This document shows, piece after piece, positions 1-64,000 of a stretch of DNA of 64,000 bases. The stretch lies in IMG/VR virus record IMGVR_UViG_3300012582_000194, positions 203,885 to 267,884 of that record; one strand, given 5' to 3'. Position numbers and translations under genes: made by a program. Source of the stretch: a virus. The notes under the pieces are model-generated. The model made no database searches. It saw only the letters and a list, made by a program, of their open reading frames with translations, and was not told the origin of the DNA. The number at the start of each line of letters is the position of its first letter. Position 1 is the stretch's first letter.

Positions 1-170
1 CGCCATTTTTAATATTTGGTCCAGTTATGCTATGTATAGAATATAAGACTTATTGGTTCTTATTAATATACCCGTCTTATTATTTAGGAATGTTTATACA
101 TATTTTTTTAAAAGAAAGATATTCTATTAATAATAGAAAACGTAAAATAAACAATTTAATTTCAGATTAG
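1..170 (+). CDS. partial small membrane protein, RKxRI tail (3' end only)
   Basis: Open reading frame entering from the left edge and ending in TAG at 168-170. The visible 55 residues have two hydrophobic stretches (around FLIFGPVMLCI and YWFLLIY) and end in NRKRKINNLISD, the C-terminal tail shared by at least 21 proteins here. Membrane part plus this tail is also seen in the proteins at 32639, 37814 and 43975. The next gene starts 1 nt after the stop. Function unknown. Confidence 0.65.
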   Translation, partial: PFLIFGPVMLCIEYKTYWFLLIYPSYYLGMFIHIFLKERYSINNRKRKINNLISD

Positions 171-171
171 T

Positions 172-384
172 ATGATACCATTTCAAAAAGGCGACAGAAT
201 AACACTTAAAATTGAGTATAATTTATCAAACAAAAGAGAAATATGTATAGTTAGAAATTGTGAACTATATTTTCATGGTATATACGCATTAGCTATTGAA
301 GGTAAACCATATACTACTTATGATAGTTCTTACTTTGAGAAAGTTAATGATAGAAAGGATAGAATAGATAATTTAAATCTATGA
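172..384 (+). CDS. small GD-motif barrel-like protein, RKxRI tail
   Basis: 70 aa. Begins MIPFQKGDRITLK and ends DRKDRIDNLNL. It is one of a paralogue set (172, 381, 835, 1493, 1942, 19157) with an opening F-x-x-GD-(K/R)-V strand, alternating hydrophobic residues suggesting a small SH3/KOW-like beta barrel, and the shared tail. Its TGA overlaps the next ATG, so translation is probably coupled. No enzymatic motif is visible. The barrel fold is inference from residue pattern only. Confidence 0.8.
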   Translation: MIPFQKGDRITLKIEYNLSNKREICIVRNCELYFHGIYALAIEGKPYTTYDSSYFEKVNDRKDRIDNLNL

Positions 385-596
385 TTATGTTTATAAAGGG
401 TGATAAAATAGTTGTTAGGAAAGATATACCATTACATGTATTAAAAGATAAGGTAAGCACAGTTTTGTCTTGTTTTGAATATTATAAAGGATTATACATA
501 TTAACTATTGAGGGTAATTATAATATTTATAAACCTGATGATTTTGAGCTAGCTAATAATAGAAAATCAAGAATAGAAAACTTAAAATTGGATTAA
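381..596 (+). CDS. small GD-motif barrel-like protein, RKxRI tail
   Basis: 71 aa; starts MIMFIKGDKIVV and ends NRKSRIENLKLD. Paralogue of its left neighbour, sharing the pattern GDK(I/V)-V-R-K-D-I, a central Y-x-G-L-Y-x-L-x-I-E-G segment and the tail. The start is fixed by the ATGA overlap and by alignment with the paralogues. Function unknown. Confidence 0.8.
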   Translation: MIMFIKGDKIVVRKDIPLHVLKDKVSTVLSCFEYYKGLYILTIEGNYNIYKPDDFELANNRKSRIENLKLD

Positions 597-611
597 CCTC
601 TTTTCATTACA

Positions 612-848
612 ATGAGCAACGAATTACACTATATTGATGAATTTCGTATTTGTATTACATCATTTAAAATTAATGAATTTACATTTGAAAAAGGTAATAT
701 GTATAATGTGGATTTTATTGTTGATGAAATTTATAAAAAAGAGCTTAGTAATAGAGTGGAATGTATTGTGTTTTTATCAGATAACTTTCGAACAATACAT
801 GAATATAGAAAAATTAAAATAGAAGATATAAATAATGATACCATTTAA
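612..848 (+). CDS. hypothetical protein with degenerate tail
   Basis: 78 aa, ending EYRKIKIEDINNDTI, a weak form of the RKxRI tail. The ATG at 612 follows a short gap after 596, and the C-terminus overlaps the next gene by 14 nt. Its middle contains F-x-K-G-N-M-Y-N-V, similar to the IGNVYDVV segments of the proteins at 1701 and 2187. No known family recognised. Confidence 0.7.
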   Translation: MSNELHYIDEFRICITSFKINEFTFEKGNMYNVDFIVDEIYKKELSNRVECIVFLSDNFRTIHEYRKIKIEDINNDTI

Positions 849-1053
849 ACCAGGTGATAAAGTAGTTCTTAAAAATGGTATGTTAACACCTAGATTAACA
901 GAAGGTATTGTATATACAGTTTCTTCTTGTACTAAATATTCATCAATAGAATATCATATAGTAATTCTTGAAAATAGATTATCATTATTTTCAAGCGGTT
1001 ATTTTGACAAAGTTGATAGTAGAAAGGATAGAATAGATAAACTAAATTTATGA
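835..1053 (+). CDS. small GD-motif barrel-like protein, RKxRI tail
   Basis: 72 aa; MIPFKPGDKVVLK at the N-terminus, SRKDRIDKLNL at the C-terminus, and a central VYTVSSCTKY typical of this set (compare CTVITCYQ at 1493 and CTIRTCYY at 1942). Overlaps both neighbours. Unknown function; a clear member of the locally duplicated family. Confidence 0.8.
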   Translation: MIPFKPGDKVVLKNGMLTPRLTEGIVYTVSSCTKYSSIEYHIVILENRLSLFSSGYFDKVDSRKDRIDKLNL

Positions 1054-1496
1054 AAAATAAAATAGAAAGCATATTGTCTCCATATCCAATAACTCTTGTG
1101 ATAAGTGCTACAAATTACGAATTTGTAAAAAATCCTGATTATTATCATACAAAATTTTATTTTTCAGATAATAAGCATAAATGGCTTAATTTAGTTAAAA
1201 TATTTGAAGATATGAATATTGATAATGTGAAATATAATTGTAATGAATATAACTATAAAACAAGTGTTGAAATTAGCAATTTAACTATAATAAAAAATAT
1301 AGATGATTTTATAGCTGATAAAAGATTAGAAATAATATATTATAAAAATAAATATTTAAAAAGCTACAAATATATTAAAATAACTCTTAATTCAATAGAA
1401 GAAGTAGAAGAAATTATTAATATACTTGTATTTCTATTAACAGAACCATCATACAAGAAATTAAAAAGAAATACTATTATAAACGAATTATTATGA
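1050..1496 (+). CDS. hypothetical protein
   Basis: 148 aa, starting in an ATGA overlap with the previous gene and ending in one with the next, so translationally coupled at both ends. Rich in Asn, Lys, Ile and Tyr. It ends KLKRNTIINELL, close to the EHRxxIINELL tail of the proteins at 18284 and 18538. No family recognised. Confidence 0.7.
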   Translation: MKNKIESILSPYPITLVISATNYEFVKNPDYYHTKFYFSDNKHKWLNLVKIFEDMNIDNVKYNCNEYNYKTSVEISNLTIIKNIDDFIADKRLEIIYYKNKYLKSYKYIKITLNSIEEVEEIINILVFLLTEPSYKKLKRNTIINELL

Positions 1497-1714
1497 AACC
1501 ATTCGAACCAGGTGATAAAGTAGTTATTAAAACTGATATACTATCGCATAGTTTAAAAGATGTAGTATGTACAGTCATAACTTGTTATCAACTATACATG
1601 AATATAGATTATGTAGTAACTATAGATTACGATAATTTTTTATATTATGCTGATAATTTCATGAAAATTAATAATAGAAAACATAGAATTAATAGATTAT
1701 ATGAAAATAAATAA
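1493..1714 (+). CDS. small GD-motif barrel-like protein, RKxRI tail
   Basis: 73 aa; MKPFEPGDKVVIK start, VCTVITCYQLY middle, NRKHRINRLYENK end. Overlaps the next gene by 14 nt in another frame. Same paralogue set as 172, 381, 835, 1942 and 19157. Confidence 0.8.
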   Translation: MKPFEPGDKVVIKTDILSHSLKDVVCTVITCYQLYMNIDYVVTIDYDNFLYYADNFMKINNRKHRINRLYENK

Positions 1715-1949
1715 AAAGCTTATAGGAAATGTGTATGATGTAGTTGTAGATAGTAGAAAAGATGGTGTAAATTACTTAACTATTATTGATGTAATACGCA
1801 GTGAAAAACAAATCAAATTATTAGATAATAATAATAAAGAATTGTATATACGCTATGATATATTTTTATATTTAGAGATAAATGATTATATAATTTATTC
1901 TAAAGATAAAAATAGAATTAGAAAAATTAAATCCATTATTAATGAATAA
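1701..1949 (+). CDS. hypothetical protein, KNRIRKI tail
   Basis: 82 aa with GNVYDVVVDSRKDGVNYLTI and end KNRIRKIKSIINE. Paralogue of the protein at 2187 (GNVYNIVRDNDRG, LLTITNI, TRIRKIESLTE). The tail is a shifted variant of the RKxRI tail. Function unknown. Confidence 0.75.
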   Translation: MKINKKLIGNVYDVVVDSRKDGVNYLTIIDVIRSEKQIKLLDNNNKELYIRYDIFLYLEINDYIIYSKDKNRIRKIKSIINE

Positions 1950-2184
1950 TATTAAACCATTCGAACCAGGTGATATAGTGATTGTTAGAAAAGATATACT
2001 ATCCCACACACTAAAAAATAAAGTATGTACAATTAGAACTTGTTATTATCACATAACAAAAAAAGAATATGTAGTATCTATTAAGAATGGTAGTAATCTT
2101 TATTTTGGTAATCTTTACTGTGCTCGTTATTTTGAGAAGTATAACAGTAGAAAAGACAGAATTGAAAGTCTTAATTTAGATTAA
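1942..2184 (+). CDS. small GD-motif barrel-like protein, RKxRI tail
   Basis: 80 aa; begins MNNIKPFEPGDIVIVRKDI and ends SRKDRIESLNLD. The internal VCTIRTCYYH matches its paralogues. The start overlaps the stop of the preceding gene by 8 nt. Function unknown. Confidence 0.8.
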   Translation: MNNIKPFEPGDIVIVRKDILSHTLKNKVCTIRTCYYHITKKEYVVSIKNGSNLYFGNLYCARYFEKYNSRKDRIESLNLD

Positions 2185-2186
2185 AT

Positions 2187-2462
2187 ATGGCTAAACCTGA
2201 TGATATTATTAAAATAGGAAATGTATATAATATAGTTAGAGATAATGATAGAGGTATATTTAAGGGGATAGAACTCTTAACTATAACTAATATTATGCAT
2301 ATTGATAGAGAAATTGTTGATAGAACAATTGAATCAATATTATCTAATGGTAAAGCATATGATATGAATTATGAAATGTTTCACTTTTTTCATAGAAATA
2401 AACATTTAGAATATTCAAAAGAAAAAACAAGAATTAGAAAGATAGAGTCATTAACTGAATAA
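2187..2462 (+). CDS. hypothetical protein, TRIRKI tail
   Basis: 91 aa, paralogue of the protein at 1701, with which it shares the GNVYN segment, L-L-T-I and the tail TRIRKIESLTE. Starts 2 nt after the previous stop. Last of the tightly packed tail-bearing cluster. Function unknown. Confidence 0.75.
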   Translation: MAKPDDIIKIGNVYNIVRDNDRGIFKGIELLTITNIMHIDREIVDRTIESILSNGKAYDMNYEMFHFFHRNKHLEYSKEKTRIRKIESLTE

Positions 2463-2483
2463 CTTTATGAGAAGTAAGAAAGC

Positions 2484-2915
2484 ATGAGAGTAGAATCATA
2501 TCCATCATATGAGTTTTATAAGAAGACTGGTATAGAAGGACTCTATACCGAATGGAACATTCCTAATGAAGCATTGGAGAATAATAATTTTATAGTAGAT
2601 GGTAGATATTTATGTGAAGATATTATATCACCAAAAATAGAGATACTTATAGAGGCATCTTACATGATGATTATTGATAGCAATAAAGAATTGAGTAGTA
2701 TTAAAGCTTCTTCATTTATAGACAAACATAACGTTGTTTACGGGGCTATATCAAAGTTTAACTATTCGGACATTAAGTTCTTTACAGAGAACTATGATAA
2801 CATATTAGAATATAATAAAGGATGTAGGGATAAGTATAAGTTAATAGAAAAAATGTATGGTATTAGGCCACAATGGATAATGTCCACAGAGACATTACAA
2901 TTAATTAAACTTTAA
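2484..2915 (+). CDS. hypothetical protein, paralogue of 7071 product
   Basis: 143 aa. Shares with the minus-strand protein at 7071-7496 the N-terminal YPS-x-EFY-x-K-x-x-IEGLY-x-EW pattern, a central GAISKFNY-x-DIK(F/Y)FTEN block and a C-terminal YGI-x-P-x-W(I/V)(M/I)S. No known domain. The distant opposite-strand paralogue shows how strongly this genome duplicates small genes. Confidence 0.75.
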   Translation: MRVESYPSYEFYKKTGIEGLYTEWNIPNEALENNNFIVDGRYLCEDIISPKIEILIEASYMMIIDSNKELSSIKASSFIDKHNVVYGAISKFNYSDIKFFTENYDNILEYNKGCRDKYKLIEKMYGIRPQWIMSTETLQLIKL

Positions 2916-2931
2916 TAGATAAATTTAATTT

Positions 2932-3618
2932 ATGGATACTAAAATAGGAGTTGTTATTTCTTATAATAGAGAAAAAAGGTATGGATTTTTAATCTACAAT
3001 GATGTTAACTATTTCTTTTTTAATGACTCTAAAAAAAGAAGCGTAAGACATTTTTACAGAGGTGATGAAGTAGAATTTCAATTTGAACAAATTGATGATA
3101 GCCTACAAGCAATTAATGTAAAATTTATTAAGAATTCTTTTATAGATAAAATGATTGAAGAATATGAAAATAAAGGTTTTCTAATAGGATTTTTAAATAT
3201 TATTAATGATAAATATTTTGTTGTACATAAAACTAAAGTTGCTATTCCCATAGAAATATCTGAATGGGAAACTGATTTAGATAATACTTATACTAATCGT
3301 GTTAATCAATTAGTCAAATTCAGATTACATAAGGGTGGTGATATAACAAGAAGGTTTAGAGCTACTATAATAGATAGAAAATTTACTTCTGAATATTCTA
3401 AATTAATTAATATGTATATTTCACAAGAAAGTATGGATGTCAAAATTGATAGTAGAGGTAACAATAATTTTGGATATTGTGTTAAAATATTTGATAATAT
3501 AAGTGGATATATTACAGATAATATTTCTATCGGTGAAATTGAAAATGATAGTATAGTCAGTGTGAAAATTTCACAAGTATGTGAAAATAAATTCGTAAAT
3601 TTAAAAATAGAAAATTAA
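2932..3618 (+). CDS. cold-shock-domain protein with S1-like C-terminus
   Basis: 228 aa. Residues about 4-65 read as a cold shock domain: GVV then RYGFLIYND, YFFFNDS, and RGDEVEFQFEQ, matching the beta-strand and RNP-like pattern of that fold. The last 60 residues (FGYCVKIFDNISGYI, then DSIVSVKISQV and KFVNLKI) resemble an S1/OB repeat. An RNA-binding, possibly RNA-chaperone or translation-modulating role is inference from these folds. The linker is unassigned. ATG at 2932 is the only plausible start. Confidence 0.7.
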   Translation: MDTKIGVVISYNREKRYGFLIYNDVNYFFFNDSKKRSVRHFYRGDEVEFQFEQIDDSLQAINVKFIKNSFIDKMIEEYENKGFLIGFLNIINDKYFVVHKTKVAIPIEISEWETDLDNTYTNRVNQLVKFRLHKGGDITRRFRATIIDRKFTSEYSKLINMYISQESMDVKIDSRGNNNFGYCVKIFDNISGYITDNISIGEIENDSIVSVKISQVCENKFVNLKIEN

Positions 3619-3622
3619 CTAT

Positions 3623-3901
3623 ATGAAAATATTTAATTCAAATAGATACAAAAAAGTATCATACGGTACATTAGAAAAAGTTTTACTAAAACTTAAATAT
3701 GAAAGAGTTGAATCAGAAACTAAATATAGAGTTTATGTTAATGATTCATATGATGCTGTAATAGCACTGCCCAATTATACTGATGATGTAATTTTAGATG
3801 ATAGACATTATAATGGTGTTGTTACTAATATTATTGGTATGGGAGTTTTACCTAATATTGACAAATTTGAAAACCTCATTGATAAAATGGATAATCTATA
3901 A
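3623..3901 (+). CDS. small hypothetical protein, HicA-like layout (tentative)
   Basis: 92 aa. The order of elements (LEKVLLKLKYERV, then TKYRVYVND, DAVIALPNY and a C-terminal helix ending FENLIDKMDNL) resembles small HicA/YcfA mRNA-interferase folds, but the usual catalytic histidine position reads Tyr, so activity is doubtful. No antitoxin partner is adjacent. Last gene of the leftmost plus-strand cluster. Confidence 0.6.
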   Translation: MKIFNSNRYKKVSYGTLEKVLLKLKYERVESETKYRVYVNDSYDAVIALPNYTDDVILDDRHYNGVVTNIIGMGVLPNIDKFENLIDKMDNL

Positions 3902-3911
3902 TAACATGTTT

Positions 3912-4130
3912 TTATACACTAAACACAATACTTCTAATAATCTGAAATATTGGTATATAGAAAATTACGCTTAAAATAATGGTAAGTGTAATCAATATTA
4001 ACACCAAGCTGCCATCACCAATTTTAACATCCAGTTTTAATAATTTATATGAAATAAAATATAATGGCGTATAGAATAGAAAGACTTCTATATTAAAGAC
4101 GGATAAACAAAATATTAGTAATTTGTACAT
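3912..4130 (-). CDS. small membrane protein
   Basis: 72 aa with three hydrophobic stretches (LLIFCLSVFNIEVFLFY, LVLILITLTIILSVIFYI and the extreme C-terminus), so probably two to three membrane passes. Third of three adjacent small membrane genes on the minus strand. Function unknown. Confidence 0.65.
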   Translation of the reverse strand: MYKLLIFCLSVFNIEVFLFYTPLYFISYKLLKLDVKIGDGSLVLILITLTIILSVIFYIPIFQIIRSIVFSV

Positions 4131-4135
4131 TTTAA

Positions 4136-4336
4136 TTATTTTTTATATGTTAATAGAAAAATAAAGCCGAATACAAGAGTAGTAAACCCCGTAATAAATT
4201 CAACAAACATTGCATTTCTGATACCTTCTATTAGAATGCATTCAGGAAATCCAACGAATGTAACAATTAAAAAACTAAAACAACATAGAGAAATGTATAA
4301 TAGCAATTTAATATTTTTCATTTTTTCATTTTCCAT
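4136..4336 (-). CDS. small membrane protein
   Basis: 66 aa. Two transmembrane segments are visible (LLLYISLCCFSFLIVTFVG and FITGFTTLVFGFIFLLTY). ATG at 4336 is used, but an in-frame ATG five codons later (MKNIKLLL) would leave the same membrane part. Function unknown. Confidence 0.65.
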   Translation of the reverse strand: MENEKMKNIKLLLYISLCCFSFLIVTFVGFPECILIEGIRNAMFVEFITGFTTLVFGFIFLLTYKK

Positions 4337-4341
4337 AATAA

Positions 4342-4524
4342 TTATTTTAAATATGTAGGCATAATCCCTAATTTAATATACCATTTAACAATTCTATCAA
4401 CACAATTACCAGCTTTTTTACTTAATAAAAGTAATGGCGATATTGGTGTAATCAATAATGTCAAAGTAATAACGAATACCAAAAATGATACAAATTTTAA
4501 AATTTCAATAGTAATATTTTTCAT
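4342..4524 (-). CDS. small membrane protein
   Basis: 60 aa: one long N-terminal hydrophobic segment (FVSFLVFVITLTLLITPI) followed by a short polar tail with one Cys. Spaced 5 nt from the next membrane gene, consistent with one transcript. Function unknown. Confidence 0.6.
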   Translation of the reverse strand: MKNITIEILKFVSFLVFVITLTLLITPISPLLLLSKKAGNCVDRIVKWYIKLGIMPTYLK

Positions 4525-4565
4525 ATGTTAATTGTTATTTATTTTTATGATAAATTCAAACAATA

Positions 4566-5270
4566 TTATTCAAGGCTAATTTTTTCTACCACTTCTTTAA
4601 ATCGAGGATTCTTCATATTAGAATACTCCTGTTCAGTTATTTGATGCTCTGTATATTCAGTAATATCAAAATGCTTTATAGTATCTTGAATATAAGTATT
4701 CAAGAAGGTATTTTCTCTATCAAGAATGGTTATACCAAATGAATATAGATTTTGCTTCTTAATAATATCATAAGAATCATTACCATAATCAACAACGTCT
4801 AAACCATCAATAAGAAACATTGATTTAATATTTCTTAGATTATTTTTAAAATCTTTGGTTTTTTCACCAACAGATATTTTGTAATGTATATACATCATAC
4901 AATCTTCTATTTCGTTAATTTTTTGTAATCTATTAAACTCATTTTGAAGATCTATCATAGTCGATACTCTTCTACTGATTAACAACTGTAGCTGGTTCTG
5001 TTCTATAGTATTCAATTTGTAATCTATTTTTTGTTCCTTTTCTATTGCCTGTTTATCTTGATAGAAATTAAACCATCCATCATATGCAGTAAAATAGATA
5101 TTTATAAGTTTAATTATATTATTTGCTTCTGGCTTTTTCTCAATTTCTTGTTTTAGATTCTCGTTGGTTTCATACGCCCAACTCTTAATACCAAAGAATT
5201 TAGCAATATTTTTTAATGCAATATTTCTTGCAATTTCTCTATCAGCCTGTGTAATAAATATATTGTTCAT
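4566..5270 (-). CDS. hypothetical protein with C-terminal repeated phage domain
   Basis: 234 aa. The N-terminal half is helical and charged. The last about 110 residues belong to a domain also found at 26293, 42262 and 42578: a Y-x-x-Y-x-I/V-S strand, then (D/E)G(L/I)-(D/E)-(V/I), then an I-L/I-x-D-(R/K)-E-N-(T/S)-FL-x-x-YI helix. Start ATG at 5270. Role unknown. This is the only member with a long N-terminal extension. Confidence 0.7.
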   Translation of the reverse strand: MNNIFITQADREIARNIALKNIAKFFGIKSWAYETNENLKQEIEKKPEANNIIKLINIYFTAYDGWFNFYQDKQAIEKEQKIDYKLNTIEQNQLQLLISRRVSTMIDLQNEFNRLQKINEIEDCMMYIHYKISVGEKTKDFKNNLRNIKSMFLIDGLDVVDYGNDSYDIIKKQNLYSFGITILDRENTFLNTYIQDTIKHFDITEYTEHQITEQEYSNMKNPRFKEVVEKISLE

Positions 5271-5292
5271 ATTTTATCAATTTTATTATGGA

Positions 5293-5376
5293 CACTGAGC
5301 AATCTCCGATTGAAACCTCGCGAGTCATCTTTGTGGAATTGTCCCGTATTTGCATAACGGGATCGAAGACTCAGTG
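5293..5376. ncRNA. candidate structured RNA, about 84 nt, closed by a perfect 7-bp stem
   Basis: A GC-richer island in an AT-rich gap. CACTGAG (5293-5299) pairs perfectly with CTCAGTG (5370-5376). Inside are hairpins CAATC-TCC-GATTG and CCCGT-ATTTGCATA-ACGGG plus a self-complementary CTCGCGAG. On the minus strand the closing stem is followed by TCCA, as in a CCA-ended tRNA, and one 9-nt loop contains GCA. However, no D arm or T arm can be drawn, so I do not call it a tRNA. Strand undecided. Confidence 0.45.
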
Positions 5377-5426
5377 ATATATGTAAATGTACTAAATAAT
5401 ATAGTGATATGCAAATATTTATGAAA

Positions 5427-5600
5427 TTATTGTATAGTAATTGAAGCAATTAATACAGTAATTGCTAAAATAAATGTTCCCACACCAGAAATAAAATATA
5501 ATGGTTTCATATATTTATTATCTTTATTACAATCAGCCAATAAAAAGGTGAAAATAATTACAACCAATTTAATGAAAACAACCCCAATAAGAATATACAT
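5427..5600 (-). CDS. small two-pass membrane protein
   Basis: 57 aa beginning MYILIGVVFIKLVVIIFTFL and carrying a second hydrophobic segment near the C-terminus (GVGTFILAITVLIASI). Two membrane helices joined by a short charged loop (DCNKDNKYMK). Too short for many gene callers, but the composition and length of the membrane segments are convincing. Confidence 0.55.
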   Translation of the reverse strand: MYILIGVVFIKLVVIIFTFLLADCNKDNKYMKPLYFISGVGTFILAITVLIASITIQ

Positions 5601-5936
5601 AGTTTTTATAGTTTAAATACTTGTATACTAATACAAAATATATTCCATTTTTAGGTATATTTTTAATCTATTGTAAATCAGTGTAATAGATTAATTATTA
5701 AAAATGTGGGAGTTTTTTATATAGAAACAAGTTCCTCATTATAAGAATTTTGTCTACAATATGTGTAATAATGGTTTAACATATTAAACATATTATTTTT
5801 TTAGCTAGACATATCATAAAAATAATACATCAAAGCTCAACGTAGTTTTTAGAAAAATATTTCTCATTCATTACACCAAATATGGTATTTTATTCTGATG
5901 AATTTAATAATTAAATCTAATTCATGTTTGATTTTA
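5601..5936. other. 336-bp gene-free stretch with one operator-like dyad and a 10-bp hairpin
   Basis: No open frame of useful length on either strand. It holds TTGTA-TACTAA-TACAA at 5621-5636, the dyad that overlaps -33 boxes elsewhere, here without a recognisable -7 box on either side. A long stem (TTAATCTATT with AATAGATTAA, about 5664-5695, 12-nt loop) lacks a following T-run. Probably a regulatory or spacer region between minus-strand transcripts. Confidence 0.5.
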
Positions 5937-6383
5937 TCAATTGTGTTGATTTAGTTTCTTTATAGTAGCTTTTAATTCTTCAATCTTCTTATCTTTTTTA
6001 GCAATAGTCTCATTAGCTACAGATAATTCTAATACTAAATCAATATTAATATTATCTCTATTTTCTGCTTCAATATTTTTCTCTGCTATAGTATTATTAA
6101 GTTGTAGATTTCTATCTCTTTCAACAACATATCTATTTGACCAATGTTCATGTAGTTTAGCGAACTCATTTCCCTTTCCGTCCAATTGATACTTATACCA
6201 ACGTTCAGTAGCTTCTAATTCAACTTTAAGTTCTTGTTGATCACCATGACCAGTATTAAAAGCTTCTCCACCTAAATGAGATACTTTTTGAAATTCCTCC
6301 CATGAAAGTTTATGCCACTCATTACTGACTTCATTTAAGAAGTCTTCGCGTGTTAGTTCTATAGACTTTTTATTTTTTCCCAT
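5937..6383 (-). CDS. coiled-coil hypothetical protein
   Basis: 148 aa. The N-terminal half holds a W-rich region (NEWHKLSWEEFQKVSHLGG); the C-terminal 60 residues are strongly heptad-like (VLELSVANETIAKKDKKIEE and on), so it probably oligomerises. No catalytic motif. First minus-strand gene after the noncoding stretch to its left. Confidence 0.7.
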   Translation of the reverse strand: MGKNKKSIELTREDFLNEVSNEWHKLSWEEFQKVSHLGGEAFNTGHGDQQELKVELEATERWYKYQLDGKGNEFAKLHEHWSNRYVVERDRNLQLNNTIAEKNIEAENRDNINIDLVLELSVANETIAKKDKKIEELKATIKKLNQHN

Positions 6384-6423
6384 ATTAAAATTACTTAATG
6401 TTTTTATTCAATAAATCAAACCA

Positions 6424-6606
6424 TTACCCCTTTGGCATACCTAATTGTACAAAAGCCCAATATACTGAATATAGGACACCTAAACCAATCCATATCAATA
6501 TGGTTAAAATGTAATTATGCATAAAGTTAGGTCCAATACAACCACTAATTATAGCGGAGAAGTTAACTATTATGAATATTGCTAATATTTTTTTTAATGT
6601 CTTCAT
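6424..6606 (-). CDS. small lipoprotein/membrane protein
   Basis: 60 aa. Signal-like N-terminus MKTLKKILAIFIIVNFSAII followed by the lipobox ISGC at about residue 22, then a second membrane segment ending LYSVYWAFVQLGMPKG. The C-terminal block is repeated in the 36-aa protein at 15092 (LYSVYWTFTQLDMPI). Probably an envelope lipoprotein; its target is unknown. Confidence 0.65.
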   Translation of the reverse strand: MKTLKKILAIFIIVNFSAIISGCIGPNFMHNYILTILIWIGLGVLYSVYWAFVQLGMPKG

Positions 6607-6625
6607 ATTATCTATTGGTATAATT

Positions 6626-7066
6626 TTATTTTTTATCTCTACGATTTTTAAAATCTTCGATGGTTTTATCTAACTCCTTAATAGAAGCATCAACGTCCTT
6701 ATACATATCAGGTAAAGAATCTCTACCAAATTGTTTTTCTATTTCAAGAATACTATTCTTAATAGAAGTTAAACTGTCAATACAATTCTGCCAACTATTT
6801 TTCTTTTCTTCAGGTGTATTGATTACTCTAACAATTGCAAACCCTTCAGTAAAGTCACCATTATCATACTCAGTTTGTCTTACTTCAAACTCTCCTTTCC
6901 CAAGAGAATTTAAAAATTCTTGTCTTGATACAAGACTTCCTTTAGAATTTCTACCAGTATAACCTATGGTATTTAGTTCAGCTAATTCAGCATCACTTAG
7001 AAAAGGTAATGAAATTCTTTTGGTTAATTTACCCATCGAGGTTTCAATATTGTATGTCTGTATCAT
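6626..7066 (-). CDS. hypothetical protein
   Basis: 146 aa. Globular N-terminal half with LPFLSDAELAELNTIGYTGR and a C-terminal helical half (IKNSILEIEKQFGRD, then IKELDKTIEDFKNRRDKK). No family recognised. Separated from the next gene to its left by only 19 nt, so likely cotranscribed. Confidence 0.7.
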   Translation of the reverse strand: MIQTYNIETSMGKLTKRISLPFLSDAELAELNTIGYTGRNSKGSLVSRQEFLNSLGKGEFEVRQTEYDNGDFTEGFAIVRVINTPEEKKNSWQNCIDSLTSIKNSILEIEKQFGRDSLPDMYKDVDASIKELDKTIEDFKNRRDKK

Positions 7067-7070
7067 AGTC

Positions 7071-7496
7071 TTACTTTAAGTCTAATTCTATTTTTAATAA
7101 TTCAATTGTTTTAGGTGATATTACCCATTCAGGTATAACCCCATATATTTGTTCTATTAACAGATAAAAATCACTATTCATGATATTATATAATATTATA
7201 TTATGTGAATTTTCAGTAAAATATTTAATATCATCATAGTTAAATTTAGAAATAACTCCAGCTAAAACATATAATTTATCCATTTCGTCATTAACTATTA
7301 TACCTGTTAATTCCGAGTTATCAGTAATGTGTTGCTTATAAAGTTTATTGATATTTATTTTTTTAAATTTTTTACCGCCACTATGTAAAGAATTATAATA
7401 AGATAAATTAAAAGATATAAACCATTCTTTATATAAACCTTCAATTTTTACTTTATTATAAAATTCTTTTGATGGATATCTCTCTTTTATTTTCAC
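7071..7496 (-). CDS. hypothetical protein, paralogue of 2484 product; GTG start
   Basis: 141 aa. The GTG start overlaps the TAG of the upstream gene (TAGTG). It is supported because the first residues (MKIKERYPSKEFY) align with MRVESYPSYEFY of the paralogue at 2484. Conserved GVISKFNYDDIKYFTEN core. Unknown function. Confidence 0.75.
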   Translation of the reverse strand: MKIKERYPSKEFYNKVKIEGLYKEWFISFNLSYYNSLHSGGKKFKKININKLYKQHITDNSELTGIIVNDEMDKLYVLAGVISKFNYDDIKYFTENSHNIILYNIMNSDFYLLIEQIYGVIPEWVISPKTIELLKIELDLK

Positions 7497-7756
7497 TATT
7501 TTTCGGTGAATTGTAATAGTTTTTTAAACTTGTATTTTTTACATAAAGACGCTGGATGACATGACTTTAGAAACTCCGAACTCACATCATGCAAATAAAC
7601 AGAATTTCCATCAGGATATTCTTTATCCCCTACTTTATAGTAAGTACATACTACACTATCATTTTTATTAAGCTCTATAACCGCTGAGATAGATTTATCA
7701 GCATTGGTTATTCTTACAGGCAAACCTAAAGCGCAATATAGTTTTTTGATATTCAT
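7496..7756 (-). CDS. hypothetical protein
   Basis: 86 aa with four Cys residues and a short C-terminal LLQFTEK, echoing the DKFTEK end of its upstream neighbour. The stop codon is shared with the GTG start of the next gene, so the two are translationally coupled. No family recognised. Confidence 0.65.
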   Translation of the reverse strand: MNIKKLYCALGLPVRITNADKSISAVIELNKNDSVVCTYYKVGDKEYPDGNSVYLHDVSSEFLKSCHPASLCKKYKFKKLLQFTEK

Positions 7757-7757
7757 A

Positions 7758-8000
7758 TTATTTTTCAGTGAACTTGTCTAAGAAATCTTTTACGTATTCT
7801 GTATAATATTCTTCTGCTTTTTCATGCGCTATATCAAGGTCATATTTATAATAAGGATAATAATTAATATTAAGTAATTCAGTAAAATATATTGTATAAG
7901 TAGCACCATCTCTTAGAAGAAAACATACTACTACATTACTTACACTACCTGTATAATCATTTCCATTTGGGTGTAATCCCCACTGTATCTTTTTTATCAT
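7758..8000 (-). CDS. hypothetical protein
   Basis: 80 aa; WGLHPNGNDYTGSVSNVVVCF at the N-terminus and a C-terminal helix AHEKAEEYYTEYVKDFLDKF. Separated from the next gene by 1 nt. No family recognised. Confidence 0.65.
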   Translation of the reverse strand: MIKKIQWGLHPNGNDYTGSVSNVVVCFLLRDGATYTIYFTELLNINYYPYYKYDLDIAHEKAEEYYTEYVKDFLDKFTEK

Positions 8001-8027
8001 AATATTAGAATTTAATCATCATATAGT

Positions 8028-8171
8028 TTAAGATAAGATACGTCTCATTAACAAGGCTTTTTCACACATAGTGAAATTACCATTGTAAATAAACCTATTT
8101 AGATTTTTACATTGGTCAACTGTATTACATGAACTAATCCATTTAGAAATAATATCAATATTCTCTTCCAT
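8028..8171 (-). CDS. 47-aa hypothetical protein from a predicted leaderless mRNA
   Basis: Frame from ATG at 8171 to TAA at 8028; begins MEENIDIISKWISSCNTVDQ, with three Cys. The ATG lies 4 nt after the -7 box TACCTTTG (8176-8183 in plus coordinates), leaving almost no 5' untranslated region. The strong promoter directly ahead is the main evidence for this short gene. Confidence 0.65.
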   Translation of the reverse strand: MEENIDIISKWISSCNTVDQCKNLNRFIYNGNFTMCEKALLMRRILS

Positions 8172-8175
8172 AGTA

Positions 8176-8207
8176 CAAAGGTAGTTAATTTTGTAGAGAA
8201 ATACAAA
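8176..8207 (-). promoter_or_regulatory. Bacteroidetes-type promoter with dyad
   Basis: Read on the minus strand: TTTG (-33), 20 nt, TACCTTTG (-7). The -33 box lies in TTGTA-N6-TACAA (8191-8206). Drives the 47-aa gene starting at 8171 with a 4-nt gap to the ATG. Confidence 0.8.
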
Positions 8208-8627
8208 TTATATTTTATAAAAATCAGAATTTGTTCTATAATCACCTAAATTAATAGTATCAAATTCATCAAGACTATTGTTTTTCATTACACCCAAATT
8301 GAATAAAGCAACATTAATACGCTCACAATGTGAGACATTATTGTTATCTACCAATATAGCACTTTGTTCACCAAAACCACCGAAATAGTCAGTCTGTGCT
8401 ATTACGTATTTAGCATTTAAATCTTCGGAAACTGGTTTTAATGTTTGATCAAAATCAAAATGTTCATCAAAATCTACAATTGGTGCATTTCTATTAAACT
8501 CTTCAATAGGAATAGCAAAAAATTCATTATGATTATTGTCAGCCAATTTTACTGAATGGACTTTAAACTTTTCAGCAATTATCTGTAAGTTTTCTTTATC
8601 TACAATTACAATGTTTATACTGTGCAT
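8208..8627 (-). CDS. hypothetical protein
   Basis: 139 aa. An acidic central segment (IVDFDEHFDFDQTLKP) precedes a conserved-looking YVIAQTDYFGGFGEQSA block. Has its own strong promoter about 20 nt upstream, so expressed independently, most likely early. No family recognised. Confidence 0.7.
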   Translation of the reverse strand: MHSINIVIVDKENLQIIAEKFKVHSVKLADNNHNEFFAIPIEEFNRNAPIVDFDEHFDFDQTLKPVSEDLNAKYVIAQTDYFGGFGEQSAILVDNNNVSHCERINVALFNLGVMKNNSLDEFDTINLGDYRTNSDFYKI

Positions 8628-8646
8628 ATCCTTTTAATTTGTAATA

Positions 8647-8678
8647 CAAAGATATAAAAAATTGTAATCAAATACAAA
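8647..8678 (-). promoter_or_regulatory. Bacteroidetes-type promoter with dyad
   Basis: Minus strand TTTG, 20 nt, TATCTTTG; the dyad TTGTA-N6-TACAA is at 8662-8677. The gene start at 8627 gives a leader of about 15-20 nt with AAAGGA before the ATG. Confidence 0.8.
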
Positions 8679-8689
8679 TATTTATGATA

Positions 8690-8878
8690 TTAATTAGTAG
8701 CATTTCCAAATTTACCACAGATTCCGCACCTATGTATACCACCAAAATCATACCATTGGTGTTTACATAGTTTAGGTTTGGGTATATTTGTTTTCTTATT
8801 AGATAGTTTCTCTAACACATAAATACGCTCATCATTATTTAAACTTAGTATAAAGTTGTCTAATTGATTTTTATCCAT
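8690..8878 (-). CDS. small zinc-ribbon-like protein
   Basis: 62 aa. A helical N-terminus (FILSLNNDERIYVLEKL) is followed by a metal-site-like C-terminus: C-K-H-Q-W, then H-R-C-G-I-C-G near residues 38-56. Spacing suggests one zinc ion bound by Cys/His. A nucleic-acid or protein-binding adaptor role is inference. Confidence 0.65.
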   Translation of the reverse strand: MDKNQLDNFILSLNNDERIYVLEKLSNKKTNIPKPKLCKHQWYDFGGIHRCGICGKFGNATN

Positions 8879-8880
8879 AT

Positions 8881-9207
8881 TTATATGAGTTTAAGAGCTT
8901 CTAATAATCCTATTTCAAGTGCATCTTCATATTTGACATATGAATCACTATTAAAATCATCATAATTTGTTAATATAATTTGTAATTCTTTCCCAAAGTA
9001 ATTTACAGTAGAAAAGAATTTTAATTGATTTGGATATTCCGATGTATTATATAATACTTCTACTATACAGTTATGATTCTTTCTTAACCATGTCTGTAAT
9101 TCGTATTGAGTTGGTATATTTACTAATACAGTTCCTATGTATTCGAATAAAAATCCTTTTTCTTCTGCTAATTTAGCTGTTTCGAATTTTATTTGGTCAT
9201 CATTCAT
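8881..9207 (-). CDS. hypothetical protein
   Basis: 108 aa, mixed alpha/beta composition; last helix YEDALEIGLLEALKLI. Ends 2 nt before the zinc-ribbon gene start, so probably in one operon with it. No family recognised. Confidence 0.65.
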   Translation of the reverse strand: MNDDQIKFETAKLAEEKGFLFEYIGTVLVNIPTQYELQTWLRKNHNCIVEVLYNTSEYPNQLKFFSTVNYFGKELQIILTNYDDFNSDSYVKYEDALEIGLLEALKLI

Positions 9208-9233
9208 ATTACTTTATTTTATAAAATGTCTGT

Positions 9234-9551
9234 TTATGCTCTAATAAATAATTCCATCTTATGAAATATAGCTTTACCGTCTTCTATTTTATACAATGCA
9301 GAAGATGCTCTTCCTGATAATGGTGCTATACAACTATACACATATCTATAGATGTTTTCTTCTACATGTTCAAAGCATAGGATAGCCATAGCACCTCTTC
9401 TTTGTGGTTTATAATATAAAGCACACAATTCATCAAGAGATAAGCTATCATTTTCAATATGTTTAAAATTCAGGATAGCTCTAAAAGCCTCTGCATGTTC
9501 TTTGATTATTTCAGAATAATCATTTTCTCTTAAGCCATAGCTATTTACCAC
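9234..9551 (-). CDS. hypothetical protein, GTG start
   Basis: 105 aa. GTG at 9551 is the only start giving the full frame (next residues VNSYGLRENDYSE). Contains LCALYYKPQRRGAMAILCFE. No family recognised. Part of a minus-strand run of small genes from about 10.5 kb down to 8.7 kb. Confidence 0.65.
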   Translation of the reverse strand: MVNSYGLRENDYSEIIKEHAEAFRAILNFKHIENDSLSLDELCALYYKPQRRGAMAILCFEHVEENIYRYVYSCIAPLSGRASSALYKIEDGKAIFHKMELFIRA

Positions 9552-9567
9552 TTCTTATACGTTTATG

Positions 9568-9900
9568 TTATCGACTTTGTTCAATTAAGTATAATGTTCC
9601 ATCAACATCTAATCTACCTGCCCACCAACCCATACTAAACCATCCACCTTTAATTGATTTTACAAAGATAATTTTCTCAATAAAATCATCATTTACTTTC
9701 AAATCACCTTTTATAAAATAATCAGTTTCTTTTGAATATAACCAATCGCAATCTTTAACTTCACCTTTCCATAAAGATAGAGTATCTGAATCTATATTAT
9801 TAAAAGGAATTATCTCTGTAATAGTAACAGGACTTCTTCTGCTTTCTCTAATCTTACCATCATCGTAATAATTATACGTTTGATTAAGTTGTACTTCCAT
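9568..9900 (-). CDS. hypothetical protein
   Basis: 110 aa from ATG at 9900 (MEVQLNQTYNYYDDGK), directly after the stop of the upstream gene at 9902. An upstream TTG would overlap that gene and is not needed. Trp-rich C-terminus (GGWFSMGWWAGRLD). No family recognised. Confidence 0.7.
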   Translation of the reverse strand: MEVQLNQTYNYYDDGKIRESRRSPVTITEIIPFNNIDSDTLSLWKGEVKDCDWLYSKETDYFIKGDLKVNDDFIEKIIFVKSIKGGWFSMGWWAGRLDVDGTLYLIEQSR

Positions 9901-9901
9901 A

Positions 9902-10207
9902 CTATTTATTTTTACCAATTATTCTAATATGTTCTATCTTTGTTTCGTATACATTACAAGTGCAATCAACTTCTTTAATGTTGTTAACATCTAATACAAC
10001 ATACGTATAATAATCATCATTAATAGAATACCCAATAATTTCACTCGAAGGGAAAATTCTTTTAATATGATTTATACATTTTTCTTTACATTCACTTTCT
10101 ATCTCCGCTCTAAATTTGTGGATACAAGAGTCTAATGCTATTACAAATATAAATACGATTATAAATATAATCGCACCTAATATTTTTTCAATGGTTGATT
10201 TTTTCAT
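9902..10207 (-). CDS. membrane-anchored Cys-rich protein, paralogue of 30888 C-terminus
   Basis: 101 aa. One N-terminal membrane segment (ILGAIIFIIVFIFVIALDSC), then an exported-type domain with conserved C-x-E-K/C pattern, I/V-KRIFP-(S/N)-S-(E/K)-(I/V), and V-D-C-T-C. The same domain forms the C-terminal part of the protein at 30888 (CREKT, VKRIFPNSK, VSCSC). Paired cysteines suggest a disulfide-stabilised periplasmic domain. Confidence 0.65.
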   Translation of the reverse strand: MKKSTIEKILGAIIFIIVFIFVIALDSCIHKFRAEIESECKEKCINHIKRIFPSSEIIGYSINDDYYTYVVLDVNNIKEVDCTCNVYETKIEHIRIIGKNK

Positions 10208-10210
10208 ATC

Positions 10211-10510
10211 TTATTTCTCTAATTCTTTTTTAATTAATAATTTCAACATAACTGGTGAAATATTAGCACTACCATGACTTCTATTCATATTGTTGATGAT
10301 AGTAAGCAAATCTACTACATTAATACTTGTTTTTGCATAATCATTAGCTTCTAAAGCATTTACAATTTTTTTAGCATCTTCTAAAGTTTCAGAAGTAACT
10401 ACAAAATACTTACCGTGAGGTTTAGTATCAAATGGAATGTCGCTCGTAGGTTTTTCGGTTCTGCCTAGAATTTCAAAGCTTTTTCTTTCTACAATATATT
10501 GATTAGCCAT
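10211..10510 (-). CDS. hypothetical protein
   Basis: 99 aa. Begins MANQYIVERKSFEILGRTEK; a FVVTSETLEDAKKIVNALEA segment looks like a beta-alpha unit, followed by a C-terminal helical part. No family recognised. Starts just left of a TACCTTTG run on the plus strand at about 10521, which has no matching -33. Confidence 0.65.
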   Translation of the reverse strand: MANQYIVERKSFEILGRTEKPTSDIPFDTKPHGKYFVVTSETLEDAKKIVNALEANDYAKTSINVVDLLTIINNMNRSHGSANISPVMLKLLIKKELEK

Positions 10511-10562
10511 AGTATAAATGTTTAGTACCTTTGTATTACCATATAAATAATTCTGTAATTAT

Positions 10563-10919
10563 TTAGAGAAAATAAATATTATGTTGTTCAGTATCCAATA
10601 TAATAGATTCAACATTAAAGAAATTATCTCCTTCAATATAAGCATCTACTTCATCATTTACAAGTATTCTATCCACACTAATCTTAGATAGTAAATATTT
10701 TAAACGAAATTCTTTATTGTCTTCTGTTTTAATAAAGTTGAGTCTATCGTGTTCCCATTGTTTTTTATAGGTTACATGAGCAAAACGTTGAATAATATGG
10801 CACAATTTATCTTTATCCAATGGTAAACTACCATTATGTTTTAATGCAAGTAGCATCTGCATAATACTTAAGAAGATATTACCAAAATCATTATCACCGA
10901 ACTTAATAGCTATTTTCAT
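10563..10919 (-). CDS. hypothetical protein with own strong promoter
   Basis: 118 aa beginning MKIAIKFGDNDFGNIF. Mixed alpha/beta; a His/Lys-rich centre (CHIIQRFAHVTYKKQWEHDR). Preceded by a near-consensus promoter and an 18-nt leader. No family recognised. Confidence 0.7.
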   Translation of the reverse strand: MKIAIKFGDNDFGNIFLSIMQMLLALKHNGSLPLDKDKLCHIIQRFAHVTYKKQWEHDRLNFIKTEDNKEFRLKYLLSKISVDRILVNDEVDAYIEGDNFFNVESIILDTEQHNIYFL

Positions 10920-10938
10920 ATTTCTAAATTTATTTATA

Positions 10939-10970
10939 CAAAGGTATTACAAATTGTATTAACATACAAA
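10939..10970 (-). promoter_or_regulatory. Bacteroidetes-type promoter with dyad
   Basis: Minus strand TTTG, 20 nt, TACCTTTG; dyad TTGTA-N6-TACAA at 10954-10969. Drives the gene starting at 10919. Confidence 0.8.
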
Positions 10971-10985
10971 TAATTCTATATTATT

Positions 10986-11303
10986 TTATCGTTTAATATT
11001 AAAAATATCTTGAATAATCCACACAACACCCTGTACGATAGTTATTAATATAACAATAGGGAGAACTAAATAGGTTATTGGATTTTTAAAATTGGGACCA
11101 TCCAAGCTATGTTTACCTTCGTAATTAACTCCGTTGGTTTTTATAACCTTAATCTTAATAAGGAATGTTTGTATCATATCTGCTACAATATCAAAGAATT
11201 TATTAAATTTTGATACACAGTTAACAATATTCCCTTCTTTATCAATATAACATTTATTACCATTTTTATCAATAAATGGTATATTATTTTCGTTTTGTTT
11301 CAT
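10986..11303 (-). CDS. membrane-anchored hypothetical protein
   Basis: 105 aa. The N-terminal 25 residues are a D/N-K-N/E-G-N repeat-like loop (FIDKNGNKCYIDKEGNIVNC). A C-terminal membrane segment (YLVLPIVILITIVQGVVWII) leaves a short basic end. Probably tail-anchored with the N-terminus cytoplasmic. Unknown role. Confidence 0.6.
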   Translation of the reverse strand: MKQNENNIPFIDKNGNKCYIDKEGNIVNCVSKFNKFFDIVADMIQTFLIKIKVIKTNGVNYEGKHSLDGPNFKNPITYLVLPIVILITIVQGVVWIIQDIFNIKR

Positions 11304-11315
11304 AATTTATTTAGT

Positions 11316-11678
11316 TTATAACATGTAATAAAACATTCCTATATCTTCATTTTTGTCTACGAACTCTTCCCATATTAAATGGAAATCTTTTTGTAATTCT
11401 ATATCTTCTGGATTTTCTTTTACCCAATCAAATACTCCCACATAGTCGGCTTTATCCGATTCATCTTTAGGTCCAAAATAGAATAAATTCATATGATAAA
11501 TTAAACCCTTCCTATGGTCCTTATAGTCAGATTTATCACTTATAATCCAATTCCATACTCTTTTTCTAATACCCTTGCGCTTCGTTTCTAAGTAGTCTAA
11601 AGCAGGAAATAATTTGACATATTGTATAGTTCCCTTAATAGGTTTTTTCCTGTTGATATGAGATGGTAGATTTGACAT
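11316..11678 (-). CDS. hypothetical protein
   Basis: 120 aa; MSNLPSHINRKKPIKGTIQY start, basic first half and acidic second half with many Trp/Tyr/Asp. Lies directly downstream of the ClpX-like gene on the same strand (17-nt gap), so it may be cotranscribed with it. No family recognised. Confidence 0.65.
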   Translation of the reverse strand: MSNLPSHINRKKPIKGTIQYVKLFPALDYLETKRKGIRKRVWNWIISDKSDYKDHRKGLIYHMNLFYFGPKDESDKADYVGVFDWVKENPEDIELQKDFHLIWEEFVDKNEDIGMFYYML

Positions 11679-11695
11679 ACTGTATAGTTTCCTTA

Positions 11696-12853
11696 TTAGG
11701 CTTCATATTGATTATAAATCATATTGATTCTTTCCTCGGTATATTGACATGTAAGCAAATAACTATCAACTTTCTGAGAAGGTAATTCAAACATAACATC
11801 ACTCATGATTTTCTCACAAATTGCTCTAAGTCCTCTAGCACCCAATTTAAATTCCAATGCTTTTTCAGCAATACATGCAATTGCATCTTCTTCTATTTCA
11901 AGCTTAATGTTATCAAGAGCGAATAATCTCACATATTGCTTCAATATAGAATTTCTAGGTTCAGTTAAAATTAATTTCAATGTTTCATTAGTAAGAGCAT
12001 CCAAATGAGTTAGTATCGGCAAACGCCCCAACAATTCAGTTATTAATCCGAATTGAATTAAATCTTGTACAGCAATACATTTCAATAGATTATCTTCGTT
12101 GATTGCTTGTGGAGTTTTGCTAGTGAATCCAACTTTACTATTCACATTCAATCTATTACGGATTATATCTTTAATACCACCAAAAGCACCACCTGAAATG
12201 AAAAGAATATTATCAGTATTCATTACCATCTCATTTTCAATGGCTTGTTTCTTACTTGGCTTTAGATTAACTATACTGCTTTCAAGTATTTTCAATAATG
12301 CTTGTTGTACACCGACACCCGCTACATCAAGCATTTGTGTTCCTTGAGTTCGTTTCTTAGCAATTTTATCAATTTCGTCAATATAGACAATACCTTTTTC
12401 TGCTTTTTTAATATCGAAATCCGATGCTTGTAATAAACGATATAAAATACTTTCAACATCTTCACCAGTATAACCTGTTTGAGTTAATGTAGTTGCATCT
12501 ACAATGCAAAATGGAACATCGAGAATTTTAGCAAGAATTTTAATCAAGTACGTTTTACCTGTGCCTGATTCACCAATCATAATAACATTGGATTTTTCGA
12601 TAATTACATCATCTTCATCTTTACAAGGATTGTTAATTCTCTTATAATGATTGTATGCTGCGACAGCAATAGTTTTCTTTGCTTCATCCTGACCAATAAC
12701 ATATTGATCCAAAAATTCTTTGATTTGTATAGGTTTTAAATCAAATGTTGGCGCTGCTTTTTTTATGAAATCTGGCTTAGAAGCCTTTTTGATAATTTTT
12801 TTAGGAAGTGGTTCAATCACTCTTTTTTTCTTCTTTTTGAATATTGTCTTCAT
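11696..12853 (-). CDS. clpX: ClpX-like AAA+ unfoldase lacking the zinc-binding domain
   Basis: 385 aa. A single ClpX-type AAA+ module: Walker A GESGTGKT (94-101), pore loop GYTG (127-130, GYVG in ClpX), Walker B IVYIDE (155-160), VAGVGVQQALLKILE (177-191), arginine-finger region LLGRLPIL and sensor-2 GARGLRAI (338-345). VGF at 241-243 sits where ClpX has its IGF loop that docks on ClpP. The N-terminal zinc-binding/adaptor domain is absent and replaced by a Lys-rich tail (about 35 residues), so substrate choice should differ. Known of the family: ATP-driven unfolding, delivery to ClpP. Inference: it borrows host ClpP to destroy chosen proteins. Its ATG is 4 nt after the -7 box, so the mRNA should be leaderless. 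Confidence 0.92.
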   Translation of the reverse strand: MKTIFKKKKKRVIEPLPKKIIKKASKPDFIKKAAPTFDLKPIQIKEFLDQYVIGQDEAKKTIAVAAYNHYKRINNPCKDEDDVIIEKSNVIMIGESGTGKTYLIKILAKILDVPFCIVDATTLTQTGYTGEDVESILYRLLQASDFDIKKAEKGIVYIDEIDKIAKKRTQGTQMLDVAGVGVQQALLKILESSIVNLKPSKKQAIENEMVMNTDNILFISGGAFGGIKDIIRNRLNVNSKVGFTSKTPQAINEDNLLKCIAVQDLIQFGLITELLGRLPILTHLDALTNETLKLILTEPRNSILKQYVRLFALDNIKLEIEEDAIACIAEKALEFKLGARGLRAICEKIMSDVMFELPSQKVDSYLLTCQYTEERINMIYNQYEA

Positions 12854-12857
12854 ATTA

Positions 12858-12888
12858 CAAATATACTAATAATTGTGATAAATACAAA
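12858..12888 (-). promoter_or_regulatory. promoter of the ClpX-like gene
   Basis: Minus strand TTTG, 19 nt, TATATTTG, then TAAT and the ATG at 12853. The dyad is a 15-nt variant (TTGT-N7-ACAA, 12873-12887). Confidence 0.75.
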
Positions 12889-12889
12889 T

Positions 12890-13129
12890 TTATGAGAAAT
12901 ATAATGTTAAAAATTCTTTATGAAGCTCTCTAACCTTATGTTTATGCTCTTCTTGTTTATCTTTCCATAAAGACATCATAAATGACTTAGATATAGAATC
13001 CATCTGCCTTTCGGGATATTTCTTATCAAGTAGTTTGATATGCCAATTAATCCAATCTTCGAAAGAATTTAACTCTTTATCTAAATCAGTTATTAGTTTA
13101 TCAATATGATTTTTAGTAATATCATTCAT
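12890..13129 (-). CDS. hypothetical protein
   Basis: 79 aa from ATG at 13129 (MNDITKNHIDKLITDLDKEL), just after the stop of the upstream 46-aa gene. A longer in-frame start would overlap that gene. Helical, charged, likely coiled-coil. Second gene of the operon from the promoter at 13294. Confidence 0.65.
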   Translation of the reverse strand: MNDITKNHIDKLITDLDKELNSFEDWINWHIKLLDKKYPERQMDSISKSFMMSLWKDKQEEHKHKVRELHKEFLTLYFS

Positions 13130-13130
13130 G

Positions 13131-13271
13131 TTATTTACTGACAGGTTCATCTACTATAACAATTTGATTATTCTTTAAATGTGCATTTAAAATAGCAAGA
13201 TGTCCGTCTGCTTGACATACCTGTTTATTATCTACCCACATATACCAATCACCATTTTTTATTTTTTTCAC
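13131..13271 (-). CDS. 46-aa hypothetical protein, GTG start
   Basis: MKKIKNGDWYMWVDNKQVCQ at the start (GTG at 13271), ending VDEPVSK. It fills exactly the space between a near-perfect promoter (13294-13325) and the next gene. NGDWYMWVDNKQV looks like a beta hairpin. An internal ATG ten codons in is possible. Confidence 0.55.
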   Translation of the reverse strand: MKKIKNGDWYMWVDNKQVCQADGHLAILNAHLKNNQIVIVDEPVSK

Positions 13272-13293
13272 AGTTTATACTTTTTTAATAGTA

Positions 13294-13325
13294 CAAAGGT
13301 ACAATAAATTGTAGTTATATACAAA
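13294..13325 (-). promoter_or_regulatory. Bacteroidetes-type promoter with dyad
   Basis: Minus strand TTTG, 20 nt, TACCTTTG; dyad TTGTA-N6-TACAA at 13309-13324. Drives the 46-aa and 79-aa genes to its left. Confidence 0.8.
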
Positions 13326-13378
13326 CGTATTGAGATATACTTTCCTATAATACGTTAAAATGAGACATTATTTACCTA

Positions 13379-13615
13379 TCAATATATATCCATTGTCCAA
13401 CCATTTAATTCATCAAGTTTATTCAATTTATCTATTCTTTCAATAATACTATCTTTCAATTTCGCTGTATTATCATTAGAGCTTTCATTTGCAACATATT
13501 GAATATCACCCATTTTATCCACAGATATTACAACACTGCTAGGTATAGTCGATATACTTTTTGTACAAACATAAAGTGTAAGCTGTCTCAATATTATATT
13601 AAATAAATATTTCAT
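13379..13615 (-). CDS. hypothetical protein
   Basis: 78 aa; hydrophobic N-terminus (YLFNIILRQLTLYVC) possibly membrane-associated, then a short beta segment (SVVISVDKMGDIQYVAN) and a helical end with LNKLDELNGW. No family recognised. Confidence 0.55.
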   Translation of the reverse strand: MKYLFNIILRQLTLYVCTKSISTIPSSVVISVDKMGDIQYVANESSNDNTAKLKDSIIERIDKLNKLDELNGWTMDIY

Positions 13616-13732
13616 AATGTTCTACTTTTAGATTTAATCCATATTATATAACAAATGTATTTCCATAATTATTTTAAAACTTTCGTCTTTAGTTTTACTA
13701 TAATTAGTATATGGGTAAAATTGCGAATTAAT

Positions 13733-13984
13733 ATGAATGATGAAATAATAGGTAATATATTAAAAAGTAATGTACTCTATTGTAAAGAAAATTATTATCC
13801 TTTTATTAAAGGTAGAATATACAGATGTGTAATAACAAATTTTAGTATAGTTATTACAATAGAAAGCAACTGCGGAAATCATAGATATTTTATAATAGAT
13901 ATTAAAGATAGTATGAATAAACTACTAAATCATTTTACTACTGTTCAAGAACATAGAGAATCTATCATCAAAGATTTATTATGA
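13733..13984 (+). CDS. small protein of the EHRxxII-tail family
   Basis: 83 aa from ATG at 13733 (MNDEIIGNILKSNVLYCKEN); an upstream start at 13655 is possible, but the shorter form matches the 85-90 aa of relatives at 18284 and 18538. Shared layout: short helix, (I/V)-Y-C/R-K segment, beta strands, then L-x-x-(Y/F)-x-T-x-x-EHRESIIKDLL. TGA overlaps the next ATG. Unknown function. Confidence 0.65.
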   Translation: MNDEIIGNILKSNVLYCKENYYPFIKGRIYRCVITNFSIVITIESNCGNHRYFIIDIKDSMNKLLNHFTTVQEHRESIIKDLL

Positions 13985-14106
13985 AAATAGATAAAATAGA
14001 ATTAGATTCTCTAAATAGAATGTTAAGAGTTGGTTTTGGTAAACATAATGGGAGATGGTTTTTCAGAATTGATTTATGGTTTGTCGGATATAGAATAACC
14101 AAATAA
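13981..14106 (+). CDS. 41-aa hypothetical protein
   Basis: Starts in an ATGA overlap and ends TAA at 14104. MKIDKIELDSLNRMLRVGFG, then HNGRWFFRIDLWFVGYRITK; basic and aromatic. Overlap coupling and full use of the gap support it as a real gene. Function unknown. Confidence 0.55.
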   Translation: MKIDKIELDSLNRMLRVGFGKHNGRWFFRIDLWFVGYRITK

Positions 14107-14110
14107 ATAT

Positions 14111-14302
14111 ATGGATAAAATTACAGTAATTAAAGCATTTAAGTCTCATGGAATACAATTCAAGAAAGGTGATGTTTTCTATGGGCGATGGGTATATGCA
14201 TCCAATCTTAATAAAGATAAAATACTACCATTAGTCGTAGCATGTAATTATTCGTATGGTCCCTTCCTATTACCTAAAGAAAACTTTATAAAAAATGATT
14301 AA
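14111..14302 (+). CDS. hypothetical protein
   Basis: 63 aa. IKAFKSHGIQFKKGDVFYGR resembles the KGD-type barrel opening of other small proteins here, but there is no shared tail. Overlaps the next gene by 8 nt. Function unknown. Confidence 0.6.
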   Translation: MDKITVIKAFKSHGIQFKKGDVFYGRWVYASNLNKDKILPLVVACNYSYGPFLLPKENFIKND

Positions 14303-14519
14303 GAAGATATTAAGATGCTTATTTATAGTACAGGAAAGAAGTAATAAAGGTAGAACACCTAAATTGGGGAAAGGTTATTTCACTGCCTATAGATTCAATC
14401 CTTACAACCCATTAAGCTATATCACTGTAGTGATAGCATTAATCATTGGAATTATTCTATATGGTATATTAGGTATTTGGAAAGAAATGGATTCTCAAAA
14501 TCCTTTTAAATGGAATTAA
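14295..14519 (+). CDS. single-pass membrane protein
   Basis: 74 aa: basic N-terminal half (RSNKGRTPKLGKGYF), then one long membrane helix (YITVVIALIIGIILYGILGI) and a short C-terminal tail. The positive charge before the helix predicts N-in topology. Function unknown. Confidence 0.6.
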   Translation: MIKKILRCLFIVQERSNKGRTPKLGKGYFTAYRFNPYNPLSYITVVIALIIGIILYGILGIWKEMDSQNPFKWN

Positions 14520-14520
14520 T

Positions 14521-14769
14521 ATGAGCTATTCAAAATTCAAATCTATTTTAAATAAAAACATCTGTTATGATGGATTACAAGATTATACAGTTGAAAATGT
14601 ATTAGTAGAATACTTAAAAATATTAGGCAATACAGAAGATGTAGAAAAGAGTGCTGAATTTTATTCTACACATGTATCAAATGGTATAGACGAAGATAGA
14701 GAGCGAGCTAAACAAGATTATATAGCTGGCGTTAATTATATTATTAATCAATTTTTAAATAGAGATTAA
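14521..14769 (+). CDS. hypothetical protein
   Basis: 82 aa, helical and acidic (VEKSAEFYSTHVSNGIDEDR). Starts 1 nt after the preceding stop. No family recognised. Confidence 0.65.
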   Translation: MSYSKFKSILNKNICYDGLQDYTVENVLVEYLKILGNTEDVEKSAEFYSTHVSNGIDEDRERAKQDYIAGVNYIINQFLNRD

Positions 14770-14771
14770 CT

Positions 14772-15095
14772 ATGATAGGAACAGAAAGAGTAGTATATAA
14801 TGTAATGTCCATATGGGCGTTTGAATGGTATGTGAAAGATTATTTAGATATTAATATAGTAGATGTATTAGAAGAGTTTGGTGGTGCTAAAGATATACGT
14901 ATAGGCAGTCTTATCGAACAAGGAATTTCTAAAAGTATAGCATTTGAATTTAATATCACACAGGATAAATTAGATGTACATGGAGATAATTTATCATATG
15001 ATTCTAAAACAGAATACTATTTATATTCGTTATGTTCTAAAGGACTTATTCAACCAGGTAAATATCTGTTAAATTCTATAATTGAAGTATTATGA
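14772..15095 (+). CDS. hypothetical protein
   Basis: 107 aa; MSIWAFEWYVKDYLDINIVD at the N-terminal side; globular, no motif recognised. Ends in an ATGA overlap with the next small membrane gene. Confidence 0.65.
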   Translation: MIGTERVVYNVMSIWAFEWYVKDYLDINIVDVLEEFGGAKDIRIGSLIEQGISKSIAFEFNITQDKLDVHGDNLSYDSKTEYYLYSLCSKGLIQPGKYLLNSIIEVL

Positions 15096-15202
15096 AAAAA
15101 TCATTAATTATTGTAATAATAGCATCCCTATTAATATTGCTTGTTTTAGGTTCTCTATATTCTGTGTATTGGACATTTACACAACTTGATATGCCTATTT
15201 AA
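15092..15202 (+). CDS. 36-aa membrane peptide, paralogue of 6424 product end
   Basis: MKKSLIIVIIASLLILLVLG followed by SLYSVYWTFTQLDMPI. The second half repeats the end of the lipoprotein at 6424 (LYSVYWAFVQLGMPKG). The conserved LYSVYW-x-F-x-Q-L-x-MP block and the ATGA overlap make this short gene credible. Probably a single-pass inner-membrane peptide. Confidence 0.6.
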   Translation: MKKSLIIVIIASLLILLVLGSLYSVYWTFTQLDMPI

Positions 15203-15217
15203 TTTAAATAATTAATT

Positions 15218-15418
15218 ATGAAAAACTCGTATCATAAAATTTTAATACAAAATATGAAAAATGGTTCATATGGTGAATTACCACCAAGAATAAATAGAGT
15301 AACTAATCCATCTAATTTAAAGCAAATACGAACTGATACTAAATCAGAAATTACTTGGAATACTATTATATTATATGCTGTATTATTTACAACAGCCATT
15401 ATAACAATTATTAATTAA
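15218..15418 (+). CDS. tail-anchored small membrane protein
   Basis: 66 aa; basic, polar first 45 residues (ELPPRINRVTNPSNLKQIR) and a C-terminal membrane helix (TIILYAVLFTTAIITII). Function unknown. Confidence 0.6.
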   Translation: MKNSYHKILIQNMKNGSYGELPPRINRVTNPSNLKQIRTDTKSEITWNTIILYAVLFTTAIITIIN

Positions 15419-15439
15419 TATTAAAACATATTTTAAAAT

Positions 15440-15620
15440 TTATCGTTTAATATAGTATGCGCAAACATCGCATCATATGGTATCTCGAATATTATCATAT
15501 GTTAATTTAAGGCTTTTTATTGATGGTTTACATCTTTTTGTCGCGGAAACAGTATCCCATGCAGCCTTTTTTAGTAATAAGAAAGCAGGACTATTGGAGA
15601 AATTCAATAGTCTGTTTTTA
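15440..15620 (+). ncRNA. candidate structured RNA ending in an intrinsic terminator
   Basis: The interval between 15418 and the next credible start (15684) contains ATGCG-CAAACAT-CGCAT (about 15457-15473), a GC-richer block from GGCT (about 15511) to AGCC (about 15565), and at 15586-15614 a perfect GACTATTG-loop-CAATAGTC hairpin followed by TTTTT. A reading frame runs through it, but its first 69 codons match no relative of the downstream gene. A small RNA or a leader of the operon with denV are the two readings. Confidence 0.4.
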
Positions 15621-15683
15621 TTTAAATTTGGATTTGATTGTAAAATTTTATATATTTGGTGTTATAAAAATAAACTACAAAAT

Positions 15684-15917
15684 ATGAGCGTAATAAATGA
15701 AATACTTGATGGTAATTATCAGTTAATTAAAACTCTTTTAACAGATGATGTAGAAATTCTTATCGAACATGTTAAATTAATGGAAGAAAATGATAAGTTA
15801 GACTTTATAACAAACATTGTTGATGAAGAAATTTTTGATGTTTACCCAGTTGGTTCACTTAAAAAATTTCTATTAAGCTTTAAAGATGAATTGGTAAAAA
15901 TTTCAGATAGAAGTTAA
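15684..15917 (+). CDS. small helical protein, INEIL family
   Basis: 77 aa from ATG at 15684 (MSVINEILDGNYQLIKTLLT). The start is chosen because the relatives at 16341 (YINEILNGNYKLINN) and 57760 (MPKILDNAKLILDLNN) begin their similarity here. All share a helical domain with DF(I/L)T-x-(I/L)(V/I)D and end LKKFLL-x-F-K-x-EL-x-KIS-x-(R/M)S. Role unknown. Its stop overlaps the ATG of denV. Confidence 0.65.
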   Translation: MSVINEILDGNYQLIKTLLTDDVEILIEHVKLMEENDKLDFITNIVDEEIFDVYPVGSLKKFLLSFKDELVKISDRS

Positions 15918-16333
15918 TGACAAGAATTAATGTGGGTATTGCGGTTTCAAAATTAACTGACCAACATCTATTAGCAGAACATAGAGAAATTACAAGGATA
16001 CCTAATGTAATCAAAGGTAAGTCTATTACTAATACCATTCCTAAGCATTTTAAACTAGGTAAGGGACACGTTATGTTCTTCTATGATAAGATAGGTTATT
16101 TATATAATAGATACATAGAACTCTACAAAGAATGTCTTAACAGAGGCTTTAATATTGATAGTAAAGAATCTACATTTAATGGACACAATTTAACTATTAA
16201 TTGGGAAGCCGATATAGATTGTCGTGCGATATTGATTGAAAGAATATCTAATAGAATATATGATTCTAAACAAATTCCAAGATATTACGGCAAGCCTGTT
16301 ACTAAAGAAGAAGCTATAAATTTATTAAAATAA
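15917..16333 (+). CDS. denV: pyrimidine-dimer DNA glycosylase/AP lyase, T4 endonuclease V type
   Basis: 138 aa, the length of T4 endonuclease V, and similar along the whole protein: MTRINVGI, S-x-LTDQHLLAEHREI, LGKGHVMFFYDK (T4: LGAGHVTFFYDK), ELYKECLNRGFNI (T4: ELIAECLKRGFNI) and a C-terminal YYGKP. The catalytic N-terminal Thr2 (nucleophile after Met removal) and the Glu of A-E-x-RE (T4 Glu23) are both present. Known role: cuts the glycosyl bond of UV-induced pyrimidine dimers and nicks the abasic site. Overlaps the upstream gene by 1 nt. A second sign, after the N-terminal tags, of kinship with T4-like phages. Confidence 0.93.
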   Translation: MTRINVGIAVSKLTDQHLLAEHREITRIPNVIKGKSITNTIPKHFKLGKGHVMFFYDKIGYLYNRYIELYKECLNRGFNIDSKESTFNGHNLTINWEADIDCRAILIERISNRIYDSKQIPRYYGKPVTKEEAINLLK

Positions 16334-16340
16334 AAAATAT

Positions 16341-16619
16341 ATGAATGCTATAAATGATTCTGAAACTAATGATTTAGTTAATAATATCAAATTTAGATAT
16401 ATCAATGAAATACTCAATGGTAACTATAAATTGATTAATAATATTACTTCTGCTACAGTAGATACTTTTATTAACCATGTTAAAGAAATGAAGGAAGATG
16501 AAAGATTGGATTTAATTACAAATATTATTGATAATAGAGATAATATTATAGAAGGAAATCTTAAAGTAATTCTTTTAAACTTTAAATCTGAATTAGAAAA
16601 AATATCTTCAATGAGTTAA
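16341..16619 (+). CDS. small helical protein, INEIL family
   Basis: 92 aa; close paralogue of the protein at 15684: YINEILNGNYKLINN, MKEDERLDLITNIIDN, and the end LLNFKSELEKISSMS. The denV gene sits between the two copies. The same family recurs at 57760 and, more distantly, 27813. Function unknown. Confidence 0.7.
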   Translation: MNAINDSETNDLVNNIKFRYINEILNGNYKLINNITSATVDTFINHVKEMKEDERLDLITNIIDNRDNIIEGNLKVILLNFKSELEKISSMS

Positions 16620-16635
16620 TTGTTTCTAACATCTT

Positions 16636-16947
16636 TTAATTAAAATAGTCGGAAATCTCCCTCCTATTTCTTATAATACTTTCTTTAAATTTAATATTTA
16701 ATTCATCCTTAAAATATCCCACATTTATTTCTTTAATTGTACCATCATATTCTTTAAATGATACTACGAACATTGTAGTTTCATTAACTAATAACCAACC
16801 ACTATTATTAGGATTTACCTTTATTTTTTCAGAAATAAAATATTTTTCGCACATAAAAATGTATTGATTAACATTCAATGCAATATTACTTATCCCAAAT
16901 AGTCTATTGTGTATTTCAGATTCTCTAGATTCTCTATCGTGTTTCAT
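16636..16947 (-). CDS. hypothetical protein
   Basis: 103 aa; begins MKHDRESRESEIHNRLFGIS. Ends IIRNRREISDYFN, a possible degenerate form of the shared tails. Its start overlaps the metallopeptidase gene by 14 nt. No family recognised. Confidence 0.65.
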   Translation of the reverse strand: MKHDRESRESEIHNRLFGISNIALNVNQYIFMCEKYFISEKIKVNPNNSGWLLVNETTMFVVSFKEYDGTIKEINVGYFKDELNIKFKESIIRNRREISDYFN

Positions 16948-17563
16948 TATAAAATTCTTTAAATAGTTTTATTTTCTCAACACATTCTTTACCATATTCC
17001 TCACCACTTAAATATGCTGCACCAGTTTCGGCGAAATCTTCTTTTATATTAGTAGTTGCATAGTTAGATACAAATTGATAATCGAGACTCTCCCATCTAT
17101 CTTTATATTTACTATCGAATAACTTACGATTATCAAAGTATAAAGCATGACAACATTCATGTAATAAAGTGCGTAAATGTCTATGATTTTTAGATGCTAT
17201 TAAAATAGTAGATACACTTTTACCACTATTATGATGAGTAGTATAACATAAACCAATAGTAGATTCACCATCACCAGTATCAAACTCGGATGAGTTAGAA
17301 ATAATAATTTCTTCTATAGCCTTTATCTGATTGAGGGTGAATTTTTGAGAAAGTAGCTTTTTATACTCTTTCTCATAATTTTCAAACTCTTTTTCATCAG
17401 TCATTAACATTTCATCACCAATAGGAATCCTCCTACTGCTCTCTACATATTTTAAACCAGTATATTGTTTATTATTGCTATGACTTATACCGTAGTATAT
17501 AGAATATAAAAAGGACACAGATAGTAGTAACACTATACTCAATAAAGGTGTATATTTTCTCAT
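16934..17563 (-). CDS. predicted membrane-anchored zinc metallopeptidase
   Basis: 209 aa from ATG at 17563. N-terminal membrane/signal segment (YTPLLSIVLLLSVSFLYSIY). Then LRTLLHECCHALYF, an HExxH zinc site, followed about 50 residues later by NYATTNIKEDFAETGAAYL, whose E-D-F-A-E supplies the third zinc ligand expected of a gluzincin. The V-S-N-Y-A-T-T-x-x-x-EDFAE pattern is known from bacterial zincin families with a conserved Tyr/Asn before the third ligand. Predicted to act outside the cytoplasm or at the membrane; the substrate cannot be told. TATATTTG lies 3 nt before the ATG, but no -33 partner is seen. Confidence 0.75.
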   Translation of the reverse strand: MRKYTPLLSIVLLLSVSFLYSIYYGISHSNNKQYTGLKYVESSRRIPIGDEMLMTDEKEFENYEKEYKKLLSQKFTLNQIKAIEEIIISNSSEFDTGDGESTIGLCYTTHHNSGKSVSTILIASKNHRHLRTLLHECCHALYFDNRKLFDSKYKDRWESLDYQFVSNYATTNIKEDFAETGAAYLSGEEYGKECVEKIKLFKEFYNETR

Positions 17564-17598
17564 ATTCAAATATACACAAAAAATTTGATATATTAAAA

Positions 17599-17919
17599 TT
17601 ATTTATATAGATTATCTATTCTTTTCTTCCTTTTAGTCAAAGCATCGTCACCACCATACATCATGGTTCTATATTTTTGATATTGATATTCAAATGAATT
17701 TTCAAATATTATATTACTATAACCATACGTCTTATCAACCAAATCATTAGAATAATCTGATATAGGATCAGCAGATATTACGATTCTATCAGATGTAATT
17801 TGTTCAGTATCAGGCACAGTATAGCATATTAATTCACTTTCTCTAATAGAATTCGATAAATAATTATTAAGATATTCTACTACATCTATTCCCACTGTTG
17901 ATTTATTTTTATCTTTCAT
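17599..17919 (-). CDS. hypothetical protein, RKxRI tail
   Basis: 106 aa, polar, with a Tyr/Asp/Ser-rich middle (DYSNDLVDKTYGYSNIIFEN) and the tail KRKKRIDNLYK. No other motif. One of the larger tail-bearing proteins. Confidence 0.7.
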   Translation of the reverse strand: MKDKNKSTVGIDVVEYLNNYLSNSIRESELICYTVPDTEQITSDRIVISADPISDYSNDLVDKTYGYSNIIFENSFEYQYQKYRTMMYGGDDALTKRKKRIDNLYK

Positions 17920-17937
17920 ATTATGTCATTTAAAATT

Positions 17938-18291
17938 TTAAATATTATTATCAATGATATACAACCTATGTTCTGTGATAGTCATATAGTTATTCATAAT
18001 GTAATCCACTGTATGATTAAAATATGATGCAACATAATATCGTTTATTATCCTCGTTAATAAAAATGGTAATAAAATCCTTTTCTAACTTAAAAAGATAA
18101 TGCGTTTCAATAGATACTTTCTTACCTGTTTTTTTAGAATAAATATGATTTAATCCTATGAACTTTTTTAACTTCTGATAATTTATAGCACAATCTTTAT
18201 CATATTTTTTATTTACAGACTTTTTTCGATCAAAAAATGTGTATATAAAATCAATAATATTAAAATATAGGCTGTATATCTTTTTAATCAT
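17938..18291 (-). CDS. EHRxxII-tail family protein with N-terminal extension
   Basis: 117 aa. Residues from about 38 match its two right-hand neighbours: KKFIGLNHIYSKKTGKKVSI, then TVDYIMNNYMTITEHRLYII. Adds a 37-residue N-terminus with an aromatic hydrophobic patch (YSLYFNIIDFIYTFF). First of a triple tandem duplication. Confidence 0.7.
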   Translation of the reverse strand: MIKKIYSLYFNIIDFIYTFFDRKKSVNKKYDKDCAINYQKLKKFIGLNHIYSKKTGKKVSIETHYLFKLEKDFITIFINEDNKRYYVASYFNHTVDYIMNNYMTITEHRLYIIDNNI

Positions 18292-18541
18292 TACATAATT
18301 TATTTATAATAGTTTCTCTATGTTCAGATGGTGTTATATAGTTATCCAATACGTATTTCACATGTGTATCAAAACTAGAAGTATAAAAATCTCTATTAAC
18401 ATGATCATGAACATGAATTATATATGGTTCAAATTTATGAAAATCTCTCACTGAAACAAAAACCTTCTCACCAGTAGATTTACGATATATGTATTTTAAA
18501 CCAATGAACTTTTTAAACTTATTATAACTTTCTTTACTCAT
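18284..18541 (-). CDS. EHRxxII-tail family protein
   Basis: 85 aa: NKFKKFIGLKYIYRKSTGEK, then YVLDNYITPSEHRETIINKL. Overlaps both neighbours by 4-8 nt. Middle copy of the tandem triplet. A compact beta-rich core with a K-(S/K)-TG-(E/K)-K-V turn; function unknown. Confidence 0.7.
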   Translation of the reverse strand: MSKESYNKFKKFIGLKYIYRKSTGEKVFVSVRDFHKFEPYIIHVHDHVNRDFYTSSFDTHVKYVLDNYITPSEHRETIINKLCND

Positions 18542-18810
18542 AATAACTCATTTATAATAGCTTCTCTATGTTCTGTAATAGTCAAGTAATTACTTAATAG
18601 TCGTTCCACATCTTCGTTATATAAAGAATTAAAAAGATGTATTCCATCACCAACTAGTATGTGAATACTATAGTCATAAATGTTATATTTAATCGGAATT
18701 TTAATACCTCTATATTTACAATATACGAATTTATCTTTTATAAACTTTTCGAATATTGAATAATTTATAGCACGTTGTTTAGTATTAATACTATCTATCA
18801 TACCGCTCAT
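18538..18810 (-). CDS. EHRxxII-tail family protein
   Basis: 90 aa: FEKFIKDKFVYCKYRGIKIP, then RLLSNYLTITEHREAIINELL. Third copy of the tandem triplet and the closest in its tail to the protein at 13733. Confidence 0.7.
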   Translation of the reverse strand: MSGMIDSINTKQRAINYSIFEKFIKDKFVYCKYRGIKIPIKYNIYDYSIHILVGDGIHLFNSLYNEDVERLLSNYLTITEHREAIINELL

Positions 18811-18977
18811 TTTTTATAAACATCTACATCTATAAAATACTTCTCATTACACTCTGCGCTATAATTACCATCCAATGATATTACAAAACATAATCCACTA
18901 AGTCTAGTAGCAAGTATTCTATACTTCTCATTCTTGATTAAACTACTATTAGTTTCACCTATATACACTCTAACCAT
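18807..18977 (-). CDS. 56-aa hypothetical protein
   Basis: ATG at 18977 (MVRVYIGETNSSLIKNEKYR), TGA at 18807 overlapping the next ATG. Beta-rich small domain (FVISLDGNYSAECNEKYF). The overlap and intact frame support it. Unknown. Confidence 0.55.
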   Translation of the reverse strand: MVRVYIGETNSSLIKNEKYRILATRLSGLCFVISLDGNYSAECNEKYFIDVDVYKK

Positions 18978-18980
18978 ATA

Positions 18981-19148
18981 TCAATTTGTTTTACCTATTA
19001 AAGGTAATAACTTAATATAGTTTAACGCATACAGATGTTTAGGTACTGTATGATTCCACTCTTTTTTAATGGATATTTTATGATTAGATGTTGCTAATAA
19101 AACAACTATAATAGCAAACATTAAATACGCGATAAGTTTTAATTTCAT
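18981..19148 (-). CDS. 55-aa single-pass membrane protein
   Basis: MKLKLIAYLMFAIIVVLLAT forms one membrane helix after a Lys-rich start; the rest (HKISIKKEWNHTVPKHLYAL) is basic. TGA at 18981. Probably in the same transcript as its neighbours. Confidence 0.55.
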   Translation of the reverse strand: MKLKLIAYLMFAIIVVLLATSNHKISIKKEWNHTVPKHLYALNYIKLLPLIGKTN

Positions 19149-19156
19149 ATTTTACA

Positions 19157-19366
19157 TTAATCTAAATTCAATTTATTTATTCTATATCGTCTATAATCAC
19201 TTACCTTAATAAACAAATGACATTTCTGTATACCACCATATCCACTCGCACCACCATCAAAAGTCATATACCATGTATTATTTATTTCACCACACGCTCT
19301 AACAGTATATACAACTTCAGAATTCTTTATGGATACTACTCTATCCCCTATATTAAATGGTTTCAT
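19157..19366 (-). CDS. small GD-motif barrel-like protein, RKxRI tail
   Basis: 69 aa: MKPFNIGDRVVSI, VVYTVRACGEI, glycine-rich loop (DGGASGYGGIQ) and tail YRRYRINKLNLD. Minus-strand member of the set clustered at 0.2-2.2 kb. Confidence 0.75.
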   Translation of the reverse strand: MKPFNIGDRVVSIKNSEVVYTVRACGEINNTWYMTFDGGASGYGGIQKCHLFIKVSDYRRYRINKLNLD

Positions 19367-19368
19367 AA

Positions 19369-20046
19369 TTAATCTTGAATAAATTCTGCTATTGTATGTT
19401 GTCTACACCATTGTTTATAATTTTGTATACCTAATTTATCAGCTATTAAATTAATAACATATTTCTCAATATCTTTATAGTTTTTATGTGCGCTTAATGA
19501 TGCATAAATTATAGAAAGAGTATATGCATTAATATATTCTTTTGATGATACATCAACATTTGGAATATATTTAACTATAAAGTCTACATTTACTTCTCTT
19601 TTACCATCTGTCATATAATCAAGTAAAAATAGAGAATATTGATATTCTTTAGTTGATGCTATAACATCATATTTTTTATTGAAATTAGTTTCATCCCATG
19701 GTGTTCCACGCTCAATCATATGTAATCTCTCACATTCATAAGTATGATCCCAAGAAGCACCATATACACTTATAAGTTTTACTGTAGGTGTAATTGTTGT
19801 AAATAATATATTAACTTTATTATGTGTAAAATAATCAGATAATTTATCTACAATAAGTGTACCTATTATTATTTTTTCAAATTCAGAAAAAGTGGAAATG
19901 ATTTGATTATATTTTTGTATTTCAGAGTCTTCTATAGATAAAATTATTGGTGGTGTATCAATTACATCATCATTTTCATAGTTCTTCACTACTTTTCTCA
20001 TCCAATTAAGTACTTCTTCAAATTGTGTATGTAATTTTAATTTCAT
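19369..20046 (-). CDS. hypothetical protein, paralogue of 20057 and 57080 products
   Basis: 225 aa. Shares with its neighbour F-E-E-(V/T)-(L/F)-NW-(M/V)-R near the start, IQKY-x-x-x-I-S-x-FSE(F/Y)EK near residue 50, SSTKEYQYSLFLLDY(M/I)TDG-(K/N)-RE(V/I)NV and a C-terminal YK-x-WCR-x-x-x-(I/L)-A-(E/D)-(F/I)I-(Q/E)D. All-helical appearance, no catalytic motif. Tandem duplication. Confidence 0.7.
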   Translation of the reverse strand: MKLKLHTQFEEVLNWMRKVVKNYENDDVIDTPPIILSIEDSEIQKYNQIISTFSEFEKIIIGTLIVDKLSDYFTHNKVNILFTTITPTVKLISVYGASWDHTYECERLHMIERGTPWDETNFNKKYDVIASTKEYQYSLFLLDYMTDGKREVNVDFIVKYIPNVDVSSKEYINAYTLSIIYASLSAHKNYKDIEKYVINLIADKLGIQNYKQWCRQHTIAEFIQD

Positions 20047-20056
20047 ATTTTAATAA

Positions 20057-20728
20057 TTAATCTTCTATAATATCTGCTAAAATAACTCGTCTACACCATT
20101 TTTTATAGCTATATACTTCTAATCTTTCAGCTATTAAATCTAACATATATTGGGATGCTTTATTCTTATCAATAGATATAGTATTGTAAATAACAGAAAT
20201 TGCAAATAAGTTAACTATTTCATTTGCTGGTACGTCTAAATTAGATACATTAATTTCTCTATTACCATCAGTTATGTAGTCTAATAGAAATAATGAATAT
20301 TGATATTCTTTAGTTGATGAAACTCTATTATATGTTTCTTCGAATGTTTCTTTTACCCATACATTTTTTTCTTCATTAAAGATTGCCTTTTCCCATGGTG
20401 TATGAGCATCTAATTTCTTTTTTTCGTATGTATCTGACCACGTATCACCATACGAAATATCTGATAGTAATTTGAGTACACTTATAACACTTTTTAATAT
20501 GATTTCTATTTTATCATCATTTATATAATAATGTGAAGAATCTATTATATGTGAAGCGATTAATATTTTCTCATATTCAGAGAAATTACTTATGTTATTT
20601 GCATATTTTTGTATTATGACATCATCTACACAAAGAAGAAATGTTAAATCTGTTTCTGAATTCAGAAATATATTATTCCTTACCCAATTAAATGTTTCTT
20701 CAAATAGTGGATTTACGTTAAATTTCAT
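20057..20728 (-). CDS. hypothetical protein, paralogue of 19369 and 57080 products
   Basis: 223 aa, about as long as its neighbour and clearly homologous (STKEYQYSLFLLDYITDG, SYKKWCRRVILADIIED). The third copy at 57080 keeps the SSYNYAKYILNYV and YKKWEKRALIDYFL positions. Function unknown. Confidence 0.7.
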   Translation of the reverse strand: MKFNVNPLFEETFNWVRNNIFLNSETDLTFLLCVDDVIIQKYANNISNFSEYEKILIASHIIDSSHYYINDDKIEIILKSVISVLKLLSDISYGDTWSDTYEKKKLDAHTPWEKAIFNEEKNVWVKETFEETYNRVSSTKEYQYSLFLLDYITDGNREINVSNLDVPANEIVNLFAISVIYNTISIDKNKASQYMLDLIAERLEVYSYKKWCRRVILADIIED

Positions 20729-20810
20729 ATTATTTGATTTAGGTATTATATAAAATCTGATAGGTAATGTTTTAAAATAGAGATATTATTTCGATAATAA
20801 TGACCTGGTT

Positions 20811-20870
20811 TGAGCTTCTAAAATTTTTCTTCCTTCGGAAGAGCGGGAAAGGAGGACCGAGTATTTCCCT
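20811..20870. other. GC-rich structured intergenic element
   Basis: In the 250-bp gap between divergent genes. Contains TCTTCC-TTC-GGAAGA (about 20828-20842) directly followed by GGGAAA-(13 nt)-TTTCCC, whose loop carries GGAGGACCGAG. The local GC content is far above the surroundings. No reading frame. Could be an RNA or a protein site; strand unknown. Confidence 0.35.
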
Positions 20871-20968
20871 AATATTGTGAATATTCTGTTATTAATATGT
20901 CATTTATTCGGTAATAAATGGTATATGTCCAATATTCTTAATGCTTTATTTAAACAATAAAAATGCAA

Positions 20969-20977
20969 TATATACAA
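20969..20977 (+). promoter_or_regulatory. TATATAA-like late-type element
   Basis: TATATACAA directly before the ATG at 20979. The same TATATA(A/C) element precedes most tagged or virion-like genes in this window; it resembles the T4 late promoter box in sequence and in having no upstream partner. If it is the -10 box the mRNA would be leaderless. Confidence 0.4.
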
Positions 20978-20978
20978 T

Positions 20979-21269
20979 ATGAAGCACTTTAAACTATTTG
21001 AGAATTATAATATAGATAAGAATCAATCTGTATACGGATATTGGGATTTAGCAAATGCTTTAGATATTACAAAATTAGTAACCTTTCTTAAAGATAATAA
21101 TGTAACCTACAAATACGATAAATATTCTAATAAATTAGAAATTGAAGTTGAAACTATGGATAAAGACATTCACAGTCTTATACTAACAGAATTAGATAAA
21201 ATTGAAAGTGATACAACCGAATCAACAACAGATGATGTTATCTTAATAACTCCTATAAAATATTATTAA
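20979..21269 (+). CDS. tagged protein (MKHFKLFEN), predicted head-internal
   Basis: 96 aa beginning MKHFKLFENYNIDKN. This N-terminus recurs as MKYLKLFED, MKYLKIFED and MKYLKLYEN, and matches the T4 capsid-targeting design (basic/hydrophobic ten-mer ending in (L/I)-x-E, the prohead protease site): here LFE at 6-8. The rest is a small alpha/beta domain with acidic end. Packaging into the head is inference. Confidence 0.7.
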   Translation: MKHFKLFENYNIDKNQSVYGYWDLANALDITKLVTFLKDNNVTYKYDKYSNKLEIEVETMDKDIHSLILTELDKIESDTTESTTDDVILITPIKYY

Positions 21270-21271
21270 TT

Positions 21272-21661
21272 ATGAAGTATTTAAAACTATACGAAAACTT
21301 CTCAGAGGATTGGGACGATGAAGAACCCGAAGATTGGGATAATGAAGACGAAGAAGAGGAAGAATTCTATGATATGTTTACTACATACAAAGACAAGTTT
21401 ACTATCATAAATTTCAAACATTTAATAGAATTATTTAAAAATCATGGTATAAATCTTACCAAAGAAAATTTCTTTATTGATGATGATAGACTACATATTT
21501 TTAATAAGCAGTTAATATTTAATGAATCTATAATTAATATTAGTATTATTTTAAAGAGTTATGATGAAGTAAAAGAATGTGGTTTAACATCAAATAGACA
21601 TTTCATAATCAATTTCTATCATCCTATAAAAATGTTAGAACATTGGTGGGGAAATCTATAG
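21272..21661 (+). CDS. tagged acidic protein (MKYLKLYEN)
   Basis: 129 aa. Tag MKYLKLYENF (LYE fits the cleavage rule), then a strongly acidic SEDWDDEEPEDWDNED tract up to about residue 35, then a beta-rich domain. The SEDWD(D/E)E module recurs after the tag at 36802 and inside the protein at 50887. Two nt from the upstream tagged gene; a terminator follows directly. Confidence 0.75.
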   Translation: MKYLKLYENFSEDWDDEEPEDWDNEDEEEEEFYDMFTTYKDKFTIINFKHLIELFKNHGINLTKENFFIDDDRLHIFNKQLIFNESIINISIILKSYDEVKECGLTSNRHFIINFYHPIKMLEHWWGNL

Positions 21662-21670
21662 TTCCGATAT

Positions 21671-21699
21671 AAAGGGAGTTTTTTAAGTTCCCTTTTTTA
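21671..21699 (+). terminator. intrinsic terminator
   Basis: AAAGGGA...TCCCTTT stem followed by TTTTTTATT, between the tagged genes and the convergent gene at 21700. The mirror-image U-run is weaker, so it acts mainly on the plus strand. Confidence 0.75.
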
Positions 21700-21918
21700 T
21701 TACTGTAAAACTTTCAAATTATAAACATCTTTAATACTTTTACATGGTAAAGGTGTATATATACCATTGGGTTTAGATAAAAGGTGTTCATTTAGCTTAT
21801 CCATTGCATCTTGCTTAGATGTAGCTTTTACGATAGTTTCACCATATTCATATCTATCTGTTACGAAGTATTGATGCATTATTTTATACATTCCTTCTTC
21901 TTCTATAAATTGTACCAT
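21700..21918 (-). CDS. hypothetical protein
   Basis: 72 aa: a YFVTDRYEYGETIVKATSKQ DAMDKLNEHL unit that looks like a beta-alpha fold, common in small phage proteins. Own strong promoter; leader about 20 nt. No family recognised. Confidence 0.65.
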   Translation of the reverse strand: MVQFIEEEGMYKIMHQYFVTDRYEYGETIVKATSKQDAMDKLNEHLLSKPNGIYTPLPCKSIKDVYNLKVLQ

Positions 21919-21938
21919 AATGTTTTTGTTTTATAATA

Positions 21939-21970
21939 CAAAGATAAAAAGAATTGTAGTCTAATACAAA
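21939..21970 (-). promoter_or_regulatory. Bacteroidetes-type promoter with dyad
   Basis: Minus strand TTTG, 20 nt, TATCTTTG; dyad TTGTA-N6-TACAA at 21954-21969. Drives the gene starting at 21918. Confidence 0.8.
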
Positions 21971-22002
21971 CTTTTTTAACATTTTTTCTATATAAATAGA
22001 TT

Positions 22003-22182
22003 ATGGAAGAAAATGATGATTGGTATGATATTGCCATAAGTATTAAAAGAAATAGAGAAGCGTGGCTTCATCCAGAAATAACATTAGAAAGAAAATTAGT
22101 GGAAGAGCTTACAAAAGAAATTGATAGACAAATTCTACAAGATTTAATGGCTATGGGCGATATGGATATTGAAAATTTATAA
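22003..22182 (+). CDS. 59-aa acidic helical protein
   Basis: MEENDDWYDIAISIKRNREA, then one long charged helix (LERKLVEELTKEIDRQILQD) and a Met/Asp/Gly end. A TATATAAA-type element lies about 10 nt upstream (CTATATAAATAG), as for virion-like genes. Possible scaffold or core component; that is a guess from helicity and promoter only. Confidence 0.6.
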   Translation: MEENDDWYDIAISIKRNREAWLHPEITLERKLVEELTKEIDRQILQDLMAMGDMDIENL

Positions 22183-22190
22183 AAATTTAA

Positions 22191-22285
22191 TTGGTAGAGA
22201 TTTAAACTCTACGACAGGTCTGGGTATCCTTTGTGTACCTGAGTCAAACAGGATATATTATGGTTGATATATGGGTTAGTCTTTT
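22191..22285. ncRNA. tRNA-like/structured intergenic element
   Basis: Contains GTAGAG-ATTTAAA-CTCTAC (22194-22212): on the minus strand a 6-bp stem with a 7-nt TTTAAAT loop, which looks like a tRNA T arm. Next to it is GGTA-(9 nt)-TACC inside CAGGT...ACCTG. No acceptor stem or D arm can be drawn, so at most a decayed tRNA or an unrelated RNA. Confidence 0.35.
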
Positions 22286-22312
22286 TATTACTACTTCCCT
22301 ACAATTAAATTC

Positions 22313-22783
22313 TTACAAATTATAAAGATTTGGATACTTATCTTTCATTTTTTTAGTCCATTCTAATGCTTCTCTTCTTCTCCGCGTTAAATCTATTTTA
22401 GAATACCTTCTAACAACTGTCAGATTAGTTTTAATTAATACCTTATATGGTACATCACAGTTGGATATAATCCAATGGTAAATGGTTTCATATTTCTTAG
22501 GGATAAAGAATGAACATACATCTTCATAATTTCGAGAAATATGTATTCCCGTAATTTCTTCAATTTCATCCAAAGCACAATCGTTCGCATCTGTCAAGTA
22601 AGTACGATACCATTCATCTCTTAACTTACCAGTGATTTGCTCTATCACTAACCATTTGAATTCTATGAAAGCTTTTACTCTATCATAACAATGTTTATTA
22701 TAAGCTTCAATATTTCCCAATTTAAGTTTTTCATCACCACCACATTTCACTTTGATGATGAAATAATCACTACATTTTATCAT
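22313..22783 (-). CDS. hypothetical protein
   Basis: 156 aa. Begins MIKCSDYFIIKVKCGGDEKL; a Trp-rich helical middle (FIEFKWLVIEQITGKLRDEW) and a basic end (DLTRRRREALEWTKKMKDKY). No family recognised. The basic C-terminus suggests nucleic-acid contact. Confidence 0.7.
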   Translation of the reverse strand: MIKCSDYFIIKVKCGGDEKLKLGNIEAYNKHCYDRVKAFIEFKWLVIEQITGKLRDEWYRTYLTDANDCALDEIEEITGIHISRNYEDVCSFFIPKKYETIYHWIISNCDVPYKVLIKTNLTVVRRYSKIDLTRRRREALEWTKKMKDKYPNLYNL

Positions 22784-22856
22784 AAAACAATGTTATTGTA
22801 TATTTGTTTTTCTATAGAAATAATTTTTTCGTTTTTCTGTATGTTTAGTAGATATC

Positions 22857-23111
22857 TTACATTTCTTCATCACGATCACGTTGAGCATCCAATTTAACTT
22901 CTTCTTTAATAGATTCAATGGCTTCATCCAAAGGTATTACCTTATAATTATTGGATAACATCCACCCGTAGGCGGTTTTCATTTTTTCATTACTTTTAAT
23001 ACATTCAGATTCAGCAAGAGTTTTATCAGTGAATATTTCAGAAATATCATAATCACCTTGTCTGAACACTACAAATACTTCTGTATAAGCCGAAAATAAT
23101 TTCTTTCCCAT
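22857..23111 (-). CDS. hypothetical protein
   Basis: 84 aa: beta hairpin-like VFVVFRQGDYDISEIFTDK, then AYGWMLSNNYKVIPLDEAI and a very charged end. Third gene of the ATPase operon (starts in the stop of 23111-23329). Phage-typical small protein of unknown role. Confidence 0.65.
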   Translation of the reverse strand: MGKKLFSAYTEVFVVFRQGDYDISEIFTDKTLAESECIKSNEKMKTAYGWMLSNNYKVIPLDEAIESIKEEVKLDAQRDRDEEM

Positions 23112-23329
23112 TATTGTAATGTGTTTATTTTAGATTTTCTATTATTCAATCTACGTAAAAGTTCACTGGATAGGATATCTATCCATTTATCTTTTCCTCC
23201 TAAATAATCAATTGGTATTCTTACGTTCCCAATACCATTAAAACAATCAATAACAGAATTGATGTGTTCATTACTCATTTGAGATACAGGTATATGATTA
23301 TCGTTTGCAGTAATCCAAATTGCTCCCAT
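23111..23329 (-). CDS. hypothetical protein, RKxRI tail
   Basis: 72 aa. N-terminal module MGAIWITANDNHIPVSQMSN EHINSVIDC, a compact unit of the kind widespread in phages, joined to the shared tail NRKSKINTLQ. Coupled by 1-nt overlap to the upstream ATPase gene. Confidence 0.7.
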   Translation of the reverse strand: MGAIWITANDNHIPVSQMSNEHINSVIDCFNGIGNVRIPIDYLGGKDKWIDILSSELLRRLNNRKSKINTLQ

Positions 23330-23931
23330 TAGTTTTTAGTTTTATTTGAATTGATTCTATCTTGAATTGCTCTATGTAAACCACTTGCATATTTCTTAAA
23401 ATCATCCACATTGACAGGTTTAATTTCTCTATTAAACCATTCGGATTCAGTCATTTTTTCGAGATTGACAAACTCGTCATGCTTTAAATTACTAACAATA
23501 TGTTTACTATGTGTGATTACCAAAATACCACAATTTACTTCTTTGATTTTTTCATTCAAATATTGAGCTAAACCAACTTGAAGTTCTTCACCTAAGCCAA
23601 TTTCAGGTTCATCAATAACAATGAAATCGGGATTCGTTTGTTTGAACACTGAATCAATTGTATGGATAGTATTATCAGAGGTAGCTAACCAATCCAAATC
23701 ATGACACATAGTACTCAATGCACCCATCATAGGATTACTCTTAGTTCTAATTTCTTGGGAAGCTTGTGGAATATGAACTTTCTTTTTATTCAACACTTGC
23801 TCAAGATTAGTGCTCAAAAGCTTTCTAATCAATGATTTACCACTAGCATTTCTACCAGTAAGTATAGTAACCTTATCATGTGAGATTTTGATATTGCTGA
23901 TATAGTTAATATGTTCATCGAAATTTTCCAT
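23329..23931 (-). CDS. ABC-type ATPase domain protein
   Basis: 200 aa. A single ABC-family ATPase core: Walker A GRNASGKS (26-33), Walker B DFIVIDEPEIGLG with catalytic Glu108, and a His switch LVITHSK (about 136-142). No coiled-coil insert of Rad50/SMC length, no membrane part, no NACHT or TOPRIM. Closest in layout to small AAA_21/RecF-like ATPases. Role open: DNA-end or RNA metabolism, or defence interference. Promoter directly upstream with a 4-nt gap to the ATG, so predicted leaderless; it heads a three-gene operon. Confidence 0.85.
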   Translation of the reverse strand: MENFDEHINYISNIKISHDKVTILTGRNASGKSLIRKLLSTNLEQVLNKKKVHIPQASQEIRTKSNPMMGALSTMCHDLDWLATSDNTIHTIDSVFKQTNPDFIVIDEPEIGLGEELQVGLAQYLNEKIKEVNCGILVITHSKHIVSNLKHDEFVNLEKMTESEWFNREIKPVNVDDFKKYASGLHRAIQDRINSNKTKN

Positions 23932-23935
23932 GATA

Positions 23936-23967
23936 CAAAGGTACTAAAACTTGTATGTAAATACAAA
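23936..23967 (-). promoter_or_regulatory. promoter of the ATPase operon, with dyad
   Basis: Minus strand TTTG, 20 nt, TACCTTTG, TATC, ATG. Dyad TTGTA-N6-TACAA at 23951-23966. The right end abuts the divergent tagged gene at 23993. Confidence 0.8.
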
Positions 23968-23992
23968 TATATATGTAAATATATTTTTAATA

Positions 23993-24640
23993 ATGAAATA
24001 TTTAAAGATTTTCGAAGATTACAACTTTCTTTTCTATCTAAATGAAATTGAAGAAACTTACTTTTCACCATATTCAAAGATAGTTTTAGATACTAATACA
24101 GAAGGATATATAATAACTAATAAAATTGCGCATGTTGGTGCTAGAATAGCATTTATTAAGAACTCTACAGAAGCTTTAAGAGATGGCTTATTTCATGAAA
24201 TGGGACATATAGTAATGTTTAAAAATTTAGAAAGATTAAAAATGAGTAATTTTGGATTTGATTATTCAACAAAGGATAATTTAGGTTATAATGTTCCAAT
24301 ATCATGGAATGGTATTAAAAATGAATGTAAAGCTATTATATGGCAATCAATTATATGTAAAAAATATGATATTCATTTTAACATTAATGACTTCGTTAAA
24401 GCATTAAAATATATGGAAGATTTTACAAATGTTCCTTTAAAAGGGTGTTTTAAAAATGAATATAGATGGTATTATAATATAGAATTTACAGAAGAAGTTA
24501 ATTATAGAGATTCAGATAAATTGAGACTTGAAACTATTAAGGATTATGTACATAATGAATCAAATAATAGTGAATATACAATAATTAATTTTGATAAAAG
24601 ATGGAGCATTAGATGTCAGTGGTTAGAAGACAACTTATGA
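23993..24640 (+). CDS. tagged zinc metallopeptidase-like protein (MKYLKIFED)
   Basis: 215 aa from ATG at 23993. N-terminal tag MKYLKIFEDY with IFE at 6-8 as predicted prohead-protease site. Then LRDGLFHEMGHIVMF: HEMGH (68-72) is the HExxH zinc site, with Glu111 in NECKAIIWQ as candidate third ligand. Unlike the metallopeptidase at 16934 it has no signal or membrane segment. Reading: a protease packaged in the head and delivered with the DNA. Family features are seen; activity and packaging are inference. Confidence 0.75.
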   Translation: MKYLKIFEDYNFLFYLNEIEETYFSPYSKIVLDTNTEGYIITNKIAHVGARIAFIKNSTEALRDGLFHEMGHIVMFKNLERLKMSNFGFDYSTKDNLGYNVPISWNGIKNECKAIIWQSIICKKYDIHFNINDFVKALKYMEDFTNVPLKGCFKNEYRWYYNIEFTEEVNYRDSDKLRLETIKDYVHNESNNSEYTIINFDKRWSIRCQWLEDNL

Positions 24641-24654
24641 TATTTTCACAATAA

Positions 24655-24662
24655 TATATAAT
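24655..24662 (+). promoter_or_regulatory. TATATAA-like late-type element
   Basis: TATATAAT 18 nt before the ATG at 24680, the distance expected if it is a T4-like late box with a short leader. Confidence 0.35.
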
Positions 24663-24679
24663 TAAAAATAACATCAATT

Positions 24680-24862
24680 ATGAAAATAGTAATAATTCAA
24701 GTTTTATTATTCTTATTGGGAGTAGTATTATTAATCGTAGATGGTAGCGGCGGACATATAGCAAATGCATCATTTATATCGGTATTGGGTATAGTATCTT
24801 GTGTGATAGGTATTGGACTTTCCCAATTATTGGGACTTATAAGTTCATTAAAGAAGAAGTAA
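24680..24862 (+). CDS. small two-pass membrane protein
   Basis: 60 aa: IVIIQVLLFLLGVVLLIVDG, then a short Gly/Ser loop (SGGHIANAS) and a second helix (GIVSCVIGIGLSQLLGLI) with Lys-Lys-Lys end. Hairpin topology; size would suit a holin-like protein, but nothing specific supports that. Confidence 0.65.
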   Translation: MKIVIIQVLLFLLGVVLLIVDGSGGHIANASFISVLGIVSCVIGIGLSQLLGLISSLKKK

Positions 24863-24868
24863 TAAAAT

Positions 24869-24890
24869 GGAGTTTAAACTCCCTTTTATT
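24869..24890 (+). terminator. intrinsic terminator
   Basis: Perfect GGAGTTTAAACTCC palindrome followed by CTTTTATTTTT. It overlaps an alternative start of the next gene, which argues for the later start at 24918. Confidence 0.7.
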
Positions 24891-24917
24891 TTTATATATA
24901 GTAAAAATAGCTATTAT

Positions 24918-25631
24918 ATGGTTTTTAATTTTAACTTACATTCTATACTCGAATCAAAAGAAGCTGATTTTGATAAAGTAATTAAACTTTCTCAAATGAA
25001 TACTAACAGAGGAGCTTCCGCTGGCGAAGAAGCAAATGCTATATCTTTAGCAAAGCAATTAGTTAAAAAGAATAATTTCACACGCGAAGATTTTAAAGGT
25101 AAAATAGATGATGCAATTCTAATTTCAATTTTTGGTAAATTAAAACCATCTGCTAAAAAAGAACATCCATTCGAAAGAGATGAAAGACAATATCAAGAAG
25201 ATAAATCTAAGAAAAAAGATTTTATTGATTTAGTAGATGATGAAGGTAAAAAAGTATCATTGAGAAAAATTAAATTAAACTTTGGTGATAAAAATGGTGG
25301 TATGTTAGATGTATTAATTGAAGATGAATATGATTTATTTGACCAATTTATCAATTCTCCTTTTTATACATTTATGGATTGGGGTAATAATGGTATGCCA
25401 ACACGCACTACAAATTCTCGTATTGATATAGTACATACAAGTTGGTTTGAGCCCGCGGATAAAGGTGCTTTAAGTGCATGGTTTTTTGAAAAAATAACAG
25501 GTAAAACTATTGGTGGATTTGCATTGTTTCCCACTAAATGGAGATATGATGGTAAAAACTTCACATTCAAAACACCACCTTATCCAATATTATTTATAGT
25601 ACCAGAAAAAATTGCAGGAAATTATATGTAA
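24918..25631 (+). CDS. hypothetical protein, virion-like
   Basis: 237 aa from ATG at 24918 (MVFNFNLHSILESKE). A helical N-terminal unit (VIKLSQMNTNRGASAGEEAN AISLAKQLVKKNNF) resembles the A-S-x-x-EA-x-x-A repeat of DUF2786-type domains. A charged linker follows, then a Trp/Phe-rich C-terminal half (MDWGNNGMPTRTTNSRIDIV). Flanked by terminators on both sides, so a separate transcript. Possible variant tag at the N-terminus (ILESKE). Confidence 0.65.
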   Translation: MVFNFNLHSILESKEADFDKVIKLSQMNTNRGASAGEEANAISLAKQLVKKNNFTREDFKGKIDDAILISIFGKLKPSAKKEHPFERDERQYQEDKSKKKDFIDLVDDEGKKVSLRKIKLNFGDKNGGMLDVLIEDEYDLFDQFINSPFYTFMDWGNNGMPTRTTNSRIDIVHTSWFEPADKGALSAWFFEKITGKTIGGFALFPTKWRYDGKNFTFKTPPYPILFIVPEKIAGNYM

Positions 25632-25641
25632 TATTAAAAAT

Positions 25642-25665
25642 GGAGTTTTTAGACTCCTTTTTTAT
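25642..25665 (+). terminator. intrinsic terminator
   Basis: GGAGT-(6 nt)-ACTCC followed by TTTTTTATTTTT, placed between convergent genes. Confidence 0.7.
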
Positions 25666-25849
25666 TTTTATAAATTTTATTCCAATCAGATACTACAGCA
25701 TTCCAATCGGATATTAATGCATCTTTATCAGACTTAAAAATATCACTGCTATTTATATCCATATCTTCATATGTATTATAATTACCCACTATATTAAATA
25801 TAGAACCCATTCCCTTAAAGAAATTGGATATAAAGCTTTTAAATTTCAT
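25649..25849 (-). CDS. small hypothetical protein
   Basis: 66 aa from ATG at 25849 (MKFKSFISNFFKGMGSIFNI), an amphipathic N-terminus; an upstream ATG at 25882 would add 11 residues. Ends with a duplicated DWNAVVSDWNKIY. Partly overlaps the terminator of the opposite gene. Confidence 0.55.
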   Translation of the reverse strand: MKFKSFISNFFKGMGSIFNIVGNYNTYEDMDINSSDIFKSDKDALISDWNAVVSDWNKIYKNKKGV

Positions 25850-25908
25850 ATTAATATTTTTATTCAAATAATTCACAATCATTTTTATTTATTTTAAAAA
25901 AGCTACTC

Positions 25909-26289
25909 TTAATTTCCACACTTTAACTTTAAAACTGTTTCTTGAAATGTCTTGAATAATTCAGGCTCATCATCAAAATATTTTAAATAGGTATCTTCCA
26001 ACTCCATATCATCGAGAGCCTTCATAATATAATCACCAACATCATCAGAAAGTAAATCATATATTTTATCTATGATCTCATCAAAGTTACTATCTGTAAC
26101 ATCTTTATATTCTCTACCTGTAGAAAAATAACTACCTATCTCTATCTTATTTCTTCCTGAATAATATAAATTATACACAGATTCAGCAGAATAAATTGTT
26201 TTCATAGGTACATGATATAATGTTATCATACCATTAATACTTCTAACACTTAAAATGGCATCTCTTAATTTGTCTTTTGTTATATTCAT
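25909..26289 (-). CDS. hypothetical protein
   Basis: 126 aa; MNITKDKLRDAILSVRSING, a YYSGRNKIEIGSYFSTGREY segment and an acidic helical C-terminal half. No family recognised. Separated by 3 nt from the next gene. Confidence 0.65.
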   Translation of the reverse strand: MNITKDKLRDAILSVRSINGMITLYHVPMKTIYSAESVYNLYYSGRNKIEIGSYFSTGREYKDVTDSNFDEIIDKIYDLLSDDVGDYIMKALDDMELEDTYLKYFDDEPELFKTFQETVLKLKCGN

Positions 26290-26292
26290 ATC

Positions 26293-26604
26293 TTATTTGA
26301 AACCTGTTCTTTTTAGATTCATTATTTGTTTATCACTTATATCAAAAAAAGTTATTTTTAATTTTATTCCAAATCGTTTTATAATATGTCTAATATAGGG
26401 TTCTAAGAAACTATTTTCTTTATTTTTAATTATAATATAAAGTATATAAACTTTTTCACCTCTTATAAAATCATATGAAAAAACATCATATCCTTTATCA
26501 ATAATCTCTATCCCATCAATAGAAAATTTAGATATTAGACTTTTTGATGTCTTTTCTGCCTTATTGGTTTTTTGAAGTAAAGATACTCTATAATATTTAT
26601 ACAT
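26293..26604 (-). CDS. repeated phage domain (4566/42262/42578 family)
   Basis: 103 aa: KYYRVSLLQKTNKAEKTSKS, IDGIEIIDKGYDVFSYDF, ILYIIIKNKENSFLEPYIRH, then KQIMNLK. Consists of the shared domain alone. Possible ferredoxin-like alpha/beta fold judged from strand-helix order. Function unknown. Confidence 0.7.
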   Translation of the reverse strand: MYKYYRVSLLQKTNKAEKTSKSLISKFSIDGIEIIDKGYDVFSYDFIRGEKVYILYIIIKNKENSFLEPYIRHIIKRFGIKLKITFFDISDKQIMNLKRTGFK

Positions 26605-26795
26605 TATAAATTCAATTTTTCGATTCTTTCTTTTCTTGTTTCTATTTTGGTATCATCAAATTCTAACATACCCAATTGTAAATATTCTTTAATTTCTTTT
26701 ATACTAATCATATGCATTGGAAATGATTCTATTTCACTAGTTATAGCATTTATTGTATAAATTCTACCATCATTACGTAAATAATATTTTTTCAT
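26604..26795 (-). CDS. small protein, RKxRI tail
   Basis: 63 aa: short beta N-terminus (YYLRNDGRIYTINAITSEIE), helix IKEIKEYLQLGML and tail TRKERIEKLNL. Start overlaps the following gene by 1 nt. Here the tail joins a domain unlike the GD barrels. Confidence 0.7.
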   Translation of the reverse strand: MKKYYLRNDGRIYTINAITSEIESFPMHMISIKEIKEYLQLGMLEFDDTKIETRKERIEKLNL

Positions 26796-26797
26796 AA

Positions 26798-27235
26798 TTA
26801 ATTAAGATGTCTATTATCTTTGTGTTCTCCTTTAGGTGCATTATTATGTGTCCATAATCTCGCAAAAGGTGTTGTGAAATTATTATTGTAAATCTGTGTA
26901 TCGTCTATATGTAGAGTAATTTCATGATCTCTACAATAGTCTCCTTTAGTTCTATCCCATACATCATCATCAATTTTAGGGATATTGAATTTTACATGAT
27001 GTCCAATTATTTCAGTGCCAATTTCTCTATGGTAATCAAAAATAGAGAAACTATGTGTAAATGGAATATCCAGTTCTTTTAACTTATCAATACACAAAGG
27101 TGTCCAAGTCATACCAGTAATGATATGTACTTCACCACCTTGTGCAATTACAGCTTTAGCTAAAAACGAAATGATTTCTGGTACAGCATCTAATACACCG
27201 TGCCAATCAATTCCAAGTTTAAAAGATTTGTTCAT
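26798..27235 (-). CDS. HAD-like phosphatase family protein with atypical motif I
   Basis: 145 aa. LGIDWHGVLD (7-16) fits HAD motif I, D-x-D-G-V, except that the second Asp is His. EVHIITGMTW gives motif II (hhhTG) and LHIDDTQIY fits the acidic motif IV. Small cap-less size as in phage 5'(3')-nucleotidase-like HADs. The Asp-to-His change would normally hurt acid/base catalysis, so it may be a binding protein or use His instead. Confidence 0.65.
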   Translation of the reverse strand: MNKSFKLGIDWHGVLDAVPEIISFLAKAVIAQGGEVHIITGMTWTPLCIDKLKELDIPFTHSFSIFDYHREIGTEIIGHHVKFNIPKIDDDVWDRTKGDYCRDHEITLHIDDTQIYNNNFTTPFARLWTHNNAPKGEHKDNRHLN

Positions 27236-27236
27236 A

Positions 27237-27413
27237 TTATCTACGATTATATCTTCTTCTTTTTGGTGTTGATAAATTTTCGTCTATTTTATAATATTTA
27301 CTATTACCACTAAATAGTGATTCATATTCAGCTTTTTCGATGTTAGCTAATTCTTCATCAATTGTTCCATTCTCTCTTAATGGGTAACCTTTATTATTTC
27401 TTACTACTGACAT
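27237..27413 (-). CDS. 58-aa basic-ended hypothetical protein
   Basis: MSVVRNNKGYPLRENGTIDE, then acidic helix and a STPKRRRYNRR end. Overlaps the upstream gene by 10 nt. Unknown. Confidence 0.55.
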   Translation of the reverse strand: MSVVRNNKGYPLRENGTIDEELANIEKAEYESLFSGNSKYYKIDENLSTPKRRRYNRR

Positions 27414-27625
27414 ATGCTATTAATTTTACGTTCTAAATATACAATTTTTAATTTAGTACAAGTTATTCCATGTCCTAAACAATCAGATGAATATTTGCTC
27501 CACATATTCTCAAAATTAACCAACTCTGCTTTTAAGTATGTAATTGCTTTTTCAATTGAACCATGTTCTTTCACATCGTTTTCGGCTCTTTCAACTACTT
27601 TGTATTTTTTTTCTTGTTCAGACAT
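27404..27625 (-). CDS. helical hypothetical protein
   Basis: 73 aa: charged helices (ERAENDVKEHGSIEKAITYL) and a CLGHGITCTKLKIVYLERKI end. Two Cys four residues apart from His. Unknown. Confidence 0.6.
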   Translation of the reverse strand: MSEQEKKYKVVERAENDVKEHGSIEKAITYLKAELVNFENMWSKYSSDCLGHGITCTKLKIVYLERKINSICQ

Positions 27626-27627
27626 AA

Positions 27628-27810
27628 CTAAATTTTTAAACCTATCATTCCTTTACATGGAGATTTTCTATTATTATGACACTCCATAAACTCTATATTC
27701 AAATTATTTTTTACTTTTTTAAGGCCATTGAGTTTAGCTTCAATAGCTTTTTGATTATTTATAGAAGATGCTGTTGAAAACGGACAGCCCGTACATGGTT
27801 TATTTTTCAT
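27628..27810 (-). CDS. small Cys-rich metal-site protein
   Basis: 60 aa from ATG at 27810, placed just after the upstream stop. KPCTGCPFS near the N-terminus, then EFMECHNNRKSPCKGM: a C-x2-C-P-F...C-H...P-C-x-G arrangement known from small phage proteins of the DUF6283 kind (recalled, not searched). Likely binds zinc or an iron-sulfur cluster. Function unknown. Confidence 0.65.
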   Translation of the reverse strand: MKNKPCTGCPFSTASSINNQKAIEAKLNGLKKVKNNLNIEFMECHNNRKSPCKGMIGLKI

Positions 27811-27812
27811 TG

Positions 27813-28310
27813 TTAAGGATTTTGTATTTCCCATTCAGCAATTAATTTATCAATATCAAATATTATTGTATGGTAATATAGCATTTTCTCAGAAGTTTCT
27901 AAAGTGAGAATCGTATCATTTGTATTGATAAAATATTCTCTCATTATTTCTAATAATACTTCAGGTGTATCGGTGTTCATTTTTTTACAAACTAATTCTC
28001 TACATTCTGTTATTTCCATGAATTCAATTACATCATCAATAATTAATATTTCATTTCCCAACTCCCATGGTTTACTTTCATCACTAATTTTAGAAGAAAT
28101 TGATATTAATTCTTCTTTAAAGTTTTTTAAAATCATTATAAAAATTGGATCCGAATCATGTACTTTATCTGGTAAATTATCTAAAATTAAACACAATAAA
28201 TTCTTCCTAATATCAGAATCTAATGCTTTCATTTCTTCTATAATATCCATACCTTCTTGATATGTTATTGTATCATTTTTAAAATGCTCTTTAATTCTTT
28301 CTTCTAACAT
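27813..28310 (-). CDS. helical hypothetical protein, distant INEIL family
   Basis: 165 aa from ATG at 28310 (MLEERIKEHFKNDTITYQEG). The segment RKNLLCLILDNLPDKV... FIMILKNFKEELISISSKIS resembles the C-terminal half of the proteins at 15684, 16341 and 57760. An acidic C-terminal half is added. Function unknown. Confidence 0.65.
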   Translation of the reverse strand: MLEERIKEHFKNDTITYQEGMDIIEEMKALDSDIRKNLLCLILDNLPDKVHDSDPIFIMILKNFKEELISISSKISDESKPWELGNEILIIDDVIEFMEITECRELVCKKMNTDTPEVLLEIMREYFINTNDTILTLETSEKMLYYHTIIFDIDKLIAEWEIQNP

Positions 28311-28338
28311 ATTTTTAAATTTGTGTTCCAACTATTTA

Positions 28339-28878
28339 TTATGCTTTAATTTTTAATCCTAATTCTTCTAAACCTTTATCATGACAATCTTTAACAGCTT
28401 TCATTCCATATTTAGTAGCTATTGATTCAAGTGCTTTTGCGTGATATGCTTCTTATGGTTCAATAATCGCAAACATATCTCTTAAATCATCAGGTGTACT
28501 TTTATCTTTAATAATAACTCTCATTCTTTTCAAAGATAATCCTTCTGCATATGCACCAATGGCTGCTGCTGTTTTTTTATCAACAATACATGGTAATGTA
28601 TTTCTCCAATATCTACCATTCTTAGAAGTCTTTTCATATAAAGAAATTCCTCTATTTTTTATAACTTTCTCTACAATTTCTGCATGATTTTTTTCTTGCA
28701 TAGCAATAGTGTAAAAAGTGATATATGCATCTTTATCACCTAAGCAATACGTTTCCGCAAAATGAACAAATCTTTCTTCGGCATCTTTTTCATTATTATA
28801 AAGAGATACCAACCAATGTTCCAATTTTTCTTTGTCATTAAGACATCTATTCCACCAATCTTCTGTTATACGTTTCAT
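28339..28878 (-). pseudogene. ferritin-like/diiron-type protein interrupted by one in-frame TAA
   Basis: From ATG at 28878 (MKRITEDWWNRCLNDKEKLE) the frame runs 141 codons to TAA at 28453-28455, then stays open for 37 more codons to TAA at 28339. The joined product has the diiron pattern of ferritin-like four-helix proteins: E-R-F-x-x-F-A-E-T, then MQEKNHAEIV (E-x-x-H), an AAAIGAYAEG helix, and after the stop EAYHAKALE (second E-x-x-H). The stop removes exactly the last helix and its metal ligands. A nonsense mutation or sequence error is likeliest; readthrough is possible. It has its own promoter. Confidence 0.65.
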
Positions 28879-28889
28879 ATATAATTGTA

Positions 28890-28921
28890 CAAAAATACAT
28901 AAATTTATAGACAAATACAAA
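28890..28921 (-). promoter_or_regulatory. promoter of the interrupted ferritin-like gene
   Basis: Minus strand TTTG, 20 nt, TATTTTTG; dyad with one mismatch (TTATA-N6-TACAA at 28905-28920). Leader 11 nt. Confidence 0.7.
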
Positions 28922-28925
28922 TTTA

Positions 28926-29210
28926 TTATAAATTATTTAAATTGTCTATTTTAGACTTTCTTTCAGATAAAATATCAACTTTATCAAAAAGTCTTGGGTT
29001 TATTCCACTTATTTCACTATGATCAATATCTTCGAATCTTAAAAAACTAACACCAAAACTATAAGGTGTTATTGATTTTATAATGAGAACTTTATCACGT
29101 AATGTATCAGCTATGCGTTTAGATGATTCTCGACTTATATCACCAATTCTACTTTCAATTAATATTACTTTATCACCAATATTAAACTTACACTGATTGT
29201 ACATCATCAT
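28926..29210 (-). CDS. GD-motif barrel-like protein, RKxRI tail
   Basis: 94 aa; CKFNIGDKVILIESR opening, VLIIKSITPYSFGVSFLRFE core, tail ERKSKIDNLNNL. A longer relative of the 70-aa GD proteins. The start (MMM) lies inside the frameshifted gene to its right. Confidence 0.7.
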   Translation of the reverse strand: MMMYNQCKFNIGDKVILIESRIGDISRESSKRIADTLRDKVLIIKSITPYSFGVSFLRFEDIDHSEISGINPRLFDKVDILSERKSKIDNLNNL

Positions 29211-29456
29211 TTTTCTTAGCTATATAATTTTTAACATGTTCATATTTCTTTCTACCTATGATAGTACAGAATAGAGATTGATATGTTTTATCTAAATCGA
29301 GTTGATAAATTCCTTTATGCTCAATTAAATATATTTCGTGAAATGTGCTTCTTTACGGAACTCGACATCAATTAAATATAGATTGTAATTCTCGTCTTTT
29401 ATGGTATGATTTTGATATCTTTTAATTCTTACGTCTTTGTTTAGCTCTACTTCCAT
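29188..29456 (-). pseudogene. frameshifted small gene, paralogue of 29711 start
   Basis: ATG at 29456 gives MEVELNKDVRIKRYQNHTIK and stops at 29325 after 43 aa; its beginning matches MKVELNKNIRIRK of the gene at 29711. In the next frame HEIYLIEHKGIYQLDLDKTY and on runs open from 29340 to 29188. Joining the two across about 29330-29345 restores one protein of about 89 aa. A one-base loss, a sequence error or a programmed shift are all possible. Confidence 0.5.
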
Positions 29457-29498
29457 TTTAATATTTTTATATTTACAATACAAAATTAGAACCAACTA

Positions 29499-29705
29499 TT
29501 AAAGATATGTAGTCCATGATATTTTTTTATTAACTTTTTCCATTTTTGAGAGATATAACATTTTATTTTTTATTAAAATGCATTCACACCCCACACCAAA
29601 AATAGTTATAAATGTACATACCCAATTTCCAATTAAAATGAATATTACACCACATACAATGTATCCGAATATTCTTATATAATTTGCAACAAAATACTTT
29701 CTCAT
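29499..29705 (-). CDS. small two-pass membrane protein
   Basis: 68 aa: IRIFGYIVCGVIFILIGNWV and VCTFITIFGVGCECILI form the membrane part; basic C-terminus. Cotranscribed with 29711. Function unknown. Confidence 0.6.
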   Translation of the reverse strand: MRKYFVANYIRIFGYIVCGVIFILIGNWVCTFITIFGVGCECILIKNKMLYLSKMEKVNKKISWTTYL

Positions 29706-29710
29706 ATTTT

Positions 29711-30103
29711 TTAGTATAATTTTTCTATTCGAGATTTTCTATCTAACACTTCAACTGATAATAAATAAGAAAAAGTAATAAGTGATGGTTTACCATCACT
29801 TATATCAGGTGAAGTGAATTTGAAATATGATCTATTCGTAAGCTCTTCTATATATCCATTATATTCATTAATTACTGTTGAATTTCTTCTGTTTTGTGTT
29901 TTTATTTTAATTAATGTATTAGACGTAATATTTCTTAATAAGGTATAAGCTTCTATTCGAAATGCAACATCTTCTTTATAAAGTTTATTATTCTCGGCTA
30001 TTAATTCTAAATTTTCTGTTTGACCATCCAAATATTCAGCGTATAGCATCATAGTTATACACTCTTTTCTGATTCTTATATTTTTGTTTAATTCAACTTT
30101 CAT
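29711..30103 (-). CDS. hypothetical protein, RKxRI tail
   Basis: 130 aa: MKVELNKNIRIRKECITMML start, middle with ELTNRSYFKFTSPDISDGKP, tail DRKSRIEKLY. Its N-terminus is duplicated in the frameshifted gene at 29188. Function unknown. Confidence 0.7.
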   Translation of the reverse strand: MKVELNKNIRIRKECITMMLYAEYLDGQTENLELIAENNKLYKEDVAFRIEAYTLLRNITSNTLIKIKTQNRRNSTVINEYNGYIEELTNRSYFKFTSPDISDGKPSLITFSYLLSVEVLDRKSRIEKLY

Positions 30104-30115
30104 ATAATTTTAGAA

Positions 30116-30577
30116 TTAAAGAATCCTTGTTTGTTTATTTTGTTGCATTTTCATTTTTTCTTTTATCTCTCTACTTTCTGTTATCTTTCTATTATATGCC
30201 ATTTTATTTTTATAGACTACCCAATAAGATTTTATATTAGGATAATTCTCAACGAAACGTTCTAATGTAATATCATGACCCGAAGCATTGTTATTAAAAT
30301 AGTAACTATGCTTACTTGCATTATATCCATTATACTTATATAAATTAAAATCAAATGTTTCATCCGCAGATTTTCCACTATATGATATTTTAGGAACTGG
30401 TTTCCAATGTCCTTTATCAGTTAAATATTCCAAATATCTATACTCACCATCAGGAGAAACAATTCTATATTGAGTACAATTATTCACTTCATACTTAGAC
30501 TTAGAGTCAGAGCTCATCATTTTTAAAGTGACTGATGTTATAAGTAATAAACCTAAAATAATTAATAATATAATCAT
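30116..30577 (-). CDS. membrane-anchored hypothetical protein
   Basis: 153 aa. N-terminal signal-anchor MIILLIILGLLLITSVTLKM; the rest is polar, Tyr/Asn-rich (YRIVSPDGEYRYLEYLTDKG, FNLYKYNGYNASKHSYYFNN), likely outside the cytoplasm. First gene after its promoter. Confidence 0.65.
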   Translation of the reverse strand: MIILLIILGLLLITSVTLKMMSSDSKSKYEVNNCTQYRIVSPDGEYRYLEYLTDKGHWKPVPKISYSGKSADETFDFNLYKYNGYNASKHSYYFNNNASGHDITLERFVENYPNIKSYWVVYKNKMAYNRKITESREIKEKMKMQQNKQTRIL

Positions 30578-30593
30578 AAATTTTATTTATTTA

Positions 30594-30625
30594 CAAATAT
30601 AGCAAACTTTAAACAAACATACAAA
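30594..30625 (-). promoter_or_regulatory. Bacteroidetes-type promoter, half dyad
   Basis: Minus strand TTTG, 20 nt, TATATTTG. Only the TACAA half (30620-30624) of the dyad is present. Confidence 0.7.
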
Positions 30626-30653
30626 TTTAAATTAAAAATGTTCACAAATTTGT

Positions 30654-30824
30654 ATGTTTGTAAAATTTTACTTAAATTCGCCAAATTATTTAAAATATTA
30701 TAAGAATAATACAACTAAGGTATCTAAAAGAGGTGATGTTAGAATGAATTTATCAGAGATTATTGAAGGTGGTGATATAGATGCTCAATTAAAAAAATCA
30801 ATAGAAAAAATAATTAGTAAATAA
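30654..30824 (+). CDS. 56-aa hypothetical protein
   Basis: MFVKFYLNSPNYLKYYKNNT, then GDVRMNLSEIIEGGDIDAQL and a Lys-rich end. Fits the gap between divergent promoters. An internal ATG at 30744 is an alternative. Modest support. Confidence 0.4.
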   Translation: MFVKFYLNSPNYLKYYKNNTTKVSKRGDVRMNLSEIIEGGDIDAQLKKSIEKIISK

Positions 30825-30825
30825 A

Positions 30826-30857
30826 TTTGTATTTTTCTACAATATTTATTACCTTTG
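30826..30857 (+). promoter_or_regulatory. Bacteroidetes-type promoter with dyad
   Basis: TTTG (30826-30829), 20 nt, TACCTTTG (30850-30857); dyad TTGTA-TTTTTC-TACAA at 30827-30842. ATG at 30888, leader about 25 nt. Confidence 0.85.
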
Positions 30858-30887
30858 TAATATTAATCAATTAAACAACCTAAAACT

Positions 30888-31376
30888 ATGAAACTATACA
30901 CAATCTTTATGGTACTAATGTCATTTATGATGATGTTATTAAGTACTATGCTTTATTATAAAGTATTTGATATGTCCGAAACAATGGATATTATCGCTAA
31001 TGTTTTTTCTGCAACCATTCTAATGATACTTGGAATTGGCGCAACATTTTATAATATTTCTAAACTATATTTCTCTAAAAGTAATAAATTCAAATTGATC
31101 AAATTGAAATGGAATACAATTTTTAATATCAAAATGGTTATCCTTTGTATTTTATTTATGTCATGTTCAGATAGTAAAATGGAAACTGATTGTAGAGAAA
31201 AAACATTAAATGAGGTTAAAAGAATATTTCCCAATAGCAAAGTAATATATTACAATAATTATCGTGGTTATAATTATATAGTATCTGATACTATTAATGT
31301 AATGAAAGTATCATGTTCATGTTTGAACAATGGTAGTACGGTAATATTCCATATAGAAGTACTTGAACAAAAGTAG
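30888..31376 (+). CDS. membrane protein with Cys-rich C-terminal domain
   Basis: 162 aa. Two N-terminal membrane helices (IFMVLMSFMMMLLSTMLYY and IIANVFSATILMILGIGATF), then a third that reads like a lipoprotein signal (VILCILFMSCSDS). A domain shared with the protein at 9902 follows: CREKTLNEVKRIFPNSK and VSCSC. Looks like a fusion of a two-helix protein to a 9902-type lipoprotein; an internal ATG at residue about 85 could make the second part alone. Confidence 0.65.
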   Translation: MKLYTIFMVLMSFMMMLLSTMLYYKVFDMSETMDIIANVFSATILMILGIGATFYNISKLYFSKSNKFKLIKLKWNTIFNIKMVILCILFMSCSDSKMETDCREKTLNEVKRIFPNSKVIYYNNYRGYNYIVSDTINVMKVSCSCLNNGSTVIFHIEVLEQK

Positions 31377-31379
31377 TCT

Positions 31380-31565
31380 ATGAGAAATAACTTTGTTTAT
31401 TATAGTCCATTGATACCAATTATTGGTATGTTGATTGTTATATTCGTACCCGTATATACAAAATTATGTATTACCGATGATACACTTTATAAAAAATCTA
31501 AACTGATTCAAAGATTATCTTCAATAATTCTTGGAATTATATCCATATCATATGTGCTATGGTAG
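31380..31565 (+). CDS. small two-pass membrane protein
   Basis: 61 aa: YYSPLIPIIGMLIVIFVPVY and QRLSSIILGIISISYVLW joined by a charged loop. Its stop overlaps the next ATG. Function unknown. Confidence 0.6.
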   Translation: MRNNFVYYSPLIPIIGMLIVIFVPVYTKLCITDDTLYKKSKLIQRLSSIILGIISISYVLW

Positions 31566-32113
31566 AAAAAATTAAATCATATAATTTAATGAGAGCGTTA
31601 TATTTTATATTATTATTTTTTATATTATCTAATGCTTATTCACAAGATTCGACATTTAAAGTTAAATCATCTTATTATAGTAGAATTCAAAGTTTAACTT
31701 ATGATGGGGTTGGTAGTAATAGACATTTACAAATAATAGAAGGTGGTAAATCATTTTCAGTTTTGGATATAGGAATCGCAATTGCGTATAGAGGTGGAGA
31801 CTCTTTGATAATTATGCCTAAACTTACTTTGGATGCTTCACAGTACCAATATTTAAGCAACGAGTACTCAATTGGATTTGGATATTATTACAACAGTCAG
31901 ACACCTATGGTATTTGATATTTCGAGTACTATATTAGCACAAGTACATAAAAAAATAGCAATCGGTATAAGTGCTGGCTTTAGTGATTATAGTGGAGATG
32001 CTATAAATTATACAAAAAACTATATCGGGTTTATTGTTAGAATAGGTTTATTAAGAGACTTTAATGGAATGTTAACTAAAACAACTAGAATGAGATTTAA
32101 TCATCATCGATAG
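31559..32113 (+). CDS. exported outer-membrane beta-barrel-like protein
   Basis: 184 aa. Signal peptide LYFILLFFILSNAYSQ with cleavage before D-S-T typical of Bacteroidetes exports ending A/S-Q. The mature part has many alternating strands (DIGIAIAYRGGDSLIIMPKL, YSIGFGYYYN, IAIGISAGFSDYSG, YIGFIVRIGLL) as in small outer-membrane barrels. Suggests modification of the infected host's surface, for example superinfection exclusion (inference). Cotranscribed with two membrane genes from the promoter at 30826. Confidence 0.65.
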   Translation: MVEKIKSYNLMRALYFILLFFILSNAYSQDSTFKVKSSYYSRIQSLTYDGVGSNRHLQIIEGGKSFSVLDIGIAIAYRGGDSLIIMPKLTLDASQYQYLSNEYSIGFGYYYNSQTPMVFDISSTILAQVHKKIAIGISAGFSDYSGDAINYTKNYIGFIVRIGLLRDFNGMLTKTTRMRFNHHR

Positions 32114-32129
32114 TCTTAGTATATTTTTA

Positions 32130-32438
32130 TTATTTAGCTATTTCCCAATCATTTTTTTCATCATCCCAATGACGATTGTCATATGTATAGAATATAAAAG
32201 ACTGTCCCAATATAGTCAAATCAAAATTAAATCCTGCATGATCACTTCTTCTTGTCCAACATAAATCAAATGAAAATATATTCCCCAATAAATTTAAATG
32301 TATTCCAAACCATTTATTATCAGTCAATAAACGAACATTTAAATCAAACATTTGGTATACATTCAATTTATTCGGAAGCCATTGTAAACAGAATGATTTA
32401 TTCTTACACCACTTAATAGGTTTCTCTATAAAATACAT
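32130..32438 (-). CDS. hypothetical protein, paralogue of 56781 product
   Basis: 102 aa. Shares with the protein at 56781 the order N-K-W-(F/Y)-x-I-x-(L/Y)-L, FSFDLCW / FEFKLHK, D-H-x-x-F-x-F-D/V and a C-terminal aromatic strand. Beta-rich (KWFGIHLNLLGNIFSFDLCW). The copy here lacks the RKxRI tail; the other has it. Confidence 0.65.
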   Translation of the reverse strand: MYFIEKPIKWCKNKSFCLQWLPNKLNVYQMFDLNVRLLTDNKWFGIHLNLLGNIFSFDLCWTRRSDHAGFNFDLTILGQSFIFYTYDNRHWDDEKNDWEIAK

Positions 32439-32439
32439 A

Positions 32440-32649
32440 TTATAATATTTTTAATTCATCAACTTCGAATATATCACTACCTATAAAATTTCCCTTTATA
32501 GTAACCATTTTTCCTTCTAATTTATGTAATGGTTCGTCGTTCTTTCTCAATTTCATTTTCAACCAACCCAATACTATGAAAGCTTCTTCCTGTTCATTTT
32601 TAGAACCTTTGTCGAATATATCAACGACTACTTTTCCACTAATTTCCAT
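32440..32649 (-). CDS. small OB-like hypothetical protein
   Basis: 69 aa: MEISGKVVVDIFDKGSKNEQ, then LEGKMVTIKGNFIGSDIFEV. The S-G-x-V-x-x-I and G-x-x-V-x-(I/V)-x-G pattern resembles small OB folds. Function unknown. Confidence 0.6.
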   Translation of the reverse strand: MEISGKVVVDIFDKGSKNEQEEAFIVLGWLKMKLRKNDEPLHKLEGKMVTIKGNFIGSDIFEVDELKIL

Positions 32650-33115
32650 ATATTTTATCTATTCTTGATTTTCTATCTTGTTTAATTTCTTTTTCTCTTA
32701 TTGGCATGTGCCAATCTAATTTTCTATCATTATCAAGAAATATAGTAATATAATACTTTAATTCATTATGGAATTCTATTTCTCTTATTACTGCTTTCAC
32801 GTCTATTGAATTATTTATTTTTGTTGTTATCACATCACCAACTTTAAACTTAGAGTTATCAATTATATATTGATTTCTCTGATTTTTTTCTATTTGTTTT
32901 AATTTTTTGCTATACGGAATATCTAATAATACTAATGGTCCAGTAAGAATAAATATTAAATTCCACCCTCCTACAATATTAGTTTTATTTAAATATTTAG
33001 AAAAATATGTTTTGTGTTCTTTTATTTCAATAATACTTTTCATACCAATAATTATCCACAAACAAAAACCCGTTGTAGAAATAATTATCAATAAAGCTTC
33101 CATTGTAGCATCCAT
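32639..33115 (-). CDS. membrane protein with GD barrel and RKxRI tail
   Basis: 158 aa. N-terminal helix (LIIISTTGFCLWIIIGM), second helix (NLIFILTGPLVLLDIPY), then KFKVGDVITTKI and a barrel-like region, tail DRKSRIDKIYGN. The same four-part build (two helices, F-K-(I/V/L)-(G/D)-x-x-V, barrel, tail) is seen at 37814 and 43975. Confidence 0.7.
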   Translation of the reverse strand: MDATMEALLIIISTTGFCLWIIIGMKSIIEIKEHKTYFSKYLNKTNIVGGWNLIFILTGPLVLLDIPYSKKLKQIEKNQRNQYIIDNSKFKVGDVITTKINNSIDVKAVIREIEFHNELKYYITIFLDNDRKLDWHMPIREKEIKQDRKSRIDKIYGN

Positions 33116-33173
33116 ATTAATTATATGTTCTCAAATACTATTTGTTTTATTTGTATTGAATTAAAATAGAAAA

Positions 33174-33551
33174 TTATGGACAATATGAGTTTTTCAATGG
33201 ACGAAATTCTTTTGGTAATTCTTCGAATGTTATAATATTATAATCAAGCTCACCACCATTATAATTTCTATCTACAATAAATATTGTTTTCGCTTGTTTT
33301 AAAATTTCTAAATAGATAATAGCTTTAGATAGAAAATCTGATATTTGTGCTTTAGTTGATAACACATGGATGAATCTGACAAACTCTTGTTCAACATCAT
33401 CTAATAATATAACACCAAGCACTACTGTACCATACTTATTTGTTCCATAATAAATAACATCATTTTCACCATCATTAGAAACAACAGTATAATCACTTAC
33501 AATTTCATGTAAGTGTGGTATTAGATGTTTATGTTTTGCGACAATAAACAT
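33174..33551 (-). CDS. hypothetical protein
   Basis: 125 aa: MFIVAKHKHLIPHLHEIVSD, GTVVLGVILLDDVEQEFVRF and KTIFIVDRNYNGGELDYNII. Looks like an alpha/beta domain; no family recognised. His-rich N-terminus. Confidence 0.65.
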   Translation of the reverse strand: MFIVAKHKHLIPHLHEIVSDYTVVSNDGENDVIYYGTNKYGTVVLGVILLDDVEQEFVRFIHVLSTKAQISDFLSKAIIYLEILKQAKTIFIVDRNYNGGELDYNIITFEELPKEFRPLKNSYCP

Positions 33552-33552
33552 A

Positions 33553-33774
33553 TTACTTTTTTAATGATAATAGTTTATTAATTGTATTAGACAATTCTTC
33601 GTCCAATTCAGCATCTAACCAATAACTACCATTGTTACCATCTCTAATATTAATATCCCATTTTTTACAAATTTGTTTCAATCTTAAATCATTCAATTTA
33701 ACATTATGAATTTCTAAGCCATTAACATAAGATGTAAAATCTTCTCTATATAATTTGTATAATTTTTCGTTCAT
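33553..33774 (-). CDS. hypothetical protein
   Basis: 73 aa: helical, with LRLKQICKKWDINIRDGNNG and WLDAELDEELSNTINKLL. One nt from the next gene. Unknown. Confidence 0.6.
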   Translation of the reverse strand: MNEKLYKLYREDFTSYVNGLEIHNVKLNDLRLKQICKKWDINIRDGNNGSYWLDAELDEELSNTINKLLSLKK

Positions 33775-33782
33775 TTTAATTT

Positions 33783-33893
33783 TTATGTGTTAAATATCCA
33801 ATAGAAAAATAAACATAATACAATCATTATCGGAAATAATGCTAACATCCATGCCAACAACCACTTAGATGTATTTAATATTTTTTTAATCAT
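33783..33893 (-). CDS. 36-aa membrane peptide
   Basis: MIKKILNTSKWLLAWMLALF, then PIMIVLCLFFYWIFNT: one long or two short membrane helices. ATGA overlap with the upstream small gene supports it. Confidence 0.5.
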   Translation of the reverse strand: MIKKILNTSKWLLAWMLALFPIMIVLCLFFYWIFNT

Positions 33894-34033
33894 AACCTTT
33901 TATATTTTATTTGTAATATTAAGCAATTTAATTTATCACTTTCTGATAAATTATTATTTATTTCATTTATAATATAATTAGTTATTTTTTCATGTAATAC
34001 TAACTTCTTTGCTAACTTTTCAAATGTATTCAT
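33890..34033 (-). CDS. 47-aa helical peptide
   Basis: MNTFEKLAKKLVLHEKITNY and NEINNNLSESDKLNCLILQI, fully helical and charged. TGA overlaps the next ATG. Unknown. Confidence 0.5.
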   Translation of the reverse strand: MNTFEKLAKKLVLHEKITNYIINEINNNLSESDKLNCLILQIKYKRL

Positions 34034-34035
34034 AA

Positions 34036-34368
34036 TTATGATATAGAATTTTCTATAATTTTAGTTCTATATTCTTTGAGTGATAAGGAAGTTTTACTAT
34101 TGAATTTTATAGTAACTCTATTTCCATTAATAGAAATTTCATCAACATCATAATGATATACCCAAGCATCAGATGAACGATTTTCCATGTATAATTCTTT
34201 ACTATCTCTTATTCTATTCCATATTTTAATATCAATAATATCAAATTTGGCACAACCATTTTTTGAAAAATATGTTGTATTATCTTTAAATTTAACTTTA
34301 CCAAAAGAAAAAGTAAATTCTAAAGCTGCTTCCCATACTATGTTCTTATATTCTTTAATACTTATCAT
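34036..34368 (-). CDS. hypothetical protein, EYRxxII tail
   Basis: 110 aa from ATG at 34368 (MISIKEYKNIVWEAALEFTF). Beta-rich, ends LSLKEYRTKIIENSIS, a member of the EHRxxII tail group. No family recognised. Confidence 0.65.
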   Translation of the reverse strand: MISIKEYKNIVWEAALEFTFSFGKVKFKDNTTYFSKNGCAKFDIIDIKIWNRIRDSKELYMENRSSDAWVYHYDVDEISINGNRVTIKFNSKTSLSLKEYRTKIIENSIS

Positions 34369-34385
34369 AATTGTAATTTTAACAT

Positions 34386-35021
34386 CTATAGCCAAGTACC
34401 GTACCTTCTACCATTTCTTTCACTCCTTTCAGGCATATCAATTTCACGCACCTTACTTTTAAATATATTTAAATAATAGTCATTTAATCCTTTCTTAAAA
34501 ATTCTTGATAGTTTTAATGATTCTTCGCTTGTTAAATCTATTGTAAATTCTTTATATTTTAAATAACATCTAACATTTTCTACAGTAGTATAATACAACT
34601 GTGGATAAAATTCTCTATGAATATCATCAGCAAAATAATAATAATCATTATTTTGAATATATTTACTAATGGTATTACTACCACATAATCTATTAAACCA
34701 ATCCTTTAAATATCTCTCAGGTGTTTCTGGTTCAGGTTGTGTTGGTAATATAGGCGTTAATATATTTTCTGTATTGATAGCTTCTTCAATTTCATCCAAA
34801 TCATCATCATTTAAAAAAGTAAAATCTTCTTCTACGGTTGGATCAAAATCTGTGAAATCGTCATAAATATCACCATCATTATCAATAACTTCTGATGTAA
34901 AATTACTACCATTTATATGCGAATCAACCTTCGGTGTAACTAATCTACCCTCCATATACAAATCTGATTTTGGAATAGGCGGGATGGTATGTTTTTTTAC
35001 TAAATTAATTAATTTTCTCAT
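34386..35021 (-). CDS. hypothetical protein with acidic linker, paralogue of 35018 product
   Basis: 211 aa. Basic start, a long acidic low-complexity stretch (DNDGDIYDDFTDFDPTVEED), then LTPILPTQPEPETPERYLKDW-x-x-x-LC. A C-terminal domain matches the next gene: N-x-x-KY, DYYYFADDIHREFYPQLYYT, LKYKEFTIDL, and IF-K-KG-(L/I)-NDYYLNIF-x-(S/N)-K. Function unknown. Confidence 0.7.
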   Translation of the reverse strand: MRKLINLVKKHTIPPIPKSDLYMEGRLVTPKVDSHINGSNFTSEVIDNDGDIYDDFTDFDPTVEEDFTFLNDDDLDEIEEAINTENILTPILPTQPEPETPERYLKDWFNRLCGSNTISKYIQNNDYYYFADDIHREFYPQLYYTTVENVRCYLKYKEFTIDLTSEESLKLSRIFKKGLNDYYLNIFKSKVREIDMPERSERNGRRYGTWL

Positions 35022-35464
35022 AATATTATTTCTTTATATGTAAATTTCAAATCATTTATTTTATTAGTAAAAATATTTAAATAATAATCATTAATACCTT
35101 TATTAAATATAGCTATTAAATTATCCATTTCTGTTCTATTAAGAGAAACTTTAAATTCTTTAAAGCTTAATTTAGTGTATGTAATTGATAATATGGGATA
35201 ATTATTTGATTCAACATTATTTTCACCAAAATAATAAGTCGTTGTACCACAACTATATTTATTTATATTCAAATCATTACATAATATAATAAACCATTCT
35301 TTTATTAATATTTCTGGTGTTGGCGGTAATGGTAATTGAGGAGTTAATGTATTTTGTTCTTCTTCCATTTCTATTTCTTCAATATCATCAGAATTTAAAA
35401 ATATTGATTCCATTACATTCTGTTTCATATTATTTTCAATATTTTTGGATTTAAAAAACATCAT
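35018..35464 (-). CDS. hypothetical protein, paralogue of 34386 product
   Basis: 148 aa: LTPQLPLPPTPEILIKEWFI, TTYYFGENN, LSFKEFKVSLNRTEMDNLIA, IFNKGINDYYLNIFTNKIND. A shorter tandem copy of its neighbour; the two overlap by 4 nt. The Pro-rich LTP-x-LP linker is conserved. Function unknown. Confidence 0.7.
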   Translation of the reverse strand: MMFFKSKNIENNMKQNVMESIFLNSDDIEEIEMEEEQNTLTPQLPLPPTPEILIKEWFIILCNDLNINKYSCGTTTYYFGENNVESNNYPILSITYTKLSFKEFKVSLNRTEMDNLIAIFNKGINDYYLNIFTNKINDLKFTYKEIIL

Positions 35465-35534
35465 AACTCTACAATTTAAACATTATAGATAAATTAATGA
35501 TGAAAGTTTTAAAATGAATATTTTTTTATAAAAA

Positions 35535-35566
35535 TTTGTTTTTTTCTTCAGTTATGCGTATATTTG
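35535..35566 (+). promoter_or_regulatory. Bacteroidetes-type promoter without dyad
   Basis: TTTG (35535-35538), 20 nt, TATATTTG (35559-35566); ATG 6 nt later at 35573, so close to leaderless. Confidence 0.75.
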
Positions 35567-35572
35567 TCATAT

Positions 35573-35842
35573 ATGAAGAGAAAATACAGAATCAAACACA
35601 TCATAAAAAAAGGTAATACATGCTATATTCCACAAATTAGGAAGTTTTTTATGTGGTTTGATATACAAGCAGAAGGAATGTTTGGTATGTATGACGTTTA
35701 TTTTAATAACCAAGAAGATGCTAAAGATTGGATTAAAAAAGACATCGAACATCGAAAAAAGATGGCAGATAATAGAACAATTGAGTGTATTCCATTTCAT
35801 ACAAGAACAGAAAGAATTCAAAATCTAATTGATAAAAAATGA
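35573..35842 (+). CDS. hypothetical protein, RKxRI-type tail
   Basis: 89 aa from ATG at 35573: MKRKYRIKHIIKKGNTCYIP, FMWFDIQAEGMFGMYDVYFN, a helix with DAKDWIKKDIEHRKKM, and end TRTERIQNLIDKK. First of a five-gene plus-strand operon in which four genes carry forms of the tail. Confidence 0.75.
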   Translation: MKRKYRIKHIIKKGNTCYIPQIRKFFMWFDIQAEGMFGMYDVYFNNQEDAKDWIKKDIEHRKKMADNRTIECIPFHTRTERIQNLIDKK

Positions 35843-35994
35843 TTCTTATTAAAGAAACAAAATATCAAGATGGTATCATGAAAGTCTATGAAGTAAAAAC
35901 GCAATGCTTTATTCCCGAACATGGTAAAAAAGATATGAAAGAAAGTATATGTATTGAACACATCTTTATATTTGAAAAATATGAATCTATCTGA
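35839..35994 (+). CDS. 51-aa hypothetical protein
   Basis: ATG at 35839 overlaps the previous stop; MILIKETKYQDGIMKVYEVK, then CFIPEHGKKDMKESICIEHI. The FIPEHGKK and YIPQIRK segments hint at distant relation to the gene to its left. TGA at 35992 overlaps the next gene. Confidence 0.55.
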   Translation: MILIKETKYQDGIMKVYEVKTQCFIPEHGKKDMKESICIEHIFIFEKYESI

Positions 35995-36250
35995 ATTATT
36001 TGATAAATTAAAAATTGGAGATATTCTAATTATAGAAAAACTACCCAGTCTTTGGTCAAATGCTGCTGGTGGAAAATGTGGTATGAATGTTATTAAATAT
36101 CCATACCATTTTACTATAGAATCCATAGTACTAAGTAGAATCTCAATTCATATTGCAATAAAAGATACAAATGGATATGGTTGGTCAATTAATGATGAAA
36201 ATATAAAATTGTTTACACACATAAACAGAGTTAATAGAATAAAAATTTAA
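35981..36250 (+). CDS. small barrel-like protein, paralogue of 36258 product
   Basis: 89 aa from ATG at 35981: NLSELFDKLKIGDILIIEKL, W-S-N-A-A-GGKCGMNVIKYPYHFTI, GYGWSIND, end NRVNRIKI (short tail). Shares (L)-x-(I/V)-GD-x-(I/L)-x-I, W-x-x-x-x-(G)-(K/R)-CG, KYPY-x-FTI and GYGWSI with the next gene. Confidence 0.7.
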   Translation: MNLSELFDKLKIGDILIIEKLPSLWSNAAGGKCGMNVIKYPYHFTIESIVLSRISIHIAIKDTNGYGWSINDENIKLFTHINRVNRIKI

Positions 36251-36257
36251 ACCTATA

Positions 36258-36542
36258 ATGGAATACAACGATTTTAAAAAATTAAATGTAGGTGATAATA
36301 TCACAATTAAAGAAAATCCAATTTCTTGGACATCCCACAATTATGGTAGATGTGGAACTGATAGAGTAAAGTATCCGTATACATTTACCATCGTTAAATT
36401 TGCATATTTGAAAGGATTTTTTAATCATATTTCTATTATATGTCAAAACGGTTATGGTTGGTCAATTGAAGTGTCTAATTATGAAAAATTTGAAATTAAT
36501 AAAAAAAGCAGAAGAAGTAGAATCGAAAATTTGAATATATGA
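36258..36542 (+). CDS. small barrel-like protein, RKxRI tail
   Basis: 94 aa: FKKLNVGDNITIKENPISWT, GRCGTDRVKYPYTFTIVKF, NGYGWSIEV, tail RRSRIENLNI. Close paralogue of the preceding protein. Beta barrel inferred from pattern. Function unknown. Confidence 0.75.
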   Translation: MEYNDFKKLNVGDNITIKENPISWTSHNYGRCGTDRVKYPYTFTIVKFAYLKGFFNHISIICQNGYGWSIEVSNYEKFEINKKSRRSRIENLNI

Positions 36543-36781
36543 AAATTGAAATTGGTGATGTAATGATTTGTTTACCAGGATTTACTAATAACATTAGTAA
36601 CTCTAACTATGGTGGTGCTGGGTATACAGAAAATAAAATATTTACCGTAGGGAGCATTACAGGTAACGGTAGAGTTATATGGGCTAATGATGAAAGTGGT
36701 AAAGGTGTTTACAGTTATACATTAAAACATTATACTAATAGAAAATCAAGAATTGAAAAATTACACAATGAAAATTTATAA
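36539..36781 (+). CDS. small GD-motif protein, RKxRI tail
   Basis: 80 aa: MKIEIGDVMICLPGFTNNIS, Asn/Gly-rich NSNYGGAGYTENKIFTVGSI, tail NRKSRIEKLHNENL. ATGA overlap with the upstream gene; last gene of the operon. Confidence 0.75.
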   Translation: MKIEIGDVMICLPGFTNNISNSNYGGAGYTENKIFTVGSITGNGRVIWANDESGKGVYSYTLKHYTNRKSRIEKLHNENL

Positions 36782-36801
36782 TAATAAATAAAATACCATT
36801 T

Positions 36802-37230
36802 TTATATTATATGATATTCTAAATAATTATGTTTCTCTATATACTCTTGTGGTGATTTATATTTTTCGGGGAAACCTTTCGACCTATCCCAACTTGGTTT
36901 TAGCATATCTATTGCATACATAGCCCTAGCAATTGTTGGCTCATATGTAGAACCTAAACCAAAACCAGTTCCCCATTTAGATGATGGTTTATGTACAGAT
37001 GCGAATCTGAACTCACCATAACGATCATAATCAACTTTACCAATTTTATTATCCTTAGTAAATAAAAACCATGTCGATGGTTCTTCTGGTACTATAATAT
37101 CAAATCCATTTGATTTTAGCAGTTTTGCATATTGATTTAATGCTTCGGATGTAGAGTAAATTTCATCTTCCTCTTCTTCTTCCTCATCCCAATCTTCCGA
37201 GAAATCTTCAAACAATTTTAAGTATTTCAT
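36802..37230 (-). CDS. tagged acidic protein (MKYLKLFED)
   Basis: 142 aa: tag MKYLKLFEDF (LFE at 6-8), acidic SEDWDEEEEEEDEIYS, helix ALNQYAKLLKSNGFDIIVPE, then an aromatic-rich domain (KWGTGFGLGSTYEPTIARAM). Tag and acidic module are the same as at 21272; the C-terminal domain differs. Divergent from the phosphoesterase gene through a shared TATATA region. Confidence 0.75.
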   Translation of the reverse strand: MKYLKLFEDFSEDWDEEEEEEDEIYSTSEALNQYAKLLKSNGFDIIVPEEPSTWFLFTKDNKIGKVDYDRYGEFRFASVHKPSSKWGTGFGLGSTYEPTIARAMYAIDMLKPSWDRSKGFPEKYKSPQEYIEKHNYLEYHII

Positions 37231-37234
37231 GAAC

Positions 37235-37249
37235 TATATATAATATATA
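37235..37249. promoter_or_regulatory. symmetric TATATA element between two divergent late-type genes
   Basis: TATATATAATATATA between ATGs 23 nt apart (37230 minus, 37254 plus). Being nearly symmetric it can serve both directions; each ATG lies within about 10 nt. Candidate bidirectional late promoter. Confidence 0.45.
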
Positions 37250-37253
37250 CTTT

Positions 37254-37808
37254 ATGAATTTCTACTCAAATTTCGATGATTTTCTATTAGAGAAAAATGG
37301 ATTTACACACAATGTATTATTATATAAATTAAATATTCCTGGATGGGAAAATATTATAAACAGTATTGATAAAGAAGATATTTGGAAAATAGAGAATACA
37401 GAATTACCTGGTATACCAGGTGGTTATCAATTGTATCCACATGTTACTTTATTGTATAATTTAAGAAATACAAATATAAACAAAATTGGTTCATTAATAA
37501 GCACCTTAGAACCTATTAAATTTGAAATTAATGGTATAAATATATTTAGAACATCTAAGGGATACGATGTATTAAAAATGTCTGTTAAACCAACCGAAGA
37601 ACTTCTTTATATACATCAAATATTTAAGGATATTTTTCATACAAATTCTAATGATGATTATACACCACATATTACAATAGCATACTTAAAAGAAGGTACT
37701 GCTCTAAAATATGTTGATTATGAATATAAAAATATTATTTATTCCGATACTATCATATACAGTCTAAAAAGTGGTTATCAACTCGAATTTAAAATTGATG
37801 CTAAATAA
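37254..37808 (+). CDS. 2H phosphoesterase family protein with tag-like N-terminus
   Basis: 184 aa. Two H-x-T motifs, PHVTLLYNL (His63, Thr65) and PHITIAYLKEG (His139, Thr141), 76 residues apart as in LigT/CPDase/AKAP18-type 2H phosphoesterases that cut or join 2',3'-cyclic or 2'-5' bonds. The N-terminus MNFYSNFDDFLLEKNG is like the looser T4-type tags, with LLE at 11-13 as possible cleavage site. Phage members of this superfamily are known to degrade cyclic or 2'-5' oligonucleotide alarm signals; that role here is inference. Confidence 0.78.
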   Translation: MNFYSNFDDFLLEKNGFTHNVLLYKLNIPGWENIINSIDKEDIWKIENTELPGIPGGYQLYPHVTLLYNLRNTNINKIGSLISTLEPIKFEINGINIFRTSKGYDVLKMSVKPTEELLYIHQIFKDIFHTNSNDDYTPHITIAYLKEGTALKYVDYEYKNIIYSDTIIYSLKSGYQLEFKIDAK

Positions 37809-37813
37809 GTAGC

Positions 37814-38251
37814 TTAATTATAAAGATTATCAATTCTCGATTTTCTATCAAGTTTTACACATCTTTCATCAAATTCTATACGCTCTAATCCTTCCAATAA
37901 ATAAACAATACTAAAATTTTTAACTTTAATTTTAACTATTTTACCTTTTATATTATGATTGTATAATATGGCTATTACTCTATCATCAATTTTAAATTTG
38001 ACGTTTCTCAGTAATCGTTTCTTGTGCTTTATGTTTATTATTGATGTAATTAAAATATCTATTGAAATTAATGGACCACTCAACATAAGTAATATATTAT
38101 ATTTACTAAATAAATCATTTGTATCAAAATATTTAGATACTAAATACGTATTACTACAGTCATATAACATGTTAGTTAAAATAACACCTATCACAAACCA
38201 AAGCACACCTATTATAATAAAAATTATTGCTGTCGTTACTATTGTTTCCAT
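37814..38251 (-). CDS. membrane protein with barrel and RKxRI tail
   Basis: 145 aa from ATG at 38251 (METIVTTAIIFIIIGVLWFV). Second helix near LLMLSGPLISIDILI, then VKFKIDDRVIAILYN, VLL strand region and tail DRKSRIDNLYN. Same build as 32639 and 43975; the (G/S)-GP-L-(V/I)-x-(L/I)-D-I stretch is shared with 32639. Confidence 0.7.
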   Translation of the reverse strand: METIVTTAIIFIIIGVLWFVIGVILTNMLYDCSNTYLVSKYFDTNDLFSKYNILLMLSGPLISIDILITSIINIKHKKRLLRNVKFKIDDRVIAILYNHNIKGKIVKIKVKNFSIVYLLEGLERIEFDERCVKLDRKSRIDNLYN

Positions 38252-38255
38252 TAAA

Positions 38256-38573
38256 TTAAAAATTATCAACTAATGTTATTTCTATTTTTAGTGCATCTTC
38301 TACTATACTTTTAATCCAATGATAACCAAATAGCGATTCTTTTGTTCCACATTTTTCTATAGCTTCTTTATGTGTTATAATATTAGAATTAACTGATTTA
38401 TTTAGAATCATATTTCTAAACATATAAAAATCAACAATATCTAACATATATTGTTTACTTTTTAAATAATCTTTAATTTCTTCATCTTGTTTAATGAAAT
38501 TTAACATTTCATAATTTACTCTACCCCCTGATAAGAAGTATTTCCATTTAGAACTTTTTGTTAATGATTGCAT
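38256..38573 (-). CDS. hypothetical protein
   Basis: 105 aa, helical; contains KWKYFLSGGRVNYEMLNFIK and GYHWIKSIVEDALKIE. No family recognised. 4 nt upstream of the membrane gene. Confidence 0.6.
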   Translation of the reverse strand: MQSLTKSSKWKYFLSGGRVNYEMLNFIKQDEEIKDYLKSKQYMLDIVDFYMFRNMILNKSVNSNIITHKEAIEKCGTKESLFGYHWIKSIVEDALKIEITLVDNF

Positions 38574-38623
38574 AATATAAACTATGTGGGAATATTATAA
38601 AATTTAATATGAATGATATGATA

Positions 38624-39031
38624 TTAATCATTATTAGCTTTTTTAGCGTTTTTTACTTTATTAACAAAGAAATTTTTCATTCTTGACGATATGTGACCAT
38701 CAAATCCAATATCATCAACTTTTTTTGAATATTCTTGTAAAATTAATTTGTAAATATAAATTTTATTTTTAATATCGCTTTCAAAAATATCTTTAAATAT
38801 AACATTAAATGTTGCTAATAATTTTGATACCCTTTTATCAACAATAGCTTCTTTATTTAAAATATATAAGACTTTAAATTCTTTTTCGCTACCAAACGTA
38901 CCAACCATCAATTTTTCCATTTTATCTTGTGGAATTTGAGGAGCAGGTTCAATATCAGGTTTTGTCGTATTGCTTACAGGCTTAACATTAGTTCTAATAT
39001 TACCTTCTGTTAAATTTGATTTCTTACTCAT
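38624..39031 (-). CDS. helical hypothetical protein
   Basis: About 135 aa starting MSKKSNLTEGNIRTNVKPVS. A Pro-rich linker (DIEPAPQIPQDKMEKL) precedes an all-helical domain ending in a basic KNAKKANND. A longer open frame to 39220 is antisense to the gene at 39141 and is rejected. Function unknown. Confidence 0.6.
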   Translation of the reverse strand: MSKKSNLTEGNIRTNVKPVSNTTKPDIEPAPQIPQDKMEKLMVGTFGSEKEFKVLYILNKEAIVDKRVSKLLATFNVIFKDIFESDIKNKIYIYKLILQEYSKKVDDIGFDGHISSRMKNFFVNKVKNAKKANND

Positions 39032-39115
39032 ATTAAGTGTTTTTATTATGTGTATTATAGTTAAAATAAATCTAAATGTTTCAGATTTCATACTTTTTTT
39101 CAAAAAACAATTTAA

Positions 39116-39123
39116 TATATAAC
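39116..39123 (+). promoter_or_regulatory. TATATAA-like late-type element
   Basis: TATATAAC 17 nt before the ATG at 39141, a virion-like gene. Confidence 0.4.
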
Positions 39124-39140
39124 AAAAACCCATAAATAAC

Positions 39141-39449
39141 ATGATAAAAATTACAAGTACTGCTAATAAAACAATTACAGTTAGCGATAATGGAACAAAT
39201 GGTACGAGTGGTACACCCATATCTTCTTTTATATGTTTAGGGATTGATTGTGAAGTTAAGGTTTTTGATGATAATGTTGATCAATTCAATTATAAATATA
39301 GAGTTTTAAGAACTGTCAATATTACAAACAAATTCACAAAACTTTTAATAGCTACTGTAAATGTAGAAACATTAGATACATCATCATCAAGCTATAGTTC
39401 AAATATGGATACGTATGCCAATAATTTAATAAGTATTTTATACGCTTAA
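39141..39449 (+). CDS. virion-like beta protein
   Basis: 102 aa: KITSTANKTITVSDNGTNGT, CLGIDCEVKVFDDN, a Thr/Ser-rich C-terminal half with TSSSSYSSNMDTYANNLI. Composition (Thr, Asn, Ser, short strands) is that of small head/tail decoration or fibre-associated proteins. Start of a three-gene late-type operon. Confidence 0.6.
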   Translation: MIKITSTANKTITVSDNGTNGTSGTPISSFICLGIDCEVKVFDDNVDQFNYKYRVLRTVNITNKFTKLLIATVNVETLDTSSSSYSSNMDTYANNLISILYA

Positions 39450-39466
39450 AATAAATTTTGTCAAAA

Positions 39467-39625
39467 ATGAAGAAATTTACTGACTACCAATTAGTTATAG
39501 AAAAAAAGGAAATAGAAAGAAAGAAATATTTAGAAGTAATTCACTTACCCGAATTATCAATAACAAAAGAATCACTTAATGAATACCTTAAACTATACAA
39601 TCTAAAATTAGAAGAATTAAAATGA
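39467..39625 (+). CDS. 52-aa charged helical protein
   Basis: MKKFTDYQLVIEKKEIERKK, then a long helix ending KLYNLKLEELK. ATGA overlap with the next, tagged gene. The start MKKFTDYQLVIE could be a variant capsid tag (VIE at 10-12). Confidence 0.55.
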   Translation: MKKFTDYQLVIEKKEIERKKYLEVIHLPELSITKESLNEYLKLYNLKLEELK

Positions 39626-39840
39626 AATATTTAAAAACATTTGAGAATTACTATCACGATGTTCTGAATTATTATATCAAGAAGTCTGAAGTAGAAAAAG
39701 AGAAAGATGGTGGAGATGATAATGATGAAAATCTACCCGATGACTTACTCGATGATGATGAAATAGAAGTTAATGATGTAACTAAACCTTTAAAATATGA
39801 TGTTAATAATTCTATAAACATCTTTAACAATTTAATGTAA
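39622..39840 (+). CDS. tagged acidic protein (MKYLKTFEN)
   Basis: 72 aa: MKYLKTFENY, helix HDVLNYYIKKSEVEKEKDGG, then an Asp/Glu/Asn-rich stretch (DDNDENLPDDLLDDDEIEVN). TFE departs from the (L/I)-x-E rule. Probably a small head-internal acidic protein. Followed by a strong terminator. Confidence 0.7.
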   Translation: MKYLKTFENYYHDVLNYYIKKSEVEKEKDGGDDNDENLPDDLLDDDEIEVNDVTKPLKYDVNNSINIFNNLM

Positions 39841-39841
39841 T

Positions 39842-39871
39842 AAAAAAGGGATTCAAACGAATCCCTTTTTT
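39842..39871. terminator. bidirectional intrinsic terminator
   Basis: AAAAAAGGGATTC-AAAC-GAATCCCTTTTTT between the convergent tagged gene and EF-G gene; T-runs on both sides. Confidence 0.85.
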
Positions 39872-39873
39872 AT

Positions 39874-42000
39874 TTATTTAACTATTGTCATAGATATACT
39901 ATCAGGAACAAAATCATACTTAGAAAACGTCATATTAGGGACTGCTCTTCCAGATGTTAGAGTTCTTAATGATGTAATATAACCAAACAACATTGATAGT
40001 GGAACTGATGCAGTAATAAGCTGAGTATTTCCTTTATTGTCAATATTCGTAATAGAACCTCTTCTCTTATTCAAATCACCAGATACAGACCCAATAAAAT
40101 CATCAGGTGTAGTTACAACTACTTCCATGATAGGTTCTAATAATTTTGGTTTAGCTTGTTTAGAAGCTACTTTAAATCCTTCTTTTGCTGCTAATTCAAA
40201 TGACAATGCATCAGAATCCACATCATGATAAGAACCATGTATAAGTCTAATTTTCATAGATTCTACAGGATAGCCACCTAAAGGACCATTTTTCATAGCT
40301 TCTTCAAATCCTTTTTGAATAGGTGTGATAAATTCTTTTGGAATTACTCCACCAACTATTTCATTAACGAATTCCAAACCTAATTTTCCATCTTCACGTG
40401 GACCAATTTCAAACACAATATCAGCAAATTTACCTCTACCACCAGTTTGTTTACTGAATACTTCTCTATGTTGAAACTTATTAGTTAAGGTTTCTTTGTA
40501 CGCAACTAAAGGCGCACCTTGTTTTACCTCAACACCATGATCACGTTTCAATGTTTCAAGTCTAACTTCTAAGTGAAGCTCACCCATACCCCTTATTATA
40601 GTTTGACCAGTTTCTTTATCAGTATTTACTCTAAGAGATGGATCCTCTTCAACTAATTTAGAAAGAGCAATTCCCAATTTATCAGAATCCGCTTGACTTT
40701 TTGCTTCAATCGCATAACCTATCACAGGCTCAGGAAAAGACATAGACTCTAAAACAACTTTGTTATCAATAACAAGTGTATCACCAGTTCTAATATTCTT
40801 TATACCGATAAACGCAACTATATCACCTGCTTCTGCACTTTCAATTTGAATTTGCTTATTCGAGTGCATTTGTACAATTCTTGATACTCTTTCTTTAGTA
40901 CCTGTTCTCATATTAATAATATAAGAACCTGCATTAATATGACCAGAATAACATCTAACATAACACAACTTACCATATTGGTCAGTTGTTATCTTAAAAG
41001 CAAGTCCAGTAAATGGTCTACCAATCGCTGGAGTAATCTCAACTTCTTCATCAGTATCAGTATTTATACCCTTTGTGATCCTATCTTTAGGTGAAGGAAG
41101 ATATGCACATACAGCATCTATTACAGACTGAACACCTTTATTTTTAAAGGCAGAACCGCAAAGAACTGGAAATATTTTCATTTCAACAGTAGCCTTTCTG
41201 ATAACAGATTTCACTTCTTCTTCACTAATTTCTTGATTATCCAAATATTTTAGCATAAGTTCATCATCATATTCAGATAGAGTTTCTAATAAAGATTTTC
41301 TGTATTCATTTACAGTTTCTACTATATCTGTCGGAATTTCAATTTCTCTATAAGTTTTACCTTCATCTTCAGTATTCCATAGAATACCTTTCATTGCAAT
41401 TAAATCAACTACCCCGATAAAACCATCTTCTGAACCAATTGGTATTTGTAATGGTATTGCATTCGCACCGAGTTTTTCTCTTATAGTTTTAACAGCCTTA
41501 AAGAAGTTAGCACCCGCTCTATCCATTTTATTAACAAAACATACTCTTGGAACACCATAACGATCAGCTTGTCTCCAAACAGTCTCAGACTGTGGTTCTA
41601 CACCCGATACAGCGCAAAATAGAGCAACTGCACCATCCAATACTCTAAGTGAACGTTCTACCTCAACTGTAAAGTCAACATGTCCTGGTGTGTCTATAAT
41701 GTTAATATTATAGGATTCACTATTTGGTATAAGTTCACCTTGTGTTGTTGGATAGTTCCAAAATACTGTAGTTGCAGCAGAAGTAATCGTAATACCTCTT
41801 TCTTTTTCTAAATCCATATGGTCCATTGTAGCACCCGCACCATCTCTATCATGTACTTCACCAATTTTGTGTGTTTTACCCGTATAATATAAAATACGCT
41901 CTGTTGTTGTAGTTTTACCAGCATCGATATGGGCCATAATTCCAACATTTCTAAGTAGTCCGAGTTCCTTACCTTTCCTACCTGTATCCGAATCTTTCAT
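39874..42000 (-). CDS. fusA: translation elongation factor G
   Basis: 708 aa, full bacterial EF-G length. G domain: AHIDAGKTT (23-31), [11 protein letters not shown] (68-78), DTPGHVDFT (103-111), NKMDRAG (157-163), [10 protein letters not shown]. The later domains II-V are complete ([53 protein letters not shown]). The [11 protein letters not shown] stretch before DTPGH is a Bacteroidetes-type feature, so transfer from a host relative is likely. Known role: GTP-driven ribosomal translocation and, with RRF, recycling. Apart from one tRNA gene no other translation gene is seen in the window. Its leader holds a peptide and terminator hairpin (42041-42167), implying attenuation control. Not obviously damaged; possible roles are escape from host EF-G shutdown or inhibitors. 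Confidence 0.96.
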
Positions 42001-42040
42001 TTTCTTTTTTTTTATTTTTTGGTTAATTTTTACAAATAAA

Positions 42041-42069
42041 AAACCCTGAATTTTTTATGTTCAGGGTTT
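42041..42069 (-). terminator. intrinsic terminator inside the EF-G leader (attenuator)
   Basis: Minus strand AAACCCTGAA-(9 nt)-TTCAGGGTTT followed by TTTATTTG. It faces the EF-G start at 42000 and there is no other minus-strand gene to end except the leader peptide. ACCCTG of the 5' arm can instead pair with CAGGGT upstream (42109-42114 in plus coordinates). Confidence 0.75.
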
Positions 42070-42095
42070 ATATGATTGATTAAAAGTATTAGAAT

Positions 42096-42167
42096 TTAGT
42101 CAATATATACCCTGTCGTATCTTGATACGATAATTGTTTTGATAATAAATTTTAATACTGTTTTCAT
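42096..42167 (-). CDS. 23-aa putative leader peptide upstream of EF-G
   Basis: ATG at 42167 to TAA at 42096: MKTVLKFIIKTIIVS, then RYDRVYID. Five of 23 residues are Ile. The codons for D-R-V contain CAGGGT, which can pair with the terminator's 5' arm, so ribosome position would decide terminator formation. Short frames arise by chance; the arrangement, not the sequence alone, is the evidence. Confidence 0.45.
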   Translation of the reverse strand: MKTVLKFIIKTIIVSRYDRVYID

Positions 42168-42261
42168 AATATTCTATATATCTTTGTGTATTATACCTCT
42201 ATAACGCAAAAATATCAAAAATGTTATATCTTTAAAGAAAACATTTTAAATATATATCATT

Positions 42262-42588
42262 ATGATATTCAATTTCACCAAATTTAATGAATCAAATACT
42301 GAAAATAATAAAATATATCCATGTTATTGTTTTGCTGTTTATGATGATGAAGCACCTAAAAACTTAGAAAATATTAAAAAATTATTAAAATCAATAGATG
42401 GTATTCGAATAATATATAATCATTATAATGATGGTGAAATATACTTACACGTAATAATACAAGATAAAGATGATGAATATTTAAAAACATACGTAAAAGA
42501 TACATTATACAAATTAGATAAACTTGCAGTTAATTTTTATATGTATAGCGAAAATGATATAAAATTTTTAATTGGTCATGGAAAATAA
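42262..42588 (+). CDS. repeated phage domain with tag-like N-terminus
   Basis: 108 aa: MIFNFTKFNESNTEN start, then YPCYCFAVYDDEAPKN, IDGIRIIYNHYNDGEIYLHV, IIQDKDDEYLKTYVKDTLYK. Same domain as 4566 (C-terminal), 26293 and 42578. TATATAT lies just upstream as for tagged genes. Overlaps the next gene. Confidence 0.7.
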   Translation: MIFNFTKFNESNTENNKIYPCYCFAVYDDEAPKNLENIKKLLKSIDGIRIIYNHYNDGEIYLHVIIQDKDDEYLKTYVKDTLYKLDKLAVNFYMYSENDIKFLIGHGK

Positions 42589-42859
42589 TTATACTTGTTA
42601 TAGACTAACTTTACCAGAATCTAAAGATATAGTATCTAAATTTAGAGGACTTAAAAATAAGCTTAATGAAATTGAAGGATTAGAAGTATATCACTATAAA
42701 TTAACTGCTGTTTTACATACTATAATCATTATAATAAAAGATGAAAAAAATCTTTATTTAGTCGATTATATAACTAATTGTTTAAAGAAACTTGGAAGGA
42801 ATTTTAATATGCTTTCTCTCACTGAAACCGATTTATTAAAATTGAGAAAATTAAAATAA
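42578..42859 (+). CDS. repeated phage domain (4566/26293/42262 family)
   Basis: 93 aa from ATG at 42578: NNYTCYRLTLPESKDIVSKF, IEGLEVYHYK, IIIIKDEKNLYLVDYITNCL, end LLKLRKLK. Consists of the shared domain only, tandem to 42262. Function unknown. Confidence 0.7.
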   Translation: MENNYTCYRLTLPESKDIVSKFRGLKNKLNEIEGLEVYHYKLTAVLHTIIIIIKDEKNLYLVDYITNCLKKLGRNFNMLSLTETDLLKLRKLK

Positions 42860-42860
42860 A

Positions 42861-43382
42861 TTATTCAACCCCATATTTACCGTAGCAATATACTTTATAT
42901 TTAGAAATATTTGACTTAAGGCTATTTAAAATACTTTCAAAATTATCAAAAGTTATTCTATTATCAAAGAAACCAATTGTCTCTAAAAACTTATCATTTT
43001 CTTCCATATCATCATCTGAATTTTCATCTGAATAAACATCTTCATTAATGTAGAATACTAAATTAACTTTAAGCTTTTTTAAAGCATGAAAAATATTAAC
43101 TTCTAAAACAGTATCAAATGCTCTACCGTCAAATTCTTTTGTAATTATGAAATATATCATAGTAGAATTATTACTATCTTTTACATAAACATGCTCATTG
43201 TTAAATTCTGGAATAGCTTTAAAAACCATAGATTTTATATACTTAGTATAATTTGCTACTTCTGGTTCAGGTTTTCCAAACATAAATCTGCTAAATTTCT
43301 TTGTTTTAGCCATATCCTTTATTTCCGAATCGGGCAACTTTGCCATATCAGAATAATCATAATATTCTTTTATATACTTCAT
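42861..43382 (-). CDS. tagged protein variant (MKYIKEYYD)
   Basis: 173 aa: MKYIKEYYDYSDMAKLPDSE, a basic stretch (KTKKFSRFMFGKPEPE), an alpha/beta domain and an acidic DENSDDDMEENDKF segment. The tag is a looser variant without an (L/I)-x-E in the first ten residues. TATATA 5 nt before the ATG. Function unknown. Confidence 0.65.
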   Translation of the reverse strand: MKYIKEYYDYSDMAKLPDSEIKDMAKTKKFSRFMFGKPEPEVANYTKYIKSMVFKAIPEFNNEHVYVKDSNNSTMIYFIITKEFDGRAFDTVLEVNIFHALKKLKVNLVFYINEDVYSDENSDDDMEENDKFLETIGFFDNRITFDNFESILNSLKSNISKYKVYCYGKYGVE

Positions 43383-43493
43383 ATTGTATATATTTAAAAC
43401 ATTTCTCTTTTTTAATACATCTCAACATGTTGATTATAAACAGTTTATTTAAAATTATTAGATTTTAAAACTTTTCAATTTCTAATCAATATA

Positions 43494-43706
43494 ATGTCTA
43501 TGGAAAAGGTATTAATTATTTCTTCAATCATATTGACAGTTCTATCAATTGGTTGATTTGGTGTATACACAATCAAAACATCCGTCGGAAAATTATTGAT
43601 GTGTCAAGACAACAGAGAATTTTCCGATATAATGGGAAATGAGCTTATATCAGAAATACAAAAAGATTCTGTGAAAGTATTTAAAATAGATAAAAAACAA
43701 GAATAA
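43494..43706 (+). pseudogene. small membrane protein interrupted by one in-frame TGA
   Basis: MSMEKVLIISSIILTVLSIG, then TGA at 43554-43556, then FGVYTIKTSVGKLLMCQDNR and on to TAA at 43704. The TGA falls in the membrane helix where a Trp would fit. Without it the protein would be 70 aa: one helix and a charged C-terminal domain. TGA is a normal stop elsewhere here, so mutation or sequence error is likelier than recoding. Confidence 0.55.
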
Positions 43707-43727
43707 AAACTTTAAAATTAAATTAAT

Positions 43728-43943
43728 ATGTCAATAGTAAGAAGTAGGGAAGATGAATTAGATAGATTGGAGAAAGCACATAGCGCATTATCCGATATAG
43801 CTTTTAGTAGCGCATATAGCTCTCACCACGATACTTTAGTCAATGATATTATAAATTTTGACGAATTTACAGAAGTTTATGATAAAATTGCTAAATGGAG
43901 TATTGAATTTAGAAAGAGAGTAGATGATATTGAATATCAATAA
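43728..43943 (+). CDS. helical hypothetical protein
   Basis: 71 aa: IVRSREDELDRLEKAHSALS, SSAYSSHHDTLVND, KIAKWSIEFRKRVDDIEYQ. Two charged helices around a Ser/His-rich loop. Unknown. Confidence 0.6.
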   Translation: MSIVRSREDELDRLEKAHSALSDIAFSSAYSSHHDTLVNDIINFDEFTEVYDKIAKWSIEFRKRVDDIEYQ

Positions 43944-43974
43944 CATTTTTTTTCAATTTAACGTTATATAAATT

Positions 43975-44436
43975 ATGTTAATATTCACCATATTACTTTC
44001 AATAATAGCAAATATTGGTATTGGCGCAATATCATGTGGGTTAGCTTCTATAACTATGAATATGTTTAATGAAGATTATGAAAACTATTTAGCCAGATTA
44101 AATTTTTTACAGACTATAATACTTTTCTCATTTGGCGTATTAGCCATTTTCACAATACCTTATGCTATAATAAAAAGTGATAAAAATATTATCAAGAGAA
44201 CAAGATTTAAACTTGGTGAAAATGTAAAAATAAAAAAGAATGAGATAGAAAAACATTATTCTAAAGAAAGTGCAATTCATAGAGAAAATTGGGTTTATAA
44301 AGTAAATTCAATGTCTGTACGTAATGGTAGATTAGTATATACTATTGCACATGATGGTGGTATGATAATTCGCTTGTATTCATCGGATGTCGAAAAAGTT
44401 TTAAGTAGAAAAGAAAGAATAAAAAATTTATGTTAA
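43975..44436 (+). CDS. membrane protein with barrel and RKxRI tail
   Basis: 153 aa: two helices (FTILLSIIANIGIGAISCGL and TIILFSFGVLAIFTIPYAII), then TRFKLGENVKIKK, a beta region (VRNGRLVYTIAHDGGMIIRL) and tail SRKERIKNLC. Third member of the helix-helix-barrel-tail build with 32639 and 37814. TGTTAA overlap with the next gene. Confidence 0.75.
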   Translation: MLIFTILLSIIANIGIGAISCGLASITMNMFNEDYENYLARLNFLQTIILFSFGVLAIFTIPYAIIKSDKNIIKRTRFKLGENVKIKKNEIEKHYSKESAIHRENWVYKVNSMSVRNGRLVYTIAHDGGMIIRLYSSDVEKVLSRKERIKNLC

Positions 44437-44861
44437 TTTTAATCATAGCAATTTTTTTAATATTTGGACTGGGTACATGGTATGCAGTTCATACAGATGA
44501 AACTTATGATAAAATTAATGGAGTAATTAAATATAAATACACCAATGTTATTACGGATTTAAAACCAGGTGATGATTTTTCTTGTCGCATAGATGGTGAT
44601 AGATGTGTAGGCAAAATACAGATTATATCAAATCGTGTTTATTTATGTCAAGATGTTAGCTATGGTGTAGCACCTGCGTGGCATTCACATCGTGATAAAA
44701 TGGGATATGCTTATAGTTGGTTTGCTGGATATATTTATTTAACTAAAGGAATTAATACAAGAGTATTACAAGAATTTTTACAGTCCATTGAAAAGTACAG
44801 TATTACCGACTTTAAGTTGAGGGATAATAGTAGGAAAGAAAGAATAAAAAGGTTGTATTAA
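44430..44861 (+). CDS. membrane-anchored protein, RKxRI tail
   Basis: 143 aa: signal-anchor MLILIIAIFLIFGLGTWYAV, then LKPGDDFSCRIDGDRCVGKI, aromatic WHSHRDKMGYAYSWFAGYIY and tail SRKERIKRLY. The GD barrel here follows a single helix. If the barrel lies inside, the tail is cytoplasmic. Confidence 0.7.
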   Translation: MLILIIAIFLIFGLGTWYAVHTDETYDKINGVIKYKYTNVITDLKPGDDFSCRIDGDRCVGKIQIISNRVYLCQDVSYGVAPAWHSHRDKMGYAYSWFAGYIYLTKGINTRVLQEFLQSIEKYSITDFKLRDNSRKERIKRLY

Positions 44862-45118
44862 TTCTCTTTTTTATCATTAAGCTTTCTAAGTTCTTCTAAT
44901 ATTTCCAAAGAATTATTAAGTATTTTTCCAAATTTAGTTTCTTCAAAGCAATTCAATTCGGTGAGAGTATTTCTATCAGTTTTACTACCGTTCTCTCTCC
45001 ACCAATTTTCAAATACTTCATTATTTCCCAATTCGCATGCACGTGGTTCATCGGGAGTATAAACTTTTATTTTACCTATTTTATAAAATTTACAATTTGG
45101 ACAATTTTTATTTTTCAT
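44858..45118 (-). CDS. small zinc-ribbon-like protein
   Basis: 86 aa: NCPNCKFYKIGK at the N-terminus, then RACELGN and LNCFEE: four Cys (C-x2-C ... C ... C) probably binding zinc, with a charged helical C-terminus. Overlaps its upstream gene by 4 nt. Confidence 0.65.
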   Translation of the reverse strand: MKNKNCPNCKFYKIGKIKVYTPDEPRACELGNNEVFENWWRENGSKTDRNTLTELNCFEETKFGKILNNSLEILEELRKLNDKKEN

Positions 45119-45477
45119 AAGAATAGGTTTTTAATATGTTCTGCTATAATTTCTTTTTCTTCTTCGGTGTAAGTACCTTTAACAATTTTTGAGAAATCTT
45201 TTAATGATTTGTAGTATTCATTCATTGTATTTGCAACTGCGCCTTGAGCTTTATGTTTCTCTGTAATTTCTGGAATTATTCTATCTACATTAATTGGGCA
45301 GATAAAATATTTCTTATCATCGTAGAATCCTTGAATAGAAACTATTTTACCATCTTTAGCTGTATTAATTTTAGTGATAGTAAATTTCATTTTGGTTTGA
45401 AATTTTGTATCGTATGTTTTACCTTCTTCTAAAGGTAGAGATACTTTAAAACTGAAGTTGTCTGTGAAGTTTTCCAA
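45115..45477 (-). CDS. hypothetical protein, TTG start
   Basis: 120 aa from TTG at 45477, 1 nt after the upstream stop. The region before the first internal ATG reads as ordinary coding sequence (FSFKVSLPLEEGKTYDTKFQ), so the TTG is accepted. Beta-rich N-terminus and helical C-terminus. Unknown. Confidence 0.65.
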   Translation of the reverse strand: MENFTDNFSFKVSLPLEEGKTYDTKFQTKMKFTITKINTAKDGKIVSIQGFYDDKKYFICPINVDRIIPEITEKHKAQGAVANTMNEYYKSLKDFSKIVKGTYTEEEKEIIAEHIKNLFL

Positions 45478-45478
45478 G

Positions 45479-45859
45479 TTATTGTAATTTTATAATTAGT
45501 TCAACATCTTTATTTAGATAAGCTAATAGCATATTTTTAATTTTAGTATCATTTGTTATGGAATCATAAATGTTAACACCTGAACCACTTTCCATTGCTT
45601 CAATATCATTTACTTCCCAACCATCTACGGAGAATTCTATTGATTTCAATTCTATTGATTCTTCTACACCACCATAAATTACAGATAATGTTTTTTTATT
45701 TTTGAAGTATAGATAACGCTTATCTGGGTCAGAAATTTTATAAATAATTTTTAGAAAGTAATCCATAATTGGTGATACTACACCATCATCCGTTAAAATA
45801 GATAACATTTCATGTTCAAATCCAATTTTAACTAATACAATCTTACCATTTATATTCAT
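45479..45859 (-). CDS. hypothetical protein, predicted leaderless
   Basis: 126 aa: MNINGKIVLVKIGFEHEMLS, a VEESIELKSIEFSVDGWEVN segment, DIEAMESGSGVNIYDS. Operon head with the ATG 4 nt after its -7 box. No family recognised. Confidence 0.7.
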   Translation of the reverse strand: MNINGKIVLVKIGFEHEMLSILTDDGVVSPIMDYFLKIIYKISDPDKRYLYFKNKKTLSVIYGGVEESIELKSIEFSVDGWEVNDIEAMESGSGVNIYDSITNDTKIKNMLLAYLNKDVELIIKLQ

Positions 45860-45863
45860 AATA

Positions 45864-45895
45864 CAAAAATAACATAATTTATCTAAATTTCCAAA
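45864..45895 (-). promoter_or_regulatory. Bacteroidetes-type promoter without dyad
   Basis: Minus strand TTTG, 20 nt, TATTTTTG, TATT, ATG (45859). Back to back with the J-domain promoter at 45920. Confidence 0.75.
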
Positions 45896-45919
45896 TAATG
45901 AAGCATTTTATTTAAATTA

Positions 45920-45951
45920 TTTGTATTTGTCTACAAAAAATATTACCTTTG
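45920..45951 (+). promoter_or_regulatory. promoter of the J-domain gene, with dyad
   Basis: TTTG (45920-45923), 20 nt, TACCTTTG (45944-45951), TATC, ATG (45956). Dyad TTGTA-TTTGTC-TACAA at 45921-45936. Identical in -7 box and start spacing to the ATPase operon at 23931. Confidence 0.85.
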
Positions 45952-45955
45952 TATC

Positions 45956-46528
45956 ATGTCAAATATTATAGAAGATAAAGATTATATATTGGTAAACATT
46001 GAAAACGCAAAATTCAATGTTGAAGGCATTTTAGAAAAAATGCTTGATAAATCTTATTTGAAATATAAAATTTTTAATAATAGATTTACTATCTTTTTTA
46101 AAGATGGTGGATTTTTTGGGCATGGTTTGAGTGAATTGATTAAGTATGCTGAAAATGATGGTACTTGGTATTCTAATACATGGAACTGTATTCTTGGTAC
46201 AGAGCCATATACAGGAAGATTGCGTTCTTTATATTATGATGAATTTGTATTTTTGCTTTCCGAAGATTTAATTCAATTTGATGATTTTGAGTTGTTGACT
46301 TCTGATGATATTTGGAAAAATTTTGATAATTATATTGAAGCTAAAGAAACTCCTTTCTTAAAATCTCTTATGGATTGTAAAAATAAAGCCGATTTAAGAA
46401 AGGAGTATAGAAAGCTTGTTATGGAATATCATCCTGATAAAACAGGTAGCGATAACGAGCAAATTAGACAAATTACAGCAACTTATTTGAGACTTGTAAA
46501 ACAAGTTAATAGTCTTAAAACATTTTAA
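45956..46528 (+). CDS. J-domain protein (C-terminal J domain)
   Basis: 190 aa. The last about 60 residues are a J domain: KADLRKEYRKLVMEYHPDKT with the obligatory HPD at 159-161 and a following helix IRQITATYLRLVKQ. The first 130 residues are unlike any J-protein client domain I know (WYSNTWNCILGTEPYTGRLR, acidic DDFELLTSDDIW). A J domain stimulates Hsp70/DnaK ATPase; with the domain last, the protein probably brings host DnaK to a phage target (inference). Predicted leaderless from a strong promoter. Confidence 0.82.
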   Translation: MSNIIEDKDYILVNIENAKFNVEGILEKMLDKSYLKYKIFNNRFTIFFKDGGFFGHGLSELIKYAENDGTWYSNTWNCILGTEPYTGRLRSLYYDEFVFLLSEDLIQFDDFELLTSDDIWKNFDNYIEAKETPFLKSLMDCKNKADLRKEYRKLVMEYHPDKTGSDNEQIRQITATYLRLVKQVNSLKTF

Positions 46529-46602
46529 TAAATATTACGAAATATATTGAAAAATTATGACATATACACCATTTATATAAAAAATATTTTATATATAGAA
46601 AT

Positions 46603-47190
46603 ATGAAGTTAAGTGAATATGCAAAGGAATTAGGAGTTAGTTATAGAACAGTTTTTAGATGGTTTCAAGAGAATAGACTACCAGATGATGTTATATCTAA
46701 ACAAACACCATCAGGAACAATAATAATTGAGAAGATTGTTGATAATTCTCATTTCGAACAAAAGAATATTTTTATTTATTGTAGGGTGTCATCTTACGAA
46801 AAAAAAGATGATTTAAATAGACAAATAAAACGCTGTGAAGATTATTGTATATCTAGTGGTTATAAAATAACTAAAGTATTTAAAGAAATTGGTTCAGGTA
46901 TGAATGATAATAGAACACAATTAACAAAAATGTTAAATTCGAATCCAAATATAATAGTAATTGAAAATAAAGATAGAATTACAAGATTCGGATTTAATTA
47001 TCTTAATTTACTATTATCTAAAATGAATTGTAAAATAGACATTATAAATGTTGAAAATAATAATGAAAAGGATTTAAATAAAGATTTGATTTCAATTATA
47101 TCATCTTTCTGTTGTAGATTGTATGGTATGAGGAAAGGTTATAATAAAGCAAAAAGTATTAAAGATAAAATTGAAAACAATAATATTTAA
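46603..47190 (+). CDS. tnpA: IS607-family serine recombinase
   Basis: 195 aa. N-terminal MerR-like helix-turn-helix (LSEYAKELGVSYRTVFRWFQ), then the small serine-recombinase catalytic domain: IYCRVSS with nucleophile Ser63, the IGSGMNDNR loop, IENKDRITRFG (E-x-K-D-R-x-x-R). The N-terminal placement of the DNA-binding domain is diagnostic of IS607. Excises and inserts the element. Overlaps tnpB by 20 nt. Confidence 0.9.
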   Translation: MKLSEYAKELGVSYRTVFRWFQENRLPDDVISKQTPSGTIIIEKIVDNSHFEQKNIFIYCRVSSYEKKDDLNRQIKRCEDYCISSGYKITKVFKEIGSGMNDNRTQLTKMLNSNPNIIVIENKDRITRFGFNYLNLLLSKMNCKIDIINVENNNEKDLNKDLISIISSFCCRLYGMRKGYNKAKSIKDKIENNNI

Positions 47191-48598
47191 ACACAGATGT
47201 TCAGACGATGATTTAAAAACATTAAAAATACTACAGCACCAGGGATCAATTGATTTCAGAAAATGTTATAATAATTTAGAATTATTAGATGATAAATTGT
47301 TCAAAGATAGTTTAAATATTAAATCATCAAAATTTAAAGAATATTTAAAGAAAGAAGTTATTTCTTTTTATGAAAGATATGTATCATCAAAAGAAAGAAT
47401 TTTAGGAAAAATAAATGCACTAAGTAATAAAAAACTCAATGAACAAGAGTTTAAAAAATTAATTTTTCTTAAAAAGAGTTATAAATCTAAAATAGTTTTT
47501 GGTGGTAAAGTAAATATTTTAAGAAGAAATAAAAATTTAATAACCAACGAAGAATTTAAAAAATGTAGATTATACCCACTTACAATCTATGGTGAAACTA
47601 GTAGAAAGGGTAATAGATTCTTTAATTTTAAAGATATTTCAAATGGTAAAATATTGTTTAATTTAGAATCTACAAAAACAAAAATAGAATTATCTATTTC
47701 AAACAAAAAACATTTGAAAGAATTAAAACTTCTACAACAATTGTCTGTTGATAAAAAAATTCCAATATCAGTTAAATTGACATATGATAAAATTTATTTA
47801 TCGTATGATGAATCGATTCTATACAATTCAAATTTTGATATAAGATTATTGACTAAATCTGCACCTATAGATAAGTTAGAAAGAAAAATATATTGGAAAA
47901 ATGCATATAGAAACCATGACGAATTATTAAAAGAAGGTAAGTTGGAAAGATATTTATCAATTGATTTAAATCCTAATCAAATTGGTTTTGTGATAACCGA
48001 TAAAAATTTAAACATTTTAGATAAAGGTTGTTTTGAAATAGAAAATAAGGTATCATCTAATAAAAGAAAATATGAATACTCAATTATCATAAAACAATTA
48101 TTTTTAAAAATTAATCATTTTAAATGTTCATATTTAGTTATGGAAGAACTTGAAAATATAGTTAAAGAAAATTATGGAAATGTAATTTCAAATCGAAAAA
48201 TAAAAAATGAATGGAAATTAAACTATTTAAAGGATTTAATAAGGAGAAAATGTAATGAAACTAAAACAATTTTAATTAATGCAGCAGCTTATTATTCTTC
48301 ATTTATAGGTAATTTAAGCTATAATCTATATGATCCTATAGCATCAGCTATGGAGTTGTGTAGACGTGGTATAAATAAATATATTAAAGGATTTAAAATA
48401 ATTCCAGAATTTAATTTAAACAATATTACAACTGACAAACTTTTACAGTTTAAGATAGATTATAATATAGATTTAAATTATATAAAAAATTATGTCGAAT
48501 TATTTAAATCTATCCGAAACAAGAGTTATCGGAGAAAGGATAAAACCTTTTCAAGCTTTTTACTTAGTAAAAACAGTCATGTTTGTCTATTTATTTAG
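47171..48598 (+). CDS. tnpB: TnpB-family RuvC nuclease lacking the usual zinc finger
   Basis: 475 aa from TTG at 47171 (first ATG is far inside). RuvC residues: Asp265 in LSIDLNPNQIG, Glu325 in YLVMEELENI, Asp388 in LYDPIASAMELCRRG. Between Glu and the last Asp a typical TnpB has C-x2-C...C-x2-C; here the segment reads INAAAYYSSFIGNLSYN with no Cys pair. Family role: RNA-guided DNA nuclease that cuts the empty donor site, using a guide RNA made from the 3' end and right flank. A TTTTTAC-TTA-GTAAAAA hairpin near 48567-48586 may be part of that RNA. Intact triad, so probably active. Confidence 0.85.
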   Translation: MKTIIFKHRCSDDDLKTLKILQHQGSIDFRKCYNNLELLDDKLFKDSLNIKSSKFKEYLKKEVISFYERYVSSKERILGKINALSNKKLNEQEFKKLIFLKKSYKSKIVFGGKVNILRRNKNLITNEEFKKCRLYPLTIYGETSRKGNRFFNFKDISNGKILFNLESTKTKIELSISNKKHLKELKLLQQLSVDKKIPISVKLTYDKIYLSYDESILYNSNFDIRLLTKSAPIDKLERKIYWKNAYRNHDELLKEGKLERYLSIDLNPNQIGFVITDKNLNILDKGCFEIENKVSSNKRKYEYSIIIKQLFLKINHFKCSYLVMEELENIVKENYGNVISNRKIKNEWKLNYLKDLIRRKCNETKTILINAAAYYSSFIGNLSYNLYDPIASAMELCRRGINKYIKGFKIIPEFNLNNITTDKLLQFKIDYNIDLNYIKNYVELFKSIRNKSYRRKDKTFSSFLLSKNSHVCLFI

Positions 48599-48605
48599 TA
48601 ACTCT

Positions 48606-48854
48606 TTAAATACTATAGCTTGTAGTTATTATAAATTGCTTTCTTGAATATACAGTAATTAATATAATTTTGTGAAAATTATATTTTTCTTTAAATGATT
48701 TTATTAGAACTTTTCCGTTAAAATTATTTTTTATAAACTTTTCAAAGTCTGAAAAAGTAAAATAATAAGCATTATCCTCATACCATGGTGGTATAGCAGT
48801 TTTCATTTTTTGTTCCAATCTTGTGTGTAAAGCCTTTTTTATCTCTCTATCCAT
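48606..48854 (-). CDS. hypothetical protein
   Basis: 82 aa: basic N-terminal helix (REIKKALHTRLEQKMKTAIP) then FTFSDFEKFIKNNFNGKVLI and a beta end. Just right of the transposon on the opposite strand. Unknown. Confidence 0.6.
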   Translation of the reverse strand: MDREIKKALHTRLEQKMKTAIPPWYEDNAYYFTFSDFEKFIKNNFNGKVLIKSFKEKYNFHKIILITVYSRKQFIITTSYSI

Positions 48855-48895
48855 ATCTAATTATACTCAAAATATTATAGAAGTTTAAAAACAGA

Positions 48896-48903
48896 TATAT
48901 AAA
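48896..48903 (+). promoter_or_regulatory. TATATAA-like late-type element
   Basis: TATATAAA 31 nt before the ATG at 48935, a virion-like gene. Confidence 0.35.
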
Positions 48904-48934
48904 TTGTGGAATGACTAAAAAATAATAATAAATT

Positions 48935-49381
48935 ATGCAAGAATATGAAATAAAAATACCTTTAAGTAATGATCAAAATGCTATTGGGTTAACTAGATTA
49001 GCTGATGTTACCCATTTTATATGGTTACTTAAGTCAAACCAGGTTAAGTTATTAATCAAAAGACAATATCTTGATGTTGCTAAAAATCTTATAAAAGAAA
49101 CTGATAAAGACTTAGTAGCTGAAAATATCAATGTCGTAAATTCTTTAAGTCCATCTCTTGATATGTTAATAAGTAATGGTGTAGTAGTTAATGATTTATA
49201 TGGTGAAGATACATCTCTATTTCCTGGTGCAGTTGGTGAATATACATTATTTGTAAATATTAAAATAAAAGACATTGTACCTTCAGCTACAGGAGAAGTA
49301 GGCGATATGAAAGTTTCCGATTTAATTTCAATGGCTATACAACAACAAATAGCTGTTTCTGATAGTAGAGGAAATATGTAA
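48935..49381 (+). CDS. virion-like hypothetical protein
   Basis: 148 aa: YEIKIPLSNDQNAIGLTRLA, VVVNDLYGEDTSLFPGAVGE, ending VSDLISMAIQQQIAVSDSRG. Gly/Ala/Val-rich strands and a TATATAA element upstream suggest a structural or assembly protein. No family recognised. Confidence 0.6.
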   Translation: MQEYEIKIPLSNDQNAIGLTRLADVTHFIWLLKSNQVKLLIKRQYLDVAKNLIKETDKDLVAENINVVNSLSPSLDMLISNGVVVNDLYGEDTSLFPGAVGEYTLFVNIKIKDIVPSATGEVGDMKVSDLISMAIQQQIAVSDSRGNM

Positions 49382-49386
49382 TAATA

Positions 49387-49797
49387 TTATTTAGCTATAC
49401 TTTCATATAAAGAAGAATCAATATCCTCTTTCAAAGATTTTATTATTGAAAGAGGTATTTTAAATTCCATAGATTGAACAAATTTTATTAAGTATGCTTT
49501 AAATTTACTATCAGTAAATTTACCACCACCTAAAATATATTGAGCATAAGCTTCTTTAATATGAAGATTTTCGAATTCCGATGTTCTGATATAATTTTCA
49601 ATAACATGAAATTTATTAGATGGAATTATATCAAAGTGGATAACTAAAGAAGCTGTTAGTATCTCTTCTTGTTCTTTTTCGATTGAAGATAATTTAGAAT
49701 TTTTATATGCTTTTTCTATTAAAGGAGTCATACCCAATTTGTTGGGCTTATCAAATAATTGGTCATATAGTATATCTAAAGGCTCTGTAAATTTCAT
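49387..49797 (-). CDS. helical hypothetical protein
   Basis: 136 aa: MKFTEPLDILYDQLFDKPNK, EKEQEEILTASLVIHFDIIP, AYAQYILGGGKFTDSKFKAY. Overlaps the upstream gene by 4 nt. Unknown; some resemblance in style to phage chaperone or assembly-catalyst proteins only. Confidence 0.6.
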   Translation of the reverse strand: MKFTEPLDILYDQLFDKPNKLGMTPLIEKAYKNSKLSSIEKEQEEILTASLVIHFDIIPSNKFHVIENYIRTSEFENLHIKEAYAQYILGGGKFTDSKFKAYLIKFVQSMEFKIPLSIIKSLKEDIDSSLYESIAK

Positions 49798-50426
49798 GAG
49801 TTGTGTTGCTTTATTTCATCTTCAGTAGATTGTAGAAATTCAATAATTTGTTTTCCTTTTGTTATAGTTGATATAACAGTAATGTATACGCCTTTTTCTA
49901 TAGGTGCTACATCTATAAGTAATTCATTTGGATAAATATTTATAATATTATCATTTGAAAATATACAGAGTGTAAATGATTTATCATCACAATCTTGAAT
50001 TTGACCAATAGATTTAACAACTATAGGTTCAGGTTTATAAAAGCCAAATATTCTAATCTGTCTTTCACTCAATTTATCAAAAGATGTATTAGGAAACCCT
50101 TTACCCATCTTTTTATTGTGTATTTCTTCCCAACCTTCTATGTATATTTTACCATAACTACTAACTTTTTTAACTTTAGCTGGTTTTGTTATATCAACTG
50201 TTTTTGGATTAAATTTATCAACATAATATTTATGATATTTTGATTTTAATAAAATCATATCACCTTTACCAATTAAAGTATTAATCACAACTTTTTTATG
50301 TACTCTTTCGACTCTACTACTATCAGATAGATGTTGAGAATCAAAATTACTTCTTTGTACTCTTTCCACTTTATTATTAGCATAAAAAGATTCACCTTTT
50401 AATGCATCACTCCAAGCATCACTCAT
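49794..50426 (-). CDS. hypothetical protein
   Basis: 210 aa. Polar N-terminus with repeated VERVQRSNF / RVERVHKKVV, basic middle (ITKPAKVKKVSSYGKIYIEG), C-terminal beta half. No family recognised. Middle gene of a three-gene minus-strand operon. Confidence 0.65.
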   Translation of the reverse strand: MSDAWSDALKGESFYANNKVERVQRSNFDSQHLSDSSRVERVHKKVVINTLIGKGDMILLKSKYHKYYVDKFNPKTVDITKPAKVKKVSSYGKIYIEGWEEIHNKKMGKGFPNTSFDKLSERQIRIFGFYKPEPIVVKSIGQIQDCDDKSFTLCIFSNDNIINIYPNELLIDVAPIEKGVYITVISTITKGKQIIEFLQSTEDEIKQHNS

Positions 50427-50428
50427 TT

Positions 50429-50764
50429 TTATATATTTATCAAATAACTAAATGTAATATAACCTACTTCCATTTTCAATTGTTTGGAAATTTCTTCGCA
50501 AATATTAAAACTTGGTTGAAGAATAATTCCAAAATAGTGTGATTCTGAGTTCTTCTTCAAATAATATTCTTTTTTATCAGTAAATTCTTCTATTGAAATT
50601 CTTGTTTCAAGAATTCTAAAATGATTAGATGATATTCGTTGACCATCAGCTTGAATTACTAATGGTGTCAACATGCCTTTAACATCAATTTCTTTTCCTC
50701 GCATCATTGCTACAACAATCTCTTTAGCAAATTCTGTTGAAGTTTGTATAGAAACATTTTTCAT
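50429..50764 (-). CDS. hypothetical protein
   Basis: 111 aa from ATG at 50764 (MKNVSIQTSTEFAKEIVVAM). IEEFTDKKEYYLKKNSESHY middle, hydrophobic C-terminus. First gene of the operon. Unknown. Confidence 0.6.
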   Translation of the reverse strand: MKNVSIQTSTEFAKEIVVAMMRGKEIDVKGMLTPLVIQADGQRISSNHFRILETRISIEEFTDKKEYYLKKNSESHYFGIILQPSFNICEEISKQLKMEVGYITFSYLINI

Positions 50765-50874
50765 TTTTTTATGATTAAATATCAATTTAACCCAAATATA
50801 ATTAAAAATATGATAATATGCAAAATTTTATATAAAAATATTATTTAATCAAAAAAATAATACATTTTCAGAAT

Positions 50875-50883
50875 TATATATAA
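50875..50883 (+). promoter_or_regulatory. TATATAA-like late-type element
   Basis: TATATATAA ending 3 nt before the ATG of the tagged gene at 50887. Confidence 0.4.
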
Positions 50884-50886
50884 CTT

Positions 50887-51627
50887 ATGAAATATTTAAA
50901 GCTTTTTGAAGATTATTCTAACCCCATGTTAGAACAACGTAAAGATATGTTATCATTACGTAATAATTTAGATACTTATTTTAAAGAACATCATCCAGAA
51001 TTAAAAATTACGTTTGATATAAGAGGTGAATATCCAGAAGAATATTTAGGTGATTATATAGAAATTACTAGTGCAGATATTAAAATGACATTATCAACGA
51101 CACATGAAGGTAAAATATTTGCTGATTATGGTGATGAAGATGATAGAGAAATATTTGATAAAACTGATGTTGATAATATAATATTTATGATAGAAGAACA
51201 ATTTCGTGTTAATGAAAATGTTTCAGATTGGGACGATGAAGAGGAAGAGGAAGATGATTTAAGCATTATGTTTGAAACCATAGAATTAGATGATGATGCT
51301 ATAGAATATGGCTTTGAAAATGGTTATATATTTCACATTGGTAAAATCATAGATTATTTATCTAAACACGGTATAAATGGTGTACAAGTGAAAGATTTTA
51401 AAGGTAAATCTATTGATACCGCTATGGGTGGGACTGACATTATTATTACAATTAAAATTCCAACTACAGATAAAGAAACTTTAATTAAAATAAAAAATGA
51501 CTTGGAAAGATTTGAATATTTTGAATCAGTAAAAATTACTAAAAATAGTATTAAAATATCGTATTCTGCGGATTCTATTTTGGTATATTTTCAACCTGAG
51601 ATTTTTCTAAATGAACACGATTTATAA
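50887..51627 (+). CDS. tagged two-module protein (MKYLKLFED) with internal acidic module
   Basis: 246 aa. Tag MKYLKLFEDY (LFE at 6-8), first alpha/beta domain (MLSLRNNLDTYFKEHHPELK), then at about 116-130 SDWDDEEEEEDDLSIMFETI, the same acidic module that follows the tag at 21272 and 36802, then a second domain (KIIDYLSKHGINGVQVKDFK). Reads as a fusion of two ancestors of the tagged family, the second without its tag. Confidence 0.75.
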   Translation: MKYLKLFEDYSNPMLEQRKDMLSLRNNLDTYFKEHHPELKITFDIRGEYPEEYLGDYIEITSADIKMTLSTTHEGKIFADYGDEDDREIFDKTDVDNIIFMIEEQFRVNENVSDWDDEEEEEDDLSIMFETIELDDDAIEYGFENGYIFHIGKIIDYLSKHGINGVQVKDFKGKSIDTAMGGTDIIITIKIPTTDKETLIKIKNDLERFEYFESVKITKNSIKISYSADSILVYFQPEIFLNEHDL

Positions 51628-51855
51628 TCCATTTTTAAGTATTCTAAGCTTTCTATTTAGAATACTAATTCTATCTTTGTTTCCAATCATTCTCCCACGA
51701 ATATTTTCTCTATATCCATAAGAAGCTCCTTTAGCTATATTTAAATGAAAACTATCTGATATAAATTTTTCAGTTAATAGTTTAATCTCTTTATTAATAC
51801 ACTTAATTTCAGATATATTAATAATATGGTAATATAAATTAAGAATTTTTTTCAT
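51622..51855 (-). CDS. hypothetical protein
   Basis: 77 aa: MKKILNLYYHIINISEIKCI, then a basic ENIRGRMIGNKDRISILNRK. Overlaps both its upstream neighbour (17 nt) and the convergent tagged gene (6 nt). The C-terminal R-x-x-x-LNRKLRIL is only loosely tail-like. Confidence 0.6.
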   Translation of the reverse strand: MKKILNLYYHIINISEIKCINKEIKLLTEKFISDSFHLNIAKGASYGYRENIRGRMIGNKDRISILNRKLRILKNGL

Positions 51856-52141
51856 TTATTTTACTTATCCAATTTAATCTAACTTGTTCAACAAATACTC
51901 TAAATTTAGTATAATTTTCATTATATGCAAAATCAGAACCTTTTTTAACACCTTGAAATTCAAAATATTCAAAGAAGAATGAATCACACAATTTATCCAA
52001 TCTTAGAAAAATTCCATGATTTGCATATGAACCATTATCAGGATTTATAAACCAATTATTAAAATTTGTCACATTAAATATCTCTTCTATACTTTTTATA
52101 GAAGTTTTATTTTGTGATTTTTTAAACAGATTTTTAAACAT
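51839..52141 (-). CDS. hypothetical protein, predicted leaderless
   Basis: 100 aa: basic N-terminus (MFKNLFKKSQNKTSIKSIEE), aromatic centre (FFEYFEFQGVKKGSDFAYNE). ATG 4 nt after the -7 box of its promoter. Unknown. Confidence 0.65.
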   Translation of the reverse strand: MFKNLFKKSQNKTSIKSIEEIFNVTNFNNWFINPDNGSYANHGIFLRLDKLCDSFFFEYFEFQGVKKGSDFAYNENYTKFRVFVEQVRLNWISKINEKNS

Positions 52142-52145
52142 ATTA

Positions 52146-52177
52146 CAAATTTAACAAAAATAATAGATAAATCCAAA
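52146..52177 (-). promoter_or_regulatory. Bacteroidetes-type promoter without dyad
   Basis: Minus strand TTTG, 20 nt, TAAATTTG, TAAT, ATG (52141). Confidence 0.75.
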
Positions 52178-52246
52178 AATATTTCAATTAAAGTTAAACT
52201 TTGAAATCATTTTTCTATACAATAACAAATAAACTAACCTCCTTTT

Positions 52247-52693
52247 ATGAGTAAGAAAACAGAAAAATATTATCAGTGGAAAAAATTATATTACGAAAAA
52301 CGTAGAGAAAATACCAATAATGGTAGAAAGAAATGGTTAGAACAAGATATAACTTTATTATTTGAATTTAAAGGTACTGATAGTGAATTGAGCAAAGTTC
52401 TTAATAGAAGTGTTCAATCTATACAAGTTAAACGTTCTAAAATAATTAAAGCAGAAGATTCGAATAAAGATATTAAAAAGAGTGAATATATTAATACATC
52501 ATGCACACCAAGAAATTTATTTGATATTGATATAACCATACCACCTGTTGTCGCATATAGAATGGCAACAGAGACAGAAGATAATACCGCAGATGTACTA
52601 ACAACAGATGATGGTGAAATCGATTGGGTCCAAACTGAAGTAATTAATGAAAATGTAGATATAACAGAAGCTATAGAAGATAATAACGAATAA
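52247..52693 (+). CDS. Myb/SANT-like DNA-binding protein
   Basis: 148 aa. Residues about 28-60, WLEQDITLLFEFKGTDSELS KVLNRSVQSIQVKRS, follow the W-x3-D-x2-LL-x(n)-S-x-LL-x-RS-x-x-I-x-x-(K/R) pattern of Myb/SANT-like helix-turn-helix domains seen in phage and HNH-linked proteins. Lys/Arg-rich start, acidic unstructured end (DGEIDWVQTEVINENVDITE). Probably binds DNA; a regulator of one of the promoter classes is possible (inference). Confidence 0.65.
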   Translation: MSKKTEKYYQWKKLYYEKRRENTNNGRKKWLEQDITLLFEFKGTDSELSKVLNRSVQSIQVKRSKIIKAEDSNKDIKKSEYINTSCTPRNLFDIDITIPPVVAYRMATETEDNTADVLTTDDGEIDWVQTEVINENVDITEAIEDNNE

Positions 52694-52714
52694 TGTATTT
52701 AAAAAAATAATACA

Positions 52715-53026
52715 ATGAAATTATATTGTAAAAGAGATAATACATTTAGAATTATGGAAGTAGAAAAACATGACAACGCACTTCATTTGTATGATTATTT
52801 AATTAGTGCTGATATTGTTTTTCAAAGATTGACATCTAAATTTTCTAAAGTTAATTATATAAGAATACTTAAATCGAGAGAATTTAATAGAAATGCACAC
52901 ATTTATGAATATGAATTTTTAGAATACCTTAAAAGTATTTTATCAAACGAACATCATCAGGAAATATTAATAGTTTTCAATAAACCAAATAGAAAAGAAA
53001 GAATTCATAATTTAAATTTATTATAA
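52715..53026 (+). CDS. hypothetical protein, RKxRI tail
   Basis: 103 aa: MKLYCKRDNTFRIMEVEKHD, helices, tail NRKERIHNLNLL. Followed 2 nt later by the next gene. Function unknown. Confidence 0.7.
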   Translation: MKLYCKRDNTFRIMEVEKHDNALHLYDYLISADIVFQRLTSKFSKVNYIRILKSREFNRNAHIYEYEFLEYLKSILSNEHHQEILIVFNKPNRKERIHNLNLL

Positions 53027-53028
53027 TA

Positions 53029-53358
53029 ATGGAAATATCAATAAAGAATAATTATGGTTATACATTAATTTTCAAAGCCGAAAATGTAAATGTGGAGGAA
53101 GATATTGAAGAACGAATATATTCTAAAAAAGAAGATGGTAAAACTGATTTTTCTAAAGTATCTATACGAGATATTAATACGGGTGTTTTAGAGCAGGTTA
53201 CTAGAGTTTTATATGATATGATTTATTATAGAAAACGTGAGTTCGATAGTAGTTCATTGATTGAAAATCTTTTTGAAAAATTACCACAAGATGTAGCAAA
53301 TAATTTAGCTATAAAATTAAAGCGTTCATATGAAATTGATTATTCAGAGGAGGAATAA
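53029..53358 (+). CDS. hypothetical protein
   Basis: 109 aa: beta hairpin start (ISIKNNYGYTLIFKAENVNV), acidic loop, helices with LPQDVANNLAIKLKRSYEID. Followed by an intrinsic terminator. Unknown. Confidence 0.65.
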   Translation: MEISIKNNYGYTLIFKAENVNVEEDIEERIYSKKEDGKTDFSKVSIRDINTGVLEQVTRVLYDMIYYRKREFDSSSLIENLFEKLPQDVANNLAIKLKRSYEIDYSEEE

Positions 53359-53368
53359 TTTAAGACTA

Positions 53369-53395
53369 AGCCTGATTAATCAAATCAGGCTTTTT
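53369..53395 (+). terminator. intrinsic terminator
   Basis: AGCCTGATT-(5 nt)-AATCAGGCT followed by TTTTATG, 10 nt after the stop at 53358. Confidence 0.8.
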
Positions 53396-53408
53396 ATGAA
53401 TGTATAAT

Positions 53409-53424
53409 TTGTATCATTATACAA
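53409..53424. promoter_or_regulatory. orphan operator-like dyad
   Basis: TTGTA-TCATTA-TACAA between two terminators of convergent genes. No -7 box at the right distance on either strand, so it is the dyad without a promoter. Confidence 0.45.
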
Positions 53425-53434
53425 ATAGATATGC

Positions 53435-53467
53435 AAAAAAGAATGGTTTTTAAACCATTCTTTTTTT
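53435..53467. terminator. bidirectional intrinsic terminator
   Basis: AAAAAAGAATGGTTT / AAACCATTCTTTTTTT, overlapping the 3' end of the exonuclease gene (stop at 53450). Confidence 0.75.
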
Positions 53468-53995
53468 AAAATTCCACTTTTCGTAGTGTGCTATGAAAAT
53501 TTTAGCAATGTTCTTAGCATCATCTATTCCTCTGTGGTGAGTGCCTTCAAATCTCAAACCCTCCATTCTAAGTGCTTTTTGAACACCTACGCCTTTTCCA
53601 AGTTTAAACATACTACCATGTTGATGTTTTAAGCTGATATGCTCTTCACACCAATCATAAGACATGCCATGAAGTATACAATCTTTAGTTAGTTGTGATT
53701 TATCATAAAATCCCCAACTACATAGAGTGTAGCCTTCACCAATGAATTTAATAAATTCGGCACACACTACACCAAAATTCTCAGCATTGTCTACATCAAT
53801 TTGTTTAATTTTTGTTAAGTCTTTACAAAATTCTGTTAATAAAGGGTTCTCTACAGGTTTAACAAATCTTTGAAATTCTTCAATGATGTTGAGATTTTTG
53901 TCTATTTTCACAGCACCAATCTCAATAATTTCGTTCCGAATTTTTTCTTTACCATCGGTACACGTAGCCTCTAAATCTATTACAATATAATTCAT
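53450..53995 (-). CDS. DEDDh 3'-5' exonuclease, ERI1/KapD-like
   Basis: 181 aa from ATG at 53995 (MNYIVIDLEATCTDGKEKIR). Exo I: IDLEATC (Asp7, Glu9). Exo II: CSWGFYDKSQLTKDC. Exo III: THHRGIDDAKNIAKIF with the H-x5-D of the DEDDh class. The D-L-E-A-T-C and RGIDDA signatures are those of ERI1/KapD-like ribo- or deoxyribonucleases, which trim 3' ends. Sits alone in front of a terminator and behind a strong promoter. The substrate (RNA or DNA) cannot be read from sequence. Confidence 0.85.
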   Translation of the reverse strand: MNYIVIDLEATCTDGKEKIRNEIIEIGAVKIDKNLNIIEEFQRFVKPVENPLLTEFCKDLTKIKQIDVDNAENFGVVCAEFIKFIGEGYTLCSWGFYDKSQLTKDCILHGMSYDWCEEHISLKHQHGSMFKLGKGVGVQKALRMEGLRFEGTHHRGIDDAKNIAKIFIAHYEKWNFKKRMV

Positions 53996-54020
53996 TTTGT
54001 TTAATTTAAGCAAATAATAA

Positions 54021-54254
54021 TTAATACCACTCAGGGAATTCTTTTTTAATGTGTTTAAATGCAACATGATTAGAAGGTACTATTTTAACTTTACCTTTAA
54101 ATCCCATATCATTTAGGTTTTGCCTAATATAAACTGGATATGCACCTGCTCTCATTAGAGTCCATATTTTCAACTCAGTGATATTAAGTCTTTTGGTATC
54201 AGTTCTTCTACTGAGTGTTCTACCATTTAATATAACTTTAGTTGTTGGTCTCAT
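54021..54254 (-). CDS. small basic hypothetical protein
   Basis: 77 aa, strongly basic: MRPTTKVILNGRTLSRRTDT, KIWTLMRAGAYPVYIRQNLN, FKHIKKEFPEWY. The R-A-G-A-Y-P-V-Y-I-R segment could be a DNA- or RNA-binding turn. Upstream partner of the exonuclease in one operon; a cofactor role is inference. Confidence 0.6.
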   Translation of the reverse strand: MRPTTKVILNGRTLSRRTDTKRLNITELKIWTLMRAGAYPVYIRQNLNDMGFKGKVKIVPSNHVAFKHIKKEFPEWY

Positions 54255-54270
54255 TTTTTATTTTTAAACA

Positions 54271-54302
54271 CAAATTTAACAATAATTGTAGACAAATACA
54301 AA
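54271..54302 (-). promoter_or_regulatory. promoter of the exonuclease operon, with dyad
   Basis: Minus strand TTTG, 20 nt, TAAATTTG; dyad TTGTA-N6-TACAA at 54286-54301. Leader 16 nt. Confidence 0.8.
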
Positions 54303-54343
54303 TATTTTTAAAACTTTTTATTTCATTTTTACTATAATAAAAT

Positions 54344-54499
54344 ATGAAAGTTGTTATATTATCTGTAATATTGGGATTGTGTTTAAATGGATGTATAATA
54401 TCTAGTAATTCGCAGCTGCCTAATTCGGCATATAAAGTTAAAATAAAAAGACATAAGTCAGAAGAATATAAGAGATATTATTATGGAAAAGGAGTATAA
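54344..54499 (+). CDS. 51-aa lipoprotein
   Basis: MKVVILSVILGLCLNGCIIS: signal peptide with lipobox LNGC at residue 17, then a basic tail (YKVKIKRHKSEEYKRYYYGK). Overlaps the next gene by 17 nt in another frame. Small exported lipoproteins of this kind often act in superinfection exclusion or lysis; no specific evidence here. Confidence 0.6.
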   Translation: MKVVILSVILGLCLNGCIISSNSQLPNSAYKVKIKRHKSEEYKRYYYGKGV

Positions 54500-54851
54500 A
54501 TGGTTGTGGTATAATAGAACATATGTACTTTGTCATTATGATAATTTATATAGAGAAGTTTATGTAGAAGTAACACCATGTTACTCAAATCCAAATGCTG
54601 AGTATAGCACATTATATTTCATGGGTAAAAAATATGAATTTGAATGTTATAATGATGCTATAGCTAAAGGTGAAGAGTTATTTATAATAAAGACAAAAAG
54701 AAATAGTAGAATAAAAAAAATAAATTCTATTAATAAAGAAGAAACTTCTTTGGATATAATTAAAAATAGCCTACCATTAAGTAAAAATATGATATTAATA
54801 ATTTCTGGACTTTTAATAGGGTATTTTGTAGGATATATCATATTAAATTAA
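54483..54851 (+). CDS. tail-anchored membrane protein, shifted tail motif
   Basis: 122 aa: MEKEYKWLWYNRTYVLCHYD, beta domain, then RNSRIKKINSINKEE (tail-like, but internal), and a C-terminal membrane helix (MILIISGLLIGYFVGYIIL). Here the tail motif is followed by an anchor, an unusual position. Confidence 0.65.
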   Translation: MEKEYKWLWYNRTYVLCHYDNLYREVYVEVTPCYSNPNAEYSTLYFMGKKYEFECYNDAIAKGEELFIIKTKRNSRIKKINSINKEETSLDIIKNSLPLSKNMILIISGLLIGYFVGYIILN

Positions 54852-54854
54852 TTT

Positions 54855-55112
54855 ATGAATAGAAAACTTATATCTAATAATATAATTAATTCGGAACTAT
54901 TCGATGATATGACTTGGGATGGAATTGATTGTGATGAATTCTGTAGTTGTAATTGTTGTGTTTACTGTATCAATGATAGAATATCATATGAAGCATTTAT
55001 ATATGATGATTGGTTGGATTCAAATTTAAGAAAAAGAAAAATATCTTGGTTTATTGGCGAACCAAACACATTAGAAAATATTTCTAAAATGAAAAATGAT
55101 GAAAGAGAATGA
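54855..55112 (+). CDS. Cys-cluster hypothetical protein
   Basis: 85 aa with a dense cluster D-C-D-E-F-C-S-C-N-C-C-V-Y-C near residues 27-40: six Cys in 14 residues, likely a metal site. Acidic flanks. Overlaps the next gene by 17 nt. Unknown. Confidence 0.6.
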   Translation: MNRKLISNNIINSELFDDMTWDGIDCDEFCSCNCCVYCINDRISYEAFIYDDWLDSNLRKRKISWFIGEPNTLENISKMKNDERE

Positions 55113-55350
55113 AATTATTTTTTACAAAAGCGGTGATAAAACGTATCTATCGGTTGAAGTTAAATACCAAATATATAGATTAAGGCAGAGTATTGAATAT
55201 TGGGTGATTGGTTTGCCTAAAAATAATAAAAAATTAATTAAAACTGATAAAGGAAATCTTTTAGCATATAAAAGCTTAATTGATATAGAAAAAGATTTTG
55301 AAACTATACATCAAAGACGTAAAAGAATATCTGATGATTTAATACAATAA
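55096..55350 (+). CDS. small hypothetical protein, tail-like end
   Basis: 84 aa: IIFYKSGDKTYLSVEVKYQI (GD opening), WVIGLPKNNKKLIKTDKGNL, end HQRRKRISDDLIQ, intermediate between the RKxRI and EHRxxII tails. Followed by a bidirectional terminator. Confidence 0.65.
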   Translation: MMKENEIIFYKSGDKTYLSVEVKYQIYRLRQSIEYWVIGLPKNNKKLIKTDKGNLLAYKSLIDIEKDFETIHQRRKRISDDLIQ

Positions 55351-55372
55351 AGGGACTCAATTGAGTCCCTTT
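55349..55372. terminator. bidirectional intrinsic terminator
   Basis: Perfect palindrome AAAGGGACTCAA/TTGAGTCCCTTT with T-rich tracts on both sides, between convergent genes. Confidence 0.8.
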
Positions 55373-55374
55373 AT

Positions 55375-55647
55375 TTATTTTAAAATATCAACTGATATAC
55401 AATGTGTACTGTCCGATAAATTAGTTTTTAACATAAATGTAAATTTATAAACATCATAATCCGTTTCAAACTTTACTACATTCACATCATACCTTTCAAA
55501 TAGAATTTTATTTAAGTTTGAAATTCTAGACGGAACAATGAAAGTACTTTTTAAAAATTCTTTTACAGATTTAATAAGTTCAATTTCTTGATATTTTTTA
55601 TCATGCATTCTTTGAACGGTTTCGCAAGTAGTTTTTTTACTGTCCAT
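55375..55647 (-). CDS. hypothetical protein
   Basis: 90 aa: DSKKTTCETVQRMHDKKYQE helix, RYDVNVVKFETDYDVYKFTF strands, end STHCISVDILK. 2 nt from the next gene; last gene of the SPFH-like operon. Unknown. Confidence 0.6.
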   Translation of the reverse strand: MDSKKTTCETVQRMHDKKYQEIELIKSVKEFLKSTFIVPSRISNLNKILFERYDVNVVKFETDYDVYKFTFMLKTNLSDSTHCISVDILK

Positions 55648-55649
55648 AA

Positions 55650-56192
55650 TTATTCGATTATTTTTGATACTTTAATAAATTTTCTTTTTTCATTATCGAA
55701 AGAATATCCTCTTAATAAATCTTTCATACCTCTGTATTCATCATCGTAACCAGAGTTGTATGAAATTCTATTATCCCACCAATAATATCTAAATCCTTCT
55801 ATTTCTACAAACTCTCGCCATCCCAATTTATCAAACTCTACTAGACGAGAGTTAAAACTTCTTGATGATGTTGAAATTGATACTCTAATAGGTCTAATAT
55901 CAATTCTAACAACTTTAACCCAAGGTGCTGATAGATTAGGACCTGGTTTATCATCTAACCACAATTCACCTGTTATTTCATTTCTAATAATTCCTATTTG
56001 GTGAGAATCTGTATAATGAAAGCATGTTGCCCAAAAAAGTAATAAAAAACTAATTGAGCCAATTGTAATTTTTATTTTCTTTGTTAGTCGTATTCTAAAC
56101 TTTAAATAGAATTCTTTAATATCCTTTATTGTATATTTTTTTACAATAAATAAATAATAAAGTAAACCGATTATAATAAGTATGTAAATCAT
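55650..56192 (-). CDS. membrane-anchored SPFH-like protein, paralogue of 56189 product
   Basis: 180 aa. N-terminal helix (IYILIIIGLLYYLFIV), second near residue 45 (IGSISFLLLFWATCF), then DSHQIGIIRNEITGELWLDD KPGPNLSAPWVKVVRIDIRP: the order gate of band-7/SPFH starts (x-x-x-G-x-(I/V), G-P-x-(L)-x-x-P-x-x-x-V-x-x-I-D-x-R). The C-terminal part GMKDLLRGYSFD is shared with its tandem partner. SPFH assignment is tentative. Confidence 0.6.
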   Translation of the reverse strand: MIYILIIIGLLYYLFIVKKYTIKDIKEFYLKFRIRLTKKIKITIGSISFLLLFWATCFHYTDSHQIGIIRNEITGELWLDDKPGPNLSAPWVKVVRIDIRPIRVSISTSSRSFNSRLVEFDKLGWREFVEIEGFRYYWWDNRISYNSGYDDEYRGMKDLLRGYSFDNEKRKFIKVSKIIE

Positions 56193-56716
56193 TTTACTAA
56201 GATTTCTGTTTTAATGGTATCTGCTTTGAAAACTTTATCCGAATTGTTTTCCATAGTACCTTTTTCATCAGGTTTCAATTCTTTCGTAATAGATAAGAAT
56301 GGATACTGACTTAAATCTGAACCATCGTAAGCATATGATAATAAAATATCTTTTAAATTAGTTACAGTGTTGTAATCACCTCTACCATGCCAATCAATAA
56401 ATGTTTTAAAGCCAGTTGGATTAAATCGAACTAATTTACAGTTAAGAATTCTTGAGTTAGCATTAATACAAACTTGTACAGGACGTAAATCAATCGTATG
56501 AACCGATACAACAATAGGTGGTGTAATCACATAACCTGTTTTGATTTTGCCTTTTTCGGTAAGAATAGGTGTGATTTCACCTGAGCGTTTATCATATTTA
56601 TATCCGAATTCGTGGCTATCAATAAATGTTACCCAACCAATTCTAAAAATTATTAAGCCGACTATAGAAACTGCAACTAGTATCATTGAAATAATTGCCA
56701 AAGGTTTTAAATTCAT
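56189..56716 (-). CDS. membrane-anchored SPFH-like protein
   Basis: 175 aa: anchor LAIISMILVAVSIVGLIIF, FIDSHEFGYKYDKRSGEITP, KIKTGYVITPPIVVSVHTID LRPVQV, C-terminal LKDILLSYAYDGSDLSQYPF. Aligns throughout with 55650 (DSH-(E/Q)-(F/I)-G, (T/L)-x-x-PP/AP, IDLRP / IDIRP, (C/S)-KLVRFNPTGFKTF / RLVEFDKLGWREF). Possibly modifies the host inner membrane; inference. Confidence 0.6.
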   Translation of the reverse strand: MNLKPLAIISMILVAVSIVGLIIFRIGWVTFIDSHEFGYKYDKRSGEITPILTEKGKIKTGYVITPPIVVSVHTIDLRPVQVCINANSRILNCKLVRFNPTGFKTFIDWHGRGDYNTVTNLKDILLSYAYDGSDLSQYPFLSITKELKPDEKGTMENNSDKVFKADTIKTEILVK

Positions 56717-56745
56717 ATTTTATGTGTGTTAATTTAAATTATAAA

Positions 56746-56777
56746 CAAATATATAAAAAATATTTAGTAAAAACAAG
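56746..56777 (-). promoter_or_regulatory. Bacteroidetes-type promoter
   Basis: Minus strand CTTG, 20 nt, TATATTTG; leader about 30 nt to the ATG at 56716. One mismatch in the -33 box. Confidence 0.6.
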
Positions 56778-56780
56778 AAT

Positions 56781-57083
56781 TTAGAGTAATTTATCTATTT
56801 TTTCTTTTCTAATTTGAGATTTAGTTTTAAATTGAGTTTCTTTATATGGTGTTCCACCCCAGAAAATTGTTACAAATAAAAATTGTATATCATGATGGTA
56901 ACCATCGTAATAAGCACTATATCTTTCAAATTTATGCAATTTGAACTCAAATACAATAGATAAATAATCTATGCAATACCATTTATTGTTAAAAATATAT
57001 GATTGTGCTAACCAATGTGTATGCCCACCATATTTTTTATATCTTCTATTAAATACATCTATACCATGTTTAAAAAATTTCAT
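56781..57083 (-). CDS. hypothetical protein, paralogue of 32130 product, RKxRI tail
   Basis: 100 aa: FKHGIDVFNRRYKKYGGHTH, NNKWYCIDYLSIVFEFKLHK, YHHDIQFLFVTIFWGGTPYK, tail IRKEKIDKLL. The relative at 32130 has the same core but no tail, evidence that the tail is a separable module. Confidence 0.7.
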   Translation of the reverse strand: MKFFKHGIDVFNRRYKKYGGHTHWLAQSYIFNNKWYCIDYLSIVFEFKLHKFERYSAYYDGYHHDIQFLFVTIFWGGTPYKETQFKTKSQIRKEKIDKLL

Positions 57084-57763
57084 ACTTTACATTCATTTAA
57101 GAAATAATCAATCAATGCTCTTTTTTCCCATTTTTTATAAGTATTAATATTTAGATGCTCCGCAACCAAAGAAAGAAATAAAATTTTCTTTCTTTCTGAT
57201 ACATCTAAAATAGTTTCTTCTATAAATAAGTAATAAATACAACCAAAAAGATAATATTCCATATCACTTATTACATCTATACCAGCCGTATAGTAATTAA
57301 CGTATGATGGCTTCTTCTTACTTTCACATACATAATTTAATATGTATTTAGCATAATTATAACTACTCGATTCTCTTACTTTTTTCCATTTAGCTAAATT
57401 TTCTTTATTATCTTCAATAAATCCTGTTTTTGTATTCATTGTTGATTTACCCTTTAATCTATGCAAAATATCCCATCTATCATTATTAAAATATGTATTA
57501 GATAAATCAGTTTCTATAAAAATATCAAGTAATTTTTTAATTCTTTTTGTCGAATTTTTAATTATAATTTCTACACCACCATAGATATTTTGTTGAGAAG
57601 AACAAATATCAATCATTCTAACAGAAATAATATAATTTTCAAACAAGCTCATTTTTAAAAACATCTCACTATCAAAATAAAGTAGTCCTATACCTTTAAA
57701 TGAATTATTTGAGATTATATCATACAACTTTACAAACTCTTTGCTACGAGGAATACTTTTCAT
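57080..57763 (-). CDS. hypothetical protein, third copy of the 19369/20057 family
   Basis: 227 aa: SSSYNYAKYILNYVCESKKK at the position of STKEYQYSLFLLDY, VSERKKILFLSLVAEHLNIN TYKKWEKRALIDYFL at the C-terminus. Divergent but with matching length and end. 4-nt overlaps with both neighbours. Function unknown. Confidence 0.65.
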   Translation of the reverse strand: MKSIPRSKEFVKLYDIISNNSFKGIGLLYFDSEMFLKMSLFENYIISVRMIDICSSQQNIYGGVEIIIKNSTKRIKKLLDIFIETDLSNTYFNNDRWDILHRLKGKSTMNTKTGFIEDNKENLAKWKKVRESSSYNYAKYILNYVCESKKKPSYVNYYTAGIDVISDMEYYLFGCIYYLFIEETILDVSERKKILFLSLVAEHLNINTYKKWEKRALIDYFLNECKV

Positions 57764-58047
57764 GACATACTAGCAATTTTTTCAAGCAACAATCTAAAAT
57801 TAAGAAGAAAGTTTTTTACACTTTTATAAGAAGAGCAACAATCTATTTTATCAATTAAATGTGTTAAAAATATAATCTGTTCTTCTTCAGGCTTAGATTT
57901 AACTTCATTTAACAGCATTGATAATTGACTATTATTTAAATCTAATATTAACTTAGCATTATCTAAAATTTTAGGCATATATTCCACACGTATATCTCTC
58001 CTCTTATTTATGACTATAGTTAAGTCATTATCAAAACAGTCATTCAT
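57760..58047 (-). CDS. small helical protein, INEIL family
   Basis: 95 aa: N-terminal beta-like extension, then MPKILDNAKLILDLNNSQLS, EEEQIIFLTHLIDKIDCC and the family end KNFLLNFRLLLEKIASMS. Third clear member with 15684 and 16341. Function unknown. Confidence 0.65.
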   Translation of the reverse strand: MNDCFDNDLTIVINKRRDIRVEYMPKILDNAKLILDLNNSQLSMLLNEVKSKPEEEQIIFLTHLIDKIDCCSSYKSVKNFLLNFRLLLEKIASMS

Positions 58048-58167
58048 AGTTTATTATTTTTATATTCTATAAATGTAGATAAAACTTCACACATCTCCAA
58101 ATAAAATAAATCATTTTTTAAATATAATCGTTAATAGTAATGTTAGATTGTGTAGTTCGATGTATAT

Positions 58168-58581
58168 ATGAATAGAATTATGGATTTATTGATTAATATA
58201 ATAAGAGGTTTTAACAGTTTTATTTCTCCACAAAAGAAATCAAATCGTTATAATACCCCATTAAATGCTAATAATATTGTATGGTCTGTTGTACCACAAT
58301 TTATTTTTAATATTAAAGAAAATAGGATAATTACAAGTTTTAATGATCCGCTATGGCTTGATAAAGATAATAATATCAAAAATGAAGTCATTACTTATAG
58401 AGTTGATGATTCTAATAGAGAAGAATTAATAAAAAAAATAAATCGTTCAAAATTTACAATTGTATATAAATTTGAGGAAACTGAATGGAAAATGCTTTTA
58501 TTAGAAGATTTTACGAACCATCCTAAATACAATTCTGAAAAAAGAAGATTTTTAATTGCAAATTTTATTGAGTTGACATAA
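58168..58581 (+). CDS. hypothetical protein
   Basis: 137 aa: amphipathic start (MNRIMDLLINIIRGFNSFIS), VWSVVPQFIFNIKENRIITS, C-terminal KMLLLEDFTNHPKYNSEKRR. No family recognised. Confidence 0.65.
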   Translation: MNRIMDLLINIIRGFNSFISPQKKSNRYNTPLNANNIVWSVVPQFIFNIKENRIITSFNDPLWLDKDNNIKNEVITYRVDDSNREELIKKINRSKFTIVYKFEETEWKMLLLEDFTNHPKYNSEKRRFLIANFIELT

Positions 58582-58630
58582 CATTTTTCATTTTTATACG
58601 TTTAAAAGATATAACTTAAATAATAATATT

Positions 58631-58846
58631 ATGAATGTGTTAGATGTATTAGGTATCAATAAGTATAAAGGATTACTTAACAAATTAAAAGAAGCTCGTA
58701 TTTATAAAGAGGATGGTGTATTGAAAGCTCATGTAAAAATGAATGATGATACTGAGTTCACATCACCTTTAACAAATTATAAAGCAATTGTAGATGCAAT
58801 TGCTAGAAGTAAAGATGTTGATACTGAAGTTAAAGCTAAAAAATAA
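58631..58846 (+). CDS. small hypothetical protein
   Basis: 71 aa: MNVLDVLGINKYKGLLNKLK, EDGVLKAHVKMNDDTEFTSP, Lys-rich end. 10 nt before the next gene. Unknown. Confidence 0.65.
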   Translation: MNVLDVLGINKYKGLLNKLKEARIYKEDGVLKAHVKMNDDTEFTSPLTNYKAIVDAIARSKDVDTEVKAKK

Positions 58847-58856
58847 CATAAAGCAC

Positions 58857-59120
58857 GTGTTAAACTTAAAAGAACTTGAATCTAAATTAGATACAGCATT
58901 ATCTAAAGAGACTTCCGAAAGTTTAATATCTTGGTTAAGAATAAAACGACAAAACAAAACTAAAAAATATATGAAACTAACATTAACTAACATATTTATG
59001 GTACTCGCACTTGTATTAGTGCTCGTACTTGTTTTTAAATTAGCATTATCATTCTTACCTTATCTATTAATTGGTGGTGTGATTTATTTTGTATATAAAG
59101 GTTTTAAAAATAGGTTTTAA
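58857..59120 (+). CDS. small membrane protein, GTG start
   Basis: 87 aa from GTG at 58857: LNLKELESKLDTALSKETSE, basic IKRQNKTKKYMKL, then two membrane helices (NIFMVLALVLVLVLVFKLAL and FLPYLLIGGVIYFVY) and a basic end. An upstream ATG at 58794 would overlap the previous gene; an internal ATG at 58971 would leave only the membrane part. Confidence 0.6.
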   Translation: MLNLKELESKLDTALSKETSESLISWLRIKRQNKTKKYMKLTLTNIFMVLALVLVLVLVFKLALSFLPYLLIGGVIYFVYKGFKNRF

Positions 59121-59139
59121 AAATCATAAACAATCTTAT

Positions 59140-59240
59140 AAATGTTCGTATGCTAATGAGACACCTTACGCCTCCACTGCATACATTGACAGTTTCCTCA
59201 CTCTATCCGAAAGCCCTCGAAGCAAACGGAATGTTTTAAA
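59140..59240. other. GC-richer noncoding stretch beside the tRNA
   Basis: GTATGC (about 59148) can pair with GCATAC (about 59179), and CCG...CGG closes CCGAAAGCCCTCGAAGCAAACGG further right. No tRNA cloverleaf fits on either strand; the short reading frame across it runs into the tRNA and is rejected. Possibly a second RNA or tRNA-precursor leader. Confidence 0.3.
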
Positions 59241-59242
59241 AG

Positions 59243-59316
59243 TGCTGTGGAGCAGATTTGAACCGCTCTATTCTACCATATCAGAGTAGTGTGTTAACCG
59301 AATACAACCACACAGC
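59243..59316 (-). tRNA. tRNA-Ile (anticodon GAU)
   Basis: 74-nt cloverleaf on the minus strand. Acceptor GCTGTG(T)/(C)CACAGC with discriminator A; D loop with A14, G18G19 and a weak 3-bp stem; anticodon stem CTACT/GGTAG with loop C-T-G-A-T-A-T, so anticodon GAT; 5-nt variable region; T arm AGCGG-TTCAAAT-CTGCT. Oddities: T-C mismatch at the last acceptor pair and no T at position 8. CCA is not encoded. Reads AUU/AUC, which are very common codons in this genome. Confidence 0.75.
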
Positions 59317-59344
59317 TTTAGGCGTCCAACCTAATTTCATTAAA

Positions 59345-59366
59345 AACCCTGTCAAGCAGGGTTTTT
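59345..59366. terminator. bidirectional intrinsic terminator
   Basis: AACCCTG-TCAAG-CAGGGTT followed by TTTTTC on the plus strand, and TTTTTA on the minus strand; lies between the minus-strand genes to the right and the tRNA. Confidence 0.7.
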
Positions 59367-59389
59367 TCGTTTATAATATAAAATGTGAA

Positions 59390-59731
59390 TTAAATTTCGC
59401 CAATTATTTTATTTCTATATTCGGCTTTACTAATAACTGTGTTAGTTTTTTCTATGGCATTTTCCATTCTTTCAATACCAAATATTTGATATGCTCTTAT
59501 ATTAGTTATTTTTTTAACTAATATTTTTTTTGTCTCTGTATAAAAATTATGATAGCTACTAAGACAAACAAAATTAGGACCAATATACATATAAAAATAA
59601 TGTGGCGCATCATCGAAAAAATCCTCTAATGATTTATGTGAATTTTCTTGAACATACTTCTTACCAAATATGCTATAAAATAGCCATTTTGGATGTCCAT
59701 ATAATTCAGTTTGTGGTTGCATTTTTCCCAT
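59390..59731 (-). CDS. hypothetical protein, EYRxxII tail
   Basis: 113 aa from ATG at 59731: MGKMQPQTELYGHPKWLFYS, EDFFDDAPHYFYMYIGPNFV, end KAEYRNKIIGEI (EHRxxII tail group). Start overlaps the next gene. Unknown. Confidence 0.65.
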   Translation of the reverse strand: MGKMQPQTELYGHPKWLFYSIFGKKYVQENSHKSLEDFFDDAPHYFYMYIGPNFVCLSSYHNFYTETKKILVKKITNIRAYQIFGIERMENAIEKTNTVISKAEYRNKIIGEI

Positions 59732-60041
59732 CAATTTTTTTCTTAATTAAATTTCTTATTTTTAACTCTTTTGATAAGTCTTTATTTTCTATTGCTCTCA
59801 TTAAGAATCTAAACATAGAATAAAATGTATCAACACTTTCAATTTTAGCCATAGCATCCTCATATGCTTGTGCTGCAATTTTTCTACATTTATTTTCTTC
59901 TAAAACCAAATGTTCTATATCTAAATCACCACCACCATTTAAGTACTTAGTAACATAAGATAGCAAAGAATTAGACTTTTCTGAATAATGCTCATTTATT
60001 TTAATTAATTCTAATATTTCATTAATCTCTGACTGTTCCAT
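59706..60041 (-). CDS. helical hypothetical protein, paralogue of 60022 product
   Basis: 111 aa: MEQSEINEILELIKINEHYS, acidic loop with GGGDLDIEHLVLE, SMFRFLMRAIENKDLSKELK IRNLI. Similar in order to its neighbour (helix start, long middle, L-x-x-(A/S)-IE-x-x-(D)). Overlap of 20 nt between the two. Unknown. Confidence 0.65.
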   Translation of the reverse strand: MEQSEINEILELIKINEHYSEKSNSLLSYVTKYLNGGGDLDIEHLVLEENKCRKIAAQAYEDAMAKIESVDTFYSMFRFLMRAIENKDLSKELKIRNLIKKKIDGKNATTN

Positions 60042-60312
60042 AATCTAATATTCTATTTTTTAATTGCTCCGATCTTTCATAATCACCTCTTTCAATTGAA
60101 TTGTATAATTGATGAAATAGAAAATATGTTTCAATTAATATTATACTTTTAATTTCTATAATAAGCATAGATTGCTTTTTTTCTATATTCATTAAATGTT
60201 TTTCGTTATTTTTATTTGATTCAATTTTCAAATCTGTAGCAATTTGTTTATATAAATTGAACACTTTTATTTTTTCTAAAACTTCGATAATTTCTTCGTT
60301 TGTTATTTTCAT
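60022..60312 (-). CDS. helical hypothetical protein, paralogue of 59706 product
   Basis: 96 aa: MKITNEEIIEVLEKIKVFNL, IEKKQSMLIIEIKSIILIET, FHQLYNSIERGDYERSEQLK NRILD. All helical. Overlaps both neighbours by 4-20 nt. Unknown. Confidence 0.65.
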   Translation of the reverse strand: MKITNEEIIEVLEKIKVFNLYKQIATDLKIESNKNNEKHLMNIEKKQSMLIIEIKSIILIETYFLFHQLYNSIERGDYERSEQLKNRILDYGTVRD

Positions 60313-60731
60313 TGAATCTTATAGTTAAATTTACCATCAACATATTTAACTCTATACTCATCTTCACCAAATAAAACCGCAAATATTCCTTCATCACCTA
60401 ATATTTCTTCACATTCTATTAATAAATCAGAACCATTTTCAATTTCTTCATTTTTAATTTTATCTAATAAATCTTTTGGAAAATTATTGGGTAATGAAAT
60501 CACTTTTAAATTGTATAATCCATTGACTATATAATCTTGTAAAGCGGGGATCAACATGTTAGCATTTAAAGAATTCCATTCCACTTGCTCATTTATTATA
60601 TTTGGAAATAATGTCAAATCTCCAATTTTTGATTGCTCTAATTCGGATACTAAAAATGGCATAGGTACTAAGACTAATTTGACTTTAAGCCAGAATTTAT
60701 TATCAAAACTATTGACTTTTTTAATTTTCAT
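60309..60731 (-). CDS. hypothetical protein
   Basis: 140 aa: LKVKLVLVPMPFLVSELEQS, LNANMLIPALQDYIVNGLYN, acidic LLIECEEILGDEGIFAVLFG. No family recognised. First gene of a four-gene minus-strand operon that ends at 59390. Confidence 0.65.
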   Translation of the reverse strand: MKIKKVNSFDNKFWLKVKLVLVPMPFLVSELEQSKIGDLTLFPNIINEQVEWNSLNANMLIPALQDYIVNGLYNLKVISLPNNFPKDLLDKIKNEEIENGSDLLIECEEILGDEGIFAVLFGEDEYRVKYVDGKFNYKIQ

Positions 60732-60797
60732 ATTAAACTTTTAATGAATCTATCAAATATACCAATAAATGTGCGAAATTACAAGAAAAATTAATAA

Positions 60798-60805
60798 TAT
60801 ATAAT
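60798..60805 (+). promoter_or_regulatory. TATATAA-like late-type element
   Basis: TATATAAT ending 2 nt before the ATG of the tagged gene at 60808. Confidence 0.4.
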
Positions 60806-60807
60806 CT

Positions 60808-61236
60808 ATGAAATATTTTAGAACATTTGAACTATTTGATTCTGATGAATTGAAAGCTCAACACGAGATAGAATTTATTAAAGGAGAAATTGATAAAAAT
60901 GAAATAACTAAAGGTGGTATACAACTATCTGATGCTATAGCATTAAATAATGCCATTATAGCTGAAGTTCCAGTATTTGCTTATGGAAGTCCCAATGTTC
61001 AGAGTGATTTCATATCATATGAATTTAAACACGATGATATTAAATTTTTAATTGGTATTTCAACAGAAGCTAAGAACGTTGATAAATTTCCTACAGTTGT
61101 TAAAATTATGGTTAATGATGTAGAAGATAAAGTGAAATCAAATGTATTCGATTTTACTGGTTTAATTGGACAATTATTAATTTTTCAAAGAGAATTTGAA
61201 GGAAATATTACAAAAATTATTCCCCAAAATAATTAA
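60808..61236 (+). CDS. tagged protein (MKYFRTFEL)
   Basis: 142 aa: MKYFRTFELFDSDELKAQHE, KGGIQLSDAIALNNAIIAEV, TKIIPQNN end. TFE at 6-8 departs from (L/I)-x-E. Alpha/beta domain of unknown role, probably head-internal by its tag. Confidence 0.65.
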   Translation: MKYFRTFELFDSDELKAQHEIEFIKGEIDKNEITKGGIQLSDAIALNNAIIAEVPVFAYGSPNVQSDFISYEFKHDDIKFLIGISTEAKNVDKFPTVVKIMVNDVEDKVKSNVFDFTGLIGQLLIFQREFEGNITKIIPQNN

Positions 61237-61254
61237 TAAAAAAGGGCTTTTTTA

Positions 61255-61503
61255 TTAATTTATTTTTTCAAATCTATCTTCAATTAAATTAATTGCTTGA
61301 TTATCAGATAAGTATAAAAGTTCTTCTATACTGATTCTTAAATCACTATTTTTTAAATCCATTTCTAATTGTTCTGATGCTATTTCATATGCATCTTCAA
61401 ATGGATAACCTTTTGGAAATAATGCTATATTTACTGTATCATGCTGTTTTTTTATTTGTTCTGCACGAATTTTAAGGTAAATTTGCTTATGTTTATCTTC
61501 CAT
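61255..61503 (-). CDS. hypothetical protein, predicted leaderless
   Basis: 82 aa: MEDKHKQIYLKIRAEQIKKQ, NIALFPKGYPFEDAYEIASE, acidic helices. ATG 4 nt after the -7 box of its own promoter. Unknown. Confidence 0.65.
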   Translation of the reverse strand: MEDKHKQIYLKIRAEQIKKQHDTVNIALFPKGYPFEDAYEIASEQLEMDLKNSDLRISIEELLYLSDNQAINLIEDRFEKIN

Positions 61504-61507
61504 ATTA

Positions 61508-61539
61508 CAAAGTTAATGAAAATATTTATTTTTTCCAAA
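61508..61539 (-). promoter_or_regulatory. Bacteroidetes-type promoter without dyad
   Basis: Minus strand TTTG, 20 nt, TAACTTTG, TAAT, ATG (61503). Confidence 0.75.
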
Positions 61540-61559
61540 TTGAAAGGAATATTTTTAGA

Positions 61560-61650
61560 TATATAATTTTAACTATATGTTCTGAGCTTAAAAAGCTTTG
61601 GAGTTATTACGGTAACTAAAGAATATGTAGCCTAAAAAATAAGTTTAAGG
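61560..61650 (+). promoter_or_regulatory. late-type element and structured leader of the zinc-ribbon gene
   Basis: TATATAAT at 61560-61567, then a leader with two small hairpins (AGCTT-AAA-AAGCT and AGTTA-TTACGG-TAACT). At about 85 nt it is the longest leader among the late-type genes, so translation may be regulated. Confidence 0.4.
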
Positions 61651-61653
61651 ACT

Positions 61654-62619
61654 ATGAACAAAACACACAACCAAAGTGTGCAGACTAATCCAACTGCATA
61701 CATCACAGTAAGAAAAGGTAGAGTTAAAATCTACGACAAAGAAAAACAACCATCAAAAATATACCTTCAAGGTGGTCAAGAATTTGAGGTAGAATTATTT
61801 AATCCCACAACATCACATCAACTCGCAATTATTGAAATTAATGGTAAATTAATTTCTGATACTGGTATTGCATTAAAACCAGGTCAGCGTGTATATCTTG
61901 AAAGGTATTTAGATGTTGCTAAAAAATTTAAATTTGATACGTATGATGTTGAGTCAGGTAACGCTTCTGTCGAAAAAGCTATTGTACTTAATGGTAATAT
62001 AAAAATTAAATTTTATGCAGAAACGTTAAAAACAAATTTAAATGTGAGTAATGGTTCATTTGGGCGTTTTAATAAGAAAAGAGTTGATGAAAAATGGTCA
62101 CCAGTAATTGACACGACAACTATAGCACCATTGAATCTAACAGGAACTATTACTATTCCAACAAATACAAATACAATTAGTTGGGATAGCATTAATTTTA
62201 ATAGTGCTACAACTAATATTAACTCTACATCTACTAACTATGATTGGACAAATAATTGTACATTCACAACAAACAGTACAATAAATGTAGATTCTAATTT
62301 ATCAGATTTTAATTTAAATAGTACGATTGATTATTCGCCTGATAAAAAAAGTTTAGATATTGAATCTGAAAGTCCAACTAAAGAAGATGTAAAAATGAAA
62401 GAAACAGGAAGAGTTGAACAAGGTTCATCATCAAGCCAATCATTTGAATATATTGATATGGATTTCTCAACATTAGCTAATACTACAATAGAGTATCAAA
62501 TACTACCTTTATCAGAAAAAATAGTAGAGGCTAAGGATTTAAAAAACTATTGTACAGAATGTGGTAGAGGATTAAAACCAGAGTTTAAATTTTGCCCATC
62601 ATGTGGTACAAAAAATTAA
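61654..62619 (+). CDS. virion-like protein with C-terminal zinc ribbon
   Basis: 321 aa. N-terminal beta domain (YITVRKGRVKIYDKEKQPSK, GGQEFEVELFNPTTSHQLAI, LKPGQRVYLERYLD), a long Thr/Asn/Ser-rich middle (NSATTNINSTSTNYDWTNNC) and a C-terminal zinc ribbon YCTECGRGL...KFCPSCGTKN (two C-x2-C pairs). The architecture suggests an external structural or attachment protein; the low-complexity middle is typical of virion spikes. Followed by a strong terminator. Confidence 0.7.
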   Translation: MNKTHNQSVQTNPTAYITVRKGRVKIYDKEKQPSKIYLQGGQEFEVELFNPTTSHQLAIIEINGKLISDTGIALKPGQRVYLERYLDVAKKFKFDTYDVESGNASVEKAIVLNGNIKIKFYAETLKTNLNVSNGSFGRFNKKRVDEKWSPVIDTTTIAPLNLTGTITIPTNTNTISWDSINFNSATTNINSTSTNYDWTNNCTFTTNSTINVDSNLSDFNLNSTIDYSPDKKSLDIESESPTKEDVKMKETGRVEQGSSSSQSFEYIDMDFSTLANTTIEYQILPLSEKIVEAKDLKNYCTECGRGLKPEFKFCPSCGTKN

Positions 62620-62622
62620 AGT

Positions 62623-62650
62623 AAAAGGCTTCTTAATAGAAGCCTTTTTT
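62623..62650 (+). terminator. intrinsic terminator
   Basis: AAAAGGCTTC-TTAATA-GAAGCCTTTTTTTT, 4 nt after the stop at 62619. Confidence 0.85.
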
Positions 62651-62653
62651 TTA

Positions 62654-62998
62654 TTATCCAAATATAATTAATTTTCTTTCTTTAGACTTCAATTCTTTGT
62701 AGTTAAGCATTAGATTTGCAACTTTAACAGTTTCATCAGCTAAACCATGTTCATCATTCTCATTGTATTTGATGGTTTTTAAATCATTCTTAAATTTAGA
62801 AAATAATGTATGGTTTTTCTCAGTCATACCCATCCACAAAGATGCTTCATCCAAAGCAATTTTCATGTGTTCTTCGGTTCTTCCAAAATCTTTCTTTAAA
62901 TACCACATAACTACTGTTCTAGCACACTCGGCCAACACATTATTATTAACAAATAGTTTATCTAACCCATTCTTTGTAGGTTCGTAGAAAGTCTTCAT
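62654..62998 (-). CDS. helical hypothetical protein
   Basis: 114 aa from ATG at 62998: MKTFYEPTKNGLDKLFVNNN, ECARTVVMWYLKKDFGRTEE, WMGMTEKNHTLFSKFKNDLK, basic end. No family recognised. Confidence 0.65.
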   Translation of the reverse strand: MKTFYEPTKNGLDKLFVNNNVLAECARTVVMWYLKKDFGRTEEHMKIALDEASLWMGMTEKNHTLFSKFKNDLKTIKYNENDEHGLADETVKVANLMLNYKELKSKERKLIIFG

Positions 62999-63074
62999 AA
63001 AGTTCTTATTTAATATATCAATTATATATATTGAAAATTGAAATGTTTTAAAAATACACATTAATATTTTTTAT

Positions 63075-63248
63075 CTACATAATAGTGAATATTATTTCAT
63101 ATTTCTTTTTACTAATTCTTATAATTCCAAATTTTAAATTCCCCCATTCAGTTTTAAATCCTGTTTCAAAGAATGGTATTGTATTTAATTCAATTTTTTC
63201 AGACTTTATTTGAACATTATTTATAAAGAGAGAACCACATTTTATCAA
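63075..63248 (-). CDS. 57-aa hypothetical protein, TTG start
   Basis: From TTG at 63248, 3 nt after the upstream stop, to TAG at 63075: IKCGSLFINNVQIKSEKIEL, FKTEWGNLKFGIIRISKKKY. Open frame with coding-like composition and no ATG; the TTG parallels the case at 45477. Confidence 0.5.
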   Translation of the reverse strand: MIKCGSLFINNVQIKSEKIELNTIPFFETGFKTEWGNLKFGIIRISKKKYEIIFTIM

Positions 63249-63251
63249 TTC

Positions 63252-63494
63252 TCACATTTCTCTTTTTGATGACACTATTTCAACGCTTTCAAGAATTTCG
63301 AATAATTCTGGATAAATTGTAAATATACCATCATCGGTATAAATGTCTTCATCTATAATCCTTTTAGTGAATTCTAAAGAATTTAAATGTAAGTGTGATG
63401 CTATACACAAAAATTCATATTTTTCAATATCTCGTGGCTTATTGAAAAATATGAATAGTTCATTTATTGGTAATTTACAATCAAAATGATTCAT
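63252..63494 (-). CDS. small hypothetical protein
   Basis: 80 aa from ATG at 63494: MNHFDCKLPINELFIFFNKP, FLCIASHLHLNSLEFTKRII, acidic end. An upstream start would add a hydrophobic stretch of 12 residues. Unknown. Confidence 0.6.
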   Translation of the reverse strand: MNHFDCKLPINELFIFFNKPRDIEKYEFLCIASHLHLNSLEFTKRIIDEDIYTDDGIFTIYPELFEILESVEIVSSKREM

Positions 63495-63553
63495 GTGGAT
63501 AAATATAGATAAATAAAATAAGAAAACCAAAAATTATAGAAAAGATTCATTTT

Positions 63554-63563
63554 TATATATAAA
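63554..63563 (+). promoter_or_regulatory. TATATAA-like late-type element
   Basis: TATATATAAA 24 nt before the ATG of the tail/receptor-type gene at 63587. Confidence 0.4.
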
Positions 63564-63586
63564 CTACTTAAAAATTGTATAATTTA

Positions 63587-64000
63587 ATGATTGGTAGCAA
63601 ATTTACTGGCCCTATATTACCCTTTAATTTAAATGATCCCACACATATTTCGGGATATGGTAAAGGTGGTATTTATACATCAATAGATACTCTAACTGAT
63701 AGAGATGCTATACCTATTGGTAAAAGAGAGCATGGTATGGTTGTAGCCGTTGGTAATGCAAGCACTGCTGGTGGTGTGTTTGATAATTATCAATTAATTA
63801 TACCAAATTGGTATCTTTTAAATAGTGTAGATAGACTTACATCATTAGCTGACAATAATAATTGGAGAAAATTAGTAAATATTACAATAAATGGTTCTAG
63901 TGGTACTAATTTCACTTTAACAACATCTAATATTAATGAAGGAACTAACTTTTATTATACCGATGTAAGAGTAAATGCAAATTCAAATGTTATTAATGGT
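63587..64000 (+). CDS. partial tail-fibre/receptor-type virion protein (5' end)
   Basis: Open to the right edge; 138 codons visible. GPILPFNLNDPTHISGYGKG, then DTLTDRDAIPIGKREHGMVV AVG and NWYLLNSVDRLTSL. The L-x-x-RDAIP-x-x-KR-x-x-GM-x-V-x-V pattern is common in large phage tail-fibre and other virion proteins, followed by Thr/Asn-rich beta repeats. Start of a late structural region to the right. Confidence 0.7.
   Translation, partial: MIGSKFTGPILPFNLNDPTHISGYGKGGIYTSIDTLTDRDAIPIGKREHGMVVAVGNASTAGGVFDNYQLIIPNWYLLNSVDRLTSLADNNNWRKLVNITINGSSGTNFTLTTSNINEGTNFYYTDVRVNANSNVING

Follow-up and report, generated by a model that had tools for sequence, protein, structure and literature searches.

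Huge phages carry dozens of tRNAs, aminoacyl-tRNA synthetases and translation factors, which raises the question of why they do so and how these components are matched to demand. We asked this at one locus: what controls the gene for elongation factor EF-G in such a phage? The stretch of DNA analysed, 64,000 nucleotides long and hereafter called the window, sits in a 268-kb virus record and corresponds to positions 25892-89891 of LR756504.1, a complete 636-kb phage. This genome is among the four largest known for phages (634, 636, 642 and 735 kb) and belongs to the Mahaphage clade, with Bacteroidetes as predicted hosts (PMC7162821). The paper reporting the same huge-phage genomes (Al-Shayeb et al. 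2020; PMC7162821) lists EF-G, tRNAs, synthetases and L7/L12; regulation is not described there, and the words ‘leader’, ‘terminator’, ‘riboswitch’ and ‘operon’ are absent from its main text. Four genomes, all Mahaphages, are referred to below as W01 (LR756504), W02 (LR756502), W03 (LR745206) and W04 (LR756501). Further copies of the exact EF-G locus were all identical (L001, L003).

A first-pass annotation, made from the letters of the window, had proposed that EF-G lies behind a leader-peptide attenuator comprising a short frame that contains CAGGGT, a terminator with its T run and then the EF-G start codon. All of these elements are present on the minus strand, and are given here in window coordinates together with the parts added by the present analysis:

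42190-42218, minus strand: putative promoter TTGATA-17-TATAAT, with a predicted transcription start at about 42183
42096-42167, minus strand: leader frame MKTVLKFIIKTIIVSRYDRVYID, 23 codons, ATG at 42167, stop codon at 42098-42096
42117-42130, minus strand: small hairpin CGUAUCAAGAUACG within the leader, immediately 5' of the antiterminator, seen in the folds
42114-42109, minus strand: CAGGGT within the leader
42095-42114, minus strand: antiterminator 5' strand CAGGGUAUAUAUUGACUAAA, spanning the leader end and the stop codon
42062-42084, minus strand: antiterminator 3' strand UUUAAUCAAUCAUAUAAACCCUG, which shares bases with the terminator 5' arm
42038-42069, minus strand: intrinsic terminator as a whole, with a 10-bp stem, a 9-nt loop and a T run
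42069-42060, minus strand: terminator 5' arm AAACCCTGAA, followed by the loop (42059-42051), the 3' arm TTCAGGGTTT (42050-42041) and the T run (42043-42038)
39874-42000, minus strand: EF-G, 708 aa, the controlled gene, ATG at 42000

An intrinsic terminator thus lies between leader and gene. The putative promoter matches the consensus at 11 of 12 positions, a weak signal in so AT-rich a stretch, where 129 such sites were found against 118 expected. Hairpin CGUAUCAAGAUACG is a candidate pause hairpin, judging by its place in the modelled folds. The EF-G start is A-rich, lies 41 nt downstream of the terminator hairpin and falls outside both switching helices.

The controlled protein is a true EF-G, scoring 962.9 bits against the TIGR00484 model (cut-off 659.4). 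This bears on the idea that the attenuator, like the one of Tet(M), answers to antibiotics directed at the ribosome, in which case EF-G would serve in resistance or rescue. The two proteins are related GTPases, and attenuator control of Tet(M) is well established. However, the ribosomal-protection model (tet_protect) gave a score of only 369 against a cut-off of 775, so that a Tet(M)-like ribosomal protection protein was rejected, and the sister devices described below govern tRNAs and synthetases rather than resistance genes. We regard drug-responsive control as extremely unlikely here; since any drug inducer would also slow translation, it overlaps in part with the reading that we prefer, ribosome-mediated attenuation.

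The annotation had further proposed that CAGGGT pairs with the first arm of the terminator, giving two mutually exclusive structures. Exclusive structures do exist, but the helix is about 19 bp long, of which the annotation had recognized the first six pairs. Pairing of CAGGGUAUAUAUUGACUAAA with UUUAAUCAAUCAUAUAAACCCUG has a predicted energy of -13.7 kcal/mol, compared with -12.1 kcal/mol for the terminator alone, and the antiterminator is the minimum-energy structure in RNAs cut 5' of the terminator 3' arm. The whole leader region folds at z = -2.98. In a model in which a ribosome was set on each leader codon in turn and the RNA masked up to 15 nt beyond the A-site, upstream pairing of the terminator arm came to 0.63 (6 of 10 nt) with the A-site at any of codons 2-13 and to 0.52 with codon 14; it dropped to 0.09 with codon 15 and to 0.06 once the stop codon was reached. 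Folding therefore bore out the annotation's suggestion that ribosome position decides the pairing of the terminator arm: in silico, an antiterminator that depends on ribosome position joins the leader end to the terminator 5' arm, and leader codons 2-14 form a stall-sensitive zone.

These folds, together with the sister loci described below, make it very probable on sequence grounds that the phage EF-G gene is preceded by a ribosome-mediated transcription attenuator, one of a network of such devices in Mahaphages. RNA polymerase would start near 42183, with a ribosome trailing it on the 23-codon leader. A ribosome reaching the stop codon would cover 42114-42095, allowing the terminator to form and transcription to end at about 42038. 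With a ribosome stalled or lagging on codons 2-14, or never loaded, the 19-bp antiterminator would form first and sequester the terminator 5' arm, and EF-G would be transcribed. As the terminator wins at equilibrium once the RNA is fully transcribed, the switch would have to be kinetic, as in known attenuators.

Taken by itself, the EF-G locus is suggestive rather than conclusive. The observed antiterminator was reached in 25 of 5000 dinucleotide shuffles of leader plus spacer (p ~0.005) and in 277 of 5000 synonymous recodings that kept the peptide (p ~0.055), so the locus is only moderately unlikely to have arisen by chance. The hairpin could on that account be an ordinary terminator that blocks read-through arriving from elsewhere or ends a small RNA started at this promoter, with the leader and alternative helix an accident of AT-rich sequence; terminator-like sites are common in W01 (135, mostly at gene ends). 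The EF-G hairpin, however, has no gene end to terminate, since its upstream neighbour is divergent; among 99 intergenic terminator-like hairpins in W01, it alone has a divergent gene behind it and the start of a same-strand gene ahead. The stall zone of the leader also fits the antiterminator geometry, and the same architecture recurs with codon-matched leaders at more than 30 loci. An ordinary terminator is accordingly an improbable account. In the 636 kb of W01, EF-G is the sole protein gene (at least 100 aa) preceded by leader, antiterminator and terminator.

The same device precedes most of the tRNA arrays identified in four related phages, and four other phages supplied additional cases; at more than 30 of these analogous loci the codons of the leader correspond to the tRNAs or synthetases under its control. 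The attenuator reading put forward in the annotation is strengthened by the codon-by-codon ribosome folds and above all by these loci, and the architecture is conserved in several phages. In W01, two more hairpins distant from gene ends have a leader frame and an antiterminator, with tRNA genes downstream. Seven W01 array leaders, all located outside the window, have codons that match their tRNAs (L143-L174):

222598, 401993, 401685, 400275 and 133129 of LR756504.1, minus strand: tRNA-array leaders
309669 and 588402 of LR756504.1, plus strand: tRNA-array leaders, 588402 being the one for Leu, Ser and Cys

Leader MKTVNTNIAIVEIAVIGGAEEGVMGVYCLNSKTS precedes Glu-Ala-Ile-Val-Gly-Glu tRNAs and MKAMILSLCLSLSLSLQKLGVVGVCKVIS precedes Leu-Leu-Ser-Cys-Ser-Ser-Leu-Leu tRNAs, the amino acids matching exactly; MRTVISNIAKQDKQYQPQYD... 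stands before Asp, Tyr, Gln and Lys tRNAs, and MKNLTNIFWHFHF... before Trp, His and Phe tRNAs, the Trp tRNA (CCA anticodon) having been recognized by eye where ARAGORN missed it. The correspondence can be read directly from peptide motifs: QQQQQQQ (W02 422937) before four tRNA-Gln, LSLCLSLSLSL before Leu/Ser/Cys and FWHFHF before Trp/His/Phe. Segment GGGTgTATATTG is common to the W01 array attenuators and the EF-G attenuator, and the antiterminator segment of W01 EF-G resembles that of the W01 arrays (CAGGGTATATATTG versus GGGTGTATATTG). Several W01 leaders have common GGAAAACATTTnnnnATATATACGTTATAATAA-like upstream elements, ACATTT...CGTTATA stretches related to the putative EF-G promoter lie 5' of several array leaders, and W02 and W03 leaders have Bacteroidota-type TATATTTG boxes.

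The match was quantified with a rule blind to leader content. For any terminator hairpin no more than 700 nt upstream of a tRNA, it selected the longest of those ATG frames (11-48 codons) whose end lay 4-62 nt 5' of the hairpin. Applied to W01-W04, the rule returned 25 loci, with leaders including MTTSFQQQQQQQINRTD before four tRNA-Gln, MTTTQQIQQQQINQTD before three tRNA-Gln, MKTTIKNTSSRSRSSKS... before Arg-Ser-Arg, MKTIAMIIRMRIIRPKMLG before Arg-Ile-Met, MNNILHINLLNSLCLLG... before five Leu, and MLFNSNISVKFTPAPAVAFRRGTGTGTGTCVPAG... before Arg, Thr, Val, Ala, Gly and Pro tRNAs. The fraction of matching residues, summed over the 25 loci, was 9.4, compared with 3.8 expected from proteome composition; the two shifted frames of the same leaders gave 4.4 and 3.0, which is background. 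When leaders were permuted among arrays, none of 100,000 permutations reached the observed match, and the same held within genomes. Of the 255 matching codons, 230 can be read by one of the anticodons in the same array. Because the match is frame-specific, translation of the leaders is implied at these sister loci.

For 24 leaders, RNA folding alone was used to compute the final codon where stalling of the ribosome still permits the antiterminator. Array-matching residues made up 49% of positions inside the stall zone so defined and 23% outside it (Fisher p = 1.5e-10), as in MttsfQQQQQQQi|nrtd and MktinntSkSSSRSSS|mseirlys, where the bar marks the boundary. Since the matching codons end at a boundary set by folding, leader content is linked to where the ribosome stands; this connects it with attenuation, as opposed to a function of the peptide. 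The predicted antiterminator is weak in the array device at W04 188505, and one rule-based match (W03 522535) was set aside as an ordinary gene end.

A second, independent set comprised G001 and G002 (IMG/VR), Lak-C1 (MK250029) and LR756508, some of the leaders being selected by eye. Its leaders include MKNMVYNINDCIYNDKRKMLIG before Ile, Cys, Asp, Asn and Tyr tRNAs, MKTLNMTYGMHPVCGMVHMFPCGGGRPM... before His-Pro-Arg-Arg-Cys-Met, MKNRVNINLYYLYLYLYQNRG... before Tyr and seven Leu, and ...NPRPERPTEVTTIVVEETA... before Glu, Arg, Pro, Thr, Ala and Val tRNAs. Nine rule-based loci, two evident non-attenuators included, gave p ~8e-4. In W01, no leader was found for the Met/Thr/Asn end of the array lying at 132.6-136.4 kb, and the same was true of most W06 arrays and most of the second Lak array. 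An initial scan had returned 36, 32 and 43 matches compared with 12, 17 and 3 in the reversed-sequence control, so its weak matches were not trusted. Some tRNAs have a stop-reading anticodon (cta; ARAGORN: Pyl or Stop) and are possible suppressors (W04 690585-690738; Lak-C1, L287 and L288).

We also scanned for the device upstream of any protein gene of at least 100 aa. In W02 and W03, most of the genes found encode synthetases:

W02/W03: IleRS leader MNFNTIIIIRYSIPWSIPIG (IIII, at W03 381899)
W02/W03: ValRS leader MKTINLNNLVVVNVSV (VVV)
W02/W03: LeuRS leader MINNNVNILLLPLT (LLL)
W02/W03: AsnRS leader MKTMTINNRNRLTDII
W02/W03: AspRS leaders MRKIIKLKDDRYLWTDCLAD and MKNIRLNDDRFLLTNCKADW
W03: HisRS leader MRALHTYKITIDLG, with its W02 homologue MKTLHTYKNVIDWM picked by eye

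For those proteins that were submitted, NCBIfam confirmed the synthetase identities; HisRS of W03, together with the LeuRS and ValRS frames, fell short of the whole-protein cut-offs, as partial or divergent forms. The leaders match their synthetases with a permutation p of ~1e-4, so that cognate control codons mark tRNA arrays and synthetases alike. The device also occurs upstream of L7/L12, and further loci lie in W02, W03, W04, G001, G002, Lak-C1 and LR756508 (L175-L296); in W04 the scan returned unrelated matches too, which were counted as background. Between the leader MKTLHTYK/MRALHTYK and HisRS, a basic protein of about 65 aa is conserved (W02 from 377658 onward, W03 from 345085 onward). 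No relatives of the phage AspRS were found in IMG/VR. The upstream regions of ileS, the one gene examined, in 14 Bacteroidota genomes had no Ile-rich leader, so nothing there pointed to host ileS as the source of the device.

The network would thus comprise tRNA arrays and the genes for L7/L12, EF-G and six or more aminoacyl-tRNA synthetases, all behind leaders of this type. Those of arrays and synthetases are spelled in the cognate amino acids and would therefore sense scarcity of the corresponding charged tRNAs. EF-G is one member of this set and not a special case. Its own leader zone, KTVLKFIIKTIIV, is of mixed composition and points to no one cognate amino acid. One view is that it is specific for isoleucine, or for the set I/K/T, rather than for elongation generally. 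Each of the three EF-G leaders known from Mahaphages is rich in Ile (FIIKTII, LIYI, VIII); Ile accounts for four of the 13 W01 zone codons and nine of about 42 residues in the three leaders, compared with a background of 9.3%. This enrichment is weak, however, beside the far purer leaders elsewhere in the network (QQQQQQQ, IIII), and EF-G has no obvious tie to Ile; we consider specific isoleucine sensing unlikely, though an Ile bias is possible. The simplest and best reading, we infer, is that the EF-G leader probably senses slow elongation in general, as a translocation factor would need. The autogenous sensor of translation speed envisaged in the annotation would be consistent with this.

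The arrangement ahead of EF-G varies among relatives. The annotation had looked to conservation of the leader and its pairing segments, and for EF-G alone the outcome is mixed: the leader sequence is not conserved, and W02 and W03 have a short leader and a hairpin (MKTLIYIRAVV, L004 2830-3000; MKNVIIIRAVL, L005 2800-2995) in place of a canonical terminator. In W04, G001 and G002, EF-G is instead the last gene of an attenuator-led tRNA operon, which in W04 starts with L7/L12. L7/L12 is the protein that recruits EF-G. The W02/W03 hairpin shows compensatory changes (CCAACCAC/GTGGTTGG versus TCAATCACC/GGTGATTGA) and lacks a proper T run, and with its leader possibly represents another mode of control. 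The latter feature would suit regulation of EF-G translation rather than transcription, with leader translation masking or unmasking the start. In the window, by contrast, a strong T run follows the hairpin, and the switching helices do not include the EF-G start, so that translational control seems very unlikely there. A leader was absent at most phage EF-G genes in IMG/VR and at cellular EF-G genes (str operon), and a DNA pattern derived from the W02/W03 EF-G leaders gave only chance matches in IMG/VR.

Set beside known systems, the mechanism is classical ribosome-mediated attenuation; what is new is its targets and its use as a network in phages. As in the amino-acid operons (trp, his, leu, ilv, thr) and pheST (pheM leader) of Proteobacteria, a short leader is rich in control codons, the antiterminator overlaps the leader end, the terminator lies 5' of the gene and stalling leads to read-through. 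Unlike those systems, the phage devices act on tRNA arrays, a panel of synthetases, L7/L12 and EF-G, and a single leader can combine codons for several amino acids at once, in keeping with the polycistronic tRNA array that it controls. They have no established protector hairpin, so a missing ribosome should also turn the gene on, unlike in amino-acid operons. T-box riboswitches of Gram-positive synthetase genes likewise sense tRNA charging and control translation genes by antitermination, but recognize uncharged tRNA by direct binding and work without a leader peptide, whereas the phage device is leader-based. A T-box was rejected: none reached the Rfam gathering score in the window, and nothing T-box-like appeared at the locus at a relaxed E-value. 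Other Rfam matches there (HrrF, Thr_leader and others) were discarded as far below gathering scores. The attenuators of tet(M), erm and fusB (a fusidic-acid gene) also use a leader peptide and stalling to govern a factor acting on the ribosome or EF-G; their inducer is a drug, whereas the phage EF-G is of the housekeeping type.

We know of no earlier case, in phages or in cells, of leader-peptide feedback on sets of tRNA genes, and the open-access PMC literature, to which the search extended, yielded no report of leader-peptide attenuation of such sets. If the attenuators work as their sequences say, supply would follow demand by feedback, a ribosome short of a charged tRNA turning on the array that encodes it. 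It is likely that translation in giant phages of Bacteroidota is a self-tuning economy of this kind, in which attenuators spelled in cognate codons add just those tRNAs, synthetases and the elongation factor that are limiting at a given point of the infection, and EF-G reads general speed. The EF-G leader would then be explained as part of a system and not as a curiosity. As the codon content of each leader names the shortage that it reads, about 40 separate testable predictions follow, and the leaders would, if this is true, make a ready-made panel of tRNA-charging sensors.

Elsewhere in the window, a possible degenerate tRNA lies at 59243-59316 on the minus strand (Rfam, 33.2 bits, with no ARAGORN call). 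Other genes annotated in the window are:

11696-12853, minus strand: ClpX-like AAA ATPase
45956-46528, plus strand: DnaJ-domain protein
46603-47190, plus strand: resolvase-domain protein
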